DNA from: Lachnospiraceae bacterium
GTDB taxonomy: Bacteria > Bacillota > Clostridia > Lachnospirales > Lachnospiraceae
Reading direction: 5' to 3'
DNA length: 49,008 bases
Assembly (NCBI GenBank): GCA_017472605.1
Contig: JAFUPV010000043.1
Location: 1 to 49,008 of the forward strand
Part shown: positions 1 to 49,008 of the stretch, piece after piece
Position numbering within the stretch: position 1 is the stretch's first letter
Layout of the letters: every line of letters starts with the position of its first letter
Made by a program: the position numbers and the translations under genes
The notes under the pieces: model-generated
What the model was told of the DNA's origin: nothing
Databases searched by the model: none
What the model saw: only the letters and a program-made list of their open reading frames with translations

Positions 1-131
1 ACATGCGGGTGGGTCAATTCTGAGTATTAAATTTTCAAGGTACAGTGTATATCAGAATCGGATCTGCTTACTCATTGGCACTACTTCGGGTGGGTCAATT
101 TTCAACGTGAATCCCGGGTCAGTTTTAAGTA
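1..131. repeat. IS-end-like repeated GGGTCA motifs
   Basis: CGGGTGGGTCAATT occurs at 6-19 and again at 87-100, and a third related copy (GGGTCAGTTTTAAGTAT) starts at 116, resembling GGGTCAATTCTGAGTAT at 11-27. Repeated GGGTCA-type motifs are known at the ends of IS21-family elements, so this may be the edge of an insertion sequence whose body lies outside the window. No transposase is visible here, so the assignment is inference. Confidence 0.4.
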
Positions 132-214
132 TAAATCAACACGCGCGAGCGGATACTTAACGGTTTTATTTAGACGTTTCTTGTAATTATGCAAAGGTAA
201 GTTGTCGGTCTCTA

Positions 215-243
215 TTGACATTCTTCCCTCCGCATACTATAAT
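215..243 (+). promoter_or_regulatory. Sigma-A promoter of the marR gene
   Basis: TTGACA at 215-220 and TATAAT at 238-243 are separated by exactly 17 bp, a perfect consensus housekeeping promoter. The -10 box abuts a repeated palindromic operator, so repression by promoter occlusion is likely. Confidence 0.9.
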
Positions 244-245
244 AT

Positions 246-273
246 ATCGCATGCGATACATAGCATGCGATAT
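246..273. promoter_or_regulatory. Probable MarR operator (two palindromic half-sites)
   Basis: The 10-mer GCATGCGATA occurs at 249-258 and again at 263-272, and ATCGCATGCGAT at 246-257 is itself a perfect palindrome. The sites lie between the -10 box and the ribosome binding site of the downstream MarR gene, the usual position for autorepression. Binding by this MarR is inferred from position. Confidence 0.75.
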
Positions 274-291
274 ATCTAAGAAGGGAGTATC

Positions 292-762
292 ATGGTGATT
301 AGAAAATCTCAATTTCAAACAGCCAGTAGAGTGGTTCAGTTAGGTAACTCGGTAACATGGCTGAGAAATCAAAATACACAATTTATGGGATTGACAGCTA
401 CGCAAAGCGAAGCTATCCGATTTATATTGAAAAATTATGCAGAAAAAGAGCTTACGGCAGCTGATTTGATGGAGCATCTTCATCTGTCGCAGTCTACAGT
501 CGCAGGAATCATCAAGAGACTGGAAAACAAGTCTTTGATTAAGCGTACAATTGCTGTGGGAGATGGTCGAAAAAGTATTATAACGCCGAGCGAAGATGGT
601 TTGCGTTTAGAAGAAAATCTGAAACTTACCGCTGTTGATACAGAACAAATCATTGTACATGGTATGACACCAACAGAACAAGCGCAATTTAACAGACTGC
701 TGCAAAAAGCTTTAGATAACATAAATGCCGTAAGAAAGATGAGGGAAGAATCAAATGGATGA
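292..762 (+). CDS. MarR-family transcriptional regulator
   Basis: This 156-residue protein has the MarR winged-helix layout: an N-terminal dimerisation helix, a helix-turn-helix near residues 57-78 (LTAADLMEHLHLSQSTVAGI), and a wing around residues 84-98 containing the conserved D-G-R-K motif. Such proteins repress drug-efflux or stress genes and are released by small ligands. The start is supported by the AAGGGAG at 281-287. The stop overlaps the ATG of the following MATE efflux gene at 755, so the two formed an operon, and the palindromes upstream suggest autoregulation. Because the MATE gene is now broken, the regulator may have lost its local target. Family assignment is firm; ligand unknown. 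Confidence 0.92.
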   Translation: MVIRKSQFQTASRVVQLGNSVTWLRNQNTQFMGLTATQSEAIRFILKNYAEKELTAADLMEHLHLSQSTVAGIIKRLENKSLIKRTIAVGDGRKSIITPSEDGLRLEENLKLTAVDTEQIIVHGMTPTEQAQFNRLLQKALDNINAVRKMREESNG

Positions 763-1766
763 GAATAAGAAAATATTTGAATCAATGCCCGTGCCAAAGG
801 CATTGGCTACATTAGCGATTCCAACGATTATCAGCCAGCTCATTACAATGATTTATAATCTTGCTGATACCTATTTTATCGGTTAGACAAATGACTCTTA
901 CAAAGTAACAGCAGCCTCTTTGGCGTATGTGCTGTTCTTCGTAATGAACGCCCTTTCAAACCTTTTTGGTATTGGCGGCGGAAGCCTGATTTCGCGCTTA
1001 CTTGGTCAAGAAAAGGGGGAAGAAGCAAAAAAAGTCTGTTCCTTCAGCTTTTACGGTACGATTGCAGTTACTTCTGTATATTGTCTTGCCAGCTTCATTT
1101 TCATGGAGCCGTTGCTTCGATTGTTAGGAGCAAGCGATAATACACTTGGCTATGCATCAGCCTACACGCTTTGGGGTGTTGTAATAGGTGGTATTCCATC
1201 TACGCTTAGTATGACAATGGCACATTCGCTTCGCAGTGAAGGTTATGCGAAGCAGGCGAGCTTTGGTCTCGGTATGGGCGGTGTACTAAATATGATTCTT
1301 GATCCTCTGTTTATGTTCGTTATACTGAAGCCCGGATTGGAAGTAACCGGTGCAGCAGTTGCCACAATGATTTCCAATGAGTGGTATTGCTTTTGCAGGA
1401 CTGTGCATTGTGATTTTTGAGCTTTTTGCAAGTCAGATTGTTGGAATGTTCATTGTTGAACCAGAAACATTACGTTTGGGAACAGAGTTCTTACGGATTT
1501 GCTGTATTGCAACACCTGTTATGATCTGTAATTTCCAGATGAGTTATACAGTCCAGGCAATGGGCAAAGGGCTGCAGTCTTTGCTGCTTTCTACCTGCCG
1601 TCAGGGACTTATCAATATACCTCTGCTGTTTCTTATGAATCACATTTTCGGACTCTATGGCATTGCATGGACACAGCTTCTTTCTGATGGTATTACGCTG
1701 ATTATTTCCTTTGCACTCTATCAGAAAGTATATCGTGAGTTAACAGCCTCAGCGCAATCACAATAA
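755..1766 (+). pseudogene. MATE-family multidrug efflux transporter, decayed
   Basis: The reading frame opens at 755, overlapping the marR stop, and encodes a typical MATE N terminus (IPTIISQLITMIYNLADTYF) before an in-frame TAG at 884-886, at a place where relatives usually have Gln after FIG. The same frame continues to 1420 with recognisable MATE helices (NLFGIGGGSLISRLLGQ, GAAVATMISN). At about 1377 homology resumes in another frame (SGIAFAGLCIVIF to the stop at 1766). Only about 340 codons remain against roughly 450 in intact relatives, so about 100 codons between helices are missing. A nonsense codon plus a frame-changing deletion make it a clear pseudogene. It was probably controlled by the adjacent MarR. 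Confidence 0.88.
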
Positions 1767-1892
1767 TATGCTGTTCGTTATCCTCAATCTCACTAGTATC
1801 GTATTCCAACAGATTTTCTGCACGGCAGTCTGGGTGAATCTTCCTTGCGCGAAGCGGCGGTCATCATGTGAAACAAAGGATCCCCCTTTTCC

Positions 1893-2894
1893 TCAGGCTT
1901 TCCACTCAAGATACCCGCTTGTAAACGGAAGATGGTCAAACTTTTTGGTTCCGGTATGTACAAAGCCATTCGCTATGTACCAATTCTTCAAAACGGTACT
2001 TTCTTCGATAATACCGATTTTTATCACACTGCCGCCCGATGCTTTCACTGCATCCTTTGCGTGATTGAGAAGCTGTTTTCCAAAACCGTTGTGTCTGTAT
2101 TCCGGTAACACGGCAAGGTTGTGAAGCACGAAGGAATCGTCACTTTCTTTCGAGAGCGACATGTATCCAATAATTTTCTTACCGGCATAGAGTGCATACA
2201 TATTCCAACCCCAATTCTTCTGTGTCTCAAGAAAACAGAGCGGGAGGAAACTTGTGTGCTTCGGACAGTTTTCTTTCGTCAATCCAAACTGATCTGCCAC
2301 CGTGCGGAAGCTCTGATGAATGACATCCAGGCATTCACTCAACTCATTCGGCTCAACCTCATAAATCATCGGCAGGGAAACGCCCGCCGGGTCGAATGGT
2401 TCGCTTACCGTCTTTTTGAACATTGCCAGAGTCGGTGCGTCCTCCATGGTAATTCGTTCTCCGGTGTCGCTGTAACCGGCGCTCTGGTAGCATTTCCGAT
2501 TCTTTTCCATGACTTCCGGAAAATCGACATAATAGAATTTCGCATCAGCAAATTCCTTTTCACAGAGCAGAATCGCTTTTCGTGCGATTCCTTTGTTTTG
2601 ATAGTCTGGGTGAATGTAAATTCGTGCAAGATAATATTCGTGCTCACCAATCTCGTCGACAGGACTTCGTTTTCCGTACAGACGGTAGAAGATACCGCCA
2701 ACAATTCTTCCATCAAGAAGAATTGTGAAATGACGGTTGAACTTATTAAGCCTGCGGAGAATATCTTCGGAACCTCTGAGGAATGGGTTTCCTTTATCAT
2801 GGAATTTTTCGTACAAAGGTTGAAAAGCTGCTTTCTGTATTTGTGATAATTCCTCAGCTTCCGAGGCATTTGTGATTTTAATTGAAAGATTCAT
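1893..2894 (-). CDS. Tandem GNAT-domain N-acetyltransferase
   Basis: This 333-residue protein contains two GNAT folds. The first shows the acetyl-CoA motif around IYIHPDYQNKGIARKAI and the second around LAVLPEYRHNGFGKQLL; both have the R/Q-x-x-G-x-G/A pyrophosphate loop (QNKGIA, RHNGFG). GNAT enzymes move an acetyl group from acetyl-CoA to an amine; the substrate cannot be read from sequence. The ATG at 2894 is chosen because GAAAGGAA lies just upstream; a more upstream ATG (2921) has no such site. The start lies inside the 3' end of the methyltransferase gene (17-nt overlap), so the two are translationally coupled and share the leader and attenuator at 3713-3957. An antibiotic-modifying role is possible but unproven. 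Confidence 0.88.
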   Translation of the reverse strand: MNLSIKITNASEAEELSQIQKAAFQPLYEKFHDKGNPFLRGSEDILRRLNKFNRHFTILLDGRIVGGIFYRLYGKRSPVDEIGEHEYYLARIYIHPDYQNKGIARKAILLCEKEFADAKFYYVDFPEVMEKNRKCYQSAGYSDTGERITMEDAPTLAMFKKTVSEPFDPAGVSLPMIYEVEPNELSECLDVIHQSFRTVADQFGLTKENCPKHTSFLPLCFLETQKNWGWNMYALYAGKKIIGYMSLSKESDDSFVLHNLAVLPEYRHNGFGKQLLNHAKDAVKASGGSVIKIGIIEESTVLKNWYIANGFVHTGTKKFDHLPFTSGYLEWKA

Positions 2895-3687
2895 AACTCG
2901 ATTCCTTTCTGAAAATATCAAGCGTGTGATGTGAGTAGCCTACCATATCCGGTCTTTCGCAGGTCGCAAGATGATACTTTACGTAAAGCTCATACATTCG
3001 ATCATCCATATGATTCACCGTTTCTCTCATATGGTTCGTATAACCATCAGAAGCAACGAAATGGAGCTGCGTTACAGGAAATTCGGAGCGAAGTTTATCA
3101 ATATCTTCTTTTCTGTAAAGCTCAAAAATATCCCATGGATTAGAGAACGTGTCAAAGGTTTCTGGATTGAGCATACATTTCTCAATAATATGATAGATTT
3201 CGCCACGAACAAATCCATACGATAAAATGCTTGCATCACCCATACAGTAAGCGGCAAAAACAATGCCATTTTTCTTTGTAACCCGGATTGCTTCAGACAA
3301 AGCTTTCCGTTTATCTTCTGTAGTGAAAAGGTGATACATGGGACCGAGCAGCAGGGTGATGTCATAGGTATCATCTTCAAACATGGATAAATCCATCGCA
3401 TTGCCCTGGGTGATGGTGACTGTTTCGCCAGGAGTTGTGTTTTGCTTGAATATTTCGATGTTGTGTTCAACGAGTTCTACCGCATCCACGCAATAACCTT
3501 TCTGAGCCAGAGCATGACTATAGCGACCCGTTGCGGCTCCGATTTCCAGAATTCTCATGCCCGGTTGAAGATACTTTTCCACATACTTCATAGTGGTGAG
3601 GTATTCAATCATTCCGTGCCTGGAGATCAGACGACCGTTTTCTTCATATCCCTCATAATAGTTTGTCAAATAATCTTTTTTATCCAT
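2878..3687 (-). CDS. Class I SAM-dependent methyltransferase
   Basis: The 269-residue protein has a Rossmann-type SAM-binding core: motif I ILEIGAATGRYSHAL (about residues 46-60), an acidic residue ending strand 2 (VDAVEL), and motif IV LLLGPMYHL. It lacks the N-x-P-Y motif of rRNA adenine dimethylases, so it is not an Erm enzyme; motif IV resembles small-molecule methyltransferases. The start at 3687 follows GGAGG by seven bases. Its ORF overlaps the downstream GNAT gene. Upstream are a strong promoter, a 36-codon leader peptide and a terminator ending about 25 nt before the start, implying expression only when the terminator is bypassed. Substrate unknown; resistance to a ribosome-targeting drug is a hypothesis from this architecture. 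Confidence 0.88.
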   Translation of the reverse strand: MDKKDYLTNYYEGYEENGRLISRHGMIEYLTTMKYVEKYLQPGMRILEIGAATGRYSHALAQKGYCVDAVELVEHNIEIFKQNTTPGETVTITQGNAMDLSMFEDDTYDITLLLGPMYHLFTTEDKRKALSEAIRVTKKNGIVFAAYCMGDASILSYGFVRGEIYHIIEKCMLNPETFDTFSNPWDIFELYRKEDIDKLRSEFPVTQLHFVASDGYTNHMRETVNHMDDRMYELYVKYHLATCERPDMVGYSHHTLDIFRKESSYESFN

Positions 3688-3712
3688 CTTGAAACCTCCG
3701 ATCAGAAAGTAT

Positions 3713-3753
3713 AAAAAAACGGTGCGAATCGAAAATTACTTCGACTTGCACCG
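3713..3753 (-). terminator. Intrinsic terminator/attenuator before the methyltransferase
   Basis: On the minus strand, 3753-3740 pairs with 3733-3720 (11 of 14 positions, closed by CGGTGC/GCACCG, loop 3739-3734), followed directly by seven T residues (complement of 3719-3713). It sits between the leader peptide and the methyltransferase start and so would stop transcription before the operon unless antiterminated. Confidence 0.85.
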
Positions 3754-3788
3754 TAAGTATCCTAAAATCCAATCATCCTGCAAAAAGG

Positions 3789-3899
3789 TTATCCTGAAAT
3801 TTGGGTACAACAATACAAGCCCGACCGATACCAATACATAGTATCTGCGCCGTGCATCGGGACAGTATTAAGGTTGAAAATAGAATTCTTAACGGTCAT
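3789..3899 (-). CDS. 36-codon leader peptide of the methyltransferase operon
   Basis: Reading the minus strand from the ATG at 3899, 36 codons run to a TAA at 3791-3789. The peptide begins MTVKNSIFNLNTVPMHG and ends YWYRSGLYCCTQISG. AAAGGA stands eight bases before the ATG, and the promoter at 3957-3929 puts the transcription start about 20 nt upstream. The ORF ends about 35 nt before the terminator stem. Promoter, short ORF with good ribosome binding site, terminator, then resistance-type genes is the architecture of ribosome-mediated attenuation, in which a stalled ribosome changes the RNA fold. No match to a named leader peptide is claimed. Confidence 0.72.
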   Translation of the reverse strand: MTVKNSIFNLNTVPMHGADTMYWYRSGLYCCTQISG

Positions 3900-3928
3900 T
3901 GTCGTAGTCCTTTCAGAAAATTTTATCA

Positions 3929-3957
3929 AATATAGCACATTTTGAAGATGAAGTCAA
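3929..3957 (-). promoter_or_regulatory. Promoter of the leader-methyltransferase-GNAT operon
   Basis: On the minus strand TTGACT (3957-3952) and TATATT (3934-3929) are separated by 17 bp. This is close to the sigma-A consensus and points at the leader peptide start 30 nt downstream. Confidence 0.85.
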
Positions 3958-4000
3958 TGCACAATTAGAAATTTCTTGAAAAAGTGGAATGCATATGACT

Positions 4001-4879
4001 TTATTCTTTCAACTCTACGGGAATCCAAACCTCGTAGTATCGATTCTTCTGACGGAGATCGTGGTCTGTCCAGAGGTGCAGAACTTCGATAGCGAGATCA
4101 TATTTCTGCCTGTACTCAGAGGCAGGAAGCCACGAATCGAAGATCAGATCAAACAGCTTCGGAAACTCCTCCCATGCAAGTCCGCCACATTCCGTTTTGA
4201 ACGCTGCATATGTTCCTGCAGGCAGTGTTCTTGTTTCCAGGTCAACGGTCTTTACGTTGTCTTTCCCGCGGGCAATCATGTATTTGCCGTCCTGCCAGAT
4301 GCCATACCAGACACCATCGTAAGAAGTGCTGCCGGGCTGATTCCAACCACCTTCGCAAAGCTGACCGGGCACGTCATCGCAATTATTCGCCCACATGGAA
4401 TGGCGCAGTTCTTCACGAGTCTTATAACCTTGTCCCTCGTACTGCCTGGATACACCGTACACAACGGTATCCTCTAACTCAACAATTCTGAAATCCATTT
4501 CTTTTGCTCCTTTAATCATGATGTGAAAGGAAGCAGGTGAATATACTTTGAGCGAACCGCCGTCTTTCCGATAAACGGACGGTGTAATGCCGTGCTGTTT
4601 TGCAAAGGCTCTGGAAAAAGCTGCAGCGCTGTCATAGCCGTATTTTATGGCAATGTCCATGATTGTGTCCTGGCTGTGCTGCAAATCCTGCGCCGCAAGA
4701 GTCAGCCGTCTGCGCCGTATGTACTCGGTCAGAGTCATTCCGGTCATGTAGCTGAAGAAGCGAAGGAAACTATCAGCAGCAACACAGGCGATACCGGCTG
4801 CCGTATCAAGATCGAATTCTGCGCATAAGTTCGCCTCAATATATTCAATCGCTGAGTTCAGTTGTTTTAACATATTCAT
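4001..4879 (-). CDS. AraC-family regulator with GyrI-like effector domain
   Basis: The 292-residue protein has an N-terminal AraC DNA-binding domain (residues about 1-105) with two helix-turn-helix units; the second reads MDIAIKYGYDSAAAFSRAF, followed by the family signature GITPSVYRK. The C-terminal half (from about 125) is a GyrI-like/SHS2 effector domain that binds small, often hydrophobic or cationic molecules, with typical WYGIWQDGKYMIARG and LPAGTYAAF segments. This is the Rob/BltR-like arrangement of regulators of multidrug and stress genes. The start at 4879 is placed by the strong GGGAGGTGA upstream. It is co-oriented with and upstream of the attenuated methyltransferase operon, so it could influence it, but that operon has its own promoter. 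Confidence 0.88.
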   Translation of the reverse strand: MNMLKQLNSAIEYIEANLCAEFDLDTAAGIACVAADSFLRFFSYMTGMTLTEYIRRRRLTLAAQDLQHSQDTIMDIAIKYGYDSAAAFSRAFAKQHGITPSVYRKDGGSLKVYSPASFHIMIKGAKEMDFRIVELEDTVVYGVSRQYEGQGYKTREELRHSMWANNCDDVPGQLCEGGWNQPGSTSYDGVWYGIWQDGKYMIARGKDNVKTVDLETRTLPAGTYAAFKTECGGLAWEEFPKLFDLIFDSWLPASEYRQKYDLAIEVLHLWTDHDLRQKNRYYEVWIPVELKE

Positions 4880-5076
4880 CTGTTTCACCTCCCGCATATA
4901 GTTTATCAAAAAAGCATTTTGGATGTCTGACTTTACATGGGCGAGAATGGTTCTTTCTTAATTCTCACGAAGTTTACGAAAACAGGTGTTGTGAAAATTG
5001 GAATATAGAACGAGCGAGTATAGAACGAATACTCCATTGTTTCCGTGTTTTTATTGGTGCAAAGCAAATGGAAGAA

Positions 5077-5109
5077 GTGCAAAGTCCTGAAAACGCATGG
5101 ACTTTGCAC
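5077..5109 (-). terminator. 11-bp perfect inverted repeat after the coiled-coil gene
   Basis: GTGCAAAGTCC at 5077-5087 and its exact reverse complement at 5099-5109 form an 11-bp stem with an 11-nt loop, 26 bp beyond the stop of the minus-strand coiled-coil gene. The following bases on the minus strand (ACTTCTTCC) are only moderately T-rich, so it is a probable rather than certain terminator. Confidence 0.5.
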
Positions 5110-5134
5110 TCTGGCAGAATCGGGTAGTTGTTCA

Positions 5135-5779
5135 TCAAGCTGTTTGTTCTAAGACGTCCAGTCTTTTTTTTACGTCTGTGATATCGCTTTCCAGGTTGCT
5201 TAAGTGAATCATGAAAAACTCTTTTTCGACTGTGTTAAAAAGGAACTGATCCATTTTGCTGTGCAGTTCGTTCAGGTTACGTTCGAGATCCAGATGACCG
5301 TCTGCAATGAGCTGAATGTTTTTGTCCGTTACCTGTTCAAGATGGGTATTGATAGCGGCAACATCCGATTTTACTTCGGCGATTGATTTGTCCATACCAT
5401 CAAGTCGAGCGTCCATGTGGTCAAACTGGTCATCCATGCAGTCAAACCGGTTATCCATGCTGTCGAGTCGAGCATCCGTGCGGTCAAACCGAGCATCCAT
5501 GCTGTCGAGTCGAGCATCCGTGCGGTCAAACCGAGCATCCATGCTGTCGAGTCGAGCATCCATGCGATCAAACCGAGCGTCCATGCTGTCAAGTCGAGCA
5601 TCCACACGGTCAAACCGTGCATCCATGTTGTCGAGCCGCGCATCCACGCTGCCGAGCCGTGCATCCACGCTGTCGAGCCGCGCATCCACGCTGTCGAGCC
5701 GCGCATCCACGCTGTCGAGTCGTGTGTCCATGCAACCAATCTTCGTTGCAATCATTTCCAACAATTCTCTGTCTGTCAT
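5135..5779 (-). CDS. Heptad-repeat coiled-coil protein of unknown function
   Basis: The start at 5779 is set by AAGGAGGT seven bases upstream. The 214-residue product has a short N-terminal segment (MTDRELLEMIATKIGC), then 16 consecutive seven-residue units of the form x-D-A-R-(L/F)-D-(S/R) with x mainly Met or Val, then a C-terminal part that also looks helical (AEVKSDVAAINTHLEQVTDK ... LDVLEQT). A strict seven-residue period with hydrophobic residues at positions 1 and 5 predicts a long parallel coiled coil. No transmembrane segment or signal peptide is visible. Proteins of this form are scattered among gut Clostridia but I know no established function. The neighbouring genes do not suggest a role. 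Confidence 0.8.
   Translation of the reverse strand: MTDRELLEMIATKIGCMDTRLDSVDARLDSVDARLDSVDARLGSVDARLDNMDARFDRVDARLDSMDARFDRMDARLDSMDARFDRTDARLDSMDARFDRTDARLDSMDNRFDCMDDQFDHMDARLDGMDKSIAEVKSDVAAINTHLEQVTDKNIQLIADGHLDLERNLNELHSKMDQFLFNTVEKEFFMIHLSNLESDITDVKKRLDVLEQTA
5396..5731 (-). repeat. 16 tandem 21-bp coding repeats
   Basis: Sixteen uninterrupted 21-bp units encode the heptads of the coiled-coil protein. The promoter-proximal units (about 5627-5731) are nearly identical to each other, while the distal ones alternate between a D-S type and a D-R type, giving a 42-bp higher-order period. Such arrays expand and contract by slippage or recombination, so copy number may vary between strains. 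Confidence 0.9.
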
Positions 5780-5805
5780 CGGCAATACCTCCTTTTCATA
5801 ATGAA

Positions 5806-5835
5806 AGTGTACCATACGACGGAGCAAAAGTCCAA
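5806..5835 (-). promoter_or_regulatory. Possible promoter of the coiled-coil gene
   Basis: On the minus strand TTGGAC (5835-5830) and TACACT (5811-5806) are separated by 18 bp, 27 bp before the chosen start codon. Moderate match to consensus. Confidence 0.45.
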
Positions 5836-5921
5836 TGAGAAAAAGTATAAATTTTCGACACTAGCGTATGAAACATTCCTTTATATGGAAATAATTGTCA
5901 GTGAAAAGTCGAAGGAGGGAT

Positions 5922-6710
5922 TCATTTTTCGATTCCTTCTGCCTCCTCCTTCTGATTTTTCATCCGCCGGAAATAAGAACTCATTTCATCTGCCATTCCG
6001 GACAGACGATTCAGGAGTTTTGAGAAATCCTTCAGCATCTCATCATCTTTATAGTAGGGATAGACGATATCATGGTCAATTTCGCTCCAGCCTTCCTCAA
6101 ACAGCGTTCTGCCCTGAATCTCCACATAGTAGCCCTTGTATTTGATAATGTAATGGAGAGAACGGTAAATGCCGTCTGATTTGATTTCAATTTCCTTTGC
6201 GTCGTAGATGCGGCTGTCTCCGGCACGCTTGTAAACCTTTGGACGTTCTGCAATGTAGTAATGGTTTACGTTCTCATCAAAATCGTCAATCCGGTCTTCG
6301 ATATAAATCCGCGGGTTATTCTCAAAGATGCCGGTGATGTATCGGTGGAACTGGATCCAGTCTTCACGGTAAAGGAAAAAGACACGGATTCCAATGAGGT
6401 CTGTCAGATACTTATAGAAATTGGAGTGGTCCAGATCCCCGTAGAGTTCCGGTTTTTCCTTTTTCTTCCGGATGATTTTTTCCAGAAGATGACCAACCTC
6501 CTTGGTGCGGTACCGGTAGGAGTGGATTCCTGCTTCATTGGTATCGTACAGGTAATCATTGATAAAATCTTTTCCAATATTGCGAAGTATCGTTTCGATT
6601 TTTTCATAGGCACCGGCAATCTGTTCCAGTTCATCCCAGTCAATCTGTGCCTGTTCCAGATCGGCCTCCGTCATGTTATAGGTGGATAAAAATTCATACT
6701 TGTCAATCAT
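5922..6710 (-). CDS. RelA/SpoT-domain (p)ppGpp synthetase-like protein
   Basis: The 262-residue protein carries the RelA/SpoT nucleotidyltransferase core: the DLIGIRV segment holding the metal-binding Asp, the YRSLHYII segment, and VEIQGRTLFEEGWSEIDH, equivalent to the ExQ-x-R-T...W-x-E-x-x-H signature of alarmone synthetases. There is no HD hydrolase, TGS or ACT domain, so it resembles the small stand-alone synthetases that make (p)ppGpp from ATP and GDP/GTP. The usual G-Y before R-S-L-H is I-Y here. The start at 6710 is preceded by GAGGT. A good minus-strand promoter at 6783-6755 drives it, divergent from the hydrolase gene on the other strand. The exact product (pGpp, ppGpp or another nucleotide) cannot be told. 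Confidence 0.85.
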   Translation of the reverse strand: MIDKYEFLSTYNMTEADLEQAQIDWDELEQIAGAYEKIETILRNIGKDFINDYLYDTNEAGIHSYRYRTKEVGHLLEKIIRKKKEKPELYGDLDHSNFYKYLTDLIGIRVFFLYREDWIQFHRYITGIFENNPRIYIEDRIDDFDENVNHYYIAERPKVYKRAGDSRIYDAKEIEIKSDGIYRSLHYIIKYKGYYVEIQGRTLFEEGWSEIDHDIVYPYYKDDEMLKDFSKLLNRLSGMADEMSSYFRRMKNQKEEAEGIEK

Positions 6711-6754
6711 AGCGAACCTCGAATCTGTGAATATTCCTTCCAGCTGCATAGAAC

Positions 6755-6783
6755 AGTATAGCACAAATGGAATCCGGTGTGAA
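6755..6783 (-). promoter_or_regulatory. Promoter of the RelA/SpoT-like gene
   Basis: Minus-strand TTCACA (6783-6778) and TATACT (6760-6755) with a 17-bp spacer, 45 bp before the start codon. It is divergent from the promoter at 6810-6838. Confidence 0.8.
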
Positions 6784-6809
6784 TGGTTTTATTGAGAAGT
6801 CTTTGGCTG

Positions 6810-6838
6810 TTGCAAACAAAAGAAGAGGTGTGTATAAT
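6810..6838 (+). promoter_or_regulatory. Promoter of the beta-lactamase-fold hydrolase gene
   Basis: TTGCAA (6810-6815) and TATAAT (6833-6838) with a 17-bp spacer, about 90 bp before the start codon at 6928. Confidence 0.8.
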
Positions 6839-6927
6839 AAAGTCACAGGAGACGAACGGAAGAAGATGTGGCAGTTTTGCCATGCAGAAAAACCAACCAA
6901 CGATTGCAGTAGAATGGAGGAATCAGA

Positions 6928-7842
6928 ATGTCGCTGGAGAAAAACATGCAGGAATTTATAAAAGAAGTAAAAGAAAACGGTCTTTTCATCGAAGGAATCG
7001 CTGTGGCAGACGAAAAATCAGTAATTTTTGAGCATCACTTTTCGCCGGATCTTCCGCGTAATATTTATTCCCACACAAAAAGCTACACGGCGACAGCCGC
7101 AGGACTTGCAGTCAGCAGTGGAAACATGACGCTGGATGACCGCCTTGCAGATTATTTTCCGGAGGCGGTGCCGGATGATCCGGATCCGCGAATTGGACAG
7201 ATTACGTTTCGGAACCTGCTGACGATGTCAAGCGGATTCCATGGGGCCTATCTGATGAATGGGGATCGAAGAAACGGTGTTGGCGCGCCGGATTATCTGA
7301 AATATATGCTCAGCCGTCCGATTCAGGCGGATCCGGGAAGCAGCTTCTGTTATTCATCCGCAGACAGCATTCTTGCGGCACGAATGATTGAGAAAGCGAC
7401 CGGAAAACGTCTTGGCGAATATTTATATGAAAATCTGTTCAGCCGTCTTGGACAGGGATGGCCGCTCTGGGAGCATGATCCGCAGGGCCATCCCAACGGC
7501 GGCGGCGGTATTTTTATGAAGCTGACGGAAATGATGAAGCTGGGACAGCTGTATCTGGCAGGAGGGACATGGAACGGGGAAGTGGTTCTGGACCGGCACT
7601 GGATCAGCGAAGCGACTGCAAAGCAGATTGAGACAGGAACATGGGACGATGTCTGGAACTGCGGCTATGGATATCAGTTCTGGATGTCTCCGTATCCGGG
7701 AGCCTACCGTGCAGACGGCGCATATGGACAGGTTACCACTGTTTTACCGGAGAAAGGACTGGTAATCGCTGTGCAGTGTCCGGAATGGGGCGATTTTGGA
7801 AAGGTAAAGCAGGCGCTTCATACACTGTTTGTCAGAATATAA
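6928..7842 (+). CDS. Beta-lactamase-family serine hydrolase (class C fold)
   Basis: The 304-residue protein has the serine beta-lactamase/DD-peptidase fold: the S-x-x-K motif as SHTK at residues 48-51 and the Y-x-N-type motif as YSS at 142-144, plus a conserved helix LGEYLYENLFSRLG and the GGGGIFMKLTEMMKLGQL stretch typical of the esterase/AmpC-like branch. No signal peptide is present, so it should be cytoplasmic, favouring a role as an esterase or peptide hydrolase over cell-wall or drug hydrolysis. GGAGG precedes the ATG by eight bases. It is monocistronic, with its own promoter, and is followed by the thiamine-controlled transcript. Substrate unknown. Confidence 0.9.
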   Translation: MSLEKNMQEFIKEVKENGLFIEGIAVADEKSVIFEHHFSPDLPRNIYSHTKSYTATAAGLAVSSGNMTLDDRLADYFPEAVPDDPDPRIGQITFRNLLTMSSGFHGAYLMNGDRRNGVGAPDYLKYMLSRPIQADPGSSFCYSSADSILAARMIEKATGKRLGEYLYENLFSRLGQGWPLWEHDPQGHPNGGGGIFMKLTEMMKLGQLYLAGGTWNGEVVLDRHWISEATAKQIETGTWDDVWNCGYGYQFWMSPYPGAYRADGAYGQVTTVLPEKGLVIAVQCPEWGDFGKVKQALHTLFVRI

Positions 7843-7898
7843 GACAGCATGTTCCGGAAGAAGTAACGGTTTTCAGAGAAACAGTGAGAAAAAACGGA

Positions 7899-7927
7899 TT
7901 GACAAGATTCGCAGCAGGCCTTATAAT
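7899..7927 (+). promoter_or_regulatory. Promoter of the riboswitch-thiT transcript
   Basis: TTGACA (7899-7904) and TATAAT (7922-7927) with a 17-bp spacer, about 30 bp before the TPP riboswitch begins. Confidence 0.92.
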
Positions 7928-7954
7928 GCAGACAACCGCATAAGAAAAAACAGA

Positions 7955-8060
7955 AAAGCGCAGGGGCGCTGGAGGACAACTCCGGCTGAGATTGAAGCAT
8001 AGTGCTGCTTCATGCACCTTGTACCTGATCCGGGTAATGCCGGCGTAGGAAGCACGCGTC
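7955..8060 (+). promoter_or_regulatory. TPP riboswitch (THI element) before thiT
   Basis: The conserved THI-box blocks occur in order: CAGGGGCGCT at 7961-7970, CGGCTGAGAT at 7983-7992, ACCTGATCCGGGTAATGCC at 8023-8041 and GGCGTAGGAAGC at 8042-8053. This RNA binds thiamine pyrophosphate. A terminator 20 nt downstream indicates control by premature termination when TPP is plentiful. Confidence 0.95.
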
Positions 8061-8079
8061 TGATAATTAATGGATTCGT

Positions 8080-8116
8080 TTCCCGCATGGTGTTTTTTAT
8101 CATGCGGGAATTTTTT
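8080..8116 (+). terminator. Riboswitch-controlled terminator before thiT
   Basis: TTCCCGCATG (8080-8089) pairs with CATGCGGGAA (8101-8110), followed by TTTTTT. The stem lies between the TPP aptamer and the thiT start, where it serves as the expression platform. Confidence 0.9.
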
Positions 8117-8153
8117 CATTGCAGAGCGTGTATGTACGCGGAAAGGGGTCTTT

Positions 8154-8729
8154 ATGACAAACAAAACAAGCAGTTTTCGAATGCACCTGATTCAGCTGTG
8201 TGAAGGTGCAATGATGGTGGCGGTCGCTCAGGTTCTGAGCTATCTGAAGATCTGGGAGATGCCGTGGGGCGGAAGTGTCGTTCTTTCCATGGTTCCTCTG
8301 GTATTTTTTGCTGTTCGCTGGGGTGTCGGAGCAGGATTGCTGGCCGGTTTCGTCTTCGGTGTGCTGCAGTTCCTGTTTGACGGCGGGTTTGCCATCGGAT
8401 GGCAGTCTATCATTGGTGATTATCTGATTGCTTTTACTGTGATCGGTCTTGCCGGCCTGATGAAGGGAAAAAATTGGGGTGTCTTTACCGGAACGCTGAT
8501 TGCCGGTTTCGCCCGTTTTCTGGTTGCTTATGTTGTAGGAGCAACAATCTGGGCTGAGTACATGCCGGAAGAATATTTCGGTATGACGATGACAACACCG
8601 TGGTTCTATTCCTTCCTGTACAACATGGCATATATGCTGCCAAACATCATCATTACAGCAGCGGCATTCGCACTGATGTATAAACCGCTGAAGAAATACA
8701 TGACAGGAGCGGACCTGAAGAAGTATTAA
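8154..8729 (+). CDS. thiT: ECF-type thiamine transporter substrate-binding subunit ThiT
   Basis: The 191-residue product is an integral membrane protein with about six hydrophobic segments and matches the ThiT S-component of energy-coupling-factor transporters, which binds thiamine and uses a shared EcfAA'T module for import. Characteristic segments are the N-terminal ALMVAV-like helix (EGAMMVAVAQVLSYLK), WGVGAGLLAGFVFGVLQFL, and the Trp/Tyr-rich AEYMPEEYFGMTMTTPWFYS loop. The ATG at 8154 follows AAAGGGG by six bases; an upstream in-frame start would run into the terminator. A TPP riboswitch directly upstream supports the assignment. The ATPase and T components are not in this window. Together with thiM it forms a thiamine salvage block. 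Confidence 0.95.
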   Translation: MTNKTSSFRMHLIQLCEGAMMVAVAQVLSYLKIWEMPWGGSVVLSMVPLVFFAVRWGVGAGLLAGFVFGVLQFLFDGGFAIGWQSIIGDYLIAFTVIGLAGLMKGKNWGVFTGTLIAGFARFLVAYVVGATIWAEYMPEEYFGMTMTTPWFYSFLYNMAYMLPNIIITAAAFALMYKPLKKYMTGADLKKY

Positions 8730-8747
8730 ACGAAAAACAACTGAACA

Positions 8748-8869
8748 ACAGGGGAGCTTGCAGAGAGAAAGCAGACAACATGTTTCTTTCACCGGACAGG
8801 CTGAGAGGAAGGTATGCCCTTCGACCCATAACCTGATTTGGATAATGCCAACGTAGGGACTTGCAAGCA
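8748..8869 (+). promoter_or_regulatory. Second TPP riboswitch, before thiM
   Basis: THI-box blocks recur: GGGGAGCTTGCA (8751-8762), CAGGCTGAGAGG (8797-8808), ACCTGATTTGGATAATGCC (8831-8849) and AACGTAGGGAC (8850-8860), closed by TTGCAAGC (8861-8868) pairing with GCTTGCA. It lies 18 bp after thiT and has a terminator after it, so thiM is regulated separately from thiT. Confidence 0.95.
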
Positions 8870-8873
8870 GCAC

Positions 8874-8918
8874 AAGATGCAGATATGCGACAACAAAAGG
8901 CATACCTGCATCTTTTTT
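8874..8918 (+). terminator. Riboswitch-controlled terminator before thiM
   Basis: The 15-nt arm 8874-8888 pairs with 8900-8914 with one mismatch, and the stem is followed by a T run to 8918. It lies between the second TPP aptamer and the thiM start. Confidence 0.88.
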
Positions 8919-8962
8919 ACGCGAGGGCAATTAAAAAATGAAAATGAAAAGAGGAGATCATT

Positions 8963-9691
8963 ATGTTAGGAAACTGTCTGGAAAACGTGAAGAAAAACGT
9001 ACCGCTGGTATATAACATTACCAATTATGTGACTGTAAATGATGTGGCAAATGCACTGCTTGCCTGCGGCGCAAGCCCCATCATGTCTGATGATCCGGAG
9101 GATGTGGTTGAGATTACTTCCATTTGCAAAGGCCTGAATATCAACATCGGTACGCTGAATAAACGAAGTATTGAAGGAATGTTTCTGGCAGGTGCCCGTG
9201 CAAACGAACTTGGTCATGTGGTGCTGCTGGATCCGGTGGGGGCAGGTGCCAGTTCCCTGCGCACCAATACGGCGCTGGAACTGATGGAGAAGGTCCATTT
9301 CGATGTGATCCGTGGCAATATTTCCGAGATTAAGACGCTGGCAAACGGAAATGGAACGACAAAAGGCGTAGACGCGGATGCGGCAGATGCCGTGACCGAA
9401 GAGAACCTGGATTCTATGGTATGTTTTGTCAAGACATTCGCAAAGCAGGTCGGTTCTGTTATTGCAATTACCGGAGCAATCGATCTGGTATCCGATGGCG
9501 AGACCTGTTTTGTAATCCGAAACGGCCGTCCGGAAATGAGCAAAATTACGGGAACCGGCTGCCAGCTTTCCGGAATCATGACGGCCTATCTGACCGCTAA
9601 TCCGGAAAACAAGACGGAAGCTGCCGCTGCGGCTGTCTGTCTGATGGGGCTTGCAGGCGAGGTGGGATCTGGAAGGTCTTGGTGTCTTTGA
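8963..9691 (+). CDS. thiM: Hydroxyethylthiazole kinase ThiM, 3' end lost
   Basis: ThiM phosphorylates 4-methyl-5-(2-hydroxyethyl)thiazole so that salvaged thiazole can enter thiamine synthesis. The protein shows the family landmarks: VYNITNYVTVNDVANALLACG near the N terminus, the VVLLDPVGAGASSLR segment, and the catalytic ITGTGCQLSG motif near residue 200. GAGGAGATC precedes the start. Family homology ends abruptly at about residue 233 (CLMGLAGEVG), after which nine unrelated residues (SGRSWCL...) lead to a stop; relatives are about 20-30 residues longer and thiE often follows. The sequence after the junction, read in another frame, is the tail of a different protein. The catalytic motifs survive, so activity is possible but the C-terminal helix is missing. 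Confidence 0.85.
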   Translation: MLGNCLENVKKNVPLVYNITNYVTVNDVANALLACGASPIMSDDPEDVVEITSICKGLNINIGTLNKRSIEGMFLAGARANELGHVVLLDPVGAGASSLRTNTALELMEKVHFDVIRGNISEIKTLANGNGTTKGVDADAADAVTEENLDSMVCFVKTFAKQVGSVIAITGAIDLVSDGETCFVIRNGRPEMSKITGTGCQLSGIMTAYLTANPENKTEAAAAAVCLMGLAGEVGSGRSWCL

Positions 9692-9875
9692 TGTACCGGC
9701 TGAGCTGGAGTGGCTCAATGAAGAGAAATCGCTGGCGCAGACAGTCATCCGGTATCGTTTTCAAAAAGAAGGGATCCATTTCCCGGTTCTTCGTGCTGTT
9801 TCTTCAAGAAATCCGAAAGACCAGTACATCCGGATCAAAAATCTGGACCGGGCGCGTGTGACAGTGACAGAATAA
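9660..9875 (+). pseudogene. Orphan C-terminal coding fragment fused to the thiM end
   Basis: From about 9660 a different frame from thiM is open to a TAA at 9873-9875 and reads like real protein (DLEGLGVFDVPAELEWLNEE, then KEGIHFPVLRAVSS and a charged tail). It has no ribosome binding site of its own and no start that looks natural, so it appears to be the 3' end of another gene brought next to thiM by a deletion. I do not recognise the family. About 70 codons remain. Confidence 0.55.
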
Positions 9876-9901
9876 AGCGTCAATTTGCGTCGGAAAGAGT
9901 C

Positions 9902-9930
9902 TTGGAGCCGGGCAAAAAATATGGTATGAT
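9902..9930 (+). promoter_or_regulatory. Probable promoter of the AraC regulator gene
   Basis: TTGGAG (9902-9907) and TATGAT (9925-9930) with a 17-bp spacer. AGGTGAG and an ATG follow at 9952-9965. Confidence 0.65.
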
Positions 9931-10005
9931 ACAGGAAAGAAACAATGGAAGCAGGTGAGAAGATGACTTGGAAGTTTAGAACTGCGGATTCAGGTATTTC
10001 AGGAA

Positions 10006-11205
10006 ATGATATCCAGTGTAACAAATCTTGGATTTACTGTGTTGAATGGAGAATTTCACATTGTTCAGAGTAATTCAGAGTTTCTGGATAAATTTCAGCT
10101 TCTGTTTCAACTGGATGGGGGAGATTCCATGGAGAGCATTCATGATGAATCAATCATCAGCCAGCTGAAAGCACCTCAGATTTTCACCAACTCCATCGGA
10201 ATGACCTGGATATCAGAGGTTCTTGTGAAAAATGGAAAGGTAGAGCGGATTTTTGTGCTTGGACCGGCAGTTCTGGACGATTATTCGACAAAGATCATCA
10301 ATGACAGGCTGAATGAGCTGAATTTTGCCGTTTCCGGAAAACACATATTCATGGATCTGATGAAACAGATTCCTGTGATCTCCCTGTCCCGTTTCCAGAA
10401 TTACGGAGTCATGCTGCATCGGTGTGTGACCGGAGAGACAATTCTCGCTGACGATATCCTGTATCCGGACCTGGAAACGGAAAAGAAAAACGAGGCGATA
10501 TCGCCGGAGGATGTCTTTCAGAACCGGCATGGAACCTATGCTGTGGAACAGGAATTCCTGAAGCTGCTGGAAGAGGGGAACTATGACTGTCTGGAGGTCA
10601 AGGATAAAATGCGCCGCTCCGGTGAGGGAGCAAAGCTTTCCGGCGGTGATTTTATGCGTCAGGCAAAAAATTCCGTCATTATCATGGTTACTCTCTGTGC
10701 AAGAGCGGCAATCCGCGGAGGCCTGTCTTCCGAAACGGCTCTTGAACTCAGTGATCAGTATATTCAGGCTGTGGAAGAGGCAGATACGCTGGCAAAAATA
10801 AAGGAAATCAATCAGCGAATGCTCAAGGACTATGTAACAAGGGTTCACCGGCTGAAGCTGGACGATGGGATTTCCGTTTCCATCAAGAGAAGCTGTGACT
10901 ATATTCAAAGTCATCTAAACGAAGAGATTGACATTCATCTTCTGGCTTCTCAGATGGGATATACCGACTACTATTTCAGCAGCAAGTTCAAACGGGAAAT
11001 GGGCTGCAGTGTCCGTGATTATCTCATGAATCAGCGCGTGGCACGGGCGAAAGAAATGCTGCTGGACGGGAACATACCAATCCAGAGAATCAGTGATGTC
11101 CTTGGTTTCGGTACCCAGAGCTATTTTGGTAAGATTTTCAAAAAGCTGTCGGGAATGAGCCCGGGAGAGTACCGGGAACAGCAGAAAGAAAAAGACGGAA
11201 AATAG
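10006..11205 (+). CDS. AraC-family transcriptional regulator of the sugar island, 5' end disturbed
   Basis: The C-terminal ~100 residues form an AraC DNA-binding domain: first helix-turn-helix EIDIHLLASQMGYTDYYFSS and second IQRISDVLGFGTQSYFGKIF, ending in the signature LSGMSPGEYR. The roughly 290-residue N-terminal part is a large sensor region seen in Clostridia regulators of carbohydrate genes. The ATG at 10006 has no spaced ribosome binding site. The well-placed AGGTGAG and ATG at 9963 are in another frame, which closes at 10071-10073; the frame of the regulator is open back to a TGA at 9964. So a one-base indel between 9963 and 10006 probably separates the true start from the body. It lies just upstream of GH20/GH43 genes and likely controls them. 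Confidence 0.85.
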   Translation: MISSVTNLGFTVLNGEFHIVQSNSEFLDKFQLLFQLDGGDSMESIHDESIISQLKAPQIFTNSIGMTWISEVLVKNGKVERIFVLGPAVLDDYSTKIINDRLNELNFAVSGKHIFMDLMKQIPVISLSRFQNYGVMLHRCVTGETILADDILYPDLETEKKNEAISPEDVFQNRHGTYAVEQEFLKLLEEGNYDCLEVKDKMRRSGEGAKLSGGDFMRQAKNSVIIMVTLCARAAIRGGLSSETALELSDQYIQAVEEADTLAKIKEINQRMLKDYVTRVHRLKLDDGISVSIKRSCDYIQSHLNEEIDIHLLASQMGYTDYYFSSKFKREMGCSVRDYLMNQRVARAKEMLLDGNIPIQRISDVLGFGTQSYFGKIFKKLSGMSPGEYREQQKEKDGK

Positions 11206-11222
11206 AAATAGAATGCGTAGAA

Positions 11223-11258
11223 GGGGATTACAGAGACCGGTTTCTGTAGTCCTTTTTT
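11223..11258 (+). terminator. Intrinsic terminator after the AraC gene
   Basis: GGATTACAGA (11225-11234) pairs with TCTGTAGTCC (11243-11252, one G-T pair), followed by six T residues. Confidence 0.85.
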
Positions 11259-11541
11259 GTTTGTAAGGCGCAGAAAAATGAACGGAAGGAAAAGCGAGAA
11301 AACTCTGGAATCCAAAACAGCGCACCGCCAAACGTGGGCAACCATCCGGGAACATAACAGGGATCAGAAAAAAGAAAGCGAAAATGGAACAGAAAAAACG
11401 AATCTGTAATAACTGATTCCACCTCCTTTCGACTACAATACAGTCAGAAAGGAAAACAGTCAGTAACGGATCTCCTGTGTGGGAGATCGGATATGTGATC
11501 GACTCTTTGAAAACATGAAGGGAAAAAAGGAGGAGCATTGG
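11259..11541 (+). other. Gap between AraC and GH20 genes; no gene seen
   Basis: This purine-rich stretch holds no convincing open frame and no clear promoter pair. A short open frame entering from 11479 is only an upstream extension of the GH20 frame; the likely GH20 start is the ATG at 11542 after AAGGAGGAG. A promoter and AraC-binding sites for the glycosidase operon should be here, but I cannot point to them. Confidence 0.4.
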
Positions 11542-13142
11542 ATGCAGATCATTCAGGAACAAATGCAGGAAGGGATGGAAATTCCGGTTCATGCAATCAA
11601 ACTTCCCACTTCCGGCGGACAGGTTTCGGCCATTTCGTTTGTCCCGGAAGAACAGGGCTATGGAAGGATTGGAGACTTTTACCGGGTAAGCGGAACGATT
11701 AGGGGACACCGATTGAAGAACGGCTGGATCCGGAGCTTGGAGAAGAAGGATACCGTTTGCTTTTCAAGCAGGACCGGGTTCTCATGGAAGGCGGAAGCGC
11801 CCGCGGAATCGGCTATGCAAGGACGACGTTTGAGCAGATCTGCAGACAGTATCCAGAGGAACGGCCCTGTCTGGAAATTACCGATGCACCGGCTCATCAT
11901 CTGCGTTCCTTTCACATTGACTGCGCCAGACATTTCTTTTCCATCGAAGAATTGAAAAAAATGGCATGTACGGCATCTTTTTTCAAACTGAACATGTTCC
12001 ACTGGCACATCTCCGATGATCAGGGATGGCGTATCGAGAGCCGCGCATTCCCCAGGCTTCATGAGATTGGTGCCTGGAGAAACGGAGATCATTTCGGCAA
12101 TTATGACAGCGATGAGCGGGAAGGCGGTTACTATACAAGGGAAGAGGTCAGGGATCTGGTTGCGTTCTGCGAAAATCTGGGGATCCAGGTGGTACCGGAA
12201 ATTGACATGCCGGGTCATGTAACGGCGATTCTTGCGGCTTATCCAAACTTGAGCTGTCAGAAAAACCAGGTGCAGGTCGGAATGAAATCCGGAATTTACC
12301 GTGACATTTTCTGCGCTGGTCAGGAAGAAACCTATAAATTTATCGAAACGCTGCTGGATGATCTGCTGGAACTGTTTCCGGGAGATTACGTTCACATCGG
12401 CGGCGACGAAACGCCGAAAGTCCGCTGGAAAACCTGTCCGGCCTGTCAGAAGAAAATGGAAGAAGAGGGACTGACCAGTCTGCAGCAGCTTCAGGGATAC
12501 ATGGAAAACCGAATCATTTCCTGTTTAAAGAAGCGAGGAAAGACTGCGATTGTCTGGAATGAAGCAGCTGCAGGCGGCAATCTGGATCAGGATGCCATCG
12601 TTCAGCTCTGGACGGAAGACAAAGAGGGAATGACGCAGGCCCATGTGGCGAAGGGAGGTAAGGTTCTTCTTTCGACGATGATGAATTGTTACTGCGATTA
12701 TCCCTATGGGTTTATCAATACGAATCGCGTGTATTCCCTGGACACAAAACCGAAGGAACTGATGGACGCAGCCGCGCAGTGCCTCCGGCAGGAAACAAAG
12801 ACGTCTGAACGGGCGGAAAACACAAATGCTATCATTGGCACGGAATGTCTGATCTGGACGGAATATGTACGGACACCAAAGCGGCTGGAGGAGCTGAGCT
12901 GGATCCGTTTCTGTGCGTCAGCGGAAGTCGGATGGTGCGGAGAAAACCGGCCGGGCTATGAAGATTTCGCAAGTCGTCTGAAGGGACTGTTTCCCGTGTT
13001 TGAGGAGTATGGCATTCATGCAGAGGAGCCGGAGGGGTGGGTACCTTCCCAGGAAGAAACCATGCGTCAGCTAATGGCATTTAAACAGAATCTTCGTCAG
13101 TCGGATTTGGATGAAATGAAGGAGGCACAGAACGAAATATGA
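11542..13142 (+). pseudogene. GH20 beta-N-acetylhexosaminidase with a single-base frameshift
   Basis: GH20 enzymes remove terminal GlcNAc or GalNAc by substrate-assisted catalysis. The catalytic Asp-Glu pair is in HIGGDET (codons at 12405-12410), and other landmarks are FHIDCARHFFS, NMFHWHISDDQGWRIE and VVPEIDMPGHV. There is no signal peptide, so the enzyme would be cytoplasmic. AAGGAGGAG precedes the ATG at 11542. The N-terminal domain (MQIIQEQMQEGMEIPVHAI to GDFYRVSGTI) is in one frame and the rest (TPIEERLDPELGEEGYRLL to the end) in another; the switch falls at the GGGG run at 11702-11705. Adding one G restores a continuous protein of about 533 residues. The TGA overlaps the GH43 start. 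It may be a sequencing error, a phase-variable run or a true mutation. Confidence 0.85.
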
Positions 13143-14941
13143 GCACGATATATTGTAATCCCATTTCCTGTGAATATAAATATCAGTTTAACCGCAATCC
13201 CATGGAACCAGACCGCATTTCTGTAAACAGGGAGGCTGCCGATCCGTCGGTGATCTTCTTCAAGGGAGTCTACTATCTGTTTGCATCCATGACGCTCAGT
13301 GTCTGGAGTTCGGTCGATCTGGTTCACTGGGAGTCCCATCGGCTTCCAAAGAATCTGCCGCTCTATGGATATGCACCGGATGTGCGGGTGATCGGAGATT
13401 ATGTCTGGTTTTCCGCCTCCAATGAAAAGAAGGACTGCAGCTTTTACCGGACAAAGGATGTGCTCAACGGTCCCTATGAAGAGATTCCTGGAACGATGCG
13501 GTATACGGATCCCAATCTGTTTGCCGATCTGGACGGCAGGATTTATTTTTACTGGGGCTGTTCCAATGTGACGCCGATCCGAGGTGTGGAGCTGGATCAA
13601 AAAAACATGGAGCCCATCAGTGAGGTCAGAGATCTGATCTGCGGCGACGCATTCACAAAAGGCTATGAACGCATCGGAACGGACAATTCCATTTATCCGG
13701 CCACAGAAGCGGAAGTGGAGGCGCAGTTTACCGGATTCCTTCAGTCGAAGGGCATGAAGGAGGAGGACATGGATCCGGGAATTGCGCAGATGATCCGCGG
13801 TTTCATCAGCCGGACTCCCTACATCGAAGGAGCCTGGATGAACCGTTTTGGCGATACCTATTATCTGCAGTACGCCTTTTCCGGCACAGAACACAATGTT
13901 TACGGCGATGGCGTTTATGAATCGGACAGTCCGCTCGGCCCCTTTAAACCGGCGAGGAACAATCCCTATTCCTTTTCCCCGGGCGGTTTCATGCCCGGCG
14001 CCGGTCATGGATCAACCTTTGAAGATTCGTTTGGAAATCTCTGGCACGCGGGAACCATGCGCATCAGCGTGAATCACAATTTTGAGCGGAGAGTCGGCAT
14101 CTGGCCGGCCGGACTGGATGAGGACGGGGAACTGTTCTGCAACCAGCGGTTTGGTGACTGGCCAATAGCTCTGGTCAATGGAAAGAGGGATGTCTGGGCA
14201 AAGCCACAGTGGTATCTGTTAAGTCACAGAAAACCGGTGACAGCTTCTTCCTTCGCAGCCGGACATGAACCGTCCCTGGCAGCTGAGGAGGATGTGAGAA
14301 CCTGGTGGAAGGCAGGAACAGGGGAGTTCGGGCAGTGGCTTCTGATGGATCTGGAGCAGGAATACGCAGTAAAGGCAGTGCAGATTAATTTTGCCGATGA
14401 TCACCCGGCACTTCCTGTACCAGAGCAGATGGCAGATACCAGTCGTGAGCGCTACATTGAAGAAGAGAAGCTTTTCACAAGATGGAAGCTGGAAGCATCG
14501 GCAGACGGCATTTCATTCGATGTGCTGGAAGATAAATCCGCTGCAGAGACGGACCTGGCCCATGATCTGGTGATTCTGAATGGAGATCAGAAATACCGGT
14601 ATGTGAAACTGACGGTATTTGAAGTTCCCTATGATCAACCGCCCTGCATCAGTGGACTTCGTGTGTTCGGTGTGGGCGAAGGGGCGCTTCCTAAAGAAAC
14701 CGAATATAAGATTGAACGGACATCCGATCTTGATTTTGATGTGGTAATCGATGCGGATGATGCCGTTGGTCACCTGATCCTGTGGGGCCATCAGCCGGAT
14801 AAGCTGTATCACAGCTGCATGGTCTATGGGGAACGGCAGCACATTGGCGCGCTGATGAAGGGAGAAACGTATTATGTGCGGGTGGATTCCTTTAATGAGA
14901 GTGGAATTACGGAAGGGGAGGTTATCCGGCTGAAAGGTTGA
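13139..14941 (+). CDS. GH43-family glycosidase with C-terminal beta-sandwich domains
   Basis: The N-terminal five-bladed propeller (about residues 25-330) carries the three GH43 acidic residues: the base in REAADPSV (D35), the pKa modulator in RYTDPNLF (D124) and the acid in PYIEGAWM (E230). A segment at about 365-510 resembles a discoidin-like (F5/8 type C) carbohydrate-binding module (GQWLLMDLEQEYAVKAVQI; YRYVKLTVFE), and the last ~80 residues look like a fibronectin-III-type domain. GH43 enzymes release arabinose, xylose or galactose from plant glycans; the exact specificity is unknown. No signal peptide is present. The ATG overlaps the TGA of the GH20 gene (ATGA), so the two are translationally coupled. 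Confidence 0.9.
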   Translation: MSTIYCNPISCEYKYQFNRNPMEPDRISVNREAADPSVIFFKGVYYLFASMTLSVWSSVDLVHWESHRLPKNLPLYGYAPDVRVIGDYVWFSASNEKKDCSFYRTKDVLNGPYEEIPGTMRYTDPNLFADLDGRIYFYWGCSNVTPIRGVELDQKNMEPISEVRDLICGDAFTKGYERIGTDNSIYPATEAEVEAQFTGFLQSKGMKEEDMDPGIAQMIRGFISRTPYIEGAWMNRFGDTYYLQYAFSGTEHNVYGDGVYESDSPLGPFKPARNNPYSFSPGGFMPGAGHGSTFEDSFGNLWHAGTMRISVNHNFERRVGIWPAGLDEDGELFCNQRFGDWPIALVNGKRDVWAKPQWYLLSHRKPVTASSFAAGHEPSLAAEEDVRTWWKAGTGEFGQWLLMDLEQEYAVKAVQINFADDHPALPVPEQMADTSRERYIEEEKLFTRWKLEASADGISFDVLEDKSAAETDLAHDLVILNGDQKYRYVKLTVFEVPYDQPPCISGLRVFGVGEGALPKETEYKIERTSDLDFDVVIDADDAVGHLILWGHQPDKLYHSCMVYGERQHIGALMKGETYYVRVDSFNESGITEGEVIRLKG

Positions 14942-15523
14942 ATGATGGAATTAAAAACGTTGAAAAAAGTTGGATTTGTGATTGGATTTGGATGTATCAT
15001 TGTGTTATTAAATATATGTTACATCATGCATGAGAGAATGAAGAAAGACGGAAATTTATTTAATTACTTCATTGAATATGAGAACGGTATATTTGCTCCG
15101 AAACAAGTCGATTTTGGGATGAGTTTTGATGAAGCAGCAGCCGAACGGCAAATCGATACGGAATCTGTCATTGATGGATTGGCAGGAAAACGTATTGTTA
15201 CATCATTCAGCATGGAAAACATACAATCGAATATTGATGAGATTTTGTCATTTTATAAGAATGAATTGACAGGTGTCGAATACGTACTAAAAGCGGATGC
15301 AATAAATTAGGATGAATTATGTGAATTATTGTATGAGCAGGCAAAAACAAATATGCCGGAACCGTTTTCGAAAAATCCGTCGGTCGAAGAATTCAAAAAC
15401 GGGACGGGGATTATGTGGCTAGATCAGAATCAAAACAGGGTTTCGATTTCTTTTCCGGAAACAGGGAAAGAAACGCGGGTGATTCTGCTGGGGATTTATC
15501 GTGGAGCTGTGGAAAATAATTAA
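14942..15523 (+). pseudogene. Small membrane-anchored protein interrupted by an in-frame TAG
   Basis: The frame begins right after the GH43 stop and encodes one N-terminal membrane helix (VGFVIGFGCIIVLLNICYIM) followed by an extracytoplasmic-looking domain. It is broken by TAG at 15308-15310 and then stays open in the same frame to TAA at 15521-15523 (reading DELCELLYEQAKTNMPEPF onward), for a total of about 193 codons. Base composition is more AT-rich than the neighbouring glycosidase genes. I do not recognise the family. The TAG may be a recent nonsense mutation, leaving a 122-residue truncated product. A terminator follows at 15529. Confidence 0.65.
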
Positions 15524-15528
15524 GGATG

Positions 15529-15570
15529 GCAGGGGCAACTGGTGTTGAGTCAGTTGTTCCTGCTTTTTCC
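15529..15570 (+). terminator. Intrinsic terminator ending the GH20-GH43 operon
   Basis: GCAGGGGCAACTG (15529-15541) pairs with CAGTTGTTCCTGC (15551-15563) through G-T pairs and one weak position, followed by a T-rich stretch. Confidence 0.8.
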
Positions 15571-15656
15571 TTTTTACAGTGTGGAATCAATTGATTTTAG
15601 CTGAATTTTACGGTATAATTTCAAATAGAGTATTCAGATTCATGGATGGAAAGAAT

Positions 15657-17696
15657 ATGGAAACGAAAAAACAATACAACATCGGAATTCTCGCCCACGT
15701 AGACGCCGGAAAAACAACCATTACCGAGCAGCTTCTTCTCCTTGGCGGAAGCATCCGCTCTGCGGGAAGTGTGGATTCTGGAACGGCTCAGACGGACTGG
15801 CTGGACGTGGAGCGCCGCCGCGGCATCTCCGTCAAAACAGCATGTGCTCAGATTGAATACAGGGATGCCGTAATCCGGCTGGTCGATACACCAGGACATG
15901 TGGATTTTGCTGCTGAAGTAGCCCGTTCTCTTCAGATACTGGATGCGGCTGTTCTTGTCATTTCCGGTGCAGAAGGGGTTCAGGCTCATACAAAAACCAT
16001 CTTCAAAGCGCTGCAGCAGATGAAAATCCCCACCCTGATTGCAGTAAATAAGATCGACCGTGCCGGTTTTTCCGCCAATGCGCTGGAAGAACAGATCAGA
16101 AAGCAGCTGACAGACAGGCTTCTTGTTCTGCAGGCGATAGGGAAGGAAGCAGAGGAAGAATGCGAAATTTTCACTGCATTCTCGTTCGGCAGCAGCGATT
16201 TAACACAGAATGGAACATCAGCATCCGGTCAGTCCAAACGGTCGGATGACGGCGTTTGTGATGCGGTTCGTGAGCAGATTTTTGCCCAGCTTGCGGAAGT
16301 GGATGAGGAAATGGAAGGTATGTATCTGGAAGAGACGACGCCTTCTGCCGATCTTTTGAAGGAGAAAACAATCGATGCCTGTCAGAAGGGAACACTGGTT
16401 CCTGTTGTCTATTTATGCGCGAAGGAAGGAACGGGAATCCGTGAACTGGCGGATACGGTCATTACCTGTCTGCCGGATGCCTCCAGGCGGAAAACCGAAC
16501 AGCTTGGCGGAATCGTGTTCCAGATCACCCATGATCCGGTGATGGGAAAGGCAGCTCACATCCGGCTGTTTGGAGGCAGTCTGACAAGCCGCGCCGTGGT
16601 TCCGATTCAGGGAAAGAAGCCGGAGGAATGGGAAAAGGCAACGCAGATCCGAACGATTCAGGGCGGAAAGTTTCTTGATACCGGACGAATGGAAGCCGGT
16701 GAGATTGCCGCTGTTTATGGTCTTTCCACCTGCAGTGTCGGTGATGTAATTGGTGAATTGGAAACTGTTTTGGACAGTGTGGCATACATGAAAGCACAGC
16801 CGCTGCTGCTGATCCGGGCAGAACCGGAGGATAACGCAAAGGAGATGGAGCTGGCTGCAGCGCTGACTCAGCTGTCAGAAGAGGATCCGCTGCTCCAGTA
16901 TGAACGAAATCCGCTCACAAAGCAGATGTACCTTCGTGTGATGGGAACGGTTCAGATTGAAATTTTGCAGGAATTGCTTTTGAGCCGGTTTGGATTGTCT
17001 GCAATTTTCTCAAAACCGCAGGTAGTCTATAAAGAAAAGCCGGGAAAGACGGCAGTCGGACAGGAAGTCTATACCATGCCAAAGCCCTGCTGGGCTGTGG
17101 TGGAGCTGCAGATTGAACCGCTGCCGGAAGGAAGCGGAATTGTCTTTGAATCGGTAATCAAGGAAAAAACGCTGCCTTACCGCTACCAGAACCATGTCAG
17201 AGCAAGTCTTTATGACACGTTCCAACAGGGAATTTACGGATGGGAGGTCATGGACGCTAAGGTGACGCTGATTGGCGGTCAGCATCACCATGTACATACA
17301 CATCCGCTGGATTTCTTTGTGGCGACACCGATTGCCGCGCTTCGTGCGCTGACAAACAGCGGATCGGTTCTGATGGAGCCTTACATGAAAGTAACGCTGT
17401 CAGGAGGGGAAGAGCTGATCGGAAGAGTCCTTGGCGATATTCTGGTAATGCGGGGAGAGTTTTCCTCTCCGGTGATGGAGGAGGGAATCTTCACGCTGGA
17501 AGCAGTGATGCCGCTGAAGGACTGCATGGAGTATCCGGTCACGTTCCATTCCCTGACCTCGGGACGGGGAACCTGCACTATGGAATTTGATTCCTGGCGG
17601 CCATGTGAGAAGGGAATGATTGAGACATTGCCAAGAAGAGGCGTGGATCCCCTGGACCGTGCAAAATGGATTCTGTCGTGCAGGAGTGCATATTAG
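15657..17696 (+). CDS. TetM-like translational GTPase (ribosomal protection family)
   Basis: The 679-residue protein is an EF-G-like GTPase of the Tet ribosomal-protection branch. G1 is AHVDAGKT (residues 13-20), the switch I region RRGISVKTA, G3 DTPGH (77-81) and G4 NKID. Domains II-V follow, with the domain IV/V linkers recognisable (TPIAALRALTNSGSVLMEPY). In true Tet(M)/Tet(O) proteins the tip of domain IV has a Y-S-P-V-S loop that displaces tetracycline; here the aligned stretch reads HHVHTHPLDFF. So classical tetracycline protection is doubtful, and a housekeeping or other drug-protection role is possible. The start at 15657 follows GGAAAG closely; an ATG at 15642 is the alternative. It sits inside the sugar island without obvious linkage. 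Confidence 0.85.
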   Translation: METKKQYNIGILAHVDAGKTTITEQLLLLGGSIRSAGSVDSGTAQTDWLDVERRRGISVKTACAQIEYRDAVIRLVDTPGHVDFAAEVARSLQILDAAVLVISGAEGVQAHTKTIFKALQQMKIPTLIAVNKIDRAGFSANALEEQIRKQLTDRLLVLQAIGKEAEEECEIFTAFSFGSSDLTQNGTSASGQSKRSDDGVCDAVREQIFAQLAEVDEEMEGMYLEETTPSADLLKEKTIDACQKGTLVPVVYLCAKEGTGIRELADTVITCLPDASRRKTEQLGGIVFQITHDPVMGKAAHIRLFGGSLTSRAVVPIQGKKPEEWEKATQIRTIQGGKFLDTGRMEAGEIAAVYGLSTCSVGDVIGELETVLDSVAYMKAQPLLLIRAEPEDNAKEMELAAALTQLSEEDPLLQYERNPLTKQMYLRVMGTVQIEILQELLLSRFGLSAIFSKPQVVYKEKPGKTAVGQEVYTMPKPCWAVVELQIEPLPEGSGIVFESVIKEKTLPYRYQNHVRASLYDTFQQGIYGWEVMDAKVTLIGGQHHHVHTHPLDFFVATPIAALRALTNSGSVLMEPYMKVTLSGGEELIGRVLGDILVMRGEFSSPVMEEGIFTLEAVMPLKDCMEYPVTFHSLTSGRGTCTMEFDSWRPCEKGMIETLPRRGVDPLDRAKWILSCRSAY

Positions 17697-17787
17697 TAAT
17701 GAAGAGAGAGGGATAACAGAAGGCAATAAAAGGCGATCAAAGATGGTGAATGATTGTTAAAAAAACGTTCAGAAGGGGGGACACGAA

Positions 17788-19134
17788 ATGAGAAGATGGA
17801 AAAAGCAGCTGCTGGCTTCTGCTGCCGAAATGGTCTTTTTCGCGCTCAGTCTGATCCCGGCATTGGCGTCGGAGGATGTGGCTGTCGGAAACGGTTGGGA
17901 GAAGAAAGAATACACGGGAGAGGAAGCAACCATCCGTTTCAGCTGGTGGGGTGATGAGGATCGGATGGCCGCAACTCTGGCAGTTGTTGTGGCATTTGAA
18001 GAAGAATATCCGATGATCCATGTCATACCGGAGTTTTCCGGCATCAGCGGATATCATGAGTTGCTGAGAGTGGAACTGGAGCAGGGAAAAGCACCGGATC
18101 TGATGCAGATTGATGCAAAGGAGATGGAATCCCTTGAAAATGCGAATCCGGCCTGGTTTGCAGACTGGGAATTGGCTGGCTTTGATTTCTCTGACTATGA
18201 GGAGGCATTTCTGCAGCTGCCGGTCAACGGGTCCTATGGAGAAGTGCAGCTGGGAATTCCCGTTGATCTGGACGGCAGCGCGATGATTGTTAACGAGGAA
18301 TTTTCCGATGAGATTGGGATTGATCTGACCGAAGCATATTCCTGGGATGATTTGATTGAGTGGGGAATCATTGTCCGTGAATATGATGACGAAATGTATC
18401 TGCTTTGTGCAGGTACACCGGAAATTGCCGAATATATCGTTACGCTCTATGCCAAGCAACTGACCGGAAAAACTGCTTTTGATGAAACGGAAGGAGTCCT
18501 GAACATAACCGAAGAGCAGCTGGCAGAATGTTTCCAATATGTTGCGAAGCTGTATGAGAATGAGGTGGTTCCATCCGTTGATGTCAGCGCGGCTTACGAT
18601 GGGAACCGGCACCAGGATCCGGGCTGGATTGACGGCATGTATCTTTGTTCCTTTGCCCGGATATCAGAAATGGATGAGATGCTGAAGGCAAATGAGGAAG
18701 CCGGCTGGCTGTTTGGGCTGCTGCCGATGATGGAAGAAGCAATGGATGACGGTTGGACAGCCGACTGTACGCAGGTGATCGCTCTTTCCTCAGGTTGTGA
18801 ACACCCGGAGGCTGCGGTTTTGTTTGCTGACTATTTGCTGAATCATCCGGATTCGGTTTCTACCCTTGGACTTACGCGGGGGATACCGGCATCAGAGACG
18901 GCAAGAACGGTCTGTGAAGAAGAAAGAATTCTGGATGAAAGCGTAACACAGGCATCAGAGATTGCACTTAATTATGCAGGACTGACATCGGATGGTTATT
19001 GGTCTTCGGATGATGGAAAAAACATTGTTACGGAAGCAATTGAACAGATTGGATCCGGTGAAAAAACACCGGAGGAAGCAGCTGCGGAAGTGATGCTTCG
19101 GCTACAGGAACTGATCCCTTCTGTTACAGAATGA
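17788..19134 (+). CDS. Extracellular sugar-binding protein (family 1 solute-binding), no lipobox
   Basis: The 448-residue product looks like an ABC-importer binding protein for oligosaccharides: a secretory signal, then SWWGDEDRMAATLAVVVAFE, the APDLMQIDAKEM segment and a C-terminal helical lobe (TADCTQVIALSSGCEHPEAA, ADYLLNHPDS). The N terminus is a plain signal peptide (MRRWKKQLLASAAEM, hydrophobic core, ALA before Ser) without the cysteine lipobox almost always present in Gram-positive binding proteins, so it would not be lipid-anchored. AGGGGGG precedes the start. No permease or ATPase genes are adjacent, so it is an orphan, possibly working with a transporter elsewhere. It is 90 bp upstream of a GH43 gene in the same orientation. 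Confidence 0.85.
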   Translation: MRRWKKQLLASAAEMVFFALSLIPALASEDVAVGNGWEKKEYTGEEATIRFSWWGDEDRMAATLAVVVAFEEEYPMIHVIPEFSGISGYHELLRVELEQGKAPDLMQIDAKEMESLENANPAWFADWELAGFDFSDYEEAFLQLPVNGSYGEVQLGIPVDLDGSAMIVNEEFSDEIGIDLTEAYSWDDLIEWGIIVREYDDEMYLLCAGTPEIAEYIVTLYAKQLTGKTAFDETEGVLNITEEQLAECFQYVAKLYENEVVPSVDVSAAYDGNRHQDPGWIDGMYLCSFARISEMDEMLKANEEAGWLFGLLPMMEEAMDDGWTADCTQVIALSSGCEHPEAAVLFADYLLNHPDSVSTLGLTRGIPASETARTVCEEERILDESVTQASEIALNYAGLTSDGYWSSDDGKNIVTEAIEQIGSGEKTPEEAAAEVMLRLQELIPSVTE

Positions 19135-19224
19135 CAGATAGAAGAGCTTTCAGAAGATCTTTTAGTGAAAAGTACAGGGAAGAATTTGGTACATATCGAT
19201 TAAGATGAGAACAAGGAGAATGCA

Positions 19225-20769
19225 ATGAAAGGATTTACATGGAACGCCGACAATGGAGACGGCACTTACACAAACCCGATTCTGTACACCGATTATTCCG
19301 ATCCGGATGTGATCCGTGTCGGGGAGGACTACTACATGGTGGCCTCCAGCTTTTGCAACACACCGGCACTTCCGGTACTTCAGTCAAAGGATCTGGTCAA
19401 CTGGAAGATGATTTCCTATGTTCTGGAGCAGATTGATGAGCCGGGCTATGAAGTGCCGCAGCACGGACATGGCGTCTGGGCACCGGCAATCCGCTATCAG
19501 GAAGGATATTTTTATGTGTATTATCCGATGCCGGACGAAGGAATCTTCATGTCAAAAGCGAAAGATGCAGCAGGTCCCTGGTCGAAGCCGGTCTGCGTCA
19601 AGAGGGCAAAGGGCTGGATTGATCCCTGTCCTTTCTGGGATGATGACGGAAAGGCCTATCTGGTCAATGGATTTGCCAAGAGCCGCTGCGGAATCAAGAG
19701 CATCCTTCATATCAGCGAAATGAGCTGGGATGGAACAATGTTATATGGAGAAGGCCAGCATATATTTGACGGCCGCAATACCCAGCCAACCATTGAAGGT
19801 CCAAAGATGTATAAGAGAAATGGGTATTACTATATCTTTGCTCCGGCCGGAAGTGTGAAAGCCGGTTGGCAGACGGTTCTTCGCTCCCGCAATGTCTATG
19901 GCCCATATGAAGAAAAGATTGTTATGATGCAGTGCGATACACCGGTAAATGGACCTCATCAGGGCGGATGGGTGGATACACCATCCGGAGAAGACTGGTT
20001 CATTCATTTCCAGGATGTCCGCAATCCGGGACGCATTGTACACCTGCAGCCGATGGAGTGGGAAAACGACTGGCCGGTGATTGGATTAAATGGAGGAGAC
20101 GGGTATGGAACACCGGTTTCCACCTGGAAGAAGCCGGATGTAGGCGGTGTCTATCCGCCGTGCTCACCGGATGACAGCGATGAATTTACGTCTGAGAAGC
20201 TGGGTCTGCAGTGGCAGTGGAATGCAAATCATCAGGACAGCTGGTATCAGATGGAACAGCCGGGAATCCGTCTGTTTGCACAGAATTATGAAGGGGCTCT
20301 CTGCGATGCGCCTCATCTGTTGTTGCAGAAGTGGACGGCTCCTGCCTTTACCGTGGATGTGACGGTGGATGTGACAGATCTGAAGGACGGTGATGTGGCA
20401 GGTCTGGTGTCACAGGCGAGATTCTACACTGCACTTGCCGTGGAAAAAGAAGAGGGAACCTGCTATCTGACTCAGGTTTTGGGACATATCGGAGCGGAGG
20501 AAGAGACAAAACGCCTTGGTGTGATCGGCGGCGGAATCCTCCACCTGGGCATGGAGGTGTTTGCCGATGGTACCGGCCAGTTCTATTTCCCGGATGTGAT
20601 GGGTGTCTGGAGACCAGCCGGTGAGAAAGTCACCTTTACTCCTGGATACTGGGTTGGTGTGAAATATGGTCTTTTTGCGTCCCACAGGGGAAGCGGTGCA
20701 GCAGGAAGTCTGATCGGAAAATCGATTCGGATTGGCACGGATGGAGCCATGGACGGAACAAAGGGATAA
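19225..20769 (+). CDS. GH43 beta-xylosidase/arabinofuranosidase with C-terminal lectin-like domain
   Basis: This 514-residue protein has the GH43 propeller in residues 1-310 with the catalytic triad visible: base D26 in YTDYSDPDVI, D133 in GWIDPCPFWDDDG, and acid E191 in TIEGPKMYK. The C-terminal ~190 residues (from SPDDSDEFTSEKLGLQWQW) form the concanavalin-like domain found in xylosidase-type GH43 enzymes, which helps shape the active site. It should cleave xylose or arabinose from short oligosaccharides. There is no signal peptide, so it would act inside the cell after import. CAAGGAGAATGCA precedes the ATG. It differs from the other GH43 in the window in its accessory domain, so the two are not recent duplicates. 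Confidence 0.92.
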   Translation: MKGFTWNADNGDGTYTNPILYTDYSDPDVIRVGEDYYMVASSFCNTPALPVLQSKDLVNWKMISYVLEQIDEPGYEVPQHGHGVWAPAIRYQEGYFYVYYPMPDEGIFMSKAKDAAGPWSKPVCVKRAKGWIDPCPFWDDDGKAYLVNGFAKSRCGIKSILHISEMSWDGTMLYGEGQHIFDGRNTQPTIEGPKMYKRNGYYYIFAPAGSVKAGWQTVLRSRNVYGPYEEKIVMMQCDTPVNGPHQGGWVDTPSGEDWFIHFQDVRNPGRIVHLQPMEWENDWPVIGLNGGDGYGTPVSTWKKPDVGGVYPPCSPDDSDEFTSEKLGLQWQWNANHQDSWYQMEQPGIRLFAQNYEGALCDAPHLLLQKWTAPAFTVDVTVDVTDLKDGDVAGLVSQARFYTALAVEKEEGTCYLTQVLGHIGAEEETKRLGVIGGGILHLGMEVFADGTGQFYFPDVMGVWRPAGEKVTFTPGYWVGVKYGLFASHRGSGAAGSLIGKSIRIGTDGAMDGTKG

Positions 20770-20836
20770 AACAAACCGGTAAGGGATAGAATAGAAAACA
20801 ATAGAATAATACATGGCAGATAAGAGTGTTTTATGC

Positions 20837-20842
20837 TATACT
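20837..20842 (+). promoter_or_regulatory. Extended -10 element before the aldo/keto reductase gene
   Basis: TATACT at 20837-20842 is preceded by TG one base upstream (extended -10). No good -35 hexamer is seen 17 bp upstream (TGGCAG). It could drive the reductase gene starting at 20963. Confidence 0.55.
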
Positions 20843-20962
20843 GTAACAAAGTGCCGTAATTAAAACGGATGAAAAACAATGTTACGTTGACTCTGAGAAC
20901 AAACGTAAGAGGCGACCAGGCGAATGCAGGTGATTCAAAGAGCGGTTACAGGAGGTAAAACA

Positions 20963-21841
20963 ATGATCTGTCTTGGAGCGGGAAATTTTGGAACGAAAAC
21001 TTCAAAGGAAGAAGCATTCCGTATCATGGACCGCTATCTGGAACTTGGCGGTGTCATGATTGATACCGCCAATGTTTATGCCAGATGGGGTGTGGAGAAA
21101 GAGAATCTAAGCGAGCAGTATATTGGTCAGTGGCTGGCAGACCGTCGTGTAAAAGAGAAAATGAAGGTGGCAACAAAAGGCGGCCATTATGATCTGGAAA
21201 CTCCGGATGTCAGCAGGATCCGTCGGGACTGCATCCGGAAGGATCTGGAAGAAAGTCTTCGCTGCCTTGGTCTGGAGAGAATCGAACTGTACTGGGTTCA
21301 TAAGGATGACCGTTCGGTATCGGTGGAAGAGATTGTGGACTGGATGGAGGAACTGGTCAAAGAAGGGCTGATCGTGAATTATGGTGCGTCCAACATGAAG
21401 CTGGACCGTGCGGAGCAGGCGAGGCAGTATGCACGGGAGAAGGGGCTGAATGGTTTCTGCGCCATGCAGAATCGCTTTACGCTTCCGGTGGTGAATCCGG
21501 GACATAAAATCTGGCAGGATCCGGGGACTGTAATACCGGATGCCGATTACCGGAAATGGCACGCAGAGCATCAGGTTCCGCTCTATGCTTACTCCTCCCT
21601 GTCCCAGGGATTTTATGCCAAGTGGAGCGAAGGAAGCCTGACAGAGCCGCTGAAGGAGATGTATCTGAACGAAGAGACGGAGAGGATTGGAAGAGTATTG
21701 ACAAAGGAATCGAAAGAAACCGGCTTGTCATATGCTGCGCTGACCTTGAGAGAACTGATGAAACAGTCATTTCCGGTGATACCGGTAGCGGCGGTCAGTC
21801 GGGCCGAGCAGCTGGATGAGTTGGAATCAGTGATTCCCTGA
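20963..21841 (+). CDS. Aldo/keto reductase
   Basis: The 292-residue TIM-barrel protein has the AKR catalytic tetrad: D34 and Y39 in MIDTANVYARWG, K72 in VATKGG, and H113 in YWVHKDD. It would use NAD(P)H to reduce aldehydes or ketones, perhaps sugars or sugar derivatives given the neighbourhood. The ATG at 20963 is chosen because AGGAGGT stands eight bases upstream; an earlier ATG at 20924 has no such site. The 3' end lies in the first of three 27-bp tandem repeats, each of which would re-encode the last residues (LESV-P-stop). The next gene is a sugar isomerase-like protein in the same orientation. Confidence 0.92.
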   Translation: MICLGAGNFGTKTSKEEAFRIMDRYLELGGVMIDTANVYARWGVEKENLSEQYIGQWLADRRVKEKMKVATKGGHYDLETPDVSRIRRDCIRKDLEESLRCLGLERIELYWVHKDDRSVSVEEIVDWMEELVKEGLIVNYGASNMKLDRAEQARQYAREKGLNGFCAMQNRFTLPVVNPGHKIWQDPGTVIPDADYRKWHAEHQVPLYAYSSLSQGFYAKWSEGSLTEPLKEMYLNEETERIGRVLTKESKETGLSYAALTLRELMKQSFPVIPVAAVSRAEQLDELESVIP

Positions 21842-21901
21842 CTTGCGTTGGAGTCGGTAAGCCCCTGAATTGCATTGAAATCAGTAACCCTCTGACTCGT
21901 A
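21821..21901 (+). repeat. Three 27-bp tandem repeats at the end of the reductase gene
   Basis: Units at 21821-21847, 21848-21874 and 21875-21901 are exactly 27 bp each and roughly 70-75 percent alike, all starting TTG(G/A)A and containing CTGA stops. The first unit is the last coding part of the aldo/keto reductase; the next two re-encode L-E-S-V-S-P-stop and L-K-S-V-T-L-stop. This is an old partial duplication of the 3' end. Confidence 0.8.
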
Positions 21902-21968
21902 GACGGATGTTTTGGTCATCCAATCATTGAACCACAGGAAAAACAGGAGAAAAGGAAAGGAATTTATC

Positions 21969-23057
21969 ATGAGAATTGGAATAAATACATCATTTCCCCA
22001 CAGAAGCCCGGAAGAATGGGCAGATACACTGGTAAAAATGAACTGCCGTGCCGTTTCTTTTCCGGTGGATTATACAGCACCGGTCAGCCAGATCGATGCC
22101 TATGTAAAGGCAGCCAGGGAACGGGATATCAAGATCGCGGAAGTAGGAATCTGGAAATCACCGTTTGTGCCGGATGAGAAAATCGCAAGGGAAGTCCGCA
22201 GGCGCAGTGAAGAACAGCTTCGTCTGGCTGACTACATCCATGCTGCCTGCTGCGTCAATGTATCCGGAGCCTTTGGTGAAGTCTGGTCCGGCTGCTATGC
22301 GGAGAATTTTACCAGAGAAAGCTATCAGAAGAATGTGGAGTTTGTTCAGGAACTCTGTGATCAAGTGAAACCGACGAATACCTATTTCACGCTGGAACCA
22401 ATGCAGTGGATGGTGCCGGATTCACCGGAACAGTATCTGCAGTTTATCAGGGATGTAAACAGAGATCGTTTTGCCGTGCACATGGATGTGATCAATTTCA
22501 TAAAGGATCCCGATACCTACACCCACAAAAAGGAATTGATTGAACGCAGCTTTGCGCTTCTTGGACCATACATCAAAAGCTGCCATATCAAAGACTGTAA
22601 GCTGATGGACGGAACAACAGTAATGATCCGTGAGGTCCCGATTGGTGAGGGAACCATGGATCTGGTGACTTATCTGACTGAGATCGCAAAGCTGGATCCG
22701 GATATGCCGGTACTGGTGGAGCACCTTCCGGAGCTTTCCGCCTATGGAAAAGGAGTCGATTATCTGAACGCAATGCCGGAGTCAAAGCTGGATCTGCGTC
22801 CTGTGAAAGAAGAAGCCGGCCACTGCGGCGCAGAGGCGTTCCTGATCCGCAACACGACAAGAGCGCAGCGGGAACAGATCGTTCGTGATTCCCTCGGGTA
22901 CGGCGAGTTTGGCTGTGATGACTGCGGGGACGGTTTTGACATGTACTGGCCCTACATTGAGGGAAAGAAGGAACTGAAGGAAATTACCATGGAATATCAG
23001 GCACGTTATGTGATTGATATGGATGAGAAACCAAGACGTGGATGCCCGATCGGATGA
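21969..23057 (+). CDS. Xylose-isomerase-like TIM-barrel sugar isomerase/epimerase
   Basis: The 362-residue protein begins with the pattern of sugar phosphate isomerase/epimerase (AP endonuclease 2-like) TIM barrels: MRIGINTSFPHRSPEEWADT, TYFTLEPMQW, VHMDVINFIKDP and CHIKDCK, supplying likely metal-binding Glu, Asp and His residues. It probably interconverts keto and aldo sugars or epimerises them. The start at 21969 follows AAAGGA by eight bases. The barrel seems complete by about residue 280; an extra ~85-residue C-terminal region contains FGCDDCGDGFDMYWP and ends RRGCPIG, with several cysteines not usual for the family. It follows the aldo/keto reductase in the same orientation and precedes the Nudix gene. 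Confidence 0.85.
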   Translation: MRIGINTSFPHRSPEEWADTLVKMNCRAVSFPVDYTAPVSQIDAYVKAARERDIKIAEVGIWKSPFVPDEKIAREVRRRSEEQLRLADYIHAACCVNVSGAFGEVWSGCYAENFTRESYQKNVEFVQELCDQVKPTNTYFTLEPMQWMVPDSPEQYLQFIRDVNRDRFAVHMDVINFIKDPDTYTHKKELIERSFALLGPYIKSCHIKDCKLMDGTTVMIREVPIGEGTMDLVTYLTEIAKLDPDMPVLVEHLPELSAYGKGVDYLNAMPESKLDLRPVKEEAGHCGAEAFLIRNTTRAQREQIVRDSLGYGEFGCDDCGDGFDMYWPYIEGKKELKEITMEYQARYVIDMDEKPRRGCPIG

Positions 23058-23079
23058 TGGATGGGAGATGGGAGAAACA

Positions 23080-23529
23080 ATGAGTCGTACAGAAACAGTG
23101 GAGCTGACAGTTTTGTGTCTGCTTCGGAAGGATGACAGGTATTTGCTGCAGGACCGGATCAAGAAGGACTGGAGGGGATATACTCTGCCGGGTGGTCATG
23201 TGGAACCGGGCGAGTCGATTGTCGATGCAGTTGTACGCGAGATGCAGGAAGAAACCGGCCTTACGGTATCCAATCCAAGATTATGCGGTGTGAAGCAGTT
23301 CCCCATCGAGGGTGGACGGTATCTTGTTTTTCTGTTCCTGGCGGACCAGTTTTCTGGAGAGCTGATTTCTTCCGAAGAAGGCCAGATGCACTGGGTTCAG
23401 AAAGACAGGCTTTCCGAGGTGAATCTGGTCGATGATTTTCATGAGCTGCTGGAGGTCATGCTGGATGAGAAGCTTTCGGAGTTTCAGTATGTAGTCGATG
23501 GCGATGAGTGGAACGCGGTGCTTCGGTAA
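23080..23529 (+). CDS. Nudix hydrolase (MutT-like)
   Basis: The 149-residue protein has a complete Nudix box, GGHVEPGESIVDAVVREM followed by QEETGL, matching G-x5-E-x7-REUXEE-x-G-U. Nudix enzymes hydrolyse nucleoside diphosphates linked to another moiety, for example 8-oxo-dGTP; this one resembles the short MutT/YvcI-type 8-oxo-dGTP diphosphatases, but the substrate is not certain. The ATG at 23080 follows GGGAG by about six bases and comes 22 bp after the isomerase stop, so it may share that transcript. A hairpin follows at 23544. Confidence 0.88.
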   Translation: MSRTETVELTVLCLLRKDDRYLLQDRIKKDWRGYTLPGGHVEPGESIVDAVVREMQEETGLTVSNPRLCGVKQFPIEGGRYLVFLFLADQFSGELISSEEGQMHWVQKDRLSEVNLVDDFHELLEVMLDEKLSEFQYVVDGDEWNAVLR

Positions 23530-23543
23530 ATAATTGTTCGATG

Positions 23544-23571
23544 GAGAATCCGGCTTTGCTGGATTCTCTAT
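23544..23571 (+). terminator. Short terminator after the Nudix gene
   Basis: GAGAATCC (23544-23551) pairs with GGATTCTC (23561-23568), followed by TATTTATTT. The right arm overlaps the stop codon of a minus-strand AraC remnant. Confidence 0.65.
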
Positions 23572-23744
23572 TTATTTCGATACACAGATGGTGTAATCCC
23601 GACAATGGATTTGAAGCATTTGGAAAAATGATAAATATCGCAGAATCCACAGGCAGAAGAAATTTCTCCGATACTGAGAGTTCCATTCTGAAGAAATTCA
23701 AGGGCAAAGGAGATTCGGATTCGGAGTATGTAGTGGAAAATCGT
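23568..23744 (-). pseudogene. C-terminal remnant of an AraC-family regulator
   Basis: On the minus strand 58 codons ending at the TAG at 23570-23568 read as the final part of an AraC DNA-binding domain: FHYILRIRISFALEFLQNG, then LSIGEISSACGFCDIYHFSK, then the signature FKSIVGITPSVYRNK. There is no start codon or ribosome binding site in a sensible place, and the upstream sequence becomes the ispF promoter region, so the rest of the gene was deleted. It points to a lost regulator that once ended this sugar island. Confidence 0.8.
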
Positions 23745-23815
23745 ACGTCTTGAAATCCTGTCAGTTTTATGATAGACTGGAATCCGGAAAATGAAAAATG
23801 AAGGGAGAATGCTTC

Positions 23816-24358
23816 ATGAGAATAGGTATGGGATATGATGTTCATCGTCTGGTAGAGGACAGAAAGCTGATCATCGGCGGTGTGGAGATTCCCTATGAAA
23901 AGGGACTGCTGGGCCATTCCGACGCGGATGTGCTGCTCCACGCGATCATGGACGCGCTGCTTGGCGCTGCCGGCCTTGGCGACATCGGGAAACATTTCCC
24001 GGACAACGATCCGGCTTATAAAGGAATATCCAGCATGCTTCTTCTGAAGAAGGTTGGTGAACTGCTAAAGGAACATGCATACTTTATCTGCAACATCGAC
24101 GCGACGATCATTGCCCAGCGCCCCAAAATGGCGCCTTATCGGGAACAGATGAGAGAAAACGTTGCCTCCATGCTGGGAATCGACGTGGATCAGGTCAACA
24201 TCAAAGCAACGACGGAAGAAGGACTTGGTTTTACGGGAAGCGGAGAGGGAATCTCTTCTCAGGCAATCTGTCTTCTGGAAAAACCGGAGTTTTACTATGA
24301 GGCTCCTGTCTATGGCGGCTGCGGAGGCTGTGGAGGCTGCGGCGGAGCTGAGAAATAA
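23816..24358 (+). CDS. ispF: 2-C-methyl-D-erythritol 2,4-cyclodiphosphate synthase IspF with Gly-Cys tail
   Basis: IspF cyclises CDP-methylerythritol 2-phosphate in the MEP isoprenoid pathway. The zinc and substrate residues are visible: GYDVHR near the N terminus (Asp8, His10 ligands), the [19 protein letters not shown] helix with the third ligand His42, and the [17 protein letters not shown] signature near the C terminus. AAGGGAG precedes the ATG at 23816. The normal fold should end near residue 160; this copy adds a tail of about 20 residues, [20 protein letters not shown], with three evenly spaced cysteines in glycine. The function of the tail is unknown. It appears to be monocistronic and is followed by a T-box-controlled cysteine operon. 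Confidence 0.95.
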
Positions 24359-24366
24359 AAAAAGTG

Positions 24367-24395
24367 TTGACAAATCGGTTAAATTCACATAGACT
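24367..24395 (+). promoter_or_regulatory. Promoter of the T-box-cysE-cysS operon
   Basis: TTGACA (24367-24372) and TAGACT (24390-24395) with a 17-bp spacer, starting the leader RNA. Confidence 0.85.
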
Positions 24396-24399
24396 AGTA

Positions 24400-24790
24400 G
24401 CAGGTAAAAGCTGTGAACGGAAAAGTATGGCAGACGAAAGCGCCAGAGAGGATGTGTCAGAGGCTGAGAGCACATCCCGTGGAAACCTGTCAGAAGTGCA
24501 TCCGGGAGCTGATCATGCGAAGCTTTGCAGAAAGACGGATCTGAGGAGCGGTTGATTGTTTGCAATCGCGGAAACCGAGTGCTGACTGGCAGAGAGATGA
24601 GTGTGATCCGGTAGCTGCCGTTATGAGCAGATTGAGACAACTGTCTTTGCAGAGAAGAGAAACGGATTGCTGTTTCCGGACGTTGCTGTTCGTTGTCTGA
24701 ATCGAAAAGTGTTGGCTGTGCGCAGCCTTCACGGGAGTGGAACCGCGGATTAATTTCGTCTCCCGGCAGAAATGCCGGGGGACTTTTTTT
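24400..24790 (+). promoter_or_regulatory. T-box leader, probably tRNA-Cys responsive
   Basis: The 14-nt T-box core appears as AGTGGAACCGCGG (24736-24748), in which TGGAACC pairs with the acceptor end of uncharged tRNA. It is followed by TTCGTCTCCC, which pairs with GGGAG to make the antiterminator, and then by a terminator. In the specifier region GAAG-TGC-A (24493-24500) offers TGC at 24497-24499, a Cys codon, fitting the downstream cysE and cysS genes. When charged tRNA-Cys is scarce, the operon is transcribed. The specifier reading is inference. Confidence 0.88.
24762..24790 (+). terminator. T-box terminator before cysE
   Basis: CCCGGCA (24762-24768) pairs with TGCCGGG (24773-24779), GAAA loop, followed by a T run at 24784-24790. 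Confidence 0.92.
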
Positions 24791-24853
24791 CTTTGCCGGA
24801 GTTTTTGTTCACTGGCTTTACCTGTAAACCAATTGGCATGAGAGGGCGATGTG

Positions 24854-25579
24854 ATGGGTCTGATCAAATATGTGAAGAATGAAATTGCTGTAATCCGGGA
24901 GCGGGATCCGGCGATTAAAACAAATGCCGAAGTGTTTCTCTATCCCAGCTTCCGCGCAATCCTCTGGTATCGTCTGGCGCATAAGCTGTTTCTGAAAAAG
25001 CATTACTTTTTAGCCAGATGGATTTCCCAGCGTACGGCAAGAAAAACAGGAATCGAGATTCACCCGGGCGCAACCATAGGAAAAGGACTGTTCATCGACC
25101 ATGGACATGGTGTGGTGATTGGAGAGACGGCGATTCTTGGCGACAACGTAACCCTGTATCAGGGGGTTACACTTGGCGGAACAGGAAAGGAGCAGGGAAA
25201 ACGTCATCCGACCATCGGAAACAATGTAATGATCAGTGCAGGCGCAAGAGTTCTGGGATCTTTTACCATCGGAGACAACTGCAAAATCGGAGCAGGAAGT
25301 GTGGTGCTGAAGGAAGTGCCTCCCAACTCCACGGTAGTCGGTGTTCCAGGCCGTGTGGTAAAGCGAAACAACGAACGTCTGCCTCAGAATGATCTGGATC
25401 AGGTAAATCTGCCTGACCCGATTCTCAAAGAGATCAAACGTCTGAGAAAAGAATGCAATTATCTGCAGGAAGCACTTGTGCAGGTTGCGCAGGCCGGTCA
25501 TGTGGAACTGCCGGATCGGGAAACCTATATTACAGCAACAAGGCTGAAAACACCAAGAATTCAGAACAGCATCAACTGA
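24854..25579 (+). CDS. cysE: Serine O-acetyltransferase CysE
   Basis: CysE makes O-acetylserine from serine and acetyl-CoA, the first step of cysteine synthesis. The 241-residue protein has an N-terminal helical part and a left-handed beta-helix of hexapeptide repeats ([40 protein letters not shown]), with the catalytic Asp-His pair in IDHGHG and the conserved [19 protein letters not shown] loop. The C-terminal tail is longer than in minimal CysE proteins and helical ([19 protein letters not shown]), possibly coiled-coil. The ATG at 24854 is preferred over GTG at 24851 for spacing to GAGGG. It lies 31 bp before cysS under a T-box, so both cysteine supply and cysteine charging respond to tRNA-Cys. 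Confidence 0.96.
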
Positions 25580-25609
25580 CTGTTTGAAAATAGAAAGGAA
25601 GGATTTGCC

Positions 25610-27010
25610 ATGAAAATCTATAATACCTTAACAAAACGCAAAGAAACCTTTGTTCCGTTAGAAGAGGGAAAGGTGCGCATGTATGTGTGCGGACCGACCG
25701 TATACAACCTGATCCACATTGGTAATGCCCGCCCGATGATCGTGTTCGATACGGTGCGCCGCTATTTCGAGTACAAAGGATATGAAGTCAACTATGTATC
25801 CAACTTCACCGATGTGGACGATAAGATCATCAAGAAAGCGAACGAAGAAGGTGTTGATTCCGCCGAGGTTGCAGCACGCTATATCAAAGAATGCAAAAAA
25901 GATATGGCAGACATGAACGTTCGTCCGGCAACGAAGCATCCGCTGGCAACAGAAGAAATTGACGGAATGATCGAAATGATCCACACGCTGATTGAAAAAG
26001 GCTATGCCTATGAGAAAAACGGAACGGTCTATTTCCGTACCAGAAACTTCAAAGAATATGGAAAGCTTTCTCACAAGAATCTGGATGACCTGCAGTCCGG
26101 CTTCCGTAACCTGAAGGTAAGCGGTGAGGAAGAGAAGGAAGACGCCCTGGATTTCGTTCTCTGGAAGCCAAAGAAGGAAGGCGAGCCGTTCTGGAGCGCA
26201 CCGTGGAGCGATGGACGTCCGGGCTGGCACATCGAGTGCTCTGTCATGTCAAAGCGTTATCTTGGTGAGCAGATCGACATTCATGCCGGCGGCGAGGATC
26301 TGGTATTCCCGCACCACGAGAATGAGATTGCGCAGAGCGAAGCATGCAACGGAAAAGAATTTGCCCACTACTGGATGCACAATGCGTTCCTGAACATCGA
26401 TAATAAGAAAATGAGCAAGTCCCTGGGCAATTTCTTTACCGTTCGCGACATTGCTGAGAAATATGATCTGCAGGTACTCCGTTTCTTCATGCTCAGCGCT
26501 CACTACCGCAGCCCGCTGAACTTCAGCGCAGACCTGATGAACGCGGCAAAGAATGGACTGGAGCGAATTACAACAAGTGCAGCGCGTCTGAAAGCGGCTG
26601 CTTCCAATGCCGGTGAGCTGACGGCAGAAGAGCAGGAGCAGTTGACTGCGGCAAAGGCATATGTTGCCAAGTTTGAAGAGGCGATGGAAGATGACTTTAA
26701 CACGGCAGATGCAATCTCAGCTGTGTTTGAACTGGTAAAGTTTGCCAACACAACAGTAACAGATAATGCCAGCGGCGTTTACGCGTCTGCTCTGGCAGTT
26801 ATGCTGCAGCAGCTCTGCGATATTCTCGGCATCATCACAGAGAAGAAAGAAGAGATGCTGGATGATGAGATCGAAGCAATGATCGCGGAACGCCAGGCAG
26901 CAAGAAAGGCAAGAGATTTTGCGAGAGCCGATGCCATCCGAAATGAGCTTCTGGAAAAGGGAATCATTCTGGAAGATACGCGTCAGGGAGTAACATGGAA
27001 GAGAGCATAA
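25610..27010 (+). CDS. cysS: Cysteinyl-tRNA synthetase CysS
   Basis: Class I aminoacyl-tRNA synthetase that charges tRNA-Cys. Visible landmarks are the zinc ligand region MYVCGPTVYN, the HIGN signature (HIGNARPM), the zinc-binding PGWHIECSVM and HAGGEDLVFPHHENE, and the KMSKS loop in NKKMSKSLGNFF. Length (466 residues) is normal for bacterial CysS. AAGGAAGGA precedes the ATG. It follows cysE under the same T-box leader and its last 16 bases overlap the mrnC start, so translation is coupled. Confidence 0.98.
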   Translation: MKIYNTLTKRKETFVPLEEGKVRMYVCGPTVYNLIHIGNARPMIVFDTVRRYFEYKGYEVNYVSNFTDVDDKIIKKANEEGVDSAEVAARYIKECKKDMADMNVRPATKHPLATEEIDGMIEMIHTLIEKGYAYEKNGTVYFRTRNFKEYGKLSHKNLDDLQSGFRNLKVSGEEEKEDALDFVLWKPKKEGEPFWSAPWSDGRPGWHIECSVMSKRYLGEQIDIHAGGEDLVFPHHENEIAQSEACNGKEFAHYWMHNAFLNIDNKKMSKSLGNFFTVRDIAEKYDLQVLRFFMLSAHYRSPLNFSADLMNAAKNGLERITTSAARLKAAASNAGELTAEEQEQLTAAKAYVAKFEEAMEDDFNTADAISAVFELVKFANTTVTDNASGVYASALAVMLQQLCDILGIITEKKEEMLDDEIEAMIAERQAARKARDFARADAIRNELLEKGIILEDTRQGVTWKRA

Positions 27011-27480
27011 CAACAAAGAATCTGGAAGCGCATGGGTCAGACTGTGATTTCAGAGAGGCAGTCAATCGGGTCTTTGAACTGAAGCCGGAAGAAGCGGGGA
27101 TGTATTCCCCGCTTGTCCTGGCTTATCTTGGGGATGCCGTGTATGAGCTGATGATTCGGACAATTCTGGTCAGCAAAGGAAACATTCAGGTAAACAAGCT
27201 GAATTCTCAGGCGACAAAATTTGTAAAAGCCTCTGCACAGGCGGCGATCGCTCATGCGATTGCTGAGGAGCTGACTCAGGAAGAAGCGTCAATTTACCGC
27301 CGCGGCCGAAATGCCAAGTCCTATACGGTCGCGAAACATGCAACCATGTCCGATTATCGTCATGCCACCGGACTGGAGGCGCTGTGCGGTTTTTTATATT
27401 TAAAGGGAGAAAGTGAACGACTCGTCTGTCTTCTGAAGAAGGGACTGGAGGAGAGCGGCTTGCTTGTCAAAGGAGAATGA
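26995..27480 (+). CDS. mrnC: Mini-ribonuclease III MrnC
   Basis: MrnC is a dimeric RNase III catalytic domain without the double-stranded RNA-binding domain; in Bacillus it matures 23S rRNA ends. The 161-residue sequence has the RNase III signature as YSPLVLAYLGDAVYELMIR and the second acidic/basic cluster YRRGRNAKSYTVAKHATMSD. The gene starts within the last codons of cysS, and it is followed after one base by rlmB; cysS-mrnC-rlmB is a conserved Firmicutes order that links tRNA charging with rRNA maturation. Confidence 0.95.
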   Translation: MEESITTKNLEAHGSDCDFREAVNRVFELKPEEAGMYSPLVLAYLGDAVYELMIRTILVSKGNIQVNKLNSQATKFVKASAQAAIAHAIAEELTQEEASIYRRGRNAKSYTVAKHATMSDYRHATGLEALCGFLYLKGESERLVCLLKKGLEESGLLVKGE

Positions 27481-27481
27481 C

Positions 27482-28225
27482 ATGGGATATCATGAATCCA
27501 TAGTAGAAGGAAGGAACGCGGTGATTGAAGCGTTCCGTTCCGGAAAAACAGTAGATCGTGTTTTTGTGCTGGACGGCTGCCAGGACGGACCGGTCAAGAC
27601 AATTTTGCGTGAAGCGAAGAAACAGTCTTCCTTAATCCAGTTTGTGAAGAAAGAACGTCTGGATCAGCTTTCCGAGACAGGAAATCACCAGGGTGTCATT
27701 GCGTACTGCGCAGCCTGTGATTATGCGGAGGTGTCGGACATTCTGGACCGGGCAAGAGAGAAGGGAGAAGATCCCTTCATCATTCTGCTGGACGGAATCG
27801 AAGATCCCCATAACCTGGGCGCGATCATCCGGACTGCCAACCAGGCAGGTGCCCACGGTGTAATCATTCCAAAGCGCAGAGCGGTAGGGCTGACTGCAGC
27901 AGTAGCGAGAACCTCCGCGGGCGCTGTCAACTACACGCCGGTTGCCAGAGTAACCAATCTGGTTTCCGTGATGGAAGATCTGAAAAAAGAGGGAATCTGG
28001 TTTGTCTGCGCCGACATGGGCGGAACGACGATGTATGATCTGAATCTGAAGGGCGGAATCGGTCTGGTAATCGGAAACGAAGGAGACGGTGTTTCAAGGC
28101 TTGTGAAGGAACACTGTGACATGGTTGCAACAGTTCCGATGAAGGGAGACATCGATTCGCTGAACGCGTCTGTGGCGTGCGGTGTGCTGGCTTATGAGAT
28201 TGTGAGACAGAGGCTGAGAGGGTAA
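27482..28225 (+). CDS. rlmB: 23S rRNA 2'-O-methyltransferase RlmB (TrmH family)
   Basis: SPOUT-family methyltransferase that 2'-O-methylates a guanosine in 23S rRNA. The 247-residue protein has an N-terminal substrate-binding domain (VEGRNAVIEAFRSGKTVDRV) and the trefoil-knot catalytic part with the three motifs: NLGAIIRTANQAGAHGVI, VIGNEGDGVSRLVKEHC and VPMKGDIDSLNASVACGVLAY. The ATG at 27482 follows AAAGGAG by seven bases and one base after the mrnC stop. It is the last gene of the T-box operon; the long hairpin at 28321 could terminate it. Confidence 0.95.
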   Translation: MGYHESIVEGRNAVIEAFRSGKTVDRVFVLDGCQDGPVKTILREAKKQSSLIQFVKKERLDQLSETGNHQGVIAYCAACDYAEVSDILDRAREKGEDPFIILLDGIEDPHNLGAIIRTANQAGAHGVIIPKRRAVGLTAAVARTSAGAVNYTPVARVTNLVSVMEDLKKEGIWFVCADMGGTTMYDLNLKGGIGLVIGNEGDGVSRLVKEHCDMVATVPMKGDIDSLNASVACGVLAYEIVRQRLRG

Positions 28226-28320
28226 CAGGCGGAAGCATGTGCGCAAATTCCTCCTGGAACTACAGCGCTGGATGAATATGCAGGAACCTCACGGGTTTGC
28301 TGCATGCATAAACAATAATT

Positions 28321-28427
28321 AAAGAAGAGAATCACAGAGAACGTCCGATGAGCTGCCTCCAAAAGGTTAAATCGTACAAATTTAACTTTTTTGAGCACAT
28401 CAAGGGCGTTTTGTGATTCTCTTTTTT
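28321..28427. terminator. 107-nt long imperfect hairpin, probable bidirectional terminator or small RNA/MITE
   Basis: The basal stem is 16 bp: 28321-28336 pairs with 28412-28427 (one G-T pair), ending in TTTTTT on the plus strand. Inner helices continue: AACGTCC (28340-28346) with GGGCGTT (28404-28410), GATG with CATC (28398-28401), and AAAAGGTTAAAT with ATTTAACTTTTTT. It lies between the convergent rlmB and hicB-remnant reading frames, so it may terminate both. Its length is unusual for a terminator; a structured RNA or a miniature inverted-repeat element is possible. Confidence 0.65.
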
Positions 28428-28445
28428 ATAAAGGACAGGAGAGTA

Positions 28446-28740
28446 TTAGTAAGAGTTTATGGTATCGTTTTTTGTCAGAAGATAGAGACAGTACTGGTTC
28501 ATGCTGATCCCTTCGCGTTTTGACTGTTCGGACAGGTGACAGTGCAGCGATTTTGGGATGCGCAGTTTGAACTGGCCGGAATAATCGTTGATGGAATCCG
28601 GTTCACTGATTGGATAACCGCTTTCCAGTGCTGCTTCAATCCAGGCTTTTTTTGCATCCTTCGCATTTCTTACCGCAGATTCAATGGTTTCTCCACAGGT
28701 TATAGTATCATATACGGTGCCAATATTTTGTTGTAAATAA
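28446..28740 (-). pseudogene. HicB-family antitoxin, N-terminally truncated
   Basis: The minus strand encodes about 95 codons ending at TAA 28448-28446. They read as the C-terminal half of HicB: TCGETIESAVRNAKDAKKAW, then IEAALESGYPISEPDS, then the ribbon-helix-helix DNA-binding domain GQFKLRIPKSLHCHLSEQSK and REGISMNQYCLYLLTK. No ATG or ribosome binding site precedes it; the segment before the TV-Y-D-T-I motif has no recognisable start, and the first beta-strands of the RNase H-like fold are missing. No HicA toxin is present on either side. So it is a remnant of a toxin-antitoxin system. Confidence 0.75.
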
Positions 28741-28762
28741 ATGTGGGAGATGATAAGAATAT

Positions 28763-28794
28763 AAAAAACAGGAAGCCATCAGAACTTCCTGTTT
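28763..28794 (-). terminator. Terminator after the tRNA-Thr pair
   Basis: On the minus strand AAACAGGAAG pairs with CTTCCTGTTT and a T run follows (complement of the A run at 28763-28768). It ends the minus-strand tRNA transcript. Confidence 0.88.
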
Positions 28795-28807
28795 CATCTT
28801 TCGTGAG

Positions 28808-28880
28808 AGCTGACAACCGGAATTGAACCGGTGACCTCCTCATTACCAATGAGGTGCGCTACCATCTGTGCCATGTCAGC
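28808..28880 (-). tRNA. tRNA-Thr (anticodon GGT), copy 2
   Basis: The 73-nt minus-strand sequence folds as a tRNA: acceptor GCTGACA/TGTCAGC with unpaired T, anticodon stem CCTCA/TGAGG around loop TTGGTAA (anticodon GGT, reads ACC/ACT), and T arm ACCGG-TTCAATT-CCGGT. CCA is not encoded. The D stem GCAC/GCGC contains one A-C mismatch. It is identical to the copy at 28921-28993, 40 nt away. Confidence 0.96.
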
Positions 28881-28920
28881 AAACTATGTATGAAATTGTT
28901 ACACTTAACAAGTAAGTGAG

Positions 28921-28993
28921 AGCTGACAACCGGAATTGAACCGGTGACCTCCTCATTACCAATGAGGTGCGCTACCATCTGTGCCATGTCAGC
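28921..28993 (-). tRNA. tRNA-Thr (anticodon GGT), copy 1
   Basis: Same 73-nt sequence as the copy at 28808-28880, with anticodon GGT. It is nearest the promoter at 29059-29031, so both copies are probably cotranscribed on the minus strand. The GGT anticodon decodes the ACC codon seen in the thrS T-box specifier region at 41242. Confidence 0.96.
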
Positions 28994-29030
28994 TGATCGG
29001 CTGCTGTATTGCTCAGCACCAACGTCAGTA

Positions 29031-29059
29031 ATCATACACGAAAACGGATTGTTTGTCAA
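29031..29059 (-). promoter_or_regulatory. Promoter of the tRNA-Thr pair
   Basis: Minus-strand TTGACA (29059-29054) and TATGAT (29036-29031) with a 17-bp spacer, about 40 bp before the first tRNA. Confidence 0.9.
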
Positions 29060-29137
29060 CACCTTTTTCAAAAAAAATGGTATGAATTTTTGGAACGATT
29101 AAAACAATTGATTGAGATGAAATTTCTGGCATAACGG

Positions 29138-29166
29138 TTGACATTTTTGCAAAAGTTTTATATTCT
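29138..29166 (+). promoter_or_regulatory. Promoter of glnS
   Basis: TTGACA (29138-29143) and TATTCT (29161-29166) with a 17-bp spacer, about 65 bp before the glnS start; divergent from the tRNA-Thr promoter. Confidence 0.85.
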
Positions 29167-29229
29167 AATAACAGTGTTTTTATACCTGCACAAATTGTGC
29201 GGATTGGAAGCCAATACTGGAGGGATGTT

Positions 29230-30921
29230 ATGGAAAATAAAGATATGGTAATGGAAAATACCGTGGAAAAAGAAGAAACATCAAAAAACTTTATTGAGAT
29301 GATCATTGATAAAGACTTGGCGGAGGGAACTTACGATCATGTACAGACCCGTTTTCCCCCGGAGCCAAACGGATACCTGCACATCGGCCATGCAAAGTCC
29401 ATTCTGCTGAACTATGGACTTGCTCAGAAATATGGCGGCAAGTTTAACATGCGTTTTGACGATACCAACCCGACCAAAGAGAAGACCGAGTTTGTCGAGT
29501 CCATTCTTGCTGATGTCAGATGGCTGGGCGCAGACTATGAGGACCGCCTGTTTTTTGCTTCCAACTATTTCCAGCAGATGTATGACTGTGCGGTATTCCT
29601 GATTAAGAAGGGAAAAGCGTTTGTCTGCGATCTGTCTGCGGATGAGATCCGTGCTTACAGAGGAACGCTGACTGAGCCGGGTAAAGAGAGCCCGTACAGA
29701 AACCGTTCCATCGAAGAAAATCTGCGTCTCTTTGAAGAAATGAAGGACGGCAGGTATCAGGATGGTGAGAAAGTTCTTCGTGCCAAGATCGATATGGCTT
29801 CTCCCAACATGAACATGAGAGACCCGGTTATCTATCGTGTTGCAAGAATGACCCACCACAACACGGGAGACAAGTGGTGCATCTACCCGATGTATGACTT
29901 CGCTCATCCCATTGAGGATGCCCTGGAGCATATCACCCACTCCATCTGCACGCTGGAATTCGAGGACCACAGACCGCTCTATGACTGGGTGGTAAAGGAA
30001 TGTGAATTCGAAATGCCGCCGAAGCAGATTGAGTTTGCAAAGCTTTACCTGACCAATGTGGTAACCGGTAAGCGTTACATTAAGAAGCTGGTAGAAGACG
30101 GTATTGTAGACGGCTGGGATGATCCGCGTCTTGTAACCATCAGCGCGCTGCGCAGAAGAGGCTTTACACCGGAGTCCATCCGTAAGTTTGTAGAGCTTTG
30201 CGGTGTCGCAAAGGCAAACTCTTCTGTGGACTATGCAATGCTGGAGTACTGCATCCGCGAAGATCTGAAGATGAAGGCATCCAGAGTGATGGCTGTACTC
30301 AACCCGGTAAAGCTGATTATTGACAATTATCCGGAGGATCAGATCGAGTATCTGGAGGTTGCAAACAACCAGGAAAACCCGGAGTTGGGAAGCAGAACCG
30401 TTCCGTTTGGAAAAGAGCTGTACATTGAAGCAGAAGACTTTATGGAGGAGCCGCCGAAGAAATATTTCCGCATGTTCCCGGGAAATGAAGTTCGTCTGAT
30501 GAATGCCTACTTCGTCAAGTGCACCGGCTGTGTGAAGGATGAAAACGGAACAATCAAAGAAATCCACGCAACCTACGACCCGGCAAGTAAGGGCGGAAAC
30601 AGCCCGGACGGCCGCAAAGTAAAGGGTACCATCCACTGGGTTGCTGCAAAGACAGCAGTGAATGCGGAAGTTCGTCTCTATGAAAACATCGTTGACGAGG
30701 AGAAGGGAAAGCTGAATGAAGACGGAACCCTGAATCTGAATCCGAACTCTCTGCAGGTTCTGAAGGATTGCGTGCTGGAACCGTCGCTTGCCAATGCGGC
30801 TGCCTTTGACAGCTTCCAGTTTGTAAGAAATGGTTTCTTCTGTGTGGACTGTAAGGATTCCGTACCGGGAAAGCCGGTTTTCAACCGTGTTGTTTCTCTG
30901 AAATCAAGTTTCAAGCTGTAA
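29230..30921 (+). CDS. glnS: Glutaminyl-tRNA synthetase GlnS
   Basis: Class I synthetase charging tRNA-Gln directly. The N-terminal catalytic part shows [20 protein letters not shown] with the HIGH motif, the [11 protein letters not shown] segment and [19 protein letters not shown]; the C-terminal beta-barrel anticodon-binding domains include [11 protein letters not shown] and [12 protein letters not shown]. Length (563 residues) is normal. The KMSKS-equivalent loop appears as [13 protein letters not shown], whereas Gln/Glu-type enzymes typically have M/L-S-K-R here, so Ser is replaced by Gly. The ATG at 29230 follows GGAGGG. It has its own promoter, divergent from two tRNA-Thr genes. Presence of GlnRS does not exclude the amidotransferase route in this organism. 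Confidence 0.96.
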
Positions 30922-30942
30922 TGGCGGGATAACCGTTTACAC

Positions 30943-30980
30943 AAGAGGTTTCGCAGTCCGCAGGGAAGGCGAAGCCTCTT
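30943..30980 (+). terminator. 12-bp hairpin after glnS
   Basis: AAGAGGTTTCGC (30943-30954) pairs with GCGAAGCCTCTT (30969-30980, one G-T pair). No T run follows, so it may be an mRNA end-stabilising hairpin or a weak terminator. Confidence 0.5.
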
Positions 30981-31044
30981 GCCTGTATAGCGATCCAAAA
31001 GACTGTGAGCGGACGCCGTCTTTATTAATGAAAGGGAAAGCAAA

Positions 31045-31782
31045 ATGAAAGAAAAATTATATACCATACCGATCAACGATGCCTTTGCCATCGACTGTGA
31101 GTGTCCCATCTGCGCGATGCGAAAAGTGCTGGAGAATAACGCGGTCGAATTTACCATGGGACCTAGCTACATGGAAGACGATATCCGCATGGAAACCGAT
31201 AAGATGGGATTCTGTGCGCCGCACATGCAGATGCTGATTGATCAGAACAATAAGCTGGGCCTTGCTCTCGTACTGAAAACTCACATCGATAAAACAAATA
31301 AAGAGATCGACAAGCGGATGAAAATGCCGTCCGCAGGCGGTTCCCTGTTCAAAAAGGCTGTGTCCAATCCGCTTCTGGAATACATCGACGGGCTGAATCA
31401 TTCCTGCTATATCTGTAATCGGATCAGCAACACCTTCGGCCGTTATCTGCATACGGTTGTCATTCTGTGGAAGACGGATGAGGCATTCCGGAAGACCTAT
31501 AAAGAATGCAAAGGATTCTGTACCGAACATCTGGGAGATCTGCTGAAGGAAGGCGAAGCATGCCTTTCCAAATCCCAGTTCGAGGAGTTCCGCAAAGTAA
31601 CAACGGAGCTGTATCTGACGAACATGAAGCGTATGGCAGAAGATCTGGAGTGGTTTGTAAACAAGTTCGATTACCGCTATAAGGATGAACCCTGGAAAAA
31701 TGCAAAGGATGCAATTCCCCGTGCAATCATCAAGACAAACGGAATGATTGAGCTGGAAGATGAAAAGAAAAAAGAAGGATAA
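31045..31782 (+). CDS. DUF6062 family protein with paired Cys motifs
   Basis: The 245-residue protein matches the DUF6062 family of Clostridia, whose function is unknown. Two similar halves each carry a C-x-x-C and a later F-C-x-x-H: CECPICAMRK with GFCAPHMQML in the first half, and CYICNRISN with GFCTEHLGDLL in the second. Such a duplicated C-x-x-C plus C-x-x-H layout suggests two zinc-binding or redox sites. No transmembrane segment or signal peptide is seen. AAAGGGAAAGC precedes the ATG. It is 25 bp upstream of a VanW-domain gene in the same orientation. Confidence 0.85.
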   Translation: MKEKLYTIPINDAFAIDCECPICAMRKVLENNAVEFTMGPSYMEDDIRMETDKMGFCAPHMQMLIDQNNKLGLALVLKTHIDKTNKEIDKRMKMPSAGGSLFKKAVSNPLLEYIDGLNHSCYICNRISNTFGRYLHTVVILWKTDEAFRKTYKECKGFCTEHLGDLLKEGEACLSKSQFEEFRKVTTELYLTNMKRMAEDLEWFVNKFDYRYKDEPWKNAKDAIPRAIIKTNGMIELEDEKKKEG

Positions 31783-31807
31783 AATCGGTTTCTGGGGGAA
31801 TATGTCT

Positions 31808-33304
31808 ATGAAAAAGATTCTGTCATGTCTGAAAATGACAATGATTCTGATTCTGGCGGCTGTGCTGCCTTCTGCTGCCGCGCAGGCACAGGAGCAGTGG
31901 GAGAACGGGCTGCACACAGCGATGATCACAGTCGATGGCAGGGAGATTGATCCGGATGAGGAAATGAGCGTCCAGACCGTGATTGGGGAATGTGTGGAGG
32001 AACGCCTCGGACAGGAATTTGTGATCCGTGCCGGCGATGAATGGCTGACTCTGACAGCAGAAACGCTGGGGCTGTGCTGGGCGAATCCGGAGCTGGAGAC
32101 CTATGTAAAAGATGCGCTTGCCTGTCCGTACAGCTGCATTCCGCTTGGGTTTCAGACATCCTACACCGTTGATGCAGAACGGCTGACGGCGCAGATTCTG
32201 CCGCTGATCGAGTCGGCGTCGCTTCAGCCGGAAAATGGAGTGATCTATAAAGAAAATGAACGTCTTCTTGTATCAAGCGGAGCAAGGGGAAGAAGCTATT
32301 CTGCCGAAACCATTCTTGGTGAGCTGACACAGCTTCTGATCTGTGAGGAAGACGGTCCTGTATTCTATGAATTTCCGTTTACATGGGTGGAACCGGAGAT
32401 TTCTTCCCGTTCACTGAGCTTCAGCGAGAAGCCGCTTGGCGACTACACAACGCTTGGCCTGGGAGAACCGGGCAGAGAGAATAATGTAAAAAAGTCCTCG
32501 GCAGGAATCAACGGAACGCTGGTCATGCCGGGAGAAACCTTTTCCGCACTGACCATGTATGGACCGGTTACGGCAGAAAACGGTTACATGGAAGCACTTA
32601 CATACAACAGCGGAAGACAGATTCCCGGAATCGGCGGCGGAATCTGCCAGACAACGACTACGCTGTACAATGCAGCGCTGCTGGCGGAGCTTGAAATTGT
32701 TTACCGCCGGCCGCATTCCATGATTGTCAGCTATGTGCCGCCCAGTCTGGATGCCATGGTTGACTATGCTTCCTGGTCCGATCTGGTGATCCGCAACAAC
32801 ACGGAATATCCGATCTATCTGGAATCCACAACCGGAACAAACCAGGAAGGAAGAGGATACATCAACGTGCGGATCTGGGGAACAGAGACACGTCCTGCCA
32901 ACCGGACGGTGGAATATACCTATGAAGTGCTGGCGGTGAAATTCCCAAGCGTCCTTTATAAAGTAAATCAGGTCAATGACAGCTACTGCACGGTTGGTCT
33001 GGTGGAGCTTCAGAAGAAATTCTACCTGGCAGAGGAGGTTCACCCCTTTGTTCAGTCGAGAGCTTATAAAGTCGTGAAGGTAGACGGACAGGAAGTGTCA
33101 AGAACCGCACTTCCAGGCGGCCACGGATCCATCGATCAGTACCGGGAAGCGTCCGGCGTCCTCTACCATGCATCCGACAACATTGTCGATTACTGGGTGG
33201 TGCAGGACCCGAACACGTACCTTGGAACGCGGGTTCATTACCAGATCATGTTCCGAAACGGACAGCCGTGGGATCTGAATACAGCCAATGTGAACTATTA
33301 TTAA
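31808..33304 (+). CDS. VanW-family cell-surface protein
   Basis: The protein (498 residues from the ATG at 31808; 31802 is an alternative, but the GGGGG would be too close) begins with a signal sequence (MKKILSCLKMTMILILAAVL, then AAAQAQ). Residues about 40-200 resemble the peptidoglycan-binding-4 domain usually found before VanW. The VanW domain follows, with the signature LVMPGETFSALTMYGPVT, GIGGGICQTTTTLYNAALL and YVPPSLDAMVDYASWSDL. VanW proteins are common in Gram-positives and linked to the cell envelope, but their reaction is unknown; vancomycin resistance is not implied. It follows the DUF6062 gene and ends before a strong hairpin. Confidence 0.9.
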   Translation: MKKILSCLKMTMILILAAVLPSAAAQAQEQWENGLHTAMITVDGREIDPDEEMSVQTVIGECVEERLGQEFVIRAGDEWLTLTAETLGLCWANPELETYVKDALACPYSCIPLGFQTSYTVDAERLTAQILPLIESASLQPENGVIYKENERLLVSSGARGRSYSAETILGELTQLLICEEDGPVFYEFPFTWVEPEISSRSLSFSEKPLGDYTTLGLGEPGRENNVKKSSAGINGTLVMPGETFSALTMYGPVTAENGYMEALTYNSGRQIPGIGGGICQTTTTLYNAALLAELEIVYRRPHSMIVSYVPPSLDAMVDYASWSDLVIRNNTEYPIYLESTTGTNQEGRGYINVRIWGTETRPANRTVEYTYEVLAVKFPSVLYKVNQVNDSYCTVGLVELQKKFYLAEEVHPFVQSRAYKVVKVDGQEVSRTALPGGHGSIDQYREASGVLYHASDNIVDYWVVQDPNTYLGTRVHYQIMFRNGQPWDLNTANVNYY

Positions 33305-33320
33305 GAAAAAACGATAAGAA

Positions 33321-33357
33321 AAAGACCCTTGCGATTTGTTGGAAAGCAAGGGTCTTT
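33321..33357. terminator. Bidirectional terminator between convergent genes
   Basis: AAAGACCCTTGC (33321-33332) and its exact reverse complement at 33346-33357 make a 12-bp stem. The minus-strand side is followed by TTTTTCTTATCG, so it suits the small minus-strand gene; it also ends the VanW transcript. Confidence 0.85.
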
Positions 33358-33375
33358 CGTATATGTTTGGAAAAA

Positions 33376-33738
33376 TCAGTCAAGATGAATAGAAGAATCC
33401 GTGGATTCTTCTGCCGGGGTCTCTTCTTCAGAAACAGTCTCAGCAGTTGCTTCCGGCTCTTCCGGATTTGCCTGTCCGGCAGAATTTGCAGCATCTTCCT
33501 TTACCTGATCCCAGTCGAGGACGATGTTGACATATTTTCTGTTGACAGAAGGCTTTTCTGCTTCCGTGGTTTCAGCGGTTTCCTGTGTCTCTTCGGAAAC
33601 GGTTTCCGCTTCTTCCTCTGCTTCTGCCTGCTCCGTTTTCGCGTACTTCCTGACAAAGTAGTAAACAAGGGCAGCTGCAGCAGCCAGTGCAGAAAGAACG
33701 GCCATCACTGTAACCAGAGTTTTGAAAAACTTTTTCAT
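33376..33738 (-). CDS. Small membrane-anchored acidic protein, unknown
   Basis: This 120-residue protein has one N-terminal membrane segment (TLVTVMAVLSALAAAAALVY), a basic stop-transfer (FVRKYAK), and a long tail rich in Glu, Ala and Thr (EAEEEAETVSEETQETAE) with low complexity around a short less acidic stretch (VNRKYVNIVLDWDQVKED). AAGGAG stands seven bases before the ATG, and TATAAT lies at 33797-33792 on the minus strand, so it is expressed. The topology suggests an anchor with a flexible acidic tail. I do not recognise a family. Confidence 0.75.
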   Translation of the reverse strand: MKKFFKTLVTVMAVLSALAAAAALVYYFVRKYAKTEQAEAEEEAETVSEETQETAETTEAEKPSVNRKYVNIVLDWDQVKEDAANSAGQANPEEPEATAETVSEEETPAEESTDSSIHLD

Positions 33739-33958
33739 GGATGAACTCCTTTCTTATTCAGATTTCGCATCGTTGATGCTTACTGGTACCTATTATATAT
33801 CATGAACCGAAAAAAAGAAAGTGCTTCTTAATATTTTTTGCGAATCTGGATGGAAAAAACAAAATGTGAAATTATATGTAAAATCAAGAAAAGAAGAGAA
33901 ACAGAAACAAAACGGGCAAAAACAGAAGTAAATGGATGATTTGCGAGGTTTCAGAAAG

Positions 33959-33987
33959 TTGCATTCTGGTATTAAACTGTGTAATAT
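33959..33987 (+). promoter_or_regulatory. Promoter of groES-groEL
   Basis: TTGCAT (33959-33964) and TAATAT (33982-33987) with a 17-bp spacer, 13 bp before the CIRCE element. Confidence 0.8.
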
Positions 33988-34000
33988 AAACACATCGCGA

Positions 34001-34027
34001 TTAGCACTCGGTTGGAGTGAGTGCTAA
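34001..34027. promoter_or_regulatory. CIRCE element (HrcA operator)
   Basis: TTAGCACTC (34001-34009) and GAGTGCTAA (34019-34027) form the perfect 9-bp inverted repeat with 9-bp spacer that binds the heat-shock repressor HrcA. It lies just after the groES promoter, so the chaperonin operon is heat-inducible. hrcA is not in this window. Confidence 0.98.
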
Positions 34028-34084
34028 TAAGCGGTACTTCAAGAAAAAAATGGGATCAACTTTCAATTAAAGGAGGCAGTATAT

Positions 34085-34369
34085 ATGAAATTAGTACCGT
34101 TAGGAGATCGTGTTGTATTAAAGCAGGTTGCAGCAGAAAAGACAACCAAGTCCGGTATCGTATTGCCGGGTTCAGAAAAAGAAAAGCCTCAGCAGGCAGA
34201 AGTCATTGCTGTAGGTCCGGGCGGAGTCGTTGACGGTAAGGAGATCATCATGCAGGTTGCTGTTGGTCAGGTTGTTATCTATTCCAAGTATTCCGGAACA
34301 GAAGTAAAGCTGGACGGCGAGGAGTATATCATCGTTAAGCAGAACGATATTCTGGCAGTTGTAGAGTAA
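34085..34369 (+). CDS. groES: Co-chaperonin GroES
   Basis: The 94-residue sequence is a complete GroES/Cpn10: LVPLGDRVVLKQV at the start, the mobile-loop region EKTTKSGIVLPGSEKEKP, and EYIIVKQNDILAVVE at the end. It caps the GroEL chamber as a heptamer. AAGGAGG precedes the ATG. It follows a CIRCE-controlled promoter and is followed after 47 bp by groEL. Confidence 0.98.
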   Translation: MKLVPLGDRVVLKQVAAEKTTKSGIVLPGSEKEKPQQAEVIAVGPGGVVDGKEIIMQVAVGQVVIYSKYSGTEVKLDGEEYIIVKQNDILAVVE

Positions 34370-34398
34370 TGACTGCGAACGACCGCAAAATAACGTGA

Positions 34399-36039
<1,641 letters not shown>

Positions 36040-36101
36040 GCCGTTTATGAAATATAGGATGGAATGTGTCACCGGCACGTTCGTCTGAATAGAGAATCAC
36101 T

Positions 36102-36142
36102 GAAACAGGAAGGAACCCGTACCATGGGTTTCTTCCTGTTTC
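36102..36142 (+). terminator. Terminator after groEL
   Basis: GAAACAGGAAG (36102-36112) pairs with CTTCCTGTTTC (36132-36142), with ACCC/GGGT continuing the stem inward; TTCTCGTTG follows. Confidence 0.85.
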
Positions 36143-36231
36143 TTCTCGTTGTTGAAAAGTGATGTTTTTCTGACACGGACAGAAGCGTTTTTGTGTGTTT
36201 CAATGTTTTTTCTTTTTTTATAAAAAAGGAC

Positions 36232-36260
36232 TTCCAAAAATGCGAAAAAGAAGATATAAT
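36232..36260 (+). promoter_or_regulatory. Promoter before the DUF6106 gene
   Basis: TTCCAA (36232-36237) and TATAAT (36255-36260) with a 17-bp spacer. Confidence 0.65.
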
Positions 36261-36326
36261 ATTCCTAATACGCACATAGTGCAGCGATTTTCCTGAAAAT
36301 CGAAAGACTGAAAGAGGAGGTTACCA

Positions 36327-36851
36327 ATGAATAATGACATTTATGCAGAGTGGCTGGTAAAACGGAAAAAGCCAGGATACGCACCGCTTGTTTATGTCGG
36401 TGCTGTGCTGCTGATTCTGATCGGCCTGATTGCCAGCATGATGAATCCCTTCGGATTTCTTGTCCTGCTTCTGGCAATTGGCGGTGTTTACTTTGCAAAC
36501 ATCCGCATGAACGTAGAATACGAGTATGTTTTCGTTACCAACGAACTCAGCATTGACCGTATCTGCGCGCAGAAGACCAGAAAGCGTATCCACAATCTGG
36601 AAATGCAGAAGGTTGAGAAGGTGGTTTCTACAAAGTCCCATGAGTACGACTTTGCAAGAAATAATCCCAAGCTGAAGGTTGTTGACCTTTCATCCGGAAA
36701 CAAGGACGCTGATACATACGCAATCGTGTACAGCGGCAGTGAGGGACAGGCAGTTTATATCATTGAGCCCAACAATGCAATCTTAAAGTGCATGAAGAGC
36801 TCAGCCCCGCGTAAAGTAATCGTGGAAAAGGCACTGACGACAAACAAATAA
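36327..36851 (+). CDS. DUF6106 family membrane protein
   Basis: The 174-residue protein begins MNNDIYAEWLVKRKKPGYAP and has two adjacent hydrophobic segments (about residues 22-36 and 40-57), then a cytoplasmic-looking domain that resembles a PH-like fold (YEYVFVTNELSIDRICAQKT). It matches the DUF6106 family restricted to Clostridia; function unknown. AGAGGAGG precedes the ATG. It is 24 bp upstream of guaB in the same orientation and may share a transcript, although no functional link is known. Confidence 0.85.
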   Translation: MNNDIYAEWLVKRKKPGYAPLVYVGAVLLILIGLIASMMNPFGFLVLLLAIGGVYFANIRMNVEYEYVFVTNELSIDRICAQKTRKRIHNLEMQKVEKVVSTKSHEYDFARNNPKLKVVDLSSGNKDADTYAIVYSGSEGQAVYIIEPNNAILKCMKSSAPRKVIVEKALTTNK

Positions 36852-36869
36852 AAAGACGAGGAGAGGTAA

Positions 36870-38327
<1,458 letters not shown>

Positions 38328-38352
38328 ACGAAAGAAACAAACAAACGAATTG

Positions 38353-38379
38353 AGGCTGTCGCGCAAGCGGCAGCCTTGT
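38353..38379 (+). terminator. Terminator after guaB
   Basis: AGGCTGTCGC and GCGGCAGCCT form a stem with a GCAA loop, followed by TGTTGTGTG. Confidence 0.75.
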
Positions 38380-38426
38380 TGTGTGTAAGGGTAATTAAAA
38401 GTTTGCTTAATTAAGAAAGTGTAAAA

Positions 38427-39578
38427 ATGAACAAAAACAATTGGAAGAAAAGCCGGTTTCAAACCGGCGTGCAGCTGATGGCGGTCATTCTGGTTTTGAC
38501 TGCATTTCTGTCCGGCTGCACAAGCGAATCGGAAAAGAATCCGGAGGATGACAGACTCTCTGTTATCACAACTCTGTTTCCATATTATGATTTTGCGCGA
38601 GCAATCGCCGGCGACCGCATCAACCTTCAGCTGATCCTGCCGCCCGGCCAGGAGAGCCATTCCTTTGAACCAACAGCAGCGGATCTGATCGCGATGGAGG
38701 ATGCAGATGTTCTAATCTTCAATGGCGGTGAGGGCGAACAATGGGTGAACCGCGTCCTGGAATCTGGAATCGGTCCGGATGTCTGTCTGGAGGGAATGGA
38801 AGTGGTTTCACTGCGTGAAGAAGAACATTCGGAAAACATGAAGGTTATTGGTCACAGTCATGATCACGAAGGTCATGCCCATGAAGAAGGAGAAGCATGC
38901 AGCGAAGGGACTGATGAGACAGAAGACGCTCATGAAGGTCATGCTCACGAAGAAGGGGAAGCATGCGAGGAAGAGACCGTACACGGAGAAGAGAATGGTG
39001 AGACGGAAAAGGATCATGATCATGTCCATGAAGAGGGGGGAACCGACGGATATGATGAGCATATCTGGACCTCGCCGGTAAATGCCATTCTGCTGACGGA
39101 GGCGATACGCGATTTGTTAATCGAAGAATTGCCCCAGTATGAAGAAGAGTTTACCGAAAATGCGAATGCCTATATGGAACAGCTGACGGAGATTGACCGG
39201 GAAATCCGCCAGGTCACAAAGGAGGCACAGAGGAATGTGCTGATCTTTGCAGACCGTTTTCCCTTTCTCTATTTTGTAAAGGAATATGGTCTGGACTATG
39301 ATGCGGCGTTCTCCGGATGCAGCCACGATACGGAACCGAGTGCGGCGATGATCGCCGGCCTGATTGATCGGGTAACAGAAGAACAGATTCCGGTCATTTT
39401 CCATGTGGAGCAGAGCAGCCGGAAAACTGCAGTGATCATTGCGGAGTCAACCGGAGCTCAGATTATGGAGTTTCATTCCTGTCACAATGTGACCAGGCAG
39501 GAAATGGAAAACGGAGTGACCTATGTGGAGCTGATGCGACGGAATATCGAATGTCTGAAAAGAGGGTTAGGATGCTGA
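38427..39578 (+). CDS. znuA: Zinc-type ABC transporter substrate-binding lipoprotein ZnuA/AdcA-like
   Basis: The 383-residue product is a cluster A-I metal-binding protein. The lipobox LSGC puts the lipidated cysteine at residue 31. Landmarks are ITTLFPYYDFARAI, PPGQESHSFEPTAADL with the first metal His, an acidic His-rich loop (about 140-210) with two copies of EGHAHEEGEAC, DEHIWTSPVNA with the second His, and the C-terminal VIFHVEQSSRKTA. The His-rich loop is typical of zinc over manganese proteins. The following two genes encode its ATPase and permease, and the stop overlaps the ATPase start. A Zur site was not confidently seen upstream. Confidence 0.93.
   Translation: MNKNNWKKSRFQTGVQLMAVILVLTAFLSGCTSESEKNPEDDRLSVITTLFPYYDFARAIAGDRINLQLILPPGQESHSFEPTAADLIAMEDADVLIFNGGEGEQWVNRVLESGIGPDVCLEGMEVVSLREEEHSENMKVIGHSHDHEGHAHEEGEACSEGTDETEDAHEGHAHEEGEACEEETVHGEENGETEKDHDHVHEEGGTDGYDEHIWTSPVNAILLTEAIRDLLIEELPQYEEEFTENANAYMEQLTEIDREIRQVTKEAQRNVLIFADRFPFLYFVKEYGLDYDAAFSGCSHDTEPSAAMIAGLIDRVTEEQIPVIFHVEQSSRKTAVIIAESTGAQIMEFHSCHNVTRQEMENGVTYVELMRRNIECLKRGLGC
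38868..38966 (+). repeat. Duplicated His/Glu loop in znuA
   Basis: A 33-bp unit at 38868-38900 recurs at 38934-38966 with only three base changes, encoding EGHAHEEGEAC twice. It reflects an internal duplication of the zinc-gathering loop. Confidence 0.85.
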
Positions 39579-40300
39579 TTGAATGTAAGAATGCCAGTTT
39601 TGGATATGAAAATCAGATTTATGTCAGTCATGTGAATTTTACGATGAATGAAGGGGATTACATCTGTGTTCTGGGAGAAAATGGTTCCGGAAAGTCAACA
39701 CTGATGAAGGGGTTGCTGGGGTTGATCCGTCCTTATGAAGGAACGGTGGCCTATGGTCCGTCTGTGACAGGGCAGACCATTGGATACCTGCCGCAGAAGA
39801 CCGTTGCCCAGAAAGACTTTCCGGCAACCGTGCGGGAAGTTGTCCTTTCCGGCTGTCTGAGCAGAAGAGGCTTTCTTCCGTTCTGGAGTCGGGAGGATAA
39901 GATGCGGGCAGACAAGCAGATGGAGCGGCTGAAGGTGAAAAACCTGGAAAAGGAGTGCTTCCGTGATTTGTCCGGCGGTCAGCAGCAGCGTGTGCTTCTG
40001 GCACGGGCGCTGTGCGCGACGGAGCACCTTTTGCTTTTGGATGAGCCGACTACCGGTCTGGATCCTTCTGTAACCAGGGAACTTTACGATCTGCTCCGGG
40101 AACTGAACCGGGACGACCACACGGCGATCCTGATGGTCTCCCATGACATTGAGAATGCGCTTTGCGATGCCAGTCAGGTGCTTCACATGGAAAAAGAAAT
40201 GCTGTTTTTTGGAACAACGGAAGAATACCGGGAAAGCGCGGTAGGAAAAGAATTCTTCCGGAAATCCGGCGCAGGAAGGAGGGAAATGACATGGAATTAA
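39572..40300 (+). CDS. znuC: Zinc ABC transporter ATP-binding protein ZnuC-like
   Basis: The 242-residue ATPase has Walker A GENGSGKST, Q-loop region GYLPQKT, ABC signature LSGGQQQR, Walker B LLLLDEPTTGLD and switch His in MVSHDIENA. It powers zinc import with the adjacent permease. The ATG at 39572 follows GAGGG and overlaps the znuA stop by seven bases; a more upstream ATG (39551) is less likely. Its last codons overlap the permease start at 40291, so all three genes form a tightly coupled operon. Confidence 0.95.
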   Translation: MLIECKNASFGYENQIYVSHVNFTMNEGDYICVLGENGSGKSTLMKGLLGLIRPYEGTVAYGPSVTGQTIGYLPQKTVAQKDFPATVREVVLSGCLSRRGFLPFWSREDKMRADKQMERLKVKNLEKECFRDLSGGQQQRVLLARALCATEHLLLLDEPTTGLDPSVTRELYDLLRELNRDDHTAILMVSHDIENALCDASQVLHMEKEMLFFGTTEEYRESAVGKEFFRKSGAGRREMTWN

Positions 40301-41109
40301 TCGTCCGCATGTTTCAATATCCGTTTATTCAGCGCGCGGCAATCGTCGGCGTTCTTGTGTCTCTGTGTGCGGCTCTTCTTGGAGTCTGCCTTGTGTTAAA
40401 GCGATATTCCATGATTGGAGACGGGTTGTCTCACGTATCCTTTGGCGCCCTGTCCATTGCCATGGCGCTTGGGATCGCTCCGCTGTACCTCTCTATTCCT
40501 ATTGTAATCATCGCGGCTTTCTTCCTGCTGCGGATCCAGGAAAACGGAACGATGAAAAGCGATTCAGCCATTGCTGTGGTGTCGTCCTCGTCACTGGCGA
40601 TCGGAATTACCGTAACGGCTCTGACTTCAGGAATTAATACGGATGTTTCCAGCTATATGTTCGGAAGCATCCTTGTCATGACGGATGAGGATGTGGTTCT
40701 CAGCGTTCTTCTCTCTGTTATTGTCCTGATTCTTTATGTGGTGTGTTATCAGAAAATTTTCGCGGTTACCTTTGATGAGAATTTTGCCCGTGCTTCCGGT
40801 GTCCGTACCAGGCTGTACAATCTGCTGATTTCCATCCTGACTGCAGTGACAATCGTTCTCGGTATGCGGATGATGGGAGCAATGCTGATCTCCAGTCTGA
40901 TCATCTTCCCAGCGCTGATCTCCATGCGCCTGCAGAAAAGCTTTCGCGGAGTGGTAATCTGCTCGGCAATTGTTTCTGTTGTTACCTTTCTTGTTGGTCT
41001 GACTGCATCCTTCCTCTTTTCAACGCCGACGGGAGCCAGCGTTGTCATTGTAAACCTGATTGTCCTGCTTCTGGTTTCTCTGATACAGCATTTGCGCCAA
41101 AACGCATAA
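40291..41109 (+). CDS. znuB: Zinc ABC transporter permease ZnuB-like
   Basis: The 272-residue protein has about eight membrane helices and matches the ABC-3 family of metal permeases: QRAAIVGVLVSLCAALLGVC, then LKRYSMIGDGLSHVSFGALS, the region DENFARASGVRTRLYNLL, and helix GMRMMGAMLISSLIIFPAL. It forms the channel through which zinc passes. The ATG at 40291 follows AAGGAGGG and overlaps the ATPase stop at 40298-40300. It is the last gene of the znu operon. Confidence 0.95.
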   Translation: MELIVRMFQYPFIQRAAIVGVLVSLCAALLGVCLVLKRYSMIGDGLSHVSFGALSIAMALGIAPLYLSIPIVIIAAFFLLRIQENGTMKSDSAIAVVSSSSLAIGITVTALTSGINTDVSSYMFGSILVMTDEDVVLSVLLSVIVLILYVVCYQKIFAVTFDENFARASGVRTRLYNLLISILTAVTIVLGMRMMGAMLISSLIIFPALISMRLQKSFRGVVICSAIVSVVTFLVGLTASFLFSTPTGASVVIVNLIVLLLVSLIQHLRQNA

Positions 41110-41114
41110 AATGG

Positions 41115-41143
41115 TTGACTTTTTTTTCGAAGTGTGCTAATAA
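41115..41143 (+). promoter_or_regulatory. Promoter of the T-box-thrS transcript
   Basis: TTGACT (41115-41120) and TAATAA (41138-41143) with a 17-bp spacer, just after znuB. Confidence 0.75.
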
Positions 41144-41463
41144 TATCTGTAGTTGAAATCGTTGATGAGAAGAGTAGCAAAGAAGGAATGCCCAGAGAGG
41201 ATCCGGAAGCTGGGAAGGATCCGCAGGAATGCTTTGTGAAGACCACCTCTGAGAGGCACTAATCCTGCCCGGTGACTCCGTTATCGTCACAATGAGTCTT
41301 CTGAGACGAGGAGATTTTCCAAAAGAAATTTTTGACTGTCAATTTCTGAACAGTAATTTTAATCAGAAATCTTTTTTCAGAAATTTCCAATCAGAAGAAA
41401 ATTTGGGTGGAACCACGATCCAATCGTCCCTTTTTGTGTGAAAACGCAGAAAGGGATTTTTTT
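41144..41463 (+). promoter_or_regulatory. T-box leader, tRNA-Thr responsive
   Basis: The T-box core GGGTGGAACCACG is at 41405-41417, with TGGAACC pairing to uncharged tRNA ends. The specifier region reads GAAG-ACC-A (41238-41245), with ACC at 41242-41244 a Thr codon, matching the form GAAG-TGC-A in the cysE T-box. The downstream gene is thrS. Reading of the specifier is inference, but two leaders with the same context and the right codons support it. The terminator is annotated separately. Confidence 0.9.
41427..41463 (+). terminator. T-box terminator before thrS
   Basis: TCCCTTT (41427-41433) pairs with AAAGGGA (41450-41456), followed by a T run to 41463. Confidence 0.88.
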
Positions 41464-41571
41464 ATTTTCGCGAGCTGCAGCCTTGAGAGCATGCATGTGC
41501 ATTCATTCGATTGGAAGCGCGGCAGCGAGAGAGACAAATGCGGATGAAATTCCGAAATGGAGGAGACAAAG

Positions 41572-43554
41572 ATGAAGATCACATTAAAAGATGGTTCAGT
41601 AAGAGAATATGCAGAACCGATGCGCGCCATTGATCTGGCTTCTGACATCAGCGAAGGTCTGGCGAGAATGGCTTGTGTTGCTGAGGTTGACGGTAAGGTT
41701 GTTGACCTGCGTACTGTCATTGATAAGGACTGCGCAGTGAACTTTATGACTGCAAACGATAAGGAAGGTCTGGCTGCACTGCGCCATACCACCTCTCATG
41801 TACTGGCAGAGGCAGTAAAGAATCTGTATCCCAATGCAAAGCTGGCAATCGGTCCGTCAATTGACAATGGTTTTTACTACGATTTTGATACCCCTTCCTT
41901 CGGCAGAGAGGATCTGGACAAGATCGAGGCCGAGATGAAGAAAATCATCAAAAAGGGCGAAAAGCTGGAGCGTTTCACCATGCCGAGAGAAGAGGCAATC
42001 GCTTACATGAAGGAGCGCAATGAGCCGTACAAGGTGGAACTGATCGAAGATCTTCCGGAGGATGCGGAGATTTCCTTCTACAGACAGGGCGAATTTGTTG
42101 ATCTGTGCGCAGGCCCGCACCTGATGTCTACGAAAAACATCAAGGCATTCAAGCTGATTTCTTCCTCCGGTGCATATTGGAGAGGTTCTGAGAAGAACGC
42201 AATGCTGACCCGTATCTACGGAACTGCTTTCCCGAAAAAGGAAGAGCTGGAAGAGTATCTGGCTTATCTGGAGGATATCAAGAACCGTGACCACAATAAG
42301 ATCGGAAGAGAACTGGAGCTGTTCACCACTGCTGATGTCATTGGTCAGGGCCTTCCGCTGTTCATGCCGAAGGGAACAAAGATCATTCAGACTCTTCAGA
42401 GATGGATCGAGGATGAGGAAGAAAAGCGCGGCTATGTAAGAACAAGAACGCCGATGATGGCAAAGAGCGATCTTTACATCATTTCCGATCACTGGTCCCA
42501 TTACAAAGAGGGTATGTTTGTTCTCGGTGATGAAGAGAAGGATGACGAGGTATTTGCGCTGCGTCCGATGACATGTCCGTTCCAGTACTATGTTTACAAG
42601 GCAACACCAAAATCCTACCGTGATCTGCCTTACCGCATGGGTGAGACTTCCACCATTTTCCGTAATGAGGATTCCGGTGAGATGCACGGTCTGACCCGTG
42701 TTCGTCAGTTCACCATTTCCGAGGGTCACCTGGTACTGACTCCGGAGCAGCTGGAAGAAGAGTTCAAGGGCTGTGTGGATCTGGCAAAGTACTGTCTGAC
42801 AACACTTGGTCTGCAGGATGACGTAACCTACCGGATGTCCAAGTGGGATCCGAACAATGCAGACCACTATCTTGGCGATGCAGACATGTGGAACTATGTA
42901 GAGGATACCATGCGTACAATCCTGAATGACATCGGCATCGAATACACAGAGGCTGCCGGCGAGGCTGCGTTCTATGGTCCGAAGCTGGATATCCAGGCAA
43001 AGAATGTATACGGCAAGGAAGACACCATGATCACCATTCAGATTGACATGTTCCTTGCAGAGCGCTTTGACATGTCCTATGTAGACCGCGACGGACAGAA
43101 GAAGCGTCCTTATATCATCCACAGAACTTCCATGGGCTGCTATGAGAGAACGCTTGCATGGCTGATTGAGAAGTATGCAGGTGCATTCCCGACATGGCTG
43201 TGTCCGGAGCAGGTTCGTGTGCTTCCGATTTCTGAGAAGTATATTGACTATGCGAACAAAGTTGCTGATGAGCTGAAGGCAAATGGTGTTCTCTGCACCG
43301 TTGACATGAGAAATGAGAAGATTGGTTATAAGATTCGTGATGCGAGAATGCAGAAGCTTCCGTACATGCTGGTTGTAGGTCAGAAGGAGGAGGAAGAGAA
43401 CCTTGTATCCGTCAGAAGCCGTTTCCTTGGCGATGAGGGTCAGAAGCCGCTTGACGAGTTTGTAAACGCAATCTGTAAGGAAATCCGTACCAAGGAGATC
43501 CGCAAGGTTGAGGTACAGCCGGAAGAGCAGAACAAGAATCCGAAGAAGAAATAA
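41572..43554 (+). CDS. thrS: Threonyl-tRNA synthetase ThrS
   Basis: Class II synthetase charging tRNA-Thr. The 660-residue protein has an N-terminal TGS domain (ITLKDGSVREYAEPM), an editing domain that hydrolyses Ser-tRNA-Thr (TTSHVLAEAVKNLYPNAKL; FVDLCAGPHLMSTKN), the catalytic core with zinc-binding Cys in RPMTCPFQYYVY and class II motifs 2 (MGETSTIFRNEDSGEMHGL) and 3 (HRTSMGCYERTLAWLIE), and a C-terminal anticodon-binding domain. The ATG at 41572 follows GGAGGAG by six bases. Expression is controlled by the T-box leader upstream. Confidence 0.98.
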   Translation: MKITLKDGSVREYAEPMRAIDLASDISEGLARMACVAEVDGKVVDLRTVIDKDCAVNFMTANDKEGLAALRHTTSHVLAEAVKNLYPNAKLAIGPSIDNGFYYDFDTPSFGREDLDKIEAEMKKIIKKGEKLERFTMPREEAIAYMKERNEPYKVELIEDLPEDAEISFYRQGEFVDLCAGPHLMSTKNIKAFKLISSSGAYWRGSEKNAMLTRIYGTAFPKKEELEEYLAYLEDIKNRDHNKIGRELELFTTADVIGQGLPLFMPKGTKIIQTLQRWIEDEEEKRGYVRTRTPMMAKSDLYIISDHWSHYKEGMFVLGDEEKDDEVFALRPMTCPFQYYVYKATPKSYRDLPYRMGETSTIFRNEDSGEMHGLTRVRQFTISEGHLVLTPEQLEEEFKGCVDLAKYCLTTLGLQDDVTYRMSKWDPNNADHYLGDADMWNYVEDTMRTILNDIGIEYTEAAGEAAFYGPKLDIQAKNVYGKEDTMITIQIDMFLAERFDMSYVDRDGQKKRPYIIHRTSMGCYERTLAWLIEKYAGAFPTWLCPEQVRVLPISEKYIDYANKVADELKANGVLCTVDMRNEKIGYKIRDARMQKLPYMLVVGQKEEEENLVSVRSRFLGDEGQKPLDEFVNAICKEIRTKEIRKVEVQPEEQNKNPKKK

Positions 43555-43611
43555 CCGGCAATCGGTCAAGCCAGTCGCCGGCGTGTAAGCTGGATGAATA
43601 ACGAGCAGAAA

Positions 43612-43650
43612 CGGGAACGAAAGTGTCATGCCTTCGTTCCCGAATTTTTT
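43612..43650 (+). terminator. Terminator after thrS
   Basis: CGGGAACGAA (43612-43621) pairs with TTCGTTCCCG (43633-43642), followed by AATTTTTT. Confidence 0.9.
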
Positions 43651-43655
43651 GAGAC

Positions 43656-43973
43656 TTATTTTGCTTTGAAGGTAGAACACTGAGTTGCGGAAGAATCAAC
43701 AGCGGAAGTTCCGCTGATGTCTACCTGACTGGCAGTGCAGTACTGATTGGAATTGTAGACGCAGTGCACGGCATTGCATTCGATGGAAAGCTTCTTGTCC
43801 GGTGTTTCAAAGCTGTTGCGGAAGGAATCACCGTGGCGCAGATCAAAGCTGGCGCAGCTGGTATTTTCCTTCTGCTGTGCCTGTCTGCCGTCAACCAGAA
43901 TCTCTGATTTGCAGCAGCAGCGGTCGCTGTTATGAATGCAGTTTTCTACGGTACAGGTACATTGTGTTGTCAT
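43656..43973 (-). CDS. DUF1540-containing cysteine-rich protein (two domains)
   Basis: The 105-residue protein contains two copies of the small DUF1540 motif: CTVENCIHNSDRCCCKSEIL with CASF near residues 10-45, and CNAVHCVYNSNQYCTASQVD with CSTF near residues 65-102. Four cysteines per copy suggest metal binding. Relatives are small Clostridia proteins of unknown role, some reported in spores. The ATG at 43973 follows GGAGG by six bases; the longer in-frame extension upstream has no ribosome binding site. It converges on the thrS terminator and is divergent from rplS. Confidence 0.88.
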   Translation of the reverse strand: MTTQCTCTVENCIHNSDRCCCKSEILVDGRQAQQKENTSCASFDLRHGDSFRNSFETPDKKLSIECNAVHCVYNSNQYCTASQVDISGTSAVDSSATQCSTFKAK

Positions 43974-44074
43974 AGTTGCCTCCAAATGAGTATTTCCGGT
44001 TCCGGGCACAGGGCTGCAGAATCGAATAGTAACAGTGTTCGTAAAAAAAAATAAAAATATACATGGAAAAAGAC

Positions 44075-44103
44075 TTGCATTCGACGAAAAAGTGTGATAC
44101 ACT
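44075..44103 (+). promoter_or_regulatory. Promoter of rplS
   Basis: TTGCAT (44075-44080) and TACACT (44098-44103) with a 17-bp spacer. Confidence 0.8.
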
Positions 44104-44182
44104 AGATTGCGTTGTGAATTTAGAGATGGTCCGCTGCTGCCAGGGTGCGGTATGAACGTCCGATTTAATTAGGAGGATTGCC
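44104..44182 (+). promoter_or_regulatory. rplS 5' leader, possible L19 autoregulatory RNA
   Basis: This short leader contains the GC-rich GTCCGCTGCTGCCAGGGTGCGG stretch in a region otherwise AT-rich, suggesting a folded element. Bacillus and relatives have an L19 leader that binds the protein product; whether this one is related cannot be settled by eye. Confidence 0.35.
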
Positions 44183-44530
44183 ATGAGCAAGATTATCGAG
44201 AGCATTGAGAAGGCTCAGCTGAAAGAGAACGTTGCACAGTTCAACGTTGGTGATACTGTAAAGGTATACGCAAAGATCAAAGAGGGAGACAAGGAGAGAA
44301 TCCAGGTATTCGAGGGTACTGTTCTGAAGAGACAGAACGGCGGAATCCGCGAGACATTCACCGTTAGAAAGAACTCCAATGGCGTAGCTGTTGAGAAGAC
44401 ATGGCCGCTTCATTCTCCGTCTGTTGAGAACATCGAAGTTGTTCGTAAGGGTAAGGTAAGAAGAGCGAAACTGAACTACCTGAGACAGAGATCCGGTAAG
44501 AGCGCTAAGGTTAAGGAAATCGTTAAATAA
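44183..44530 (+). CDS. rplS: Ribosomal protein L19
   Basis: The 115-residue sequence is a complete bL19: [20 protein letters not shown] near the N terminus, [19 protein letters not shown] in the middle and [20 protein letters not shown] with the C-terminal [16 protein letters not shown]. It lies at the 30S-50S interface. AGGAGG precedes the ATG. It leads the rplS-lepB-rbgA-rnhB cluster, an order well known in Firmicutes. Confidence 0.98.
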
Positions 44531-44550
44531 TTGAACTACGAAAGAGATGG

Positions 44551-44585
44551 AAGGGGCAGATACAGATTGTATTGCCCCTTTTTCT
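44551..44585 (+). terminator. Terminator after rplS
   Basis: AAGGGGCA (44551-44558) pairs with TGCCCCTT (44573-44580), followed by TTTTT. It separates high rplS expression from the following genes. Confidence 0.85.
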
Positions 44586-44676
44586 GCTAAGAAAACTGCT
44601 GCCGGAAAACGGAAGGATGCGTCTTCTGCGGCAGAGGATCCGTCAGACCGGATTCGGAAAAAATGGGGGCCGGCAA

Positions 44677-45240
44677 ATGAAGAAAAAAGAAAAGAAGCAA
44701 AAGAAGTTGATCAGCCGGATGATCGGTTTTCTGACAAATCTGCTGCTGATGGTGGCGGTTGGTCTGTTTGTGCTGAACTATCTGATGTACTATGTACATC
44801 AGGACGGATATTCCATGGATGCGACGATCCGGCAGGGAGGCAGCGTGTTCATCAATCGTCTGTGGTACGCAATCGAAGAACCGCAGCGGTATGACATCGT
44901 TGCTTACCAATCCGGAAGCAAGGTTCAGGTGAGACGGATTGTCGGAATGCCCAATGAAACAGTTGAAATCCGGGATGGTGTACTTTACATCAATGATCTG
45001 CCGATGGATGAGAACCATGTCTACACGGACACAATTGAGATCGCAGGTCTGGCATCGAAGAAAATCACACTTGCACCGGATGAATATTTTGTCCTTGGTG
45101 ATAATCCGGACAGAAGCCAGGACAGCCGTTTTGCGGATACCGGAAATGTGTCCGAGGAACAGATTCTGGGAAGAGCCTGGCTGACTGTTTCGTCGATTGT
45201 TGATGTCCGGCTGATCTGGGATACGGAGAGAGTTGAATAA
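44677..45240 (+). CDS. lepB: Signal peptidase I
   Basis: The 187-residue protein has one N-terminal membrane helix (about residues 16-36) and the S26 peptidase domain, which cuts signal peptides on the outer face of the membrane. The nucleophile is Ser46 in DGYSMDATIRQGG, and box D VQVRRIVGMPNETVEI and box E FVLGDNPDRSQDSR are present. The position aligned to the general-base Lys of SipS/LepB (V-K-R in most) is Arg86 (V-R-R) here. The start at 44677 is chosen for its Lys-rich N terminus; the ribosome binding site is weak (GGGGG). It is next to rplS and rbgA, as in other Firmicutes. Confidence 0.88.
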   Translation: MKKKEKKQKKLISRMIGFLTNLLLMVAVGLFVLNYLMYYVHQDGYSMDATIRQGGSVFINRLWYAIEEPQRYDIVAYQSGSKVQVRRIVGMPNETVEIRDGVLYINDLPMDENHVYTDTIEIAGLASKKITLAPDEYFVLGDNPDRSQDSRFADTGNVSEEQILGRAWLTVSSIVDVRLIWDTERVE

Positions 45241-45264
45241 ATTAGGAAGAACGGGAGAAATGAT

Positions 45265-46107
45265 ATGCTGATACAGTGGTACCCGGGTCACATGACCAAA
45301 GCAAAGCGCGCAATGAAGGAAGATATGAAGCTGGTCGATCTGGTGATTGAGCTGACAGATGCCAGAGTGCCGCAGTCAGGCCGCAATCCGGATATCGATG
45401 AGCTGGCAAAGAACAAAGCGCGGGTAATTCTGTTAAATAAGTCGGATCTGGCGGATGAGAAGGCAAACAGAGAGTGGATTGCTTCGTTCCAGAAGCAGGG
45501 AATCCTTGCCGTTGCAGCAGATGCCAGACAGAGAGGCTTCCGCAAGCAGATGATGGAAGCCATCATGGCTGCATGCAAAGAAAAAATTGAACGGGACAGA
45601 CGACGCGGAATCATGAACCGCCCCATCCGCGCGATGGTGGTCGGAATTCCCAATGTGGGAAAGTCTACGTTTATTAACAGCTTCGCCGGAAAGGTCAGCG
45701 CGAAAACCGGCAACAAGCCGGGTGTAACGAGAGGAAATCAGTGGATCCGCATCGATGACCGTCTGGAGCTTCTGGATACACCGGGAATTCTCTGGCCGAA
45801 ATTTGAGGATCAGACCGTTGGACTTCATCTGGCAATGATCGGTTCTATCAGTGATGATATCCTTCCGATTGAGGAGTTGGCGTTTGAACTGCTGAAGTGG
45901 ATGGCGGAGTACTATCCGGACCGTCTGAAAGAGCGGTATGATCTGGATCCGGAGGTGGAAGCGATGGAGCGGATGGATTTCATCGCGAAAAAGCGCGGCT
46001 GTTTAAAGAAAGGCGGCGAGCCGGACTATGAGAAGGCTGCAAGACAGATTCTGGATGACTACCGAAGCGGCCGTCTGGGCAGAATTTCACTGGAGAGAGT
46101 ACAATGA
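45265..46107 (+). CDS. rbgA: Ribosome biogenesis GTPase YlqF/RbgA
   Basis: RbgA is a circularly permuted GTPase needed for late 50S assembly. The permutation is visible: G4 LLNKSDLAD (about residues 53-61) comes before G1 VGIPNVGKSTFIN (about 126-138) and G3 LLDTPGILWPK. The N terminus IQWYPGHMTKAKR is the family signature, and a C-terminal helical domain follows. The 280-residue length is normal. GGGAGAAATGAT precedes the ATG. Its last bases overlap the rnhB start. Confidence 0.96.
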   Translation: MLIQWYPGHMTKAKRAMKEDMKLVDLVIELTDARVPQSGRNPDIDELAKNKARVILLNKSDLADEKANREWIASFQKQGILAVAADARQRGFRKQMMEAIMAACKEKIERDRRRGIMNRPIRAMVVGIPNVGKSTFINSFAGKVSAKTGNKPGVTRGNQWIRIDDRLELLDTPGILWPKFEDQTVGLHLAMIGSISDDILPIEELAFELLKWMAEYYPDRLKERYDLDPEVEAMERMDFIAKKRGCLKKGGEPDYEKAARQILDDYRSGRLGRISLERVQ

Positions 46108-46865
46108 CGTTAGATCAGATAAAAAAAGAACTGGAAGGCTTTCAGGGCGATGAGCTTCTGGAGGCAGTCCGGGCTTACGAAAATGACAGCAGAAAAAGTG
46201 TGCAGCAGTACCTGGAACGCTGCCGGAAAAAGGTTGAAACATATTACCAGGAGCTGGCCCGTGTAAATGGAATGCATGAATTCGAGCAGAAGCTGGCGAG
46301 GGGCGCGGTTTACTGCGGAATCGATGAAGCGGGACGAGGTCCTCTTGCCGGTCCTGTTGTTGCGGCTGCCGTTATCATGCCTTCGGACTGTTCCATTCCC
46401 TACATCAATGACTCCAAGCAGCTGTCCGAAAAGAAAAGGGAAGAATTGTATGAAGTCATCATGAAAGAGGCGGTTTCTGTCGGCGTTGGAATTTCGTCGG
46501 AGGATGTGATTGACGAGATCAACATTCTTCAGGCAACCTATCAGGCCATGCGAAAGGCCGTGGTTTCTCTGGATCCGCTGCCGGAAGTTCTGATTAATGA
46601 CGCGGTGCAGATTCCAGGACTGCCCATGAGACAGGTGCCTGTGATTAAAGGCGATGCAAAATGCTATTCCATTGCTGCCGCGAGTATTATTGCGAAGGTG
46701 ACCAGGGACCGGATGATGAAGGAATATGACAGGCAGTACCCGGACTATGGATTTGCGGGAAATAAAGGCTATGGCAGTGAAATGCACATTCAGGCGCTGA
46801 AGACGATTGGACCCTGCCCGATCCACAGGCGGAGCTTTATTAAGAATTTTGGGTTTGGGGAATGA
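46104..46865 (+). CDS. rnhB: Ribonuclease HII
   Basis: RNase HII cuts RNA in RNA-DNA hybrids and removes misincorporated ribonucleotides. Signature YCGIDEAGRGPLAGPVVAAA gives the first catalytic Asp-Glu; another acidic residue lies in VLINDAVQIPG, and the helix SIAAASIIAKVTRDRMM with KGYGSEMH follows. The 253-residue protein has an N-terminal extension of about 70 residues before the core, as in Bacillus-type RnhB. The ATG overlaps the rbgA stop by four bases, and its stop overlaps the next gene. Confidence 0.96.
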   Translation: MTLDQIKKELEGFQGDELLEAVRAYENDSRKSVQQYLERCRKKVETYYQELARVNGMHEFEQKLARGAVYCGIDEAGRGPLAGPVVAAAVIMPSDCSIPYINDSKQLSEKKREELYEVIMKEAVSVGVGISSEDVIDEINILQATYQAMRKAVVSLDPLPEVLINDAVQIPGLPMRQVPVIKGDAKCYSIAAASIIAKVTRDRMMKEYDRQYPDYGFAGNKGYGSEMHIQALKTIGPCPIHRRSFIKNFGFGE

Positions 46866-47215
46866 TGAATTGCAGAGAAGTGGGCGGTGATTACGAAAGA
46901 TATGCGGCACAGTATCTGGAAAAACAGGGCTATCGGATTCTGGAGAGGAATTTCCGCTGCAGAGAAGGGGAGATTGACCTGATTGCAGAGGAAAACGGGT
47001 ACCTGTGTTTTATCGAAGTAAAATACCGTTCCACGACCGCTTCCGGCTATCCGCAGGAAGCGGTCGGGTATCGGAAACAGCGCAGAATTTACCGGACAGC
47101 AGCCGCTTATCTGCAAAAGAGGAAACCGGGCAGACATCTGCCCTGCCGGTTTGATGTGGTCGGTATCAGTCCGGAGGGAATCTGGCTGATCCGGAATGCG
47201 TTTGGAGGGATGTAA
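46862..47215 (+). CDS. UPF0102/YraN family nuclease-fold protein
   Basis: The 117-residue protein matches the YraN family, which has a Holliday-junction-resolvase-like fold: YERYAAQYLEKQGYRILERN, the GEIDLIAEENGYLCFIEVKYR motif with the acidic and lysine residues of the nuclease core, and YRKQRRIYRTAAAYL. Activity is unproven for the family. It overlaps the rnhB stop and precedes pgeF by no gap, so it belongs to the same operon. Confidence 0.93.
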   Translation: MMNCREVGGDYERYAAQYLEKQGYRILERNFRCREGEIDLIAEENGYLCFIEVKYRSTTASGYPQEAVGYRKQRRIYRTAAAYLQKRKPGRHLPCRFDVVGISPEGIWLIRNAFGGM

Positions 47216-48067
47216 ATGATATCATATAAAACGAAAGATGACTGCAGAGAACTGGTTCTGCGAAACAAAAACGGCGTTTCTTTCTTTCAATATGAAACCT
47301 ACAGCAAAATGGACTGGATCGCCCATGGCTTTTCCACCAGGCTGGGAGGTGTCAGCAGCGGCTGCTTCGCAACCATGAACCTGGGCTTCTTTAAGAATGA
47401 CAGCCGGGCAAACGTAGAAGAAAACTATCGCCGGTTTGGCGGCGCTGTCGGCTTTGACTGGACCAGGGCGGTTCTTTCCTGGCAGACGCACACCACCAAT
47501 GTGAGAAGGGTTACGGCTGCGGATGCGGGAAAAGGAACGGTTCGCGACAGGGATTACTGTGATGTGGACGGTCTGATTACCAACGTACCGGGGCTGGCTC
47601 TTGTGACGTTCTATGCGGACTGTGTTCCTCTGTATTTTGTGGATACCAGAAACAAAGCCATCGGATTGTCCCATTCCGGCTGGCGTGGAACGGTGAACCG
47701 GATGGGTCTGGCAACGCTGAAAGCCATGAACGAAGCCTACGGAACCCAACCGGAGGACGTGACTGCTGCCATCGGTCCCAGCATCTGCGGGGACTGCTTT
47801 GAGGTAGGTCCCGAGGTGGTGGCGGAATTTGCAAAAGAATTTACCGGAGAACAGATGGAAAAGATCTGCAGAGCCGGTGAAGGAGACCGTTCCTATCTGG
47901 ATTTGTGGCAGACCAACCGGTTTGTGTTGGAAGAGGCGGGAATCGCGCCGGATAAGATTTTGATAACCAATGTCTGCACCAGATGCAATCCGGAGCTTCT
48001 GTATTCCCATCGGATCATGGGAACAGAGCGGGGGAATCTGGCGGCGGTGCTGGCGATAAGGGAATAA
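47216..48067 (+). CDS. pgeF: Peptidoglycan-editing factor PgeF (YfiH/laccase-domain family)
   Basis: The 283-residue protein matches the DUF152/YfiH family. Landmarks are HGFSTRLGGVSSG near residue 37, SWQTHTTNV with the first metal His, the FYADCVPLYFVD stretch with its Cys, and GLSHSGWRGTVNRMG, in which His is the second ligand. E. coli YfiH removes wrongly incorporated L-Ser from UDP-MurNAc; relatives also show purine nucleoside phosphorylase activity. GGAGGG precedes the ATG. It is the last gene of the rplS-rnhB cluster. Confidence 0.92.
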   Translation: MISYKTKDDCRELVLRNKNGVSFFQYETYSKMDWIAHGFSTRLGGVSSGCFATMNLGFFKNDSRANVEENYRRFGGAVGFDWTRAVLSWQTHTTNVRRVTAADAGKGTVRDRDYCDVDGLITNVPGLALVTFYADCVPLYFVDTRNKAIGLSHSGWRGTVNRMGLATLKAMNEAYGTQPEDVTAAIGPSICGDCFEVGPEVVAEFAKEFTGEQMEKICRAGEGDRSYLDLWQTNRFVLEEAGIAPDKILITNVCTRCNPELLYSHRIMGTERGNLAAVLAIRE

Positions 48068-48080
48068 GTAGTTGAGAGGT

Positions 48081-48117
48081 AACCTGACAGTGTTTTGCTG
48101 TCGGGTTTCTTTTTTTA
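48081..48117 (+). terminator. Terminator after pgeF
   Basis: AACCTGACAG (48081-48090) pairs with CTGTCGGGTT (48098-48107, one G-T pair), followed by TCTTTTTTT. Confidence 0.88.
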
Positions 48118-48187
48118 TCCATCCAGGAGAACTCGCCAGTAATGCGTTTGATTGTTTTTTTGTTTCAGCGAAAAAAAATTTTTCGGG

Positions 48188-48217
48188 TGCAACATTTTTT
48201 CTTTTTTATGTATGATA
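48188..48217 (+). promoter_or_regulatory. Possible ECF-sigma promoter of the sigma/anti-sigma pair
   Basis: TGCAAC (48188-48193) followed by a T-rich spacer and TATGAT at 48211-48216. TGCAAC/TGAAAC-type -35 elements are common in autoregulated ECF promoters, but a housekeeping promoter is also possible. Confidence 0.35.
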
Positions 48218-48247
48218 TCTGTGAATGGGTGCAAAGGGGGTGATCCG

Positions 48248-48496
48248 ATGCGGGATTGTGAACTGGTACGGATCAGTTATGAACGAAATAAGGACGAGCT
48301 GTATCGTCTCTGCTATTTTTATACGGGAAACAATGCGGATGCGGCGGACGCCATGCAGAATGCACTGATTAAGCTGATGGAATATGAGGGTACGTTTACT
48401 TCGGAGAAGCATGAAACCTGTTGGCTGATGAAGGTTGCTGTCAATGAATGCGAAGATTTTCGAACCGGAAAAAACGGGAAGGGAGGAGAACGATGA
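48248..48496 (+). CDS. ECF-type sigma factor fragment lacking region 4
   Basis: The 82-residue product begins MRDCELVRISYERNKDELYR and matches sigma-70 region 2 (LCYFYTGNNADAADAMQNAL, CWLMKVAVNECEDF). It stops after a short basic tail (RTGKNGKGGER), without the roughly 80-residue region 4 that binds the -35 element. Normal ECF factors of this group are 160-170 residues. GGGGGTGATCC precedes the ATG at 48248. The stop overlaps the start of the following membrane protein (ATGA at 48493). Because the tail runs smoothly into the next gene, an in-frame internal deletion is likely, but a functional single-domain sigma cannot be excluded. Confidence 0.75.
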   Translation: MRDCELVRISYERNKDELYRLCYFYTGNNADAADAMQNALIKLMEYEGTFTSEKHETCWLMKVAVNECEDFRTGKNGKGGER

Positions 48497-49008
48497 AACT
48501 GCATGAATTTCAACGGGTATGTAATCGGGTGAAGCTGTCACAGAGACAAAGTGATCGTCTGTTTGCCTGGGCACAGCGGGCAGTTCTGGAATCGGAAAAA
48601 AAAAGAGAACGGAAAAATGATTTCTTCATTGGAACGGTGGTTGGAATTGCCACGATTGCTGTCCTGCTGATGGCGCTGACGATTCCGATGGCATGGAACA
48701 TGAGAAAAGAAGGAGAAGTGCCGCTGATGTCTGCTGCGGAAACGCTGGAAGGAACAGAAATCGGTGATGTTGATAATACCAATCAGACGCAGGTGTCATA
48801 TTTGACTGTTTCCGGGGAGTCCGATGTGGAAACCTGCGCGGAAATCCTCTCTCAGATGCAGGATGGCAGCATCGTATATCTGGAGGATTTACAAGCTATA
48901 CTGGCACAGGATCCGGGGATTCTGACACAAAATGGAATTGTCTGTGCGCAGCCAACGGATGAGACATTGCATCAATTGTTTGTTTACCGGAAATTTGGAT
49001 TGAACCAT
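48493..49008 (+). CDS. Putative membrane anti-sigma factor, runs off the window
   Basis: Translation from the ATG at 48493 is open to the window end (172 codons). The N-terminal ~40 residues are charged and helical (FQRVCNRVKLSQRQSDRLFA), followed by one membrane helix (TVVGIATIAVLLMALTIPMA), then an extracytoplasmic part (NQTQVSYLTVSGESDVETC ...). A cytoplasmic N-terminal sigma-binding part, one helix and an outer sensor is the usual anti-sigma layout. GGAGGAGAACG precedes the start, and the ATGA overlap with the sigma stop couples them. No known anti-sigma domain is clear by eye, so the role is inferred from position. Confidence 0.65.
   Translation, partial: MKLHEFQRVCNRVKLSQRQSDRLFAWAQRAVLESEKKRERKNDFFIGTVVGIATIAVLLMALTIPMAWNMRKEGEVPLMSAAETLEGTEIGDVDNTNQTQVSYLTVSGESDVETCAEILSQMQDGSIVYLEDLQAILAQDPGILTQNGIVCAQPTDETLHQLFVYRKFGLNH

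What the first reader, a model, noticed from the sequence alone, without database searches (positions are those of the whole stretch)
2878..3957. Leader-peptide/terminator switch upstream of a methyltransferase-GNAT operon
Seen: on the minus strand a near-consensus promoter (3957-3929), a 36-codon ORF with AAAGGA and ATG (3899-3789), a terminator with a seven-T tail (3753-3713), then a SAM methyltransferase overlapping a two-domain GNAT acetyltransferase. Known: this order is the hallmark of ribosome-mediated attenuation of antibiotic-resistance genes, where drug-stalled ribosomes on a leader peptide prevent termination. Inference: the two enzymes may modify a ribosome-targeting drug or a stress metabolite. 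The leader (rich in Tyr/Trp/Cys in its second half) is not one I recognise, and the methyltransferase is not of the Erm type.
Basis: partly seen in the sequence, partly recalled or inferred. Interest (0 to 1): 0.75.

Follow-up and report, generated by a model that had tools for sequence, protein, structure and literature searches.

The report
Trp-codon attenuator controlling detoxification-type operon
Upstream of a methyltransferase-acetyltransferase operon lies a short leader reading frame and an RNA switch that recurs in Clostridia before many different toxin-inactivation-like genes, which suggests that these enzymes are switched on when ribosomes stall, here probably at a tryptophan codon.

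Summary
Confirmed and extended. Promoter, 36-codon leader, terminator and methyltransferase (MT1)-GNAT operon are as described. The missing piece is an antiterminator: leader element E2 (GGGCTTRYATTG) pairs with the terminator's 5' arm, with compensatory changes (93.6% of cells paired; slid controls 30-41%). A helix sequestering E2 would complete a 1:2 / 2:3 / 3:4 attenuator, but is the weakest. Of 69 MT1 relatives, 52 have a leader frame. An RNA model built from MT1-type leaders also found the switch before other genes: 57 of 60 further model hits have a member of one enzyme pool within 1.3 kb, including GNATs, a second methyltransferase, a P-loop kinase, an MccF-like peptidase and a streptomycin-adenylyltransferase relative. 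The peptide drifts in the main MT1 groups (pN/pS about 1), yet one Trp codon 10-12 nt before E2 is kept in 45 of 53 MT1 leaders. Leaderless MT1 in L035/L036 sits inside a trp operon, between trpF and trpB; in L040/L041 trpS follows leader-MT1. So: ribosome-mediated attenuation, sensing failed Trp decoding in MT1 operons; whether starvation or a toxin causes this is open. No Rfam match, no description found.

The parts
3929..3957 (-). sigma-70-type promoter TTGACT-N17-TATATT with TG before the -10
   Evidence: a promoter of at least 10/12 before 45 of 49 leaders, -10 end to ATG 26-30 nt in 39 of those 45
3908..3913 (-). leader ribosome-binding site AAAGGA
   Evidence: an AGG-type site before the start was a search criterion in relatives
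3789..3899 (-). 36-codon leader ORF MTVKNSIFNLNTVPMHGADTMYWYRSGLYCCTQISG
   Evidence: leaders found by script have 29-45 codons and mostly end 24-33 nt after E2 begins
3831..3833 (-). conserved Trp codon (TGG), candidate stall codon, 11 nt before E2
   Evidence: Trp in 45 of 53 MT1 leaders, entropy 0.98 bits against 2.20-3.28 at the 12 upstream codons
3849..3859 (-). segment 1, predicted to pair with 3820-3811 (anti-antiterminator P1); inner hairpin 3845-3841 with 3831-3827 spans the Tyr-Trp codons
   Evidence: fold (E2 paired upstream 0.66); another form of P1 covaries in 28 chosen relatives; against shuffles only moderate
3810..3822 (-). E2, antiterminator 5' strand GGGCTTGTATTGT (segment 2)
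   Evidence: found in all three reading frames in different leaders; 12 pairs with the terminator 5' arm, 93.6% of cells paired, 25 double-changed cells
3743..3754 (-). segment 3, terminator 5' arm ACGGTGCAAGTC, shared by antiterminator and terminator
3713..3754 (-). intrinsic terminator (segments 3:4 plus T7)
   Evidence: -20.5 kcal/mol, z -6.8; 87 double-changed cells, 11 of 15 pairs
2878..3687 (-). MT1, class I SAM-dependent methyltransferase, not of the Erm type
   Evidence: Pfam Methyltransf_25 E 3.3e-14; Erm model 19.4 bits against cut-off 212
1893..2894 (-). two-domain GNAT acetyltransferase, overlapping MT1
   Evidence: Pfam Acetyltransf_1, two stretches; the same family within 3.6 kb in 12 of 60 other model hits
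4001..4879 (-). upstream neighbour: AraC-type regulator with GyrI-like ligand domain (not shown to belong to the switch)
   Evidence: HTH_18, GyrI-like, Cass2

Best explanation
A ribosome-mediated transcription attenuator. Shown by sequence: leader ORF with promoter and RBS; E2 can pair with the terminator 5' arm (2:3, antiterminator) and that arm pairs with its 3' arm plus T-run (3:4, terminator), both with strong covariation; segment 1 can pair with E2 (1:2), with weaker support. Inferred: when ribosomes run on to the stop codon, about 31 nt after E2 begins, 1:2 reforms and the terminating ribosome covers the loop that the antiterminator needs, so the terminator forms and the operon stays off. 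When a ribosome waits with the conserved Trp codon in its A site, it disrupts segment 1 while its leading edge (about +16 from the P-site codon) ends at the first bases of E2, so E2 captures the terminator arm before the 3' arm is made and RNA polymerase reads into MT1 and GNAT. In MT1 operons the signal is thus failure to decode a Trp codon, through shortage of charged tRNA-Trp. From the other genes under the same switch, I think the purpose is most likely defence: shortage caused by a toxin, such as a Trp analogue or an inhibitor of tryptophanyl-tRNA synthetase, induces enzymes that inactivate it. Plain Trp limitation as the natural signal is not excluded. MT1's substrate is unknown.
For: Antiterminator: 93.6% of 516 cells paired against 30.4-40.9% in slid controls, 25 double-changed cells, none of 500 shuffles reaches this (43 of 54 rows). 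Terminator: 88.6% paired, 87 double-changed cells. P1 in 28 chosen leaders: outer helix 93.8% paired. E2 lies in all three frames in different leaders, so it is kept as RNA. With the upstream part held by a ribosome and the 3' arm not yet made, E2 pairs with the terminator arm with probability at least 0.5 in 52 of 54; median -23.05 for that segment against -20.5 kcal/mol for the terminator. Trp at the stall position in 45 of 53 MT1 leaders, against 17 TGG in 1839 codons further upstream in leaders. Trp link: MT1 of L035 and L036 (no leader) lies one base behind trpF and before trpB in trpE-G-D-C-F-MT1-B-A; in L040 and L041 leader and MT1 are followed by trpS on the same strand; in L029 a trpB-like gene lies convergent to MT1. 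Regulon: 57 of 60 further model hits have a pool enzyme within 1.3 kb, including an ANT(6) relative (PF04439, 348 bits) and an MccF-like S66 peptidase (325 bits to 4e5s).
Against: No expression data. P1 is the weakest helix: E2 pairs upstream with mean probability 0.52 against 0.41 after shuffling, 75 of 104 higher, rows not independent; in the window 0.74 against 0.50, with 17% of 30 shuffles as high; a simpler test was significant in only 9 of 104. The leader frame is not favoured by pN/pS: in group A (13 leaders) it is 1.02 against 1.21 and 0.55 in the other two frames, in group B (4, with the window) 0.92 against 0.81 and 0.64. The open-frame count is biased, because open frames were chosen (97 of 97 against 21 and 20). 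The Trp codon is not universal: TCG and TTG in L019 and L020, not near E2 in ten second-class MT1 leaders, and near E2 in only 6 of 34 leaders not known to precede MT1. The Trp-gene neighbours are about three lineages among 69 loci; trpS in L040 and L041 is the only trpS match of those genomes, so it is not a spare resistant copy, and whether it shares the MT1 transcript was not tested. The pool's reference proteins came from these same loci and the window, so its rare members are circular.
Confidence: 0.72

Rival explanations
1. Plain tryptophan-limitation attenuator, as in trp operons: MT1 and GNAT serve some metabolic purpose when Trp is short, and no toxin is involved.
For: Trp codon and architecture; MT1 inside a trp operon in L035 and L036, before trpS in L040 and L041, beside a trpB-like gene in L029.
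Against: Usually one Trp codon rather than a tandem run; the same switch without the Trp codon stands before enzymes such as the kinase, nucleoside-phosphorylase relative and fused GNAT-methyltransferase; the Trp-gene neighbours are few.
Confidence: 0.25
2. Drug-dependent arrest peptide, as in erm or tlrB: an antibiotic bound in the ribosome stalls it on a particular nascent peptide at the Trp codon.
For: Resistance-like genes downstream. Leader types go partly with gene types: 4 of 11 MT2-first leaders hold QIS[PT], 2 of 11 TYTGTGL; 3 of 4 before the nucleoside-phosphorylase relative hold DDMLYTGL. Six groups have pN/pS of 0.39-0.62. Weak preferences upstream of Trp: V at -10 and -5, A/T/P at -3, Y at -1.
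Against: pN/pS 1.02 and 0.92 in the MT1 groups nearest the window; only the Trp codon is nearly invariant; preferred residues may reflect segment 1 of P1.
Confidence: 0.2
3. General sensor of slow translation: any agent that slows ribosomes on the leader leads to read-through, and the Trp codon is only a slow codon.
For: Different codons at the same place before other genes; many unrelated enzymes under one switch.
Against: Nearly invariant Trp in MT1 leaders at a steady distance, which such a sensor would not need.
Confidence: 0.18
4. Riboswitch or protein-bound terminator in which the small ORF is not translated.
For: E2 is conserved as RNA in all frames; the leader frame is not favoured by pN/pS in groups A and B.
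Against: RBS, ATG, stop at a steady distance; the Trp codon is in the leader frame whichever frame E2 takes; no Rfam family matches.
Confidence: 0.06

Closest known systems
tlrB (yxjB) leader of Bacillus subtilis (PMC6851288, passages seen)
   Same: Leader peptide, intrinsic terminator and a methyltransferase gene; a stalled ribosome causes read-through, with a defined residue at the A site.
   Different: There a tylosin-bound ribosome stalls on an RYR motif of a 9-residue leader and itself blocks the terminator; the enzyme is the rRNA methyltransferase RlmAII. Here there is a separate antiterminator, the peptide drifts, the enzyme is of another family and other genes share the switch.
ermK-type transcription attenuators (review PMC5418344, passages seen)
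   Same: A stalled ribosome favours an antiterminator over a terminator.
   Different: Erm methylates rRNA; MT1 scores far below the Erm cut-off. No conserved macrolide arrest motif was seen by eye.
Amino-acid attenuators (trp type, recalled; ilvB motif and the cysS motif uORFC-8-2 with two Cys codons, PMC11109978 and PMC8632094, passages seen)
   Same: A control codon placed so that a waiting ribosome frees the antiterminator strand; MT1 is also found with trp genes.
   Different: Mostly a single control codon, and the genes downstream are mostly modifying enzymes rather than biosynthetic ones.
[quoted passage not shown]
   Same: Precedent for an antibiotic that stalls by the A-site codon alone.
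   Different: It acts at Gly codons; no leader system like this one is described in that passage.

Membership tests
Ribosome-mediated transcription attenuators | Leader ORF with promoter and RBS | tested here: met
   Sequence features recur; translation itself not tested, and pN/pS does not favour the frame in groups A and B
Ribosome-mediated transcription attenuators | Antiterminator competing with the terminator for one strand | tested here: met
   Covariation of both helices
Ribosome-mediated transcription attenuators | Anti-antiterminator (1:2) helix | tested here: inconclusive
   Supported in 28 chosen leaders, moderate overall
Ribosome-mediated transcription attenuators | Control codon at a distance that frees segment 2 | tested here: met
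   Trp in 45 of 53 MT1 leaders, 10-12 nt before E2; not met in ten second-class MT1 leaders and most leaders of other genes
Ribosome-mediated transcription attenuators | Stall-dependent read-through | not testable with these tools
   Needs reporter or Term-seq data
Arrest-peptide (Erm-like) leaders | Conserved nascent-peptide motif under purifying selection | tested here: inconclusive
   pN/pS 1.02 and 0.92 in groups A and B, 0.39-0.62 in six groups, 1.23 in one, undefined in two with no synonymous change
Erm rRNA methyltransferases | Match to the Erm family model | tested here: not met
   19.4 bits against cut-off 212
trp operon attenuators | Tandem Trp codons in the leader | tested here: not met
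   Of 49 script-found leaders, 36 have one TGG 8-16 nt before E2, one has two, 12 none; L041 has TGG TGG
trp operon attenuators | Trp genes downstream | tested here: inconclusive
   trpS behind leader and MT1 in L040 and L041; MT1 within a trp operon, without leader, in L035 and L036; not in the window operon
Known Rfam families | Score above gathering threshold over the leader | tested here: not met
   window; 20 leader loci
ANT(6) aminoglycoside adenylyltransferases (gene under the switch in L227) | Match to family model | tested here: inconclusive
   Pfam PF04439 347.9 bits over a cut-off of 22; NCBIfam ANT_6 248.8 bits, below its cut-off of 420

The most novel reading that the evidence does not exclude
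A plug-in defence regulon: one RNA chassis (E2, antiterminator, terminator) stands before a shared pool of about a dozen enzyme families, and the short leader in front of each is an exchangeable sensor whose stall codon or peptide is matched to the toxin that the enzyme removes. In MT1 operons the sensor is a Trp codon and MT1 also travels with trp genes, so the toxin would be one that empties charged tRNA-Trp: a Trp analogue or an inhibitor of tryptophanyl-tRNA synthetase, perhaps a microcin-C-like aminoacyl-nucleotide. MccF-like and S51 peptidases, nucleosidase-like enzyme, phosphoesterase, kinase and GNAT partners would each attack part of such molecules.
Probability: 0.3. Interest if true: 0.88.

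Novelty: new variant of a known kind. Interest (0 to 1): 0.73.

Why it matters
It ties a set of uncharacterised methyltransferases, acetyltransferases, kinases and peptidases of Clostridia into one inducible regulon through a shared, covarying RNA switch, and names a testable signal for the MT1 branch: failure to decode Trp. The switch can be used to find further resistance-type genes and, through a reporter, the natural toxins or shortages that they answer. It also offers a case in which one attenuator chassis has been combined with many leaders and many genes.

Tried and rejected
Erm membership: rejected on model score. Riboswitch: no Rfam match. Weak RNA-model hits: in the class-level search 44 of 391 genomes matched at E <= 1e-3, but most only with the terminator half, often on both strands; I treat G000, G248, G037 and G076 as real there; three weak full-length ones (G206, G327, G154) were not examined. 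The phylum search gave 3 of 398 genomes at E <= 1e-7, of which G948 is an ordinary terminator. A loose locus-by-locus test of segment 1 was significant in 9 of 104. Viral contigs, one Trp-type pattern only: two hits, one and the same stretch inside what looks like a phage structural gene, taken as chance. Plasmids: two MT1 matches; I saw no leader in the 400 nt before the better one; the other was not examined. Two relatives without leader have an upstream ORF that looks TetR-like to me; Pfam gave no match, so no claim. Structure predictions of MT1 and of the kinase had not returned at the last look and are not used. Rows dropped: A1 holds 43 of 54 rows (ten second-class leaders and L012 left out). 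One search leaves out those ten and the four leaders that the script missed; three of these four have Trp, which would make 48 of 57. The P1 alignment holds 28 leaders that I chose, 27 in frame 0 and L039. Eleven of 69 second-set entries had no E2 by my pattern: L162 is not a leader; the other ten were left out of the peptide tables but counted; in L259 and L261 I recognise no leader. Eight duplicates of first-set loci were not counted twice.
Full report
The observation. The hairpin folds at -20.5 kcal/mol, z -6.8.

Conservation. A search with MT1 returned 69 loci, by their titles mostly Clostridia. By script 48 of 69 carry leader ORF, a shared element and a terminator; L037, L038 and L059 have complete leader ORFs that the script missed, L041 has one without a stop before the terminator, L012 lacks a leader start, and 16 show no element that I recognise. 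A promoter of at least 10/12 lies upstream of 45 of 49 leaders (48 loci and the window) against 3% of base-shuffled copies; its -10 ends 26-30 nt before the ATG in 39 of the 45.

The switch. Within these leaders is E2, GGGCTTRYATTG or a variant, in frame 0, 1 or 2 in different leaders, so it is kept as RNA. It is complementary to the terminator's 5' arm. On 43 of 54 aligned rows the 12-pair antiterminator has 93.6% of cells paired (slid controls 30.4-40.9%), five pairs with double changes and 25 such cells; none of 500 shuffles reaches the paired percentage or the 25. The terminator has 88.6% and 87 double-changed cells. One antiterminator pair is broken in 23 of 43 rows (mostly A.C), so the match is not perfect. 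If a ribosome holds the upstream part and the 3' arm is not yet made, E2 pairs with the terminator arm with probability at least 0.5 in 52 of 54 cases; median energies are -23.05 for this segment and -20.5 for the terminator, and for the window -25.0 and -20.2.

Segment 1. In 28 leaders that I chose as one class, AGTCCG pairs with the CGGGCT of E2 (93.8% of cells in the outer helix; double changes in L023, L049 and L056). Over 104 leaders the mean chance that E2 pairs upstream is 0.52 against 0.41 when the upstream part is shuffled, 75 of 104 higher; these rows are related, so its P value is not a fair one, and a simpler test was significant in only 9 of 104. In the window the fold uses 3859-3849 with 3820-3811. 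I hold this helix as likely, not shown.

The stall codon. In 53 MT1 leaders (ten second-class leaders and four that the script missed set aside) the codon 10-12 nt before E2 is Trp in 45, entropy 0.98 bits, against 2.20-3.28 at the twelve codons before it. Further upstream in leaders TGG is 17 of 1839 codons. The rest of the peptide is loosely kept: pN/pS is 1.02 in group A (13 leaders) and 0.92 in group B (4, with the window), where the other two frames give 1.21 and 0.55, and 0.81 and 0.64; it is 0.39-0.62 in six groups of 2-4 leaders, 1.23 in one, and undefined in two without synonymous change. With Trp in the A site the leading edge of the ribosome (about +16 from the P-site codon; PMC6851288 uses 15 to 16) falls on the first bases of E2. 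Over all 97 leaders, Trp lies 8-16 nt before E2 in 49 of 63 MT1-first ones and 6 of the 34 others, two of which have no classified first gene; two relatives have TCG and TTG instead (L019, L020).

The Trp link. In L035 and L036, one lineage whose MT1 is 66% identical to the window's, MT1 has no leader but lies between trpF and trpB in a run trpE (cut)-G-D-C-F-MT1-B-A, one base behind the trpF stop. NCBIfam names these genes, with trpB, trpA, trpD and trpC above their cut-offs and the trpF match (159.6 bits) and cut trpE below theirs. In L040 and L041 leader and MT1 are followed on the same strand by trpS (337 and 343 bits, cut-off 176.75). It is the only trpS match in both genomes, so it is the housekeeping enzyme, and it may have its own promoter. 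In L029 a gene 49% identical to that trpB lies convergent behind MT1. These are about three lineages among 69 loci and no chance level was computed, but a place inside a trp operon is hard to ascribe to chance.

The regulon. A covariance model from 43 MT1-type leaders found second and third copies in genomes of the first set and matches in 45 of 394 genomes of the order of G423, but strong full-length matches in only 4 of 391 genomes of the window's class and 2 of 398 of its phylum after removing a false one. In 57 of 60 non-duplicate further hits a member of one enzyme pool lies within 1.3 kb downstream; two of the three exceptions end at a contig edge. Members within 3.6 kb, by number of loci and best-matching reference: MT1 23, P-loop kinase 13, GNAT2dom 12, MT2 12, fused GNAT-methyltransferase 12, GNATc4 11, nucleoside-phosphorylase relative 10, GNATrimL 7, 2H 3, GNATc8 3, S66 2, S51 2, ANT(6) 1, GNAT-nucleotidyltransferase 1. 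The reference proteins came from these loci and the window, so single members are circular; the recurring ones are not. I ran no control for how often such genes follow a random place. Mixed operons recur: MT1-GNAT2dom-2H-kinase-GNATc4 in L003, whose MT1 is the most similar one; MT2-GNAT2dom-2H-kinase in L148; ANT(6)-MT1 in L227. Family evidence: PF04439 347.9 bits and NCBIfam ANT_6 248.8 bits, below its cut-off of 420; the S66 protein 325 bits to the MccF-like 4e5s; PF01048, PF13563, PF03575. The kinase has no Pfam, NCBIfam or PDB sequence match at the limits used; its name rests on a GxxxxGK motif that I recall. 'Nucleotidyltransferase' in L186 is likewise by eye.

How it works. See Best explanation. 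Shown: the alternative helices and the placement of codon, element and stop. Inferred: translation, stalling, read-through and the nature of the signal. The toxin reading rests on the company that the switch keeps, the Trp reading on the codon and the Trp-gene neighbours; no induction data exist here.

Against known systems. Transcription attenuation by stalled ribosomes is known for ermK and tlrB (PMC5418344, PMC6851288; passages seen) and for amino-acid genes (PMC8632094, PMC11109978; passages seen). An antibiotic that pauses ribosomes by the A-site codon alone is on record for bottromycin A2 and Gly (PMC13410324, passage seen). Of PMC7298713, on a Trp leader peptide acting in trans on a multiresistance operon of Sinorhizobium, I saw the abstract and outline; that is another mechanism. 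No Rfam family matches, and eight paper searches listed nothing that I recognise as this switch; only open-licence papers are held, and I saw listings and passages.

Origin of the window copy. As far as listed, none of 15 other same-family genomes has the switch at E <= 1e-7, and in the genus MT1 is found in one of two other genomes, at 35% identity only; the operon is 42% G+C in a 48% window. Horizontal gain is likely; a misbinned contig is not excluded.

Noticed in passing
G000:C50:9324-9502 (L269): In the window's own genome, behind a gene that looks like a CoA ligase to me, lies a terminator very like those of MT1 leaders, and 68 nt further a 56-base stretch 82% identical to the 3' end of MT1: apparently a deletion relic of a second leader-MT1 copy.
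   Followed up: partly
L035 and L036, 187-6813: MT1 sits inside a trp operon between trpF and trpB; what it does there is unexplained.
   Followed up: partly
window 292-1766 (+): A MarR-type regulator (Pfam) followed by what looks like a MATE transporter gene, interrupted by a stop and a frame change; described only.
   Followed up: partly
window 4001-4879 (-): AraC-type regulator with a GyrI-like ligand-binding domain directly upstream of the leader promoter; whether it acts on the operon is unknown.
   Followed up: no
L041:3824-4786: The leader ORF has no stop before the terminator and runs in frame through it into MT1.
   Followed up: no
L148, L152, L186, L189: Just after the terminator these MT2-first operons carry a further small ORF beginning MPEQ or MLEQ and containing V-R/H-H/P, perhaps a second leader.
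   Followed up: no
L046, L048, L051-L053, L057, L058, L061, L068, L070: A second leader class (like MNTYL...WLAQYDYQS...GRLIPLYS) where the Trp codon is 33-39 nt before E2 and is followed by CTTGCAC, itself similar to E2; its stall point is unclear.
   Followed up: partly
window 7952-8068 and 8740-8876 (+): Two TPP riboswitches by Rfam.
   Followed up: no
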